From a virus: a DNA stretch of 26,227 nt. The stretch's first letter is position 1, and each line of letters begins with the position of its first letter. The notes beneath the pieces are model-generated. The model worked only from the letters and a program-made list of their open reading frames with translations, ran no database searches and was not told where the DNA came from. The stretch is from IMG/VR virus record IMGVR_UViG_3300017719_000165, positions 1-26,227 of that record. One strand, 5' to 3'. The position numbers were made by a program, and so were the translations under genes. Below, in pieces: positions 1 to 26,227 of this stretch.

Positions 1-16
1 ACAAAGGACTGTTCAA

Positions 17-826
17 ATGGCTAACACAATTGACGTAGCATTTATCAAACAGTTTGAAACCGATGTGCATCTTGCTTATCAGCGCATGGGTTCCAAACTC
101 CGCAATACAATTCGGACTACAAACACTTCCGCTTCTGTATCTCGCTTTCAGAAGATTGGCACAGGTGCGGCTTCCACAAAGTCACGCAATGGTAACGTGA
201 GCACTATGGAATTGGCGCACACCACAGTTGAAGCAACAATGGCTGACTTCTACGCTGCTGAGTACATCGACAAGCTCGACGAGTTGAAGATGAATATCAA
301 TGAGCGTCAGGCCGTTGCTGAATCAGCCGCTTCTGCATTGGGTCGCAAGACCGATGAAATTATTGTCACTGCAATGGATGCGGGTGCAAACTCAACTCAA
401 ATCGCTGACACAACTGGCGCACTGGGTAAAGCTGACTTGCTTACATTGTTCCAAACTTTTGGCGCAGCTGACATTCCAGAAGACGGGCAGCGTTATCTTG
501 CTATGTCCCCTGCTGGCTTTGCTGACTTGTTCAACATTAACGAGTTTGCTTCTTCGGACTATGTAGGTCCACAGCAACTTCCGTTTGCTGGCGGCATGAC
601 AATGAAAGAATTCTTGGGCTTCAAGATTTTCTCAACGTCTGCTGTAGCTGGTGGCAAAAACTTTGCTTACCACATGCGAGCAGTTGGCTTGGGTGTTAAC
701 GCTGACGTTAAGACCGAAGTAAACTACGTACCTGAGAAGGTTGCACACCTTGCCACATCAATGATGTCAATGGGTTCTGTTGTTATTGATGACAACGGTG
801 TCTACGAAGTTCTGGACAACAACTAA
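17..826 (+). CDS. Major capsid protein (HK97-fold, Phage_capsid_2-like)
   Basis: This 269-residue protein is probably the coat protein that forms the icosahedral head. The N-terminal pattern (FIKQFETDVHLAYQ, then GSKLRNTIR) and the later YIDKLDELKMNI and ALGRKTDEIIVTAMDAG stretches match what I know of the Phage_capsid_2-type major capsid proteins of podoviruses, and the length is usual for that group. It is not like the T7 gp10 coat protein. The start is supported by an AAAGGA ribosome site just upstream (positions 3-8). It lies directly before tail adaptor and nozzle genes, as expected for a coat gene, and is followed by a strong hairpin terminator, which fits a highly expressed gene needing its own transcript end. 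Portal and scaffold genes would lie upstream, outside the window. The family call comes from pattern recognition, not a search. Confidence 0.85.
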   Translation: MANTIDVAFIKQFETDVHLAYQRMGSKLRNTIRTTNTSASVSRFQKIGTGAASTKSRNGNVSTMELAHTTVEATMADFYAAEYIDKLDELKMNINERQAVAESAASALGRKTDEIIVTAMDAGANSTQIADTTGALGKADLLTLFQTFGAADIPEDGQRYLAMSPAGFADLFNINEFASSDYVGPQQLPFAGGMTMKEFLGFKIFSTSAVAGGKNFAYHMRAVGLGVNADVKTEVNYVPEKVAHLATSMMSMGSVVIDDNGVYEVLDNN

Positions 827-833
827 ATTGATC

Positions 834-856
834 GGGGGGAGAAAGCTCCCCCCTTT
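834..856 (+). terminator. Rho-independent terminator after the capsid gene
   Basis: Positions 834-841 (GGGGGGAG) pair perfectly with 846-853 (CTCCCCCC), giving an 8-bp very GC-rich stem with a 4-base loop, followed by TTTCT. It sits 8 bases after the capsid stop codon and before the next gene. The short T run suggests partial termination, leaving capsid mRNA in excess over tail mRNA. Confidence 0.8.
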
Positions 857-877
857 CTATCTGTTCGGAGGATTTAC

Positions 878-1471
878 ATGGCTGTTCTTAGCACTTCTGC
901 TAACACCCCGATTGACGTATCTAGTCGAGCTCTCATCTTAATTGGTGCAGAGCCCATTACTTCTTTTGAGGATGGAACAAATGAATCATTAGTTGCAGCC
1001 AACATGTATGAGGATGTAGCTCGATCATCATTAGTAAACTGTCGTTGGCGGTTTGCTACTAATCAATCAGTTCTCAACAGGTTATCTGAAAAACCTACTG
1101 GTCGGTATGATGCCGCATATCAAGTTCCATCTGACTCCCTAATGCTTCATGCGGTTACTGTTAATGATTTTAACATTGAGTATCAGACTTATGGCAACAA
1201 AATATTCTGCGATACAAGTAATACCTCAGAGGTAGTTCTTGATTATACCTTTAGGGCCAGTGAACAGGACTGGCCTTCTTATTTTGTAATGGCAGTTCAG
1301 TTTGAGTTGGCTTCTATCTTTGCTTCTTCCTTAGCCCAAGATGCTAGCTTAGCTCAGCTAATGGGTCAGCAAGCACAAATTACAATGATGCGGGCTAGAA
1401 CTTTAGACTCACAGCAGCAAACAACTCGCAAACTATCAACATCAAGGTTTATTGCTGAAAGGCGCAGCTAA
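878..1471 (+). CDS. Tail tubular protein A-like adaptor (T7 gp11-like)
   Basis: A 197-residue protein resembling the T7 gp11 family, the ring that joins the portal to the tail nozzle. Visible family features are the N-terminal ALILIGAEPITSFEDGTNES segment (short-period helices followed by an acidic turn), the VARSSLVNCRWRFAT stretch, and the central RYDAAYQVPSDSLMLHAV segment, where 'YQLP-D-L' patterns are typical. Length fits the family. A TTCGGAGGA ribosome site lies about 7 bases upstream. Its last base is the first base of the next gene's ATG (TAATG), so the two are probably translationally coupled. It lies between the coat gene and a nozzle gene, the usual position. Confidence 0.85.
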   Translation: MAVLSTSANTPIDVSSRALILIGAEPITSFEDGTNESLVAANMYEDVARSSLVNCRWRFATNQSVLNRLSEKPTGRYDAAYQVPSDSLMLHAVTVNDFNIEYQTYGNKIFCDTSNTSEVVLDYTFRASEQDWPSYFVMAVQFELASIFASSLAQDASLAQLMGQQAQITMMRARTLDSQQQTTRKLSTSRFIAERRS

Positions 1472-3708
1472 TGCAGAAGGTACGAGTCCCAGTAACTAAC
1501 TTCTCTTATGGAGAGGTTAGCCCATCTTTGTACTCCCGTACCGACTCAGCGGTTTACACGGGTTCAGCGCAGCGTATTGAAAACTTCTTTCTTCGCGCAG
1601 AGGGTGGTGTCATTAAAAGGGCTGGCCTTAGAGCAGTTTACAGAAATGACATTGTTATAGACTCTACAAAGACACAGCAATCACGGCTGTTGCCTTTTAT
1701 ATTTTCCGATGACGAGCGTTATGTAGTTTCCCTTGAGCATCAGAAGATAAAGTTTTTCTTTATTGACCCAATAACTGGCGTCTTAAATTTAGTTAGCACT
1801 CTGACGCAAGACATTAATGGCAACGCTTTAAAATTTACTGATACGTTTTTGCATGAGTACACGTTTGCTCAAGCTGGTGACGTTATGTTTATTTGTCATC
1901 TTACATTTTCGCCTCAGCAAATTGTTCGTACAGGGCTTAGCACATTCCAAGTGGAGCCTTTTGTTTTTGACGCTAGGTCTGATTTAACTAAAATATATCA
2001 GCCTTATTATAATTTTCATCGTCAAGGAACTACGCTAGAAGTATCTGCCACTCAGGGTAATGGTGTTACCTTGACAACTTCAGATCCATATTTCGACACA
2101 ACTGGACTTCATGACGGAATTACTCTTCGCTATCATGGGGCTGAAATTGAAATAGTATCAGTTCAAAGTACAACATCAGCGACTGCAAATATTCTTGACA
2201 TATTAACAGTTAGATTGCCCGTTAACTCCCTTAGTACAACCGAAGGTCAGGCAGATATTGAAGTTACAATGGTCAAGCATGGCCTGTCTGTTAATGATTC
2301 GATTACTGTTTCTCATGCTGGTACTGTGGGAGGCATTTCAAATAGCCAAATAAATGGCACGAGGACTGTAGTTGAAATTGTAGACGATGATAAGTTTGTT
2401 ATGACCGCGGGTTCAAACGCTAATTCTTCTGAAATTGGCGGCGGAACTCCAAAGATTACAACGAAAGCACCAACAACTTCTTGGGAAGAGCAGTCATATT
2501 CTGCACTTAGAGGCTTCCCGGGCGCGGTTACTTTTCATCAAAACCGTTTAGTTTTTGGCGGGACTTTGTCCCAACCAGATTCAATGTGGTTTAGCAAAAG
2601 TGGAGAGTATTATAACTTTGATGTTGGCGTTGCAAAGGATGACGAAGCTATTCATGTGACTGCAAGCGTTGGTGAGATAAATCAGATACGTCACTTAGTT
2701 TCCAATCGTGACCTACAGGTTTTTACAGCGACTTCTGAAATGTACATTCCTGCTTTCAGCAACCAGCCAATTACGCCAACAAACATTATTGTTCGGAGGC
2801 AAACTCCATTTGGCTGTGATTTTGTTCGACCTCAAGCGCTAGACGGTGCTACCTTGTTTGTTCAAAAGGGTGGAGCTATTGTTAGAGAGTACGTTTTTGC
2901 TGATACGGAAGCTGCGTATGTTGCAAACCCAATTTCTCTTATTTCTTCCCATCTTATAAAAACACCCATTGAAATGAACACAATGTATGGAGCTATGAGC
3001 CGCTCAGAAAGCTATGTGTTTGTTACAAATTACAATGGAACTGTTTCGGTCTTTAACTCTAATAGAGGTGAAGAGCGTGCTGGATGGACAGAGTTTACAA
3101 CTCAGGGCTTCTTTAACTCTACTGTAACCATTGATGACCGTGTATTCGCCAGCGTGATATACGATCAGGGTGATAATGTTGAAGTGTTTGCTATATGTGA
3201 GTTTGACGAAGCATATAATACAGATGTTTCTAGCCTATACACTGGAACAGCAGGCGTCTTCGATGTATCTGATTTTTACGAAAACGGTGCAGTTCTTAAT
3301 GTTGTAGATGGAAACAATTACGTTGGTGAGTTTACAGTTGCTAACGGAGAAATAGATGTATCTGCCATTGATCCGAATCTAACTGAGGTAGAAATCGGAT
3401 TGAAGTTTAATGTAACTTTAACAACAAACCCCTTAGACATTGCTACTGGCTCTGGCCCTGTAACTGGCTCACCTCGACGTATAGGTAGTGTAGTAGTTGA
3501 TCTTAATAACACGCTGTCTGCTACAGTAAACGGCGCTAACCTAGTATTAAGAAATGTAACTGATGACCTTTCATTGCAAGTCAACTCTTTTACAGGCAAG
3601 AAAGAGTTCCGTCTAATGGGTTACAGTAGAGACCCGCAAATTACAGTAACACAATCTGCCCCACTTGCCTTGCAAGTTAATGGTATAGTAGCGGAGTTAA
3701 CTTTCTAA
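1471..3708 (+). CDS. Tail tubular protein B-like nozzle (T7 gp12-like)
   Basis: A 745-residue beta-rich protein matching the podovirus tail nozzle family (T7 gp12; also called tail stabilisation protein in other podoviruses). The N-terminal NFSYGEVSPSLYSRTD motif, RIENFFLRAEGGVIKRAG and the LLPFIFSDDERYVVSLE stretch are hallmarks: an 'N-F..GE.SP.L..R.D' opening and a 'N....G.....R.G' block. The middle contains a SWEEQSYSALRGFPGAVTFH motif followed by QNRLVFGGT, also typical of this family. It should assemble as the distal tail tube below the adaptor. Start and stop codons overlap both neighbours by one base (TAATG at each end), which suggests coupled translation of adaptor, nozzle and the following internal protein. 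Confidence 0.87.
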   Translation: MQKVRVPVTNFSYGEVSPSLYSRTDSAVYTGSAQRIENFFLRAEGGVIKRAGLRAVYRNDIVIDSTKTQQSRLLPFIFSDDERYVVSLEHQKIKFFFIDPITGVLNLVSTLTQDINGNALKFTDTFLHEYTFAQAGDVMFICHLTFSPQQIVRTGLSTFQVEPFVFDARSDLTKIYQPYYNFHRQGTTLEVSATQGNGVTLTTSDPYFDTTGLHDGITLRYHGAEIEIVSVQSTTSATANILDILTVRLPVNSLSTTEGQADIEVTMVKHGLSVNDSITVSHAGTVGGISNSQINGTRTVVEIVDDDKFVMTAGSNANSSEIGGGTPKITTKAPTTSWEEQSYSALRGFPGAVTFHQNRLVFGGTLSQPDSMWFSKSGEYYNFDVGVAKDDEAIHVTASVGEINQIRHLVSNRDLQVFTATSEMYIPAFSNQPITPTNIIVRRQTPFGCDFVRPQALDGATLFVQKGGAIVREYVFADTEAAYVANPISLISSHLIKTPIEMNTMYGAMSRSESYVFVTNYNGTVSVFNSNRGEERAGWTEFTTQGFFNSTVTIDDRVFASVIYDQGDNVEVFAICEFDEAYNTDVSSLYTGTAGVFDVSDFYENGAVLNVVDGNNYVGEFTVANGEIDVSAIDPNLTEVEIGLKFNVTLTTNPLDIATGSGPVTGSPRRIGSVVVDLNNTLSATVNGANLVLRNVTDDLSLQVNSFTGKKEFRLMGYSRDPQITVTQSAPLALQVNGIVAELTF

Positions 3709-4217
3709 TGGGACTACCACTTTTCTTAGCAGCTACGTCTACGTTTCTTGGAATGTCTGCATCTAATAAAGCAGCCAGAGCTCAGCAACTTCAAGCAGAG
3801 CGGCAAGCTAGGCAGATGGAAATTGATCGCAAGCTAGCAGAAGCTCAAGCTATCGAGATTCAGAATCAACGTATTTATGAATACGATTATGCAAGATCGT
3901 CAAATAATGCTCAGTTTTCTTTTCAACTTGGCGGGGGTGAAAGCTCTAGTCTTGATGCGTATAGAGAAAACCAAGAGCTAACTATGAGTGCCGATGTAGC
4001 TACAAGCCAAAGACAAGCGGGTATGGAAAGTAGCAGCAGAAGTGTTGCGGCTTTGATCGAGCGTCAGCGTGGATCAAGCGCCCGTTCTGTTGCTCAAATC
4101 AACAATATGTCTAGGCTTTTTGAGTTGGGCTCACAAGTAGCAAAAACATATACTCCACAACAGCAAACAACATATGCCCCAACGTCAAGCCTACGGCCTA
4201 TAAGCCGGACTTCTTAA
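3708..4217 (+). CDS. Internal virion protein B-like (T7 gp14-like)
   Basis: A 169-residue protein with a hydrophobic N-terminal segment (roughly residues 2-17), a long Gln/Ala/Arg-rich helical stretch (residues 20-50) and low-complexity Ser/Gln regions. This composition and size, and the location between the nozzle and two very large helical proteins, match T7 gp14-type internal virion proteins, which enter the outer membrane during genome ejection. Sequence similarity is too low by eye to name a domain, so the call rests mainly on synteny and composition. It overlaps the nozzle stop codon by one base. Confidence 0.65.
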   Translation: MGLPLFLAATSTFLGMSASNKAARAQQLQAERQARQMEIDRKLAEAQAIEIQNQRIYEYDYARSSNNAQFSFQLGGGESSSLDAYRENQELTMSADVATSQRQAGMESSSRSVAALIERQRGSSARSVAQINNMSRLFELGSQVAKTYTPQQQTTYAPTSSLRPISRTS

Positions 4218-4234
4218 TTTATAAGGTGTAAACT

Positions 4235-7200
4235 ATGCCAGTAATACGCGAAACACGAAAAATCTTCAGCCAACCCATTGGTGTTCGCAGCTTTGACACT
4301 GGCGAGCAGAATGTGGGTAATGCTATTTCAAGGTTCGCTGATAGAGCCGGGCAAGAGTTTTATCAGCAGGCACAAATAAATGCTGAAAAGTTTGGGGCGG
4401 AGGCGGCGCAATCGCTTTCTGGAGAAGAGCTTAAATCTTTTGATCCAGAAACTGGCAAGCCAGAAGTGCTATCAAGTATGGATGGTATGGGTAGCATTGC
4501 ATCATCTGCTTTTGAGCAAGTAGTTGAGCGGCGTCTTGTTGACACTATTGATAAGGATATACGACTTAAATCAGCAGAGCTTGCAATTAAATATGAAGAC
4601 CCTGTGCAATATCAAAATATGTTTGAGTCATTCCTTGGCTCCATGTCCAAAGGCGCTAATGATCGTTTTAAAAATGTAATCATGGACTCTGGTTCATACA
4701 TTATGAAGTCAACTAAAATTAAGTTGGCAGATGTAGCTAGAACTAAAGCAAGAGCAGCGGCAGCAGCTAATGTTTCTACAACTAACGATGAATATGCTGA
4801 AACAATTTTTGACCAAGCGGCTTCGGGTAACATTAACGGTGCGGAGCTAATGATTAGAGAGCGCGTGAAAGCCTCTCAGGAGGCCGTAGGGGCGCAGTTG
4901 TACAAGCCCGGGTATGAAGACAAGGTAAGGTCAGAACTAGGCGCACAGGCCATGTCAGGGGCTATACAGGTAGCGTTGCAAAAAGCGACCCCAATACAGC
5001 AAGCATCAATGAGAGTTTACATAGGGAGCCAAGGCAAGGTTGGTGGAGACTTGCTTTCCAAGAAACAGCTCGAGGTACTAGAGCCTTTCATTGGTTATGT
5101 TGACCGCTCTAATACAAGCGCCTTGCTTGCTCAGGCAAATGTTGTTTCTTCAAATCTTAATGCGGTGACCGCCGCAAAAGTTGCTGAACAAGAAGCTCGA
5201 GCTAAAGCTCGCATATTAGATTTTTCTATACAATATGCAGAGACTAGCATCGCTCCAGATCGTTTTGGTAATGTTGTTGCAGCTACAGAGGCTTGGACGT
5301 CAGGAGTTCCCGAGGCTATTGCTGGCTCAATAAGTGCTGCAAGTAAAGCATACGAAGCTAATGTGCTTGAACTTCAAGATGCAAGACTCTCTGGATTAGG
5401 TCAAGACGAATACAATGCGTTTATTCAAGACTCTCGAAGGGCTGGGCTTGATCCAGTTATTTTTGGCATGGCTAGTGATGGTAATATAGAAGCCTTGAAG
5501 ACTGCATTGTTTAATCCCACGCCAGAAAACATCTCAAGACTAAGTCCTAATCAAGTATCAGCAATTGGTGCTTTAACAAAAACTAGGCTTTATGATCCTA
5601 CCGAAGATAGAAACTACGTTTCCACTCTTCTCTCAGGCACTCAAAACGCAGTTCAAGATAGAATTGATAAGAATATGCGTAACGCTAATCTTTTTGTAGA
5701 GGTTGAAGATGTGTCAACGCAATTTTTTAACGGCGCTTATAATTTAGAAGCGCTTTTATCTGCTGAAGAAAAGGCAAACACTGCATTAACTTCTGGTGAT
5801 ATTACTGACACTGACTACATTTCTTTATCTAATGGTTTACGCTCTGCGGCTGGCAAGGGCATAGTCAACATTGTTGCAGGGAATATGTCTTCTGAAGAAT
5901 TAAATAGTCTTTCTGTTTATGTTTTAAGCGGCGGAGAAGAAAAATCAGGAGTTGGTTCTCATGTAGCTACCGCTGGGGATTCTATTCTTGGAATTGTTCC
6001 AAGCGATCAGATAAGTGGCGTTAGTAATCACGTTAACTCTGTAAGAGAAAAGGTTACTAGAAAAGAAGCTATTATAGAGCAGCAACGCAAAAAGCAAGAA
6101 TTACAAAATACACTTTCCGCAAACGCAGGTAATCTTCTGGATAAAAGCCATCGAGTTGCCCAAGATGAACGTCTTGAAAAACTTGGCTTTAACATTGTTG
6201 ACCCAAGCACCTACGCAACAAAAGAAAGATCAGAGCAATTTTTTAATGCTTTGCGCTCAACAATGCCTCAATCAATAATTGATAACCTAAATGCTATTGC
6301 TATTGGTATCGAAACAAATAACGCAGAATCTTATTTGCAGATATTTGCGTCTATGCAAAACGATCCTACAATAGAAGGCCCGTTTGTAAGCAGGTTTGGA
6401 TCGGGTCAGGGGGCAGTAATTAGCCCTAAAACTCAGGCCTTATTACAAGATATTTTTGAAGTTTACAAAATACAACCTGCAAGCGGTGAAGAAAAAAGTG
6501 TTTCGCAAATTGCTATGACCTTAGTTGAGATGCGCAATGACGATAAATCAAAGCTAGCTATTAAAAATGTTTTTGGCAAAATGAGCCCAAATGAATATGT
6601 TGCAGATGCTTATGGGGATTTAATAGCAGAAGATTTAGATGGTGTTGCAGAATATTTAGCCGGAACAAATAGAACAAAAGAACAGGTGGACGCTCGGCTA
6701 AAAGAATTAGTAGATCAGCACTATTTAGAATCAAGGATTGTTGTTGATCCACGTTTTCCAGCGGGAAGGCTTAATAAAACTTCGTATGCTCTTGAGAAAA
6801 TATTCCCAGATGAAAAAAGAAGAAACGCTTTTAAGGATTTAATTGCATCTAAATTACCAAAAGGCTACAGGCTTGCAACTCATATAGCGCCCAAAGAGAC
6901 TGGGCTTATTGAAAATATTGTTGAGCAAGGTCCAGTAATAGGTTCAATAACTTCAGCAACCAGCGCAATAACGGCGGCATTTGTAGGCGATAAGCCTAGA
7001 GATAAAACAGTTTACTTGGTGCCAAATGAAAACACTCGGGGAACAAGTTATTATACTTACTATGTAGATGAGAACAACGAACTGCGCCCTTTAATTACAC
7101 AGGTAAACAATGAGCCATATCTTCCAATGTTTAGCGCAAGGGATTTAGCAGATTATGATCAAAAGACTTTGTTGACTGAAAATCAGGTTATAAAAAAACA

Positions 7201-7291
7201 AGTCGACATAAATCAGGCTCTTGAAATGCACGGGAGAACCCCGCGAGAAACTTCATTTGAGTCTATTTTTAATTATTTTGGAGGAGATTAA
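4235..7291 (+). CDS. Internal virion protein C-like (T7 gp15-like)
   Basis: A 1018-residue, mostly alpha-helical protein with no signal peptide and no obvious enzyme motif. The N-terminal segment (FSQPIGVRSFDTGEQNVGNAI) and the many Ala/Gln-rich helices are typical of podovirus internal core proteins of the T7 gp15 class, which are ejected with the DNA and form part of the trans-periplasmic channel. It stands in the usual place, between the gp14-like and the gp16-like genes, and is somewhat longer than T7 gp15. A TAAGGTG ribosome site precedes the ATG. Two bases separate its stop from the next start, whose ribosome site GGAGGAG lies inside this gene's end. Confidence 0.7.
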   Translation: MPVIRETRKIFSQPIGVRSFDTGEQNVGNAISRFADRAGQEFYQQAQINAEKFGAEAAQSLSGEELKSFDPETGKPEVLSSMDGMGSIASSAFEQVVERRLVDTIDKDIRLKSAELAIKYEDPVQYQNMFESFLGSMSKGANDRFKNVIMDSGSYIMKSTKIKLADVARTKARAAAAANVSTTNDEYAETIFDQAASGNINGAELMIRERVKASQEAVGAQLYKPGYEDKVRSELGAQAMSGAIQVALQKATPIQQASMRVYIGSQGKVGGDLLSKKQLEVLEPFIGYVDRSNTSALLAQANVVSSNLNAVTAAKVAEQEARAKARILDFSIQYAETSIAPDRFGNVVAATEAWTSGVPEAIAGSISAASKAYEANVLELQDARLSGLGQDEYNAFIQDSRRAGLDPVIFGMASDGNIEALKTALFNPTPENISRLSPNQVSAIGALTKTRLYDPTEDRNYVSTLLSGTQNAVQDRIDKNMRNANLFVEVEDVSTQFFNGAYNLEALLSAEEKANTALTSGDITDTDYISLSNGLRSAAGKGIVNIVAGNMSSEELNSLSVYVLSGGEEKSGVGSHVATAGDSILGIVPSDQISGVSNHVNSVREKVTRKEAIIEQQRKKQELQNTLSANAGNLLDKSHRVAQDERLEKLGFNIVDPSTYATKERSEQFFNALRSTMPQSIIDNLNAIAIGIETNNAESYLQIFASMQNDPTIEGPFVSRFGSGQGAVISPKTQALLQDIFEVYKIQPASGEEKSVSQIAMTLVEMRNDDKSKLAIKNVFGKMSPNEYVADAYGDLIAEDLDGVAEYLAGTNRTKEQVDARLKELVDQHYLESRIVVDPRFPAGRLNKTSYALEKIFPDEKRRNAFKDLIASKLPKGYRLATHIAPKETGLIENIVEQGPVIGSITSATSAITAAFVGDKPRDKTVYLVPNENTRGTSYYTYYVDENNELRPLITQVNNEPYLPMFSARDLADYDQKTLLTENQVIKKQVDINQALEMHGRTPRETSFESIFNYFGGD

Positions 7292-7293
7292 AA

Positions 7294-10200
7294 ATGGAAA
7301 ATGGATTAAATTTTGTACCAGACATTGAAGTAGGAATGGATACTGTTTCTGCTCCTGATTTCTATGAAACTGTTGGCGCTTCTTTAGGTTATAAATACAA
7401 TCCATTACTAGATTTTATTTCTGAAACAATTCAGTTTAGAGAGCCCTATCAATTTGGTGAGCGTGGCCTCCCGCGACCAGATTACAATGCTAGGCAAAAC
7501 ATTCCAGAAGATTTAATGCCTTATAGCTCTTCGCTTCTTGATGCAGACAGTCAAGCACATATGGATTTTAAGGTAAAAAATCTCAGAAGGGGCCTTAAAA
7601 CAAGAGAGATAAACGCTCGCTCTGGATTAGGGGTATCATTTCTTGCTGAAGCGTTTGATCCAGTTAATTATATATCTGTTCCATTACGTTTTGTTGGGCT
7701 TGGGGCAACCGCTTTTAAATCAGGTCTTCAAGGAGCTGCGGTTGTAGGCGCTCAAGAGGCCATTCGAGCTCCTCTTGATCCATTGGCAACAACAGCAGAA
7801 ACAGCAATTAATGTTGGGTCCGCATTTGCTTTCAGCACAGCACTTACCAGCGCTTTATCTGTACCCGCAGCGCGTAGAGCTAACGCAATACAAAAAGTTG
7901 AAGTTGAAATAGACAACTTGCGTAAAGCAATTGAACCTCTTGATGGTGTAGAGATAGATCCATCTATTGCCAGCAGTGCATTTACCGATTCATGGCTTTT
8001 TAAATCTATAACAACGCCAATGAAACGCGTTCTTCAAGATGAAAAGGTTCCTAACAGCGTTAAGCTAACTATGCTTGATATTGCTAATGATGCTGGCATT
8101 TTGCTTGCGGCAAACAAAAAAGGCTTTGCTATTAAAAACTCAGTATTCCAAAACGCTAAGCTGCGTGATGGAGAATGGGTGCAAGCATATGATGAAATTG
8201 TATCAATCTGGGGTGAGTCTCAGGGAACAGGCGTAGTTAAGCCTTTAGATTATATGTATAAGCGCTCTGACTTTGAGACGTGGTTAACAGAAGTTGACTC
8301 GAAGGCAATGCGCGGTCAGAAGCCAGCTAATGATTTTGAAGCTAAGGCTATGGATTCATTAAATAACTTCTATAGCAAGTGGGAATCCCGCCTAAGTGAA
8401 AGGGGGTTAATTGGCAATAAGAGTTTTTATATTCGGGATATAGACGCTCGTCAAAAGAAAGTAGACAACATTAACGCTAGCATTGAGCGGTATCGTGGAA
8501 CGCCTGAGTACACTCGATTAAAAGGAATTGTTGATAAAAACTTAGATATAATAAATCAACACAAGTCTACCATTGAAGACATTGACGCCGCTGGTCCTAC
8601 TGTTCCTGCAAATGAAGAGATATTTCGTCCGAGGTATTGGGACAAGGACGCTATTGCAAGGGATCGCTCTGGGTTGGAAAAGATTTTAGCTGATTGGTTT
8701 AGAAATAATCCAGAAGGTTATGGTCGAAACAATATGGGTAAGTATGTTAAGACAACTTTTTCTACTGACGAAGGCGCAATTGCTAAACGCGCTTCAGATG
8801 CAGTGGATTCTATTCTTGGCTTGCGAGATGTAACTGACTTAGACGTTGCTAGCTTTGGGTACGGCAAGTCTAAGCACCTAAAGCATCGTGGGATTGATAT
8901 ACCTAATAAGCTGGTTCTTGACTACATGCATCGCAATCCTGTTTCTATTATGAAGGCATACACCGCCCGGACTGCTGCTAAGTATGAGTTTTCAGTAAAG
9001 TTTGACGGTCAAGAAATTGATGATGTAATTGATGACAAGATGTCTGAGATGATTCAGTCGGGTATGACAGTGGATCAGGCAAACGCTTCTGCTAAGGATA
9101 TACGTCATATGTATGATCGAGTGGCTGGTACTGTCATCCGTGAGCCAGACGCTATGAATCAAAAAGCTGCTGAAGTTCTTCGTACCGCTGCGCAGCTTGG
9201 CTACCTTGGGAAAGCTGGTTTATCTACTATTTCAGAGCCAGCAAAGATTATGATGGAACACGGTATAGGCAAGACAATGAAGGGCTTGTTTAGCGTTCTA
9301 TCCGACTCTCAGTTAAAGATGGGAGCCAAAGAAGCAAGGATTGCTGGTGAAGCGCTAGAGATATTGATGGGCTCTTCTCACCTGCGTCTTGTAGATGATA
9401 TGGGTAATAACCCATTGCGCTCTAACTTCATGGACAAGAGCAAGAACGCTTTCTACGCGCTCAACGGATTAGCGCCTATCACCCGTATCTTTAAAGACTT
9501 TGATGGTATGATGCGTAGCCATACGCTTATTGATTACTCTATTCGCTGGACTCAAGGTAAAGCCTCTAAGATGGAGCAAGAATACCTGTTGCGATACGGT
9601 ATTGATTTAGAAACAGCAGGTAAGATTGCTAACGCGCCTTGGCAAAAGTCTGAAGCTGGAATGTACATGGCTAACACTGAGGCTTGGGTAGATACAATTG
9701 AGTTTCCTTCTACTACAGCTGACATTGTAACGGGTCCAACGGAATCTTTCACTAAGCGCGGAAGATATAAACCAGCATTTTATAGGGCTTCAGAAAATAA
9801 AGTTTACATAGATGAAGACTATATACGCGATGTAATGTGGCAGGATCGTGGTTGGGAAAACCCTAGAGTAGAGGGCGTAAAACCAATCAAGCCGGGAATT
9901 ATAAACACGGCAGATGACTATGTGACCTTTATTAAGATGCACGAAATCATGCACACAATACATTCTTCTAAATCTCTCGGCTTTGATAAGCGAACTAAAA
10001 AGGGTTTGGCTGATTATGAAAATGCAATTAATGATTTAGCTGTAGCTGAAATAGAAAAACAGGCTAGGGTTACACCTGAGACTGTTCAATCGTTTCGTAA
10101 TGCTCTTAGTTCTGGCATAGCTAACACTATTCTCATGGGTACGCCCGCTGATAAACCAATTATTACCGATGGTGTAGCTTACATTCCTATGCACGTTGCT

Positions 10201-10812
10201 AGAAAATTTGGCATGAAAGAAGACAGCAAGTACACAGGTTACGCTAGAGTAGAGAACGGCTTACTTGGTATGCCCTTCCAGTTCTATAGCTACGCATTGG
10301 CTGCTACTAATAAGACTCTCGCAGCTTACGGTCATGGTCAGTTAAAGAATCGTTTTCTTGGGACAGCAATTGCTATGGGTCTTGGGTATATGTCACTAGA
10401 GTTAAAGACTCCTGACTTTGTAGAGCTTTCTCCGCAAGATAAGTTTGCTAGAGCCTTTGACTACTCAGGTGTTGCTGCGCTGCACTCAGATCTTTTCTAT
10501 ACTGCAATGAGTACAAGCCTTGCCCTTGGTGGCCCCAACATTACAGGCGGTGCTTTACAGCCTAGATACCCACAAGAGCCTAGTACATCGGATGCTATTA
10601 CAGGTCTTCTTGGTGCTGGCCCATCTATCGGCATGGAGTATGCAAATGGTATGGCTAATATGCTGACAGGTAATGTTGGAGAGGGTAGCAAAGAGTTTAT
10701 CCGTGCATTGCCGTTTTCCAATCTTTGGATGTGGAACGATTTTGTTAACAGAATGACGCGAATGTTAGAATCGGAACTTGATGATGGTCCATCTGGTTTT
10801 GGCAGGTACTAA
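7294..10812 (+). CDS. Internal virion protein D-like (T7 gp16-like) with inserted metalloprotease domain
   Basis: A 1172-residue ejection protein. The C-terminal region is the most recognisable: segments such as ILMGTPADKPIITDGVAYIP, GLLGMPFQFYSYALAATNKT, AMGLGYMSLELKTPDF and DKFARAFDYSGVAALHSDLF match the conserved C-terminal part of large podovirus internal virion proteins. The N-terminus has hydrophobic helices (about residues 130-190) but no lysozyme/transglycosylase motif, unlike T7 gp16. Residues about 799-926 look like an insertion. They contain an RASENKVYIDEDYIRDVMW strand-helix unit and then HEIMHTIH at 883-890, with a candidate third zinc ligand at E909 (in YENAINDLA). That is the HExxH plus Glu arrangement of gluzincin metalloproteases. 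The family matches are remembered patterns; zinc binding and proteolysis are inferences. Confidence 0.8.
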   Translation: MENGLNFVPDIEVGMDTVSAPDFYETVGASLGYKYNPLLDFISETIQFREPYQFGERGLPRPDYNARQNIPEDLMPYSSSLLDADSQAHMDFKVKNLRRGLKTREINARSGLGVSFLAEAFDPVNYISVPLRFVGLGATAFKSGLQGAAVVGAQEAIRAPLDPLATTAETAINVGSAFAFSTALTSALSVPAARRANAIQKVEVEIDNLRKAIEPLDGVEIDPSIASSAFTDSWLFKSITTPMKRVLQDEKVPNSVKLTMLDIANDAGILLAANKKGFAIKNSVFQNAKLRDGEWVQAYDEIVSIWGESQGTGVVKPLDYMYKRSDFETWLTEVDSKAMRGQKPANDFEAKAMDSLNNFYSKWESRLSERGLIGNKSFYIRDIDARQKKVDNINASIERYRGTPEYTRLKGIVDKNLDIINQHKSTIEDIDAAGPTVPANEEIFRPRYWDKDAIARDRSGLEKILADWFRNNPEGYGRNNMGKYVKTTFSTDEGAIAKRASDAVDSILGLRDVTDLDVASFGYGKSKHLKHRGIDIPNKLVLDYMHRNPVSIMKAYTARTAAKYEFSVKFDGQEIDDVIDDKMSEMIQSGMTVDQANASAKDIRHMYDRVAGTVIREPDAMNQKAAEVLRTAAQLGYLGKAGLSTISEPAKIMMEHGIGKTMKGLFSVLSDSQLKMGAKEARIAGEALEILMGSSHLRLVDDMGNNPLRSNFMDKSKNAFYALNGLAPITRIFKDFDGMMRSHTLIDYSIRWTQGKASKMEQEYLLRYGIDLETAGKIANAPWQKSEAGMYMANTEAWVDTIEFPSTTADIVTGPTESFTKRGRYKPAFYRASENKVYIDEDYIRDVMWQDRGWENPRVEGVKPIKPGIINTADDYVTFIKMHEIMHTIHSSKSLGFDKRTKKGLADYENAINDLAVAEIEKQARVTPETVQSFRNALSSGIANTILMGTPADKPIITDGVAYIPMHVARKFGMKEDSKYTGYARVENGLLGMPFQFYSYALAATNKTLAAYGHGQLKNRFLGTAIAMGLGYMSLELKTPDFVELSPQDKFARAFDYSGVAALHSDLFYTAMSTSLALGGPNITGGALQPRYPQEPSTSDAITGLLGAGPSIGMEYANGMANMLTGNVGEGSKEFIRALPFSNLWMWNDFVNRMTRMLESELDDGPSGFGRY
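9688..10071 (+). other. Candidate zinc metalloprotease domain inserted in the gp16-like protein
   Basis: These bases encode residues 799-926 of the large internal protein. H883, E884 and H887 form the HExxH zinc and catalytic motif and E909 lies 22 residues beyond H887, a spacing seen in gluzincins. The flanks (MANTEAW before, TPETVQSF after) read as continuous with each other in the family pattern I remember, which is why an insertion is proposed. Boundaries are approximate. Confidence 0.6.
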
Positions 10813-10867
10813 TTGTGCGTTGATAAAGCACGATTAGCTTGTTAGTCGATAAAAAAAGGAATGTCAC

Positions 10868-12697
10868 ATGACGATCAATCTTTCTGATAACTCTCCGCGA
10901 ATATCCTATTTGGTAGCTGCGGGTGTAGTTCAATCTACGTTTACAGTACCGTTTGAGTTCTTTGCTGAAGAAAGTTTGAATGTATATGTAGACAGTGTTT
11001 TAAAGACTTTAACTACAGATTACACTACTACAGGTGGCAACGGGACTACAGGTTCAGTTTTAATATCTGTAACTGGTGCATCAGGCGGATCGACTGTAGT
11101 TATTACTAGAGAAATACCACTTGAAAGAACAACAGACTTTCCAACGTCTGGACCCTTCCAGATCAGCGCTCTTAATACAGAGCTGGATCGTATCGTTGCT
11201 ATAGCCGCAGACGTACAAGACAAATCCATTCGATCTATACGAGCAGCGGATTCAGACGCAACAGCTTCTTACACCTTACCACTACTTGACGCGCGTAAAG
11301 GAACAGTCCTTGGCTTTAATGCAACGTCAGGGAACGTAGAAGTTGGGCCTAAGATTGCAGATGTTCAAAGCCTTTCAGACGTAAGCGCCGACATTGCTTT
11401 GCTTGCAGATATTGAAGACGGTACGACTGCAACTAATGCCATTACAAACGTAAATAATGTTCGTACACATATATCAACGCTAGGCCCAATATCTTCTGAT
11501 ATTACTACAGTCTCAGGCGTTTCCTCTAATGTAACTACTGTTGCTGGTATATCAGCAAACGTAACCACAGTGTCTGGAATATCGTCAGATGTTACAACGC
11601 TTGCTGGAATCAGCTCAGACGTAACCACAGCCGCTGATAATGACGCTAATATAACTACGGTCGCTGGAATATCTAGCAATGTAACTACTGTTGCTGGTGT
11701 CTCGGGTGATGTTACTTCGGTTGCTGGGATTTCTGCTAACGTAACTAGCGTTGCTGGTGTTACTTCTGACGTTACAACGGTTGCAGGAATTTCTGGTAAT
11801 GTTTCTACGGTAGCTGGGATTAGCTCAGACGTTGCAACTGTAGCAGCAGATGGTACAGACATTGGAATTGTTGCTGGCATATCTTCTAATATAACTACAG
11901 TAGCGGGTGATAGTGCCGACATACAATCTTTAGGCGCTCTGAGTTCAGAAATTGGTCTTCTTGGTGTTGCAAGCGTTATAACCGACATGAGCACTTTAGG
12001 GGCTTCTGACGTAGTTAATGACATGAGTGCTTTAGGAGCATCATCAAACATAACCGCAATGGGTCTTTTAGGGACAAGCGCAGTTATAACTGATATGGGC
12101 ATTTTAGGTACGGCTGATGTTGTGGCTGATATGAATGTTCTTGGGACAACGGCAAACGTCACAGCAATGAATGTTCTTGGCACCTCTGCCAATGTTACTG
12201 CAATGTCCACAGTATCTGGGAGTATTGCGGATGTTACTGCTGTTGCCGCTGATGCCACAGATATTGGGACAGTCGCCACTGATCTATCTGGCTCTGACAA
12301 TATAGGCACAGTCGCAGGATCAATCAGCAACGTAAATAATGTTGGCGGGTCAATTGCTAACGTCAACACAGTGGCAAGCAACCTTGCCAGTGTAAATAGC
12401 TTTGGCGAAACGTATCGCATTGCGGCTAGTGATCCCACAACCAGCCTTGATGAAGGCGACTTGTACTTCGATACAACAAATAACGTGATGAAAGTTTATG
12501 ACGGAAGCGCGTGGGTTGCTGCGTATGCTAGCTTATCAGGAGCTTTGGCTGTAGTTAATAATCTTTCCGATGTCCCAAGCGCGTCTACTGCTCGTACAAA
12601 TCTGGGGATCGACGCAAATTATTATACTAAAACAGCAAGTGATGCTCGTTATGCTTCTGCAGACGATGCACTAGCATTATCTATTGCACTCGGATAA
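10868..12697 (+). CDS. Tail fibre with T7 gp17-like N-terminus and repeat shaft
   Basis: A 609-residue fibre. Residues 1 to about 150 match the T7 gp17 N-terminal attachment domain: a beta-rich start (TFTVPFEFFAEESLNVYV), the VITREIPLERTTDFPTSGPF block and an NTELDRIVAIAADVQD helix. Residues 209-366 are about fifteen 10-residue repeats of the SSDVTTVAGI type, residues 367-451 are seven 12-residue repeats of the TSAVITDMGILG type, and the end has an NLSDVPSASTARTNLGI motif followed by YYTKTASDARYAS, common near fibre C-termini. The N-terminus should bind the tail adaptor/nozzle. There is no large receptor-binding head, so the tip is probably made by the genes downstream. An AAAGGAA ribosome site precedes the ATG. 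Confidence 0.85.
   Translation: MTINLSDNSPRISYLVAAGVVQSTFTVPFEFFAEESLNVYVDSVLKTLTTDYTTTGGNGTTGSVLISVTGASGGSTVVITREIPLERTTDFPTSGPFQISALNTELDRIVAIAADVQDKSIRSIRAADSDATASYTLPLLDARKGTVLGFNATSGNVEVGPKIADVQSLSDVSADIALLADIEDGTTATNAITNVNNVRTHISTLGPISSDITTVSGVSSNVTTVAGISANVTTVSGISSDVTTLAGISSDVTTAADNDANITTVAGISSNVTTVAGVSGDVTSVAGISANVTSVAGVTSDVTTVAGISGNVSTVAGISSDVATVAADGTDIGIVAGISSNITTVAGDSADIQSLGALSSEIGLLGVASVITDMSTLGASDVVNDMSALGASSNITAMGLLGTSAVITDMGILGTADVVADMNVLGTTANVTAMNVLGTSANVTAMSTVSGSIADVTAVAADATDIGTVATDLSGSDNIGTVAGSISNVNNVGGSIANVNTVASNLASVNSFGETYRIAASDPTTSLDEGDLYFDTTNNVMKVYDGSAWVAAYASLSGALAVVNNLSDVPSASTARTNLGIDANYYTKTASDARYASADDALALSIALG
11492..12220 (+). repeat. In-frame tandem repeats encoding the fibre shaft (30-bp, then 36-bp period)
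   Basis: Fifteen imperfect 30-bp units (10 residues each, consensus SSDVTTVAGI, the last ones degenerate) run from 11492 to about 11965. Seven imperfect 36-bp units (12 residues, consensus with ITDMxxLG or VTAMxxLG) follow to about 12220. Third positions vary freely, so selection acts on the protein rather than on the DNA. Confidence 0.85.
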
Positions 12698-12708
12698 GGA
12701 AATAAGAA

Positions 12709-13041
12709 ATGGCTAACACTTTTAAAAATGCAGTAAGTTCAGCGGTGGGAACAGGCCAAACCAGCGTTTACACTGCTCCATCATCAACAACCTCAACGGT
12801 AATTGGTCTTACGGTTGCTAACATTACGTCTTCATCAGTAACGGTTGATGTCGTAGTTACAGACACATCTAGCAGTACCAGCGCTTACCTAGTTAAATCT
12901 GCAACTGTTCCAGTTGGGGGCGCTCTAGTTCCAATCGGTGGAGACCAAAAGGTTGTGCTAGAAACCACTGATATAATTAAAGTGACAAGCAGCGCAGCGT
13001 CTAGCGTAGATGTTTTTGTCTCTATTCTAGAACAATCATAG
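12709..13041 (+). CDS. Small Ser/Thr/Val-rich virion protein, probably fibre- or head-associated
   Basis: A 110-residue protein made almost entirely of beta-prone Ser/Thr/Val segments, e.g. TVIGLTVANITSSSVTVDVV, followed by a gapped strand pattern ending in DVFVSIL. It looks like a single beta-sandwich domain with no Cys and few charged residues. Similar short proteins occur beside fibre genes in other marine phages, but I cannot name a family with certainty. It lies between two fibre genes with 11-base and 9-base gaps, so it is probably co-translated with them and part of the fibre or of a decoration. A GGAAATAAG ribosome site precedes the start. Confidence 0.7.
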   Translation: MANTFKNAVSSAVGTGQTSVYTAPSSTTSTVIGLTVANITSSSVTVDVVVTDTSSSTSAYLVKSATVPVGGALVPIGGDQKVVLETTDIIKVTSSAASSVDVFVSILEQS

Positions 13042-13050
13042 GAGTAATAA

Positions 13051-13593
13051 ATGCCTTATATTGGTAATCAACCTGCACCACAGAATATTACTTCAAGTGA
13101 TATAGCGGATGGAGCAATTCTTAATGTAGACATTGCTTCAGATGCAGCTATTGCTGCTAGTAAGATTTCTGGAATACCAACAGATTTTGTTAGCGCAGCT
13201 TCTGGAGGTACATTTAGTGGTGACATTGATGTAGGCGGTGAGCTACTTGTTGACAGCTACAACGAAACCTACGCAGCCGTTACATCATCTAGCAACGCCA
13301 CCACGGTCAACTGCGAAACAGGTAACGCTTTTAGTCATGTTTTAACAGAGAACACCACGTTCACGTTCAGCAACCCACCTGCAAGCGGCACTGCGTACAG
13401 CTTCAGCATTGAGATCATCCAAGACAGCGGTGCATCTGGCTACACCGTCACTTGGCCACCTGCTGTTGATTGGCCTGCTGCCACGGCTCCTACGATCACA
13501 GCAACGGCAAGTGCAAAGGACGTGTTTGTGTTCTACACCCGTGATGGCGGAACAACTTGGTATGGCTTCACTGCGGGTCAGGCTCTAGGATAA
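13051..13593 (+). CDS. Tail fibre / structural protein
   Basis: A 180-residue virion protein. The N-terminal part (MPYIGNQPAPQNITSSDIAD, then ILNVDIASDAAIAASKIS) is the connector motif seen in many phage fibres of marine origin, where 'IGN-P' and 'I-DgaI-n-dIa--AaI-asKis' patterns recur. The C-terminal half is beta-rich with many Thr and aromatic residues (FTFSNPPASGTAYSFSIEI and a C-terminal GTTWYGFTAGQAL), which resembles phage fibre beta-sandwich tips. It lies between other fibre genes with short gaps and a GGAG ribosome site. Exact role (shaft joint or tip) is not known. Confidence 0.75.
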   Translation: MPYIGNQPAPQNITSSDIADGAILNVDIASDAAIAASKISGIPTDFVSAASGGTFSGDIDVGGELLVDSYNETYAAVTSSSNATTVNCETGNAFSHVLTENTTFTFSNPPASGTAYSFSIEIIQDSGASGYTVTWPPAVDWPAATAPTITATASAKDVFVFYTRDGGTTWYGFTAGQALG

Positions 13594-13605
13594 GGAGCTT
13601 ATAAA

Positions 13606-15552
13606 ATGGCTACTAAAAAGAAGTTACTTCAAGCGGCGGCTGGTAGTGCTGGCGGTGCTGGCGGTCTTGATATTCCAGATGTGTTCAGCACTTATTTGTA
13701 TTCTGGCAATAGTTCCGCTCAGACTATTACTAACGGCATAGACCTTGATGGAGAGGGTGGGCTTTGGTGGCTGAAGACTAGATCACAAACGGGAAGCCAT
13801 GCACTTTATGACTCTACACGGGCAACTGGTTCAGAGCATTTTCCTCTTTTTTCTAACACTAACGGTGCCGAGTATGATGACTTTGATACTACCCCAACAT
13901 CCACTGGGTTTACTATAAATAGTACAAGCTCTGGTACGGTAAATCAAACAGGAGTAGACTACGTTTCTTGGACATGGCGGAAGGCTCCTAAGTTCTGTGA
14001 TATTGTTGAATATACCGGAAACAACACTGCCCGTACCATTAGCCATAACTTGGGTACAACTCCGGGTTTAATTATATGCAAGGCTAAAAGCTCAAGTGGC
14101 AACTGGAAAGTTTGGCACAGAAGTTTATCTAATGGAGCCTCTGGTGTTCTAAACTTGAACCTTACTGGCGCAGAGACTTCCAGCACGACTATGTGGAACA
14201 ATACACTCCCTACAGATAGTGTGTTTTCTCTGGGAACTAGCAATAATGTTAATGAAACTGGACTTGAGTTCGTAGCCTACCTCTTCGCCCACAACGGTGG
14301 TGACGGTGATTTCGGGCCTGACGGCGATCAAGATATTATCAAGTGTGGGGGGATTACTAATGCTGCATCTGGTGTCAATACCATTGATCTTGGCTTTGAA
14401 GCACAGTGGGTGATGATTAAGCGTATTGACTCCGTTGGCTCTTGGATGATGGCCGATATAATGCGTGGCGCACCTGTGCTTTCATCCAACACTGCAAGAC
14501 TATTTGCCGATCGCACTGCTGCCGAAAGTGATGACCCTCTTATCGGGCCACATTCGACAGGGTTTCAGTTTAATAACCAATGGGGTTCATCCTCTGATTG
14601 GATCTACATGGCAATCCGCCGTGGCCAACTAGCTGTGCCAGAGGATGCGACTGATGTGTTTGATGTTAAAACAAGGATTAATGCCGATCCGTCATATGTC
14701 TCATCAACGGGTGTCGTTGATATGGCAATTGATAGGTATACCAGCTCCGACGATAATAGAATTTTAACCAGGCTGACGGGAAAAAATAACTTAGACCTTA
14801 ATAATGACACTGCTGAAAGCACAGGCGGCTATACTTATTATCCCTTTGATTACAACACAGGCTGGTTTCAGTCTGCGGGTGCGGCGGAAGCAAACCGTAT
14901 TTCGTGGATGTGGAAACGTGCGCCGGGCTATTTTGATGTTGTTGCTTACACGGGGACGGGAGCAAACAGAACCGTACAGCATAATTTAAACGCATCGCCA
15001 GATATGATATGGTTGAAGTCACGGGAAACGGTTTCCTCAAGCAATGATTGGGCGGTCTACTGCTCTGCCTTTTCAAACCCTACCGACACAAACTTAACAC
15101 TAAATTCGTCCGGTGGACAAAACACAGGTTCGGGTGGAATTCTATGGAACAGCACTGCCCCAACAGATTCTGTTTTCTCACTTGGAACTTACAACGGGTT
15201 AAATCAATCCGGTAAAAGATACATTGCATATCTTTTCAGTACCTTAGCTGGGGTAAGCAAGGTTGGTTCGTATGCTGGTTCAAACAGCGACCAGACTATT
15301 GACTGTGGATTTACGGCAGGTGCTAGGTTCGTGCTTATCAAGAATATCTCTAGAAATAGCGATTGGATAGTTCTTGATAGTGTCCGTGGAATTGTCTCTG
15401 GGACTGATCCGTTTTTAAGGCTCAATGATGCTGCGGCTCAAAACTCTGCGGCAGACTACATTGACCCTGATAACAGCGGCTTCATTGTCACTGGAGCTAA
15501 TAGTCCGACAAATCAAAGTGGCGACAATTACATCTTCTACGCAATTGCATAA
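13606..15552 (+). CDS. Receptor-binding tail protein with duplicated DUF7483-type region
   Basis: A 648-residue beta-rich protein, the best candidate for the host-recognition tip. After an Ala/Gly-rich N-terminus it contains two related halves. DIVEYTGNNTARTISHNLG begins near residue 128 and DVVAYTGTGANRTVQHNL near 441, and each is followed by a Trp-containing strand pair, a TDSVFSLGT motif (about residues 204 and 522), and a YLFAHN or YLFST strand. This architecture is what I recall of the DUF7483-type fibre proteins of cyanophages and other marine phages. The ATG has a GGAG ribosome site in the 12-base gap after the previous fibre gene. A tail-assembly chaperone-like gene follows, as is common for receptor-binding proteins. 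Confidence 0.75.
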   Translation: MATKKKLLQAAAGSAGGAGGLDIPDVFSTYLYSGNSSAQTITNGIDLDGEGGLWWLKTRSQTGSHALYDSTRATGSEHFPLFSNTNGAEYDDFDTTPTSTGFTINSTSSGTVNQTGVDYVSWTWRKAPKFCDIVEYTGNNTARTISHNLGTTPGLIICKAKSSSGNWKVWHRSLSNGASGVLNLNLTGAETSSTTMWNNTLPTDSVFSLGTSNNVNETGLEFVAYLFAHNGGDGDFGPDGDQDIIKCGGITNAASGVNTIDLGFEAQWVMIKRIDSVGSWMMADIMRGAPVLSSNTARLFADRTAAESDDPLIGPHSTGFQFNNQWGSSSDWIYMAIRRGQLAVPEDATDVFDVKTRINADPSYVSSTGVVDMAIDRYTSSDDNRILTRLTGKNNLDLNNDTAESTGGYTYYPFDYNTGWFQSAGAAEANRISWMWKRAPGYFDVVAYTGTGANRTVQHNLNASPDMIWLKSRETVSSSNDWAVYCSAFSNPTDTNLTLNSSGGQNTGSGGILWNSTAPTDSVFSLGTYNGLNQSGKRYIAYLFSTLAGVSKVGSYAGSNSDQTIDCGFTAGARFVLIKNISRNSDWIVLDSVRGIVSGTDPFLRLNDAAAQNSAADYIDPDNSGFIVTGANSPTNQSGDNYIFYAIA

Positions 15553-15581
15553 CTCAACAGCATCACGAAAGGATCACTCTG

Positions 15582-16079
15582 ATGGCTGAATATCGACACA
15601 CTACAACAGGCGAAGTTAAAACGCAGGGGCAGTGGCGCAGCCACTACAGCAACGTATCGCTGCCTCGTGTCTGGAAGGCTGCAACACTTGCTGGCCTTAA
15701 CCTAGAGGCCGTCTTGGCATCACCAGCGGCTACAACAACAGCATACCAAACGTCTGCCCGTGATGGCGTAGAGCAAGACGCTAACGGCAATTGGGTTGAG
15801 AAGTATGTTGCCCGTGATATGTTTGCTGACACGACTGAGGATGGCGTAACAACCACTAAGGCAGAGCATGAGGCTGCATACCAAGCTGGTCTTGATGCCA
15901 GTGTGGCTGAAAGCAACCGCACCAAGCGTGATGGCTTGCTGGCTGACACTGATTACTTTGCGCTCACTGATGTAACTATGGATGCGGCGATGACGAGTTA
16001 TCGTCAGGCGCTGCGTGACATTACTGCGCACTCTGACTGGCCCAACTTGGATGAGGCCGACTGGCCGACTAAGCCCTGA
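15582..16079 (+). CDS. Tail assembly chaperone-like protein (Phage_tail_APC type)
   Basis: A 165-residue protein. The C-terminal part is diagnostic: RDGLLADTDYFALTDVTMD, then a helix with SYRQALRDITAHSDWPN, ending in ADWPTKP. This matches the Phage_tail_APC pattern (R..LL..tD......D......W..YRQALRDi......P....WP..P). Family members lie beside fibre genes and are thought to help fold or assemble fibres, or to sit on the fibre. The N-terminal half (HTTTGEVKTQGQWRSHYSN) is the fibre-partner type head seen in marine relatives. It directly follows the receptor-binding gene with an AAAGGATC ribosome site. The biochemical role is inferred from family and position. Confidence 0.75.
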   Translation: MAEYRHTTTGEVKTQGQWRSHYSNVSLPRVWKAATLAGLNLEAVLASPAATTTAYQTSARDGVEQDANGNWVEKYVARDMFADTTEDGVTTTKAEHEAAYQAGLDASVAESNRTKRDGLLADTDYFALTDVTMDAAMTSYRQALRDITAHSDWPNLDEADWPTKP

Positions 16080-16089
16080 GGAATAAAAC

Positions 16090-16284
16090 ATGGACAAACG
16101 TACAGTAGCTTCCGCGCATGAGCGCATTGATGGCTTAGAAAAAGAGGTGATTGCCATGCAAACAGAAATGAAAATACAATTTCGTGATCTGTTTGGTAGG
16201 GTTAAGCGTCTTGAAGCGATCATGATCGGCACAACAGGCTTTATCATTGCACTCTTAGTAGCAGTGCTGACTAAGATGGGCTGA
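16090..16284 (+). CDS. Small coiled-coil membrane protein, XhlA-like
   Basis: A 64-residue protein with a charged amphipathic helix at residues 8-42 (heptad-like HERIDGLEKEVIAMQTEMKI) and one transmembrane segment at about 44-62, ending in a short Lys-containing tail. This layout (N-terminal coiled coil, C-terminal anchor) is that of the XhlA haemolysin/holin-accessory family. It is the first gene of the lysis cassette, 10 bases after the chaperone-like gene and with a GAGGAA ribosome site. It probably acts in the inner membrane with the holin genes that follow. Direct function is not provable from sequence. Confidence 0.65.
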   Translation: MDKRTVASAHERIDGLEKEVIAMQTEMKIQFRDLFGRVKRLEAIMIGTTGFIIALLVAVLTKMG

Positions 16285-16288
16285 CAGA

Positions 16289-16762
16289 ATGATTGACCCT
16301 GTAACAGCGGTCGGTCTAGCCACCAGTGCTTTCAATATTCTCAAGCAGGGTATTAGTGCTGGAAAAGACATACAGGAAATGAGCGGAACCCTAGCTAAAT
16401 GGGGCTCCGCTTTTTCTGATTTTCAGTACGCTGAAGACAAGACAAAGAACCCTCCGTTCTACAAAATGATGTCTGACAATAGCGCTAATGCTATTGAAAT
16501 CTTTGCTCAGAAAAAGAAGATGGAATCCATGAGAAGTGAAATAAAAGACCACATATCATGGGTTTACGGACCATCGGCTTGGGAGGAAGTGCTTGCTATC
16601 GAGGGCGAGATGCGCCGCATCCGTAAGGAAGAGGCTTACAAAAAGCAAGAGATGATAGACAACGCTATCAACTTTGTTCTTGGCACTTTTTTATTTGCTA
16701 TTGCTGCGGCTGGGATTGTGACAGGCTTCTATTATCTTGGGCGTTATCAGGGGAAGTGGTGA
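16289..16762 (+). CDS. Membrane-anchored protein of unknown function in the lysis cassette
   Basis: A 157-residue protein with a weakly hydrophobic N-terminus (IDPVTAVGLATSAFNILKQG), a charged helical middle (residues 65-125, with EIFAQKKKMESMRSEIKDHI and MRRIRKEEAYKKQEM) and one strong C-terminal transmembrane segment at about 128-150. I recall similar proteins with a WG-AFSDF motif in marine phages near the lysis genes, without known function. A C-terminal anchor and long helical body could make it a spanin-like or accessory lysis protein, but no lipobox or other decisive signal is present. It shares its last base with the start of the next small gene. Confidence 0.65.
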   Translation: MIDPVTAVGLATSAFNILKQGISAGKDIQEMSGTLAKWGSAFSDFQYAEDKTKNPPFYKMMSDNSANAIEIFAQKKKMESMRSEIKDHISWVYGPSAWEEVLAIEGEMRRIRKEEAYKKQEMIDNAINFVLGTFLFAIAAAGIVTGFYYLGRYQGKW

Positions 16763-16926
16763 TGTGGTTCTTGGTTTGGTTCCAAGTTATAAATAATAAC
16801 ATTGAGCACTATCAGCTTAATCAATTTACAACTGAGATGGAGTGTGCCGAAGCACTTCAGGATGCAAAAGTCTTGATAACTACGAGCCAAACAACGGTCT
16901 ACTGTTTTGAGGTTATACCAGAATAA
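16762..16926 (+). CDS. 54-residue protein with a hydrophobic N-terminus
   Basis: This small gene starts ATGTGGTTC at the overlap TGATG with the upstream stop and ends at TAA. The product begins with the aromatic/hydrophobic stretch MWFLVWFQVI (about 10 residues), too short for a certain membrane span, followed by a soluble part with two cysteines (in TEMECAEAL and VYCFEVIPE). I recall similar short proteins in marine phages, but no function is known. The start/stop coupling and the fit into a tightly packed cassette support it being real. Confidence 0.6.
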   Translation: MWFLVWFQVINNNIEHYQLNQFTTEMECAEALQDAKVLITTSQTTVYCFEVIPE

Positions 16927-16942
16927 GAAGGGTGATTACGTT

Positions 16943-17029
16943 GTGTATGACAAAGATGGGAAAGTTGTTATAATAAGCCACCACAAGCACTATGCGATAG
17001 CGTATGCCAGGAGTTTAAACAATGAGTGA
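16943..17029 (+). CDS. Possible very short gene with a non-ATG start
   Basis: The frame ending at the TGA at 17027-17029 stays open back past 16907 and reads like protein rather than noise: YDKDGKVVIISHHKHYAIAY followed by ARSLNNE. No ATG is present; GTG at 16943 (with a GAAGGG element 11 bases upstream) or TTG at 16907 could start it. It overlaps the next gene's ATG. It fills the only gap in the lysis cassette. Start and reality are both uncertain. Confidence 0.3.
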   Translation: MYDKDGKVVIISHHKHYAIAYARSLNNE

Positions 17030-17321
17030 GTACGATCTAAACAGCAACGGTAAGATTGATCCAGACGAGCGAGAGCTTATGCTCGAGGACCGTAGGTTGC
17101 GCATGGAAGACGCTGACCACAAGCGAGATGCTCAGTTACGTATGACTTGGTTCGCTCTCTTTGGCCTTTTAATCTATCCTGTTGGCATCGTGGCTGCTGA
17201 CATCTGGGGGTATGACACTACTGGTCAGTTGTTGGCTGACATTGCCCCCACTTATTTCATCGCAATCAGCGGCCTTGTTGCTGCGTTCTTTGGGTTTAGT
17301 GCAATGGGGTCTAAAAAATGA
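17022..17321 (+). CDS. Two-TM holin-like protein with an N-terminal EF-hand loop
   Basis: A 99-residue membrane protein. Residues 5-16 (DLNSNGKIDPDE) form a textbook EF-hand calcium loop: D1, N3, N5, G6, I8, D9 and E12 are all in the canonical positions. A charged helix (residues 17-40) follows, then two transmembrane segments at about 41-62 and 75-95. The size and two-TM layout suggest a class II-type holin or a regulator of one. The neighbours (another holin-like gene, then the endolysin) place it in lysis. The ATG has an AGGAG ribosome site 8 bases upstream. Calcium binding by a single loop would be weak unless the protein dimerises; this is inference. Confidence 0.7.
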   Translation: MSEYDLNSNGKIDPDERELMLEDRRLRMEDADHKRDAQLRMTWFALFGLLIYPVGIVAADIWGYDTTGQLLADIAPTYFIAISGLVAAFFGFSAMGSKK

Positions 17322-17662
17322 TTGGTCAAATAATAGGATCGCTTGGTGGATTAGCTGCCAGTTACATTGACGGTAAGACTGCGGTTAAGAAAGCAGAAGC
17401 AGAAACGAAAATGAAGATTGCCACTGGTGAGATTGGCTGGGAACAGGCTGCGATACAGGCAAGCAACAACTCATGGAAGGATGAGGCGTGGACCATAGCT
17501 TTTATAGCTATAATTGTGTGTTCGTTTGTGCCTCCGCTCCAGCCCTATATGAAGGAGGGCTTCGCTAATATTGAAGCTGCGCCTCAGTGGTTTCAGTGGA
17601 GTTGTTATGCTAGTATAGCCGCAAGCTTTGGTGTTCGTACAATGAGAGGGTTTAAGAAATGA
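17318..17662 (+). CDS. Holin-like protein (3TM gene-transfer-agent holin type)
   Basis: A 114-residue protein with a glycine-containing hydrophobic N-terminus (residues 1-17), a charged linker, the SWKDEAWTIAFIAIIVCSFV block (SWKDE at 52-56 leading into a transmembrane segment), PPLQPYMKEGFANIEAAPQW, and a last hydrophobic segment ending in AASFGVRTM. The SWKDE, 'PP', GFA, 'PQWF' and FGVR elements match my memory of the 3TM holin family linked to gene-transfer-agent release. It should form the inner-membrane lesion that lets the endolysin reach the cell wall. It overlaps both neighbours by 4 bases (ATGA), so the whole cassette is coupled. Confidence 0.72.
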   Translation: MIGQIIGSLGGLAASYIDGKTAVKKAEAETKMKIATGEIGWEQAAIQASNNSWKDEAWTIAFIAIIVCSFVPPLQPYMKEGFANIEAAPQWFQWSCYASIAASFGVRTMRGFKK

Positions 17663-18114
17663 GTTATAAGTTAGGTAAGCGCAGCCTTGAAAGGTTGATC
17701 GGTGTTGATGAACGTATGGTTGCTGTTGTTAAGTACGCTATTAATGTAACTCAGCAAGACTTCTCTGTGATTTGTGGTGTACGCACCATCGAAGAGCAGA
17801 GGGCTCTCGTTGCTAAGGGCGCTAGTCAAACAATGAAGTCAAAGCATATTGATGGATTGGCTGTTGATCTTATGGCTTACGTTGATGGTGGTAGATGGGA
17901 ACTCAATCTCTATGATGATATTGCTGACGCTATGTCAGAGGCGGCGCGTGAGGTAGATGTTCCTATTCGTTGGGGTGCAGCTTGGTCTGTGCCGAACATT
18001 GCTCAGTACACTGAGGGCAACATGGAAGATGCAATGAATAGTTATATTGATTTGCGTAGATCGCAGGGTCGTAGGCCATTTATTGATGGACCTCACTTTG
18101 AGTTAGTTGTATAA
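17659..18114 (+). CDS. Endolysin: M15 peptidase (L-Ala-D-Glu / VanY type)
   Basis: A 151-residue peptidoglycan peptidase. The zinc motif SKHIDGLAVD (residues 61-70) gives ligands H63 and D70, and FIDGPHFEL (141-149) gives the third ligand H146 with D143 as probable catalytic acid. GVRTIEEQ (40-47) is the conserved substrate-side Arg motif of this family. These are the marks of the phage L-alanyl-D-glutamate peptidases such as the T5 endolysin. There is no signal peptide, so release needs a holin, supplied by the two genes just upstream. It ends the plus-strand late block. A GAGG ribosome site sits inside the holin-like gene and the start overlaps its stop. Confidence 0.88.
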   Translation: MSYKLGKRSLERLIGVDERMVAVVKYAINVTQQDFSVICGVRTIEEQRALVAKGASQTMKSKHIDGLAVDLMAYVDGGRWELNLYDDIADAMSEAAREVDVPIRWGAAWSVPNIAQYTEGNMEDAMNSYIDLRRSQGRRPFIDGPHFELVV

Positions 18115-18241
18115 GATTCGAGTGGGTGGTTATCATCGCAATACAAATCAGCTTATCCACGGGGATGGCGGTTGTTTACCTCGGATGACGTTGCTACCAA
18201 AAAGCGCCAACTTTTAAATATCAACGACCACCCACACGATC
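18115..18241. repeat. Long inverted repeat enclosing the convergent intergenic region
   Basis: GTGGGTGGT at 18122-18130 pairs perfectly with ACCACCCAC at 18227-18235. Beyond one mismatch and one bulge the pairing continues outward (18115-18120 with 18237-18241). A smaller hairpin, ATCC at 18155-18158 with GGAT at 18163-18166, lies inside. The element fills almost exactly the space between the endolysin stop and the end of the minus-strand regulator gene. No T run follows on either strand, so it is not a classic terminator. Confidence 0.55.
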
Positions 18242-18932
18242 AATTCCTTGAGTAATGATAGACGCTATTGCGTTTGTTCCTTCCAACTTGCACTCGCTCT
18301 CTGTTAAGCACTCCGTCCCTATACATAAGGTCCAGCATTTGACTAGAGATACGAAGTGGTAGCTTTGTTTTCCTAGTAATGTCTTCAGCTACTTTTGTTT
18401 CGTTGGCTTTAAAGCAATCCATTATTATCTGACGTCGATGAATTGACTCCTCTCGTTGCTTTCTTATTGCTGCATTAGAGGCGTTCTCTGGTGTATAGTT
18501 TTTTTTAACAGGAAATGGAGGACGCATCTTTAAATCAATCATCTTCTGCTCGAAGGTCCATATTGCTTCAGCATATACAAGCTCATATTTTTCTGTTCGA
18601 GAAAGATTGCCGCTGTAGATCTCGTCTATTCTTTTTGCGCTATCTCGATCAGTGCTTTTATTTCTTCTAGTTCTTGCTTTAGATTGTAGCGTTGCTTGTT
18701 GTCCGCTATTAACACCATGGTTTTCAGCAGACGCTTGGCTCTGTCTAAGGCTATCTTTCTTTCGTTGCTCATTGGCTTTCTTCTTTCCGCATACAAATTT
18801 AATTCCATATTTTCTGCTTAATGCTAGTACCTGCCTGTATGGTATATCAAGTAGAGTAGATGTTTCTCGTATAGTCAGCCCCATCTCTGCTGCGTTGATA
18901 CACTTGCTTAAACTCATTTGTGCTTTCTGCAT
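18240..18932 (-). CDS. Putative DNA-binding regulator with two HTH domains
   Basis: A 230-residue protein. Residues 10-45 form an N-terminal helix-turn-helix (MGLTIRETSTLLDIPYRQVL then ALSRKYGIKF). Residues about 165-230 look like a winged helix (RRQIIMDCFKANETKVAEDI, LRISSQMLDLMYRDGVLNRE, then a wing with VYHY). Between them, residues 49-105 are a Lys/Gln/Ser/Arg-rich, low-complexity linker that another reading frame crosses with a helical 48-residue ORF. The gene is last in the minus-strand block, behind a strong terminator, so its expression depends on read-through. AAGAGG serves as ribosome site. A regulator of early or late transcription is a reasonable guess, but no family name is certain. 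Confidence 0.65.
   Translation of the reverse strand: MQKAQMSLSKCINAAEMGLTIRETSTLLDIPYRQVLALSRKYGIKFVCGKKKANEQRKKDSLRQSQASAENHGVNSGQQATLQSKARTRRNKSTDRDSAKRIDEIYSGNLSRTEKYELVYAEAIWTFEQKMIDLKMRPPFPVKKNYTPENASNAAIRKQREESIHRRQIIMDCFKANETKVAEDITRKTKLPLRISSQMLDLMYRDGVLNRERVQVGRNKRNSVYHYSRN
18626..18772 (-). CDS. Possible nested ORF inside the regulator gene (48 residues)
   Basis: Within the linker of the two-HTH regulator, a different minus-strand frame is open for 48 codons from an ATG at 18772. It encodes a well-formed amphipathic helix or coiled coil (RAKRLLKTMVLIADNKQ, then LKQELEEIKALIEIAQKE). A GGAAAGAAG element lies upstream of the ATG. The regulator's own frame in this stretch is unusually polar and repetitive. 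This could be an overprinted gene, a frameshift product, or chance. Position matches residues 54-102 of the regulator. Confidence 0.3.
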   Translation of the reverse strand: MSNERKIALDRAKRLLKTMVLIADNKQRYNLKQELEEIKALIEIAQKE

Positions 18933-18949
18933 GTGCGCCTCTTGTTAGA

Positions 18950-18977
18950 TAAAAAAAGGCCAGCCCGAAGGCTGACC
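18950..18977 (-). terminator. Strong Rho-independent terminator (minus strand)
   Basis: Read on the minus strand, GGTCAGCC and GGCTGGCC form an 8-bp stem (one G-U pair) closed by a UUCG loop and followed by seven Us (plus positions 18951-18957). It lies 24 bases beyond the stop of the SSB-like gene and 18 bases before the start of the regulator gene. Confidence 0.88.
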
Positions 18978-19001
18978 AGTTGATAGGAGAACACCTCCTT
19001 T

Positions 19002-19373
19002 CTAAAACGGTATGTCATCACCTTGCAAGGGATCAGTTGTTGGCGCTGCGCCCCCTGACATCTTGTCGCTCACTTGGAATGACATATAAGGTTTACCATC
19101 TTTCATCTTCTTCCATCCCGCAAGGCGTTTGCTGTCACCAAATGGGCCGCTGTAATCAGGAGCTGACTCGTTCCCTTTTTTATCGTTCTCAAAGAAAGTC
19201 CCTGCTTTTTCGTAGACCTCAATGATCTGCTTGCCATCACGGGTTTGGTCGCGCACTAGCATCACCTTTTTATCTGCGCCCTCGACGTTGAGCTTACCTT
19301 GCAGGATCATCTGCTGCGTGGGGAATGGGGTGAAGGCTGCGCCTCGATTAGTGTCGTCGTATTGTTCTGCCAT
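19002..19373 (-). CDS. SSB-like protein with acidic DDIPF tail
   Basis: A 123-residue protein when started at the ATG at 19373, which has an ideal AAAGGAG ribosome site 8 bases upstream; the frame is open for 20 more codons but those cross a leader hairpin. The C-terminus GDDIPF is the same kind of acidic tip as in bacterial SSB, used there to bind partner proteins. The body alternates beta strands (KVMLVRDQTRDGKQIIEVYE; then AGWKKMKDGKPYMSFQVSDK), fitting an OB-like or DUF736-like single-stranded-DNA-binding fold. It follows the ERF annealing protein and exonuclease on the same strand, the usual company of a phage SSB. The tail is seen directly; DNA binding is inferred. Confidence 0.65.
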   Translation of the reverse strand: MAEQYDDTNRGAAFTPFPTQQMILQGKLNVEGADKKVMLVRDQTRDGKQIIEVYEKAGTFFENDKKGNESAPDYSGPFGDSKRLAGWKKMKDGKPYMSFQVSDKMSGGAAPTTDPLQGDDIPF

Positions 19374-19400
19374 GCTTCTGGCTCCTTTGATTAAGTTAGT

Positions 19401-19427
19401 GAGGCGGTTCGTAGAACATGCCGCCTC
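19401..19427 (-). promoter_or_regulatory. Leader hairpin of the SSB-like gene
   Basis: GAGGCGG at 19401-19407 and CCGCCTC at 19421-19427 form a perfect 7-bp GC stem, with an inner TTC/GAA mini-stem in the 13-base loop. It lies between a terminator and the ribosome site of the SSB-like gene. It could protect a processed mRNA 5' end or control translation. Confidence 0.55.
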
Positions 19428-19437
19428 GGTCATGCTG

Positions 19438-19468
19438 AAAAACTGAAGACGGTGGTATAATCTTCAGT
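19438..19468 (-). terminator. Terminator after the ERF gene (minus strand)
   Basis: On the minus strand ACTGAAGA and TCTTCAGT form an 8-bp stem (plus 19461-19468 with 19442-19449) with an 11-base loop, followed by TTTTC. It starts 11 bases past the ERF stop codon. The stem is AT-rich, so it may only attenuate. Confidence 0.6.
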
Positions 19469-19479
19469 ACCTACAATTT

Positions 19480-19920
19480 TTACCACCCGCTTGGTGCGGA
19501 TGTATCTCCCGATGTTAAGCCCTTCGTGACTTGAACACCGCTCGATTGCTTGGCGGCTATGTTGCCGTCATCATCTTCTGTTGCAAGGCAAGCCATGCCT
19601 AGCAAGCCGTAGCGTCTAGCGTACGTTATAGCGCTGCCTAATCCCTGCATGTCCTGTTTACTCAAGACTAGGTAAACCTTGCTTGAGAAGGCTTCTCCTG
19701 AGGTGTGAAGTAGCTTTGTTTCTACATACACACCCAGCTCGTCACGACCACAGGGCTGCATGACTACGAACCCGTTGTCTTGGAACACGCTTGACGTAGC
19801 GTCAATTACTGCCTCAAGTGAGGCGTATCTGTTCTTGAAGTGTGGGTTCACGCTATCTTTCTTTACAGATTCCATAGCTTGCTGCGCCTTGAGTAGCGCC
19901 TTGATTGCTGTATCACTCAT
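19480..19920 (-). CDS. ERF-family single-strand annealing protein
   Basis: A 146-residue recombinase of the ERF superfamily, which anneals complementary single strands during phage recombination. The diagnostic parts are NPHFKNRYASLEAVI (residues 25-39, the 'N-hFk-kYasL' motif), and DMQGLGSAITYARRYGLLGM (90-109) followed by an acidic ATEDDDGN. The protein is shorter than P22 Erf (about 200) because little follows the core; the C-terminal tail is a Ser/Thr/Gly-rich stretch. Start is fixed by an AAGGAG site 8 bases upstream and by a 4-base ATGA overlap with the exonuclease stop. Exonuclease and annealase thus form a translationally coupled pair like the lambda Red and similar systems. Confidence 0.88.
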   Translation of the reverse strand: MSDTAIKALLKAQQAMESVKKDSVNPHFKNRYASLEAVIDATSSVFQDNGFVVMQPCGRDELGVYVETKLLHTSGEAFSSKVYLVLSKQDMQGLGSAITYARRYGLLGMACLATEDDDGNIAAKQSSGVQVTKGLTSGDTSAPSGW

Positions 19921-20702
19921 GTTGTTCTCCTTGTTATGCGGATGGCTCCGCGTTTGTCACGTTTAGCTGTGAGTTGATCGCAGTAAACTTCACGTTCATT
20001 ATCACCAACCATATCTTTGATTTGTTTTTTGGCTGACTCAAATGTCTTAGCTGCCGCTTCGTTTTCTATGTATGTAATAGCGGCGTCCACAAATTGGTTG
20101 TCACTTGTGGCGTTGCGCTTGACCATGTTGTCCACCGACACCTTGTCAATGCTAAGTTGTATCGGCTGGTCATTACCAACTGGCTCTTCATCGCGAAGCA
20201 CGTAACCCCAGAAGTCCGACACCACTGCCCACATAGAATTGAAATACTCTTCGTTGCGTTTGACATATGCTGACTCCCATTTGTTGTTGCCAAAGATAAC
20301 AGAGATGTGAGCCCCGTTAGCTTTAGCTAAATGTATATATAGCTGTAGCTGCGGCATGTAATACTCGATAACTTTATCCAAAGTATTATAAGCATTGGTG
20401 TGCTTGGCTTCTACAATAGAGTCTTCGATAGAGTCACCGACCGCAGCATCTATTGTACCCTTGGCCGGGACTGATCCAATTACTTCTTCAAATGATTTCT
20501 GGAACCATGTTAAAGCGCAGTCATATTCATTGGCAAACCACCCTAGATTAAAGTCCTCAGTGTAAACGCCCATCTGCACAGCGATGTTGCGAGACAGATC
20601 TTCGGGCTCAACCCTGCCTGTCTTGACTTGCCATAACTCCAGCCAGTTCCCCTGCATTATTCTTACGCAGTCGGAACCACCTATGAAACCCTTGCGTTCC
20701 AT
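19917..20702 (-). CDS. YqaJ/lambda-exonuclease-type recombinase nuclease
   Basis: A 261-residue nuclease of the PD-(D/E)XK superfamily. GFIGGSD (residues 5-11) matches the family's N-terminal 'iGgSd' motif. D85 in GTIDA and E98/K100 in IVEAK form the catalytic D...ExK core, with E50 as possible upstream acid. YYMPQLQLYIHLAKANGAHI (114-133) is the typical Gln-containing helix following the core. The C-terminal third is a charged helical region. It should resect double-stranded ends 5'-3' so that the coupled ERF protein can anneal them. The ribosome site is AAAGGAG with the recurrent GGAGAACAAC spacer. A palindrome and a hairpin precede it. Confidence 0.85.
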   Translation of the reverse strand: MERKGFIGGSDCVRIMQGNWLELWQVKTGRVEPEDLSRNIAVQMGVYTEDFNLGWFANEYDCALTWFQKSFEEVIGSVPAKGTIDAAVGDSIEDSIVEAKHTNAYNTLDKVIEYYMPQLQLYIHLAKANGAHISVIFGNNKWESAYVKRNEEYFNSMWAVVSDFWGYVLRDEEPVGNDQPIQLSIDKVSVDNMVKRNATSDNQFVDAAITYIENEAAAKTFESAKKQIKDMVGDNEREVYCDQLTAKRDKRGAIRITRRTT

Positions 20703-20729
20703 GTTGTTCTCCTTTGTTATCTGATACTA

Positions 20730-20755
20730 GCCTATCGCTTATGTGCGACTTAGGC
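20730..20755 (-). promoter_or_regulatory. Leader hairpin before the exonuclease gene
   Basis: GCCTA (20730-20734) pairs with TAGGC (20751-20755), and TCGC (20735-20738) with GCGA (20745-20748), with a 2-base bulge and a 6-base loop. It lies between the end of the 88-residue gene and the exonuclease ribosome site. No T run follows, so a regulatory or mRNA-processing role is more likely than termination. Confidence 0.5.
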
Positions 20756-20762
20756 AATACGA

Positions 20763-20779
20763 AGTGACGTTACGTCACT
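20763..20779. promoter_or_regulatory. 17-bp palindrome, operator-like
   Basis: AGTGACGT and ACGTCACT flank a single central T, a perfect 8+1+8 inverted repeat. It overlaps the stop codon of the 88-residue gene (20775-20777) and lies about 60 bases upstream of the exonuclease start. A one-base centre fits a dimeric DNA-binding protein better than an RNA hairpin. Confidence 0.55.
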
Positions 20780-21041
20780 CGTACTTTCCGTACTTCTCAA
20801 AGTGTTCTTCGCTAAGATTCTGAAACTTTTTAAGACGCTCTTTAGTTTTACCTTTTAGGTATGGCTCACCCACTGCTTCGCCATTCCGAATACGCTGCGC
20901 AATAATTTTATCGCTGTCTAATACATAGCCAGACTTCTTGTACTCACGGGCCATAACCGGAGAGCTTGCTGCCTTAGTAACATGAGCGTCCCATACAGAT
21001 GGTCTTGCTGCATCACTGAGCTTGGTTGTTTTATATGTCAT
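20775..21041 (-). CDS. Conserved-looking hypothetical protein
   Basis: An 88-residue, strongly basic, soluble protein with no Cys and no membrane segment. It has a short N-terminal Thr/Ser region and a C-terminal charged helix (GEPYLKGKTKERLKKFQNLS, then EEHFEKYGKYE). I do not recognise a family. It is translationally coupled to the 59-residue gene upstream by an ATGA overlap (21038-21041) and precedes the exonuclease, so it belongs to the early operon. The basic helical character would allow nucleic-acid binding, but that is speculation. Confidence 0.65.
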   Translation of the reverse strand: MTYKTTKLSDAARPSVWDAHVTKAASSPVMAREYKKSGYVLDSDKIIAQRIRNGEAVGEPYLKGKTKERLKKFQNLSEEHFEKYGKYE

Positions 21042-21217
21042 GGTTTACCTACATCCATAAGGGTAACTGCTACTTGATCGTCACCCTTCAGTTCATTTAT
21101 AAATTCTTCTTTGGCTATGCGTTCTGCGTTAGCAAAGGAGTCAGACACAATCGTAATGTCTCTGAATATAACGCCCTCTACTCTGAGCGTATAAGCTATT
21201 GGATGTGCGCGAGTCAT
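21038..21217 (-). CDS. 59-residue hypothetical protein
   Basis: This gene starts at the ATG at 21215-21217, which overlaps the stop of the HTH protein (ATGA), and ends with a TGA that overlaps the ATG of the 88-residue gene (also ATGA). The product begins MTRAHPIAYTLRVEGVIFRD and ends ELKGDDQVAVTLMDVGKP. The pattern strand-strand-helix-strand (a hydrophobic strand pair, a helix with SFANAERIAKEEFINEL and a final strand) suggests a small alpha/beta domain. Double coupling, and protein-like composition, make it a convincing gene although it is short. Function is unknown. Confidence 0.7.
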   Translation of the reverse strand: MTRAHPIAYTLRVEGVIFRDITIVSDSFANAERIAKEEFINELKGDDQVAVTLMDVGKP

Positions 21218-21429
21218 GTCCGTACCTTCGATGGGCTGTAATACTGTGCAATACGACTTCCGTTAACGGTCTCGACCATTACTTTATCTATCTCCATGCC
21301 CTCGTCTTTGAGGTCTTTGATTCGCGCTGCTAATCTAAAGCATCCGAATGTTTGCAGTGCATCAATCGCCGTGATGCGATAGCCTTGTTTGAGATACGCT
21401 TTGATTTCATCTGTTTGTTTTATAGTCAT
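21214..21429 (-). CDS. Small HTH protein (HTH_39 type)
   Basis: A 71-residue protein that is almost entirely a winged helix: YLKQGYRITAIDALQTFGCF, then RLAARIKDLKDEGMEIDK and a C-terminal strand ending in AQYYS. The 'G--IT---AL--FG--RLAARI-DL---G--I' pattern is the HTH_39 family found in many phages, usually as a small DNA-binding protein of unknown target. The ATG has a TAAGGAGAAC ribosome site. It overlaps the following 59-residue gene by 4 bases and follows the resolvase gene by 10 bases. Confidence 0.75.
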   Translation of the reverse strand: MTIKQTDEIKAYLKQGYRITAIDALQTFGCFRLAARIKDLKDEGMEIDKVMVETVNGSRIAQYYSPSKVRT

Positions 21430-21439
21430 TGTGTTCTCC

Positions 21440-21910
21440 TTAGATTAAGTTTTCTTTTGCATACAATCCAATGAGTGCGGCTTCTGCTCGTCCGTCATCT
21501 TTAACTCGTTTGAAATAGTGTGCATGGTTAGGGAAGCAGAGCTTCGCTAGTCTTCTACTTTCACCCTTGTCTCTTGAAAGGTCAAAGTATTTCTTCCACT
21601 GACGTGGCGTCACATATTTTATAGGTAGCTTTGACGCAACGATTCCCATCTCTAGTTGACCAAAGCCCTGTCCGAATCTGAATGTACTGCTAACACCTTG
21701 ATTAGGCATAGCATTTACACTCTCAATTACAGCTAAAGCTGGCTTGTTTCTCTGATTGGATAGGATTGAAAGTAACTCAGGTAAATTAATTAATGTCTTA
21801 CCCTTTGGAGATTTAACTACTGGAATATCGTAGATAACTAAACTGTCTGTTTCCGTTTCGTAGATGCTGACTGCTCCTGTAAATCCGGGGTCGATTCCAT
21901 AGATGAGCAT
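21440..21910 (-). CDS. RuvC-like Holliday-junction resolvase
   Basis: A 156-residue endonuclease of the RuvC fold. The four acidic positions are visible: D7 in YGIDPGFTGA, E63 in AVIESV, and D139 with E143 in DDGRAEAALIGLYA near the C-terminus. The segment PNQGVSSTFRFGQGFGQLEM is the conserved 'G--S-f--G---G-l-g' helix of phage RuvC-like resolvases. It would cut branched intermediates produced by the exonuclease and ERF proteins and clear junctions before packaging. Ribosome site GGTAAGGAG lies 8 bases upstream. Confidence is high for the fold and moderate for junction specificity. Confidence 0.85.
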   Translation of the reverse strand: MLIYGIDPGFTGAVSIYETETDSLVIYDIPVVKSPKGKTLINLPELLSILSNQRNKPALAVIESVNAMPNQGVSSTFRFGQGFGQLEMGIVASKLPIKYVTPRQWKKYFDLSRDKGESRRLAKLCFPNHAHYFKRVKDDGRAEAALIGLYAKENLI

Positions 21911-21920
21911 GTCATTCTCC

Positions 21921-22196
21921 TTACCAGTCGGTTGGTGGCTTTACGTTTGGCTTGATGCTAGATTCCCACGCGCCAGCCTGTAGCTTGACGCTAGGTTTCT
22001 TTAATCGTTTCTTGTTTGGCTTTGTCTTTGAGGTTGGCTCTTGCCATTTGTCATTCACATAACAACTCATGCAAATGAACCAGTGCTTTTCCATTGAACG
22101 ACCACTGTTTGTTTTAAGTATTGCTACAAAGAAATGTGTTGCCACTTGGCAAGCTGCGCATATAGCTGCTTTACCTTTTAGTGATCGTGATGTCAT
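21921..22196 (-). CDS. Small zinc-ribbon protein
   Basis: A 91-residue basic protein with two CxxC pairs, C13/C16 (CAAC) and C42/C45 (CMSC), in the spacing of a treble-clef or zinc-ribbon finger. The second half is a Lys/Pro-rich tail. It overlaps the end of the upstream XRE-type gene by 26 bases in another frame and its ribosome site is weak, so the start is uncertain. A DNA- or RNA-binding accessory role is plausible, and I do not recognise a named family. Confidence 0.6.
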   Translation of the reverse strand: MTSRSLKGKAAICAACQVATHFFVAILKTNSGRSMEKHWFICMSCYVNDKWQEPTSKTKPNKKRLKKPSVKLQAGAWESSIKPNVKPPTDW

Positions 22197-22419
22197 AGCC
22201 TAAAGCATCCAACCAACAGTTGAGCATAAAACCAGAGGGTATTCGTTTGTGGGTTTCCCACTTGTGTATTAAGGATTCTGTGCATCCTATTTTATAAGCT
22301 AATTTTTCTTGACTTAACTTTTGCTTTGATCGAGCGGCGCTCAACATTTCCACCATTAGCTCGTAGTTCTTTGGTATTTTTAACGGCGTTTTGTATTTGT
22401 CTAACTTGCTCGATGGCAT
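22171..22419 (-). CDS. XRE/Cro-type HTH protein
   Basis: An 82-residue protein with a clear XRE helix-turn-helix at residues 24-62: LSAARSKQKLSQEKLAYKIG followed by CTESLIHKWETHKRIPSG. It is Cro-sized, lacking any C-terminal dimerisation or cleavage domain. The ATG at 22419 has a TGAGGA ribosome site 7 bases upstream; an internal ATG at 22356 would still keep the whole HTH. It shares 128 bp with the upstream HTH gene in another frame, and that overlap reaches into helices 1-2 of this domain. A local transcription regulator of the early block is likely. Confidence 0.75.
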   Translation of the reverse strand: MPSSKLDKYKTPLKIPKNYELMVEMLSAARSKQKLSQEKLAYKIGCTESLIHKWETHKRIPSGFMLNCWLDALGYDITITKR

Positions 22420-22576
22420 GACTTATCCTCAGCGCAGTATAAAACCTCAACTCCGTATCTTTCTTTATGGTTCTGTAGTAGGTAGAACGTGGGATATTAG
22501 CGCGGCTAAATGCTTTAAGCAGAGACACGTTAGCTGTCTCCGCTTGTTCAGTTATTGTTTCAAGATACGATTTCAT
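22292..22576 (-). CDS. HTH protein overlapping the XRE-type gene
   Basis: A 94-residue basic protein. Its first 60 residues look like a real Cro-like DNA-binding domain (ITEQAETANVSLLKAFSRAN, then IPRSTYYRTIKKDTELRF). The C-terminal 40 residues are Lys/Arg-rich and are encoded by the stretch that overlaps the XRE gene in another frame. The ATG lacks a good ribosome site, and a GCATTAATGC palindrome lies just upstream, which could be a self-regulation site. The N-terminal domain supports the gene; the tail may be only the product of the overlap. Confidence 0.55.
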   Translation of the reverse strand: MKSYLETITEQAETANVSLLKAFSRANIPRSTYYRTIKKDTELRFYTALRISHAIEQVRQIQNAVKNTKELRANGGNVERRSIKAKVKSRKISL

Positions 22577-22579
22577 GCC

Positions 22580-22589
22580 GCATTAATGC
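22580..22589. promoter_or_regulatory. 10-bp palindrome upstream of the HTH pair
   Basis: GCATTAATGC is a perfect palindrome in the 19-base gap between the stop of the DnaJ-type zinc gene and the start of the HTH gene. The position suits an autoregulatory operator, but 10 bp can arise by chance. Confidence 0.3.
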
Positions 22590-22595
22590 AGCAAT

Positions 22596-22781
22596 CTATT
22601 CGTCGAAGTCAACATCATCGACTTGGATTTCTCCTGATCCGTTGCAGTTGTCGCATGGTTCTGACTCAGAGTATGGTTCAGGTGCATCATTGTACGATGT
22701 TCTTATTGGCATTGAATCTACTTCAATGAAGCCATCACCACTACATTCTTTACAAGCTACTGTGATTCTGTATTGTCTCAT
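22596..22781 (-). CDS. DnaJ-type zinc-finger mini-protein
   Basis: A 61-residue acidic protein with two CxxCxGxG motifs: CKECSGDGF (C10, C13) and CDNCNGSGEI (C43, C46). These are the repeats of the DnaJ cysteine-rich zinc centre, here isolated without a J domain. Such mini-proteins are frequent in phages, with unknown function; protein-protein contact is the usual suggestion. The start overlaps the upstream stop by 4 bases (ATGA, 22778-22781), so it is coupled to the 68-residue gene. Confidence 0.75.
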   Translation of the reverse strand: MRQYRITVACKECSGDGFIEVDSMPIRTSYNDAPEPYSESEPCDNCNGSGEIQVDDVDFDE

Positions 22782-22984
22782 TGGTATGGTATTTCATCCT
22801 CTACAATTGGGGCTACATAGTTCTGTTCCCATGCAGCCGTTCCTCTGCGGATAAATTTATCTCGATTAAACTTTGGATTAGTTTTCTCAAGTTCATCTGC
22901 AATGCTATGAAGGTGAGTGGGCCACGGTACAAGTGGCCCTAATGTATCTGCTAGATACTCAAAGTGTTGTCGTGACATACGCAT
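22778..22984 (-). CDS. Hypothetical 68-residue protein
   Basis: A soluble, mostly helical protein: MSRQHFEYLADTLGPLVPWP, then THLHSIADELEKTNPKFNRD and a C-terminal acidic end. The 'H---IA--L---NP-F----F' pattern, in which a helix is followed by an NPxFxxxxF segment, is one I have seen in small phage proteins of unknown function. A GGGAG ribosome site is present. It follows the DUF932 gene by 10 bases and is coupled to the DnaJ-type zinc gene, so it belongs to the early operon. Confidence 0.65.
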   Translation of the reverse strand: MRMSRQHFEYLADTLGPLVPWPTHLHSIADELEKTNPKFNRDKFIRRGTAAWEQNYVAPIVEDEIPYQ

Positions 22985-22994
22985 TGTGCTCTCC

Positions 22995-23843
22995 CTAGAT
23001 TACGTTTTCACCTACCATCGAGGTGAACAGTTTGTGATTCATTGCATTGCTGATTGCTATCTCTCGATTGTAACGTGCAATCTGTGGTGACTTGAGGTCA
23101 TTAGTATGCGTAGCCCAGTGAGTCAGGCAGTTATACAATGCCCATTTGTTGTGACCGAGATCCATCTTCTCACGATCCCAACCTGAGATAAGATTCTCAA
23201 GTTGCTTTTCGTTTGTCTTAGTCACTTGCTGCTGCTTAGTTACTACCTTGCATATGGTTGACCGAAAGAACTGCTCGACCTGATCGTTGTTTAATTTTGT
23301 CTGCATCCATGATTGCCACTGCTTGCTGCGCCCCATGAAATGTTCCGCACCACCTATGATCTTGGCAGCGCTCCCGTCTACGTTAACGGACGCTGTGTGC
23401 TTGAAGCGTGACTTCGCAATAGCATCTGCTGTTGTGCATCCATTCAAGCACCACAACCTGAGCCCATTGGCTTGCTGAGAAAAGGACCATGATCCGTCAT
23501 AGCTATTGAAGAAGCTGACACGGAACTGAACGTAGTCACCTACTGCTGGTTGCTGTACTAGATCAGGAAAGATAATCTCACCTCGTAACTTACGGCCATC
23601 TTCGATTACATCTACGTTGACCTCATAGTCACTAGTCAGATTACTTGCTTTAACTCCGTCAAGGATTGAGTTGACCACATCATCGTGCGGTATCATTCGA
23701 TAGCGTGACCCATGCAAGCCGAGTGTCTTGCCTGTATCTGTGCGTACAATGCACTTGTGATATGGGATAAGCTCACCGTCTTGATTAAAGACAGGCTGCT
23801 CTTCTACTGGAAAGTTGTAGCTGTTGGATTGAAAGTCTAGCAT
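22995..23843 (-). CDS. DUF932 family protein
   Basis: A 282-residue protein with the features of DUF932 phage/plasmid proteins: an N-terminal YHKCIVRTDTGKTLGLHGSR strand pair followed by YRMIPHDDVV, and a central FSFFNSYDGS-like region (QFRVSFFNSYDGSWSFSQQA) before RLWCLNGCTT. These correspond to the 'vR-d----lg-v---Y-----e-' and 'v-n--dgs-a-------r--C-N' family blocks. DUF932 proteins are common in phages and plasmids of many hosts, often near recombination genes; biochemical function is not established. A GGAG site 7 bases upstream supports the start. Confidence 0.82.
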   Translation of the reverse strand: MLDFQSNSYNFPVEEQPVFNQDGELIPYHKCIVRTDTGKTLGLHGSRYRMIPHDDVVNSILDGVKASNLTSDYEVNVDVIEDGRKLRGEIIFPDLVQQPAVGDYVQFRVSFFNSYDGSWSFSQQANGLRLWCLNGCTTADAIAKSRFKHTASVNVDGSAAKIIGGAEHFMGRSKQWQSWMQTKLNNDQVEQFFRSTICKVVTKQQQVTKTNEKQLENLISGWDREKMDLGHNKWALYNCLTHWATHTNDLKSPQIARYNREIAISNAMNHKLFTSMVGENVI

Positions 23844-23844
23844 A

Positions 23845-23994
23845 TTATATCTCCATCATTTTGATTGTAGTTTTATGGCCTGTTTCGTGGGTTAGTTCTG
23901 AAGCGGAACAAGCCGCTTCACCTTCACAAGTATTAGAGGTGGCTACATATGGCCCGTCCTCTGGATCAAATGCGATCACTATAAATAGTTTCAT
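23845..23994 (-). CDS. 49-residue hypothetical protein
   Basis: This gene starts at an ATG at 23992-23994 with an excellent GAGGAG ribosome site 8 bases upstream and ends at a TAA one base before the DUF932 start. The product begins MKLFIVIAFDPEDGPYVATS and ends THETGHKTTIKMMEI, with two cysteines between. The strand-turn-strand opening resembles small phage proteins that would fold as a beta-alpha unit. It is the first gene downstream of a palindrome-rich promoter-like region, so it probably opens this part of the operon. Function unknown. Confidence 0.65.
   Translation of the reverse strand: MKLFIVIAFDPEDGPYVATSNTCEGEAACSASELTHETGHKTTIKMMEI
23899..23920 (-). promoter_or_regulatory. Hairpin inside the 49-residue gene
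   Basis: TGAAGCGG (23899-23906) pairs perfectly with CCGCTTCA (23913-23920) around a 6-base loop. Its stem (GAAGCGG) is one base different from the leader hairpin of the SSB-like gene (GAGGCGG). It may be an mRNA-processing or stability element, or just coding sequence. Confidence 0.4.
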
Positions 23995-24026
23995 TAGTTG
24001 TTCTCCTCAGAAGTTTATTTAAAGTT

Positions 24027-24080
24027 TATACTATAGTATATGGTCGGACACTTTCTGCAACATTTGGAATGAATTCATTC
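24027..24080 (-). promoter_or_regulatory. Twin 14-bp palindromes with promoter-like sequence
   Basis: TATACTATAGTATA (24027-24040) and GAATGAATTCATTC (24067-24080) are perfect 14-bp palindromes, centres 40 bp apart, about four helix turns. On the minus strand a TTGCAG element and a TACTAT element with 16-bp spacing overlap the first palindrome, giving a sigma70-like promoter reading into the 49-residue gene. The arrangement suggests a repressible internal early promoter. Confidence 0.55.
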
Positions 24081-24090
24081 ATAAGTTTGG

Positions 24091-24177
24091 TTAGCCCAGC
24101 GCAACGAAACCTGTTACAGAAATTACCAGAACCGCGATATACATAACGAAGATTAGCTTGTCCTCATGGTCGCCCAT
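24091..24177 (-). CDS. 28-residue putative membrane micropeptide
   Basis: A minus-strand ORF from ATG at 24175-24177 to TAA at 24091-24093. The product has an acidic, charged start (MGDHEDK) followed by one hydrophobic segment of about 20 residues (LIFVMYIAVLVISVTGFVAL), ending in Gly. A purine run AAAAAGGGGG lies 7 bases upstream as ribosome site. The mRNA leader holds a tandem repeat and a UUCG hairpin. The charge-then-helix layout is that of phage membrane micropeptides, for example antiholins or membrane-protein modulators, but function cannot be assigned. It lies just upstream of the palindrome pair. Confidence 0.45.
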   Translation of the reverse strand: MGDHEDKLIFVMYIAVLVISVTGFVALG

Positions 24178-24192
24178 GTTGAAGCCCCCTTT

Positions 24193-24227
24193 TTGATAGA
24201 GTTGATAGAGTTGATAGAGTTGATAGG
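24193..24227 (+). repeat. 9-bp tandem repeat TTGATAGAG
   Basis: Three perfect copies of TTGATAGAG (24193-24219) and a partial fourth (TTGATAGG) run directly into the UUCG hairpin. On the minus strand the unit is CTCTATCAA and forms part of the leader of the 28-residue membrane peptide. No coding function is evident. Confidence 0.85.
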
Positions 24228-24244
24228 GGAGCCGAAGCTCCCCT
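24225..24244 (-). terminator. UUCG hairpin after the 138-residue gene (terminator or leader structure)
   Basis: On the minus strand AGGGGAGC, UUCG, GCTCCCCT form a perfect 8-bp stem capped by the very stable cUUCGg tetraloop. It starts 11 bases after the stop of the 138-residue gene. There is no U run after it, so it may serve as mRNA 3'-end protection or pausing rather than intrinsic termination. Confidence 0.6.
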
Positions 24245-24254
24245 TGGAGGTGAC

Positions 24255-24671
24255 TTACGCCACCATGTTTCTGAGCTTGCTGAAGTTGGCTGGCTTGGCA
24301 GCTTTGTTAGGTGCAGGGCGCTTGTTAGGTGTCCAGACCTCACCACCTGTCAGTGCAGCGAAGACTTCGCAGTCTGCATCGTGACGAGTTTGAAGCTCTT
24401 CTAGCTCGGGCAGAAGTGTATTGATCCAGCGTTCTGTCCGCTCCATAGCGTAGGTGTTCTTTTCATCTACAGCGATGTCGTACTCAGCAAGTGAATCAGC
24501 AATCTGTTTCTTCTTGAAGTTAAGACTGTTGTTCGATGTGTAGCAAGCATCGCGTCCTAAGCCGATGAGGAATTTATCGTTGATGATTGGGCCGTCAGCT
24601 GATGGCTTATCTGTAGTATGATAGTTGATAACTTCTAGTTTAAGTTGAGCTAATTTAGATACTTTAGTCAT
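24255..24671 (-). CDS. Hypothetical early protein (138 residues)
   Basis: This is the first gene of the minus-strand block. The product is soluble and mainly helical: a Lys-containing start, then NDKFLIGLGRDACYTSNNSL, a long charged helix (IADSLAEYDIAVDEKNTYAM and RTERWINTLLPELEELQTRH), and a Pro/Lys-rich tail with NKRPAPNKAAKPANFSKL. I do not recognise a family. A CAGGAGAAC ribosome site precedes the ATG and a perfect 7-bp hairpin (24691-24709) lies just upstream in the leader. As the first early gene next to the divergent control region it could act on host or phage expression, but this is speculation. Confidence 0.65.
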   Translation of the reverse strand: MTKVSKLAQLKLEVINYHTTDKPSADGPIINDKFLIGLGRDACYTSNNSLNFKKKQIADSLAEYDIAVDEKNTYAMERTERWINTLLPELEELQTRHDADCEVFAALTGGEVWTPNKRPAPNKAAKPANFSKLRNMVA

Positions 24672-24690
24672 TTCTAGTTCTCCTGTTAGT

Positions 24691-24709
24691 CAAGAGGCCA
24701 ACCCTCTTG
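24691..24709 (-). promoter_or_regulatory. Leader hairpin of the first early gene
   Basis: CAAGAGG (24691-24697) and CCTCTTG (24703-24709) pair perfectly over 7 bp around a 5-base loop. It sits about 8 bases upstream of the CAGGAG ribosome site of the 138-residue gene, close enough to influence translation or to mark a processed 5' end. Confidence 0.55.
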
Positions 24710-24755
24710 ATGCAGACCCAGAGACATGCCCACAAATCCCAGCTTGCTGGGGCTT

Positions 24756-24858
24756 GACGTTCGCAACTGCTTTCCTCACCAGACACAGGCTGGACTAAGC
24801 ACGGAGCAGCCACACACACATAGCTAACAGCTACAAATGGAAAGTAGTTGCGAATGTT
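24756..24858 (+). ncRNA. Candidate structured RNA or DNA element with a 20-bp closing stem
   Basis: Positions 24756-24775 pair without interruption with 24839-24858 when read as plus-strand RNA: 17 Watson-Crick and 3 G-U pairs. Inside the 63-base loop are two further stems: GGCTG (24788-24792) with CAGCC (24807-24811), and TAGCT (24821-24825) with AGCTA (24829-24833). Together they make a three-way junction. The G-U positions would be C-A mismatches in a minus-strand RNA, so the plus strand is favoured. A TTTT run (24857-24860) sits at the 3' end. It could be a small RNA, a leader structure of the late transcript, or, as DNA, a packaging or origin site near the small terminase gene. Confidence 0.5.
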
Positions 24859-24921
24859 TTGTGGAGCTTGTCACGCAGGGCAAGGCAAGAGGTTGGGTGA
24901 ATTGACAAGGAGAACGACGCA

Positions 24922-24966
24922 ATGCCTATCTCAATTAGCGATACTTACACTCGATGTGGGTTATAG
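24922..24966 (+). CDS. 14-codon mini-ORF with strong ribosome site (possible leader peptide)
   Basis: ATG at 24922 to TAG at 24964-24966 encodes MPISISDTYTRCGL. It is preceded by ACAAGGAGAACGAC, the same AGGAGAAC initiation motif as many minus-strand genes in this window. The longer open frame here (24848-25099) is not protein-like. It may be a leader peptide, a relic of a gene, or chance. Confidence 0.25.
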   Translation: MPISISDTYTRCGL

Positions 24967-25121
24967 TATGTTTAGCATGTCAATAGCTTTTAGAGGTACT
25001 ATGATACCTATTTACGTTAGTTACGCTACGTCACATATTGACATAGCTCAACGAAATATTGTTGTGTGGGGGGAGAGAGGGAGAGGGGGGCAAGCATGAG
25101 GATAAAGGATAGAAAGTACGG

Positions 25122-25502
25122 ATGACTAATGTTCCGAATACAAGAAAGCTGACTACGAAACAGACAGCGTTAGTAGACACCATTGTAGCAAACGGGTGTA
25201 CGATAGCTAAGGCAGCAGAGCTAGCTGGTTATAGTAGCGGTGAGTCTGGAAGAGTAACTGCAACCAAGACGATGAAGCTACCACATGTGCAACAGTATCT
25301 GATGCAAAGGATGAACGAGGAATTCGGGCTAAGTGCTACCCTAGCTGCTGGGACGGTGAGAAGGCTGGCTATGGGTGCTAAGTCTGAGTACGTTCAGCTA
25401 GAGGCTAGCAAGGATTTACTGGACCGAGCTGGGTACAAGCCGATAGACCGGTCACAGGTACAGGTTGCTGGTGACATTAAGGTGTCAATAGATCTTGGCT
25501 AG
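25122..25502 (+). CDS. Small terminase subunit-like protein
   Basis: A 126-residue protein with an N-terminal helix-turn-helix (LTTKQTALVDTIVANGCTIA, then KAAELAGYSSGES) and a following helical region where MKLPHVQQYL, then TLAAGTVRRLAMGAKSEYVQ and EASKDLLDRAGYKP match the small-terminase pattern ('kL--p-V--yl', 'a---l--la--A-s---q--A--dlL-raG--p'). It would recognise the packaging site and recruit the large subunit and nuclease. It opens the plus-strand morphogenesis block, with the large terminase expected just beyond the window. A structured, repeat-rich intergenic region upstream is a plausible binding site. Ribosome site AAAGGA is about 12 bases away, a bit distant. Confidence 0.75.
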   Translation: MTNVPNTRKLTTKQTALVDTIVANGCTIAKAAELAGYSSGESGRVTATKTMKLPHVQQYLMQRMNEEFGLSATLAAGTVRRLAMGAKSEYVQLEASKDLLDRAGYKPIDRSQVQVAGDIKVSIDLG

Positions 25503-25642
25503 GTAAACGCGTTGCAGAACGGTTGACAGACGGGGTAGGGGGTTAAAAAGTGGCAGTAGTATGTTAGCTAGTGGTCCCTCACTCTAGTGATAGTTAAAAA
25601 AGGCTCGCCTCTACAAATATTTTTCTGGTATAGGGTACGATT

Positions 25643-25939
25643 ATGAAGACAGCGGCTTGGACAAGGAAAGAGGGTAAGAACCCGAAGGGTGGTTTGAACG
25701 CAAAGGGCCGTGCCTCTTATAAGAAGGGGACGTTGAAGGCTCCTGTTAAGAGCGGTGACAATCCCAGACGGGCTTCGTTCTTGGCTAGGATGGGCGGCAT
25801 GAAGGGGCCTGAGCGTGATGCCAAGGGCAAACCCACCCGTCTTCTTCTCAGCTTAAAGGCATGGGGCGCTTCGTCCAAAGCTGATGCAAAGAAAAAGGCT
25901 GCTGCCATTAGCGCCCGTAACAAATCGAAGAAGGGTTAA
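25643..25939 (+). CDS. Basic KNPKGG protein (DUF6321-like)
   Basis: A 98-residue, extremely basic protein: WTRKEGKNPKGGLNAKGRAS near the start, RRASFLARMGGMKGP in the middle, and a Lys/Ala-rich helical tail. The 'W-RKEGKNP-GGLN-KGR-SY' block and 'SF-ARM-GM-GP--D-kG-pTR' block are what I remember as the DUF6321-type small proteins found near terminase genes in many marine phages. Function is unknown; the charge makes DNA or RNA binding likely. A TATAGGG ribosome-like element lies 9 bases upstream. It is separated from the small terminase by a 140-bp gap with a TTGACA element (25523) but no convincing -10. Confidence 0.7.
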   Translation: MKTAAWTRKEGKNPKGGLNAKGRASYKKGTLKAPVKSGDNPRRASFLARMGGMKGPERDAKGKPTRLLLSLKAWGASSKADAKKKAAAISARNKSKKG

Positions 25940-25943
25940 TTGA

Positions 25944-26195
25944 ATGGCTTTTTACACAACGGATGGTGAGCTTTATACTGGCGACAGTCATGTTCTCGCG
26001 GGCACTAATTACAGCGGAAGAACTCACACCCCTACGTCGAGACGCTTAGTTGAGGGCGAAGAGCCTGTCCGAGCCCGGAAGGCTGACGGAAAGTTGTTGG
26101 GTGATGACCCTTCAACGCCAGATGTTAACGAGGCTTTTTCTAAGCCTAAGAAGAAAGCTAAGGCTAAGGCAAATGGCAGTAAACGCAGCGGGTAA
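25944..26195 (+). CDS. Hypothetical protein with Lys-rich tail
   Basis: An 83-residue soluble protein starting MAFYTTDGELYTGDSHVLAG, with a middle segment rich in Arg/Glu and a C-terminal tail of alternating Lys and Ala. It resembles small disordered phage proteins that come just before the large terminase or portal in marine phages, but I do not know a function. An AAGAAGG ribosome site lies about 8 bases upstream, 4 bases after the previous stop. Its end overlaps the next gene by 23 bases in another frame. Confidence 0.6.
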   Translation: MAFYTTDGELYTGDSHVLAGTNYSGRTHTPTSRRLVEGEEPVRARKADGKLLGDDPSTPDVNEAFSKPKKKAKAKANGSKRSG

Positions 26196-26227
26196 CTATA
26201 CCAAACCGGGTATGAGAAAGACCTTGT
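26173..26227 (+). CDS. Partial CDS at the window edge
   Basis: An ATG at 26173 opens a frame (MAVNAAGNYTKPGMRKTL) that runs to the end of the window without stop. This start resembles small basic phage proteins that begin 'M-VNAAGNYTKP-LRK'; such proteins in my memory have a basic Gly/Lys-rich continuation. It overlaps the preceding gene's Lys-rich tail by 23 bases and has AAGG elements just upstream. Only the first 18 residues are visible. Confidence 0.55.
   Translation, partial: MAVNAAGNYTKPGMRKTL

Follow-up and report, generated by a model that had tools for sequence, protein, structure and literature searches.

A conserved, probably plus-strand structured RNA upstream of the small terminase gene of marine phages, with arms that mirror a divergent early gene

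The window, by which we mean the whole 26,227-base virus record analysed here, belongs to a podovirus-like marine phage. An early gene on the minus strand and the small terminase subunit gene (terS) on the plus strand diverge from a common region, which is where the preliminary description had located a three-way-junction RNA candidate. The features of this region are as follows.

24255 to 24671, minus strand: divergent early gene of 138 amino acids, mirrored by the hairpin arms; an open reading frame with homologues in alignment A7 and a predicted two-helix coiled coil
24676 to 24920, plus strand: whole predicted hairpin RNA as folded in the window, supported by fold energy against shuffles; the true RNA ends may differ
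24676 to 24736, plus strand: outer helix, 5' arm, comprising P1 with its extension and antisense to the early gene's ribosome site and leader; pairs with 24859 to 24920
24711 to 24875, plus strand: conserved core with the three-way junction, from the covariance-model match and the covariation in alignment A8
24737 to 24752, plus strand: P2 hairpin (TCCCAG..CTGGGG), with a pair changed on both sides in relatives and covariation in the family
24753 to 24755, plus strand: CUU linker after P2
24756 to 24775, plus strand: 5' strand of P3, whose 20 pairs are kept in nine close relatives
24776 to 24838, plus strand: insert at the apex of P3, containing two small stems; peculiar to the subfamily of the window and without sequence conservation
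24839 to 24858, plus strand: 3' strand of P3, with family-wide covariation and an almost invariant G-U pair
24859 to 24920, plus strand: 3' arm of the outer helix, repeating the Shine-Dalgarno sequence of the early gene; pairs with the 5' arm
24922 to 24957, plus strand: continuation of the mirror copy, with ATG and degenerate first codons (of 24671 to 24631, minus strand), from the inverted repeat
25122 to 25502, plus strand: terS (phrog_2538, E = 5e-15; Pfam Terminase_2), downstream on the strand of the RNA

Only two open reading frames, of 51 and 83 amino acids with GTG or TTG starts, overlap 24756-24858 and neither is credible as a gene, in agreement with the original statement that no gene covers the feature. 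No intrinsic terminator was found near the hairpin, and no tRNA or tmRNA.

P3 joins 24756-24775 to 24839-24858 through 20 unbroken pairs, 17 Watson-Crick and 3 G-U, exactly as first reported. On the plus strand, the segment 24756-24858 has a minimum free energy of -42.6 kcal/mol (z = -7.06) that was equalled by 0 of 200 dinucleotide shuffles, which bears out the assertion that such a stem is unlikely to arise by chance. The minus strand reaches -33.1 kcal/mol (z = -1.94), a difference that agrees with the view that the G-U positions favour the plus strand. The wider fold from 24676 to 24920 (245 nt) has -102.2 kcal/mol on the plus strand (z = -6.43; again 0 of 200 shuffles) and -91.7 kcal/mol on the minus strand (z = -3.29). 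Given that this wider fold is one continuous hairpin, the 20-pair stem is its inner helix, and the feature initially described as about 103 nt long is really the inner part of a larger element. At the base of the hairpin, the Shine-Dalgarno region of the early gene stands on one side and the copy of it on the other, and a strand-neutral comparison of the entire 26-kb window ranks 24631-24957, which enters the early gene, first among its inverted repeats. Fold energy ranks the hairpin region high but not unique genome-wide in the window, and the case therefore depends on comparison, in which pairing and covariation singled the hairpin out.

Eighty related loci were gathered via TerS, and most of them contain a very stable fold 420-560 nt upstream of terS. 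The pattern CTTGNAGTTCGCA...TGCGAACT, searched independently of terS, occurs in 48 viral contigs; the 44 that are testable all have terS downstream in the same orientation, at a distance of 211-719 nt, and the remaining four contigs end too early to show it. A covariance model built from the core recovered it at full length in 59 of 92 sources, many of them outside the training set, with only weak, mostly partial overlapping matches on the opposite strand; of a further 68 loci, collected afterwards with an unrelated pattern, 30 contain it as well. The window, itself among the training sequences, matches the model at 24711-24875 with 68.4 bits (E = 5e-18). A strand-neutral search found an inverted repeat that outscores all shuffles in 46 of the 67 non-redundant loci. 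The left flank beyond the early gene differs between close relatives.

No DNA relatives were found among deposited phages, and the only TerS-protein relatives among them are one streptococcal phage and Pelagibacter phage EXVC031P Hodr, the closest cultured relative (TerS 48.7%, capsid 52%). Hodr, a cultured carrier of the palindrome that infects Pelagibacter HTCC1062, has an even longer hairpin at the equivalent place. The covariance model matched neither the apex of this hairpin nor three more distant phages (Baldr, CKB-S2 and SI2), in which no comparable hairpin was found either. Bacterial genomes gave 10 pattern matches, none next to TerS and about as many as chance predicts for such a pattern, so that no prophage carrier was found. 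As to the deposited records, the locus-tag prefixes of Hodr and Baldr in GenBank OQ414635 and OQ414636 (our loci L128 and L129) are apparently swapped, with EXVC032PBaldr tags in the Hodr record and EXVC031PHodr tags in that of Baldr.

The conserved fold is a three-way junction composed of the outer helix P1, the short hairpin P2, the CUU linker, and P3, which returns directly into P1. The junction had been attributed to two stems enclosed by P3 (24788-24811 and 24821-24833), an attribution that has to be abandoned, as these stems vary among the close relatives of the window and are missing elsewhere. P3 itself keeps all 20 of its pairs in nine close relatives, and its innermost pair has changed on both sides from C-G to U-A in three close relatives. 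Similarly, a P2 pair has changed on both sides from A-U to G-C in three relatives, and P2 is conserved and covaries across the family. The G-U pair at the base of P3, which would be an A-C mismatch on the opposite strand, is kept in 55 of 56 sequences. In alignment A5, compensatory double changes are present in 9 of 29 pairs and few pairs are broken. The covariation score of A8 is 0.440, compared with 0.112 for shuffled and at most 0.106 for slid controls, and A9, a model-fitted alignment that leans towards structure by construction, agrees with it. The covariance search over relatives that had been proposed thus yielded compensatory changes beyond both kinds of control, as expected of a structured noncoding RNA.

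Beyond P1, the helix is an inverted, non-coding and degenerate copy of the divergent early gene, a relationship that was missed at first reading. Full copies of about 340-450 nt, ending 23-39 nt past the stop codon, were delimited by strict alignment in six independent lineages, L006, L068, L078, L090, L102 and L109; L124, a close relative of L090, is grouped with it among the full mirror copies, and the copy in L113 ends 24 nt short of the stop. The strict alignment scores of the mirror copies range from 90 to 349, against shuffle maxima of 21-29. The locus L089 forms a 1,090-nt fold in which about 400 pairs are nested, at -667 kcal/mol for the plus strand versus -505 for the minus strand, and giant folds of this kind occur in about a dozen more loci. 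In many lineages, including the window, the arm takes in the ribosome site and start codon and runs about 40-55 nt into the coding sequence, and the ribosome site and start zone are the usual target of antisense RNAs. By position, the 5' arm is a cis-antisense, overlapping the ribosome site and the start of the minus-strand gene. Within the gene, the inverted repeat of the window (24631-24661 with 24927-24957; 77% over 31 nt) includes the first codons, and this part is barely above shuffle level when scored alone. Descent of the arms from a protein-coding gene through inverted duplication is evident in relatives and partial in the window. The arms of L030, L076, L120 and L126 end before reaching the gene.

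Most lineages show no long open frame in the mirror copy, in which small deletions are numerous. Mismatches between the arms show no excess at third codon positions, and the arms are about 80% identical, with no near-perfect copies. The mirror has stayed paired, not coding, over deep divergence. Loose alignments suggested a palindrome reaching far beyond the gene, but its ends were near shuffle level and the strict alignment replaced them. Chimeric assembly was rejected as a source of the palindrome on the strength of this limited arm identity, the many independent contigs and its presence in a cultured phage genome. Within the group of L089 and L090, a short tract differs in L090 both in the gene and in the mirror arm (A6 columns 285-316 and 837-862) with pairing retained, one U-A pair having become G-C; compensatory evolution could account for it, or else transfer from one arm to the other.

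Mismatches in strand-neutral alignments of the arms are distributed unequally, with 130 G-U against 18 A-C (p = 4e-22). A lean to G-U over A-C is seen in 31 of 34 elements and the reverse in none, and separately fetched loci replicate the bias (G-U 158 versus A-C 22; 14 loci versus 2); p-values for these counts overstate independence because of kinship among the elements. Among close relatives, the transitions that preserve plus-strand pairs (144 of 1789) are about twice as frequent as those that break them (56 of 1438; p = 1e-6). Fourfold-degenerate sites on the same strand have only 51-62% G+T, far from the six- to eightfold bias of the arms, so that a general mutation bias is rejected as its cause. 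The natural reading of the excess is selection for plus-strand RNA folding. Ten relatives in the Hodr clade retain the palindrome, with about 300 nested pairs (both sides altered in 22) and no strand bias (G-U 22, A-C 32). Either the strand-specific role is therefore limited to the clade of the window, or in Hodr the palindrome serves an additional role that is strand-neutral.

No convincing plus-strand promoter was found for the hairpin, and this, together with the differing left flanks, means that the RNA could arise by read-through transcription. The sequence ATGTCA-17-TATGAT at 24977-25005, between the hairpin and terS, matches 9 of 12 positions and is not above regional chance; in Hodr, TTGACA-17-TATACT is promoter-like as read from sequence.

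From the comparative sequence evidence, we contend that the element is very probably a conserved terminase-strand RNA upstream of terS, with a covarying head, antisense and mirror arms, and plus-strand pairing under selection. The part of the preliminary description that is supported is thus the structured plus-strand RNA, which may be a free small RNA or a segment of a longer transcript and for which the abundant compensatory changes, the few broken pairs, the strong strand bias and the invariant place before terS all speak; its size, the make-up of its junction and a primary role in packaging or as an origin are not supported as first given. Functions of double-stranded DNA predict no strand bias and the bias is strong here, though the strand-neutral Hodr clade leaves room for a DNA role, and a late leader is less likely because promoter-like sequence sits between the hairpin and terS. 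Noncoding RNAs are seldom recognised in marine phages, and the present structure can be traced by covariation among uncultivated phages, in which its position between early and late modules is fixed.

The function of such an RNA can be proposed with less assurance. That it is made by terminase-strand transcription and governs the early gene through antisense pairing is a tentative reading, and for the whole statement, the conserved RNA plus this control, our confidence lies somewhat short of even. Transcription of the terminase strand would yield a structured RNA whose 5' arm would match the early mRNA base for base across the ribosome site, because it is encoded opposite the early gene and is by construction its perfect antisense. 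The mirror arm would hold the antisense within the RNA, in a duplex that G-U pairs, bulges and mismatches make weaker; the antisense might be swapped out of that duplex onto the mRNA, or the duplex might keep it away from the mRNA. Cutting of either duplex by RNase III would make the shut-off irreversible, and the conserved head may serve as a recognition or nucleation site. Such a self-locked antisense, a mirror-copy duplex of up to about 500 bp with a three-way-junction cap and plus-strand pairing kept across the marine phage group, is conceivable and similarly provisional. If shown, a gene-mirroring, self-locked antisense would be a new kind of RNA, and control of the early gene by it a form of phage gene control without description in the papers searched. 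The failure to find a convincing plus-strand promoter, the left flanks that differ between close relatives, the arms that stop short in four loci and the strand neutrality of Hodr argue against antisense control. The weak-duplex layout fits a locked antisense on the early gene, or else an insulator against silencing by read-through antisense, and since the mirror arm should weaken antisense action, insulation fits as well as silencing.

The main alternative to control of the early gene is a double-stranded RNA effector or decoy, for which cabRNA (CBASS-activating bacteriophage RNA) is the nearest precedent by place (PMC10686824). The helix of the hairpin, a long imperfect double-stranded RNA under the conserved head, would itself be the active part and occupy a host protein that binds double-stranded RNA, such as RNase III or an RNA-sensing defence, e.g. 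a CBASS cyclase, and the gene-derived sequence would be a mere source of extra helix. We consider this unlikely, yet it accords with measurable selection on self-pairing and on the head and not on a particular arm sequence, with a head that is kept in lineages whose arms end before the gene, and with the sensing of structured RNAs of the phage terminase region by a bacterial cyclase (PMC10686824). What it leaves unexplained is that long arms end at the 3' end of the gene in independent lineages and that the arms so frequently cover the ribosome site, and no host target is known; if true, it would point to host RNA sensing. Processing or insulation, to which we give a similarly low probability, would have the read-through antisense folded in cis by the mirror arm and cut by RNase III, with no free regulator, the outcome being that the early mRNA is protected or the 5' end of the late messages is set. 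Selection on self-pairing in the plus strand only would follow from it and a dedicated promoter would be unneeded, consistent with the differing left flanks, but the sequence-conserved head would be left unexplained and the promoter-like sequence before terS means that the late messages may exclude the hairpin.

The palindrome might instead act as DNA, namely as a cruciform or a single-strand hairpin with a part in replication, recombination or packaging, whose arms are kept alike by recombination. Genes for ERF, YqaJ and a Holliday-junction resolvase are present in the phage, the change tract of L090 is common to both arms, and the strand-neutral Hodr clade has kept its long nested pairing with many double changes; the strong plus-strand bias in the clade of the window and the nearly invariant G-U pair nevertheless speak against this reading, and the degree of arm divergence misfits a cruciform or frequent re-copying, which makes a DNA element improbable. 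Far less credible still is a functionless, decaying pseudogene, that is, an old inverted duplication drifting apart, with its G-U excess produced by strand-biased mutation. A mirror copy mostly devoid of a long reading frame and full of small deletions would suit it, but the composition of the fourfold sites falls far short of the bias, the head covaries, and the inverted repeat stands above every shuffle in most of the non-redundant loci.

The hairpin matched no known RNA family. The window and 10 relatives gave no Rfam 15 match at the gathering score, and a lax threshold returned matches at chance level only; no description of a comparable element was found in the open-access literature searched, subscription papers lying outside the search. 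Similar in size to phi29 pRNA, a phage RNA with a three-way junction that functions in packaging, the hairpin is linked to packaging by place, whereas the link of pRNA is one of function. phi29 pRNA belongs to phages whose genomes are protein-primed and which lack terS; unlike it, the hairpin has no Rfam match and the phage of the window has a TerS gene, so that neither family nor phage type agrees. The lambda oop RNA and RNA I of ColE1 are cis-antisense RNAs of a phage and a plasmid which, like the hairpin, are complementary to a neighbouring message over its start; here, unlike in those cases, the antisense is paired in cis with a mirror copy of the gene, and selection maintains that pairing. 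Adenovirus VA RNA, a viral imperfect double-stranded RNA with a central three-way junction, is likewise made by a virus, but it is unrelated, and the hairpin differs from it in having gene-derived arms and no known bacterial target.

The cabRNA of staphylococcal phages is a structured RNA of the terminase region sensed by a bacterial cyclase; it originates within the terS/terL coding sequence, and the cabRNAs of different phages are without sequence homology (PMC10686824). Both are structured phage RNAs of the terminase region, hundreds of nucleotides long with double-stranded parts, but the hairpin is intergenic, lies upstream of terS (at least 264 nt in the window, 24858 to 25122) and not in terS/terL coding sequence, and has a conserved covarying head and gene-mirroring arms. 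The hairpin RNAs (hpRNAs) of insects and plants arise by inverted duplication of a target gene (PMC10317233). The present element is similarly self-complementary, with arms derived from and matching the gene that it faces; unlike hpRNAs, which act with Dicer and Argonaute, it belongs to a bacterial virus, lies beside its source gene and has a conserved three-way-junction head. To our knowledge, bacteria are without Dicer-type RNA interference.

The early proteins form a single family in most lineages. This family is undescribed, with a motif ARDACYTSxNS, a length of about 140 amino acids, a helical hairpin and 31 homologues in A7. The early protein of the window has no Pfam or PHROG match, and a sequence search of the PDB gave chance-level matches only. 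Its AlphaFold2 model is a helical hairpin, predicted as a two-helix coiled coil (mean pLDDT 86), for which no PDB fold was significant (best E = 0.11; T4 UvsY, E = 0.16) and which matched two uncharacterised phage proteins in a viral library.

Other sequence elements were noted on either side of the hairpin. An invariant 23-nt polypurine tract, GGGGGGAGAGAGGGAGAGGGGGG, lies upstream of terS at 25068-25090 on the plus strand. It occurs exactly once in 76 of 151 fetched loci, is present in more than 120 viral contigs among the matches listed, and lies 14-225 nt upstream on the same strand in each of 61 newly fetched loci that have a TerS match; candidate functions of the tract are those of a packaging site, a promoter or an element of the transcript. 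An operator-like imperfect palindrome, GTTACG-CTA-CGTCAC (25020-25034), which is located between the hairpin and terS, may be a control site for divergent early and late transcription, and relatives have similar GTKACGNNACGTCAC sequences with TTGACA-like boxes alongside. Directly downstream of the early gene, at 24193-24244, a tandem TTGATAGAG repeat adjoins a GC hairpin (GGGGAGCCGAAGCTCCCC), and a similar hairpin follows the early gene in L006, L089 and L102, at the outer end of the mirrored region.
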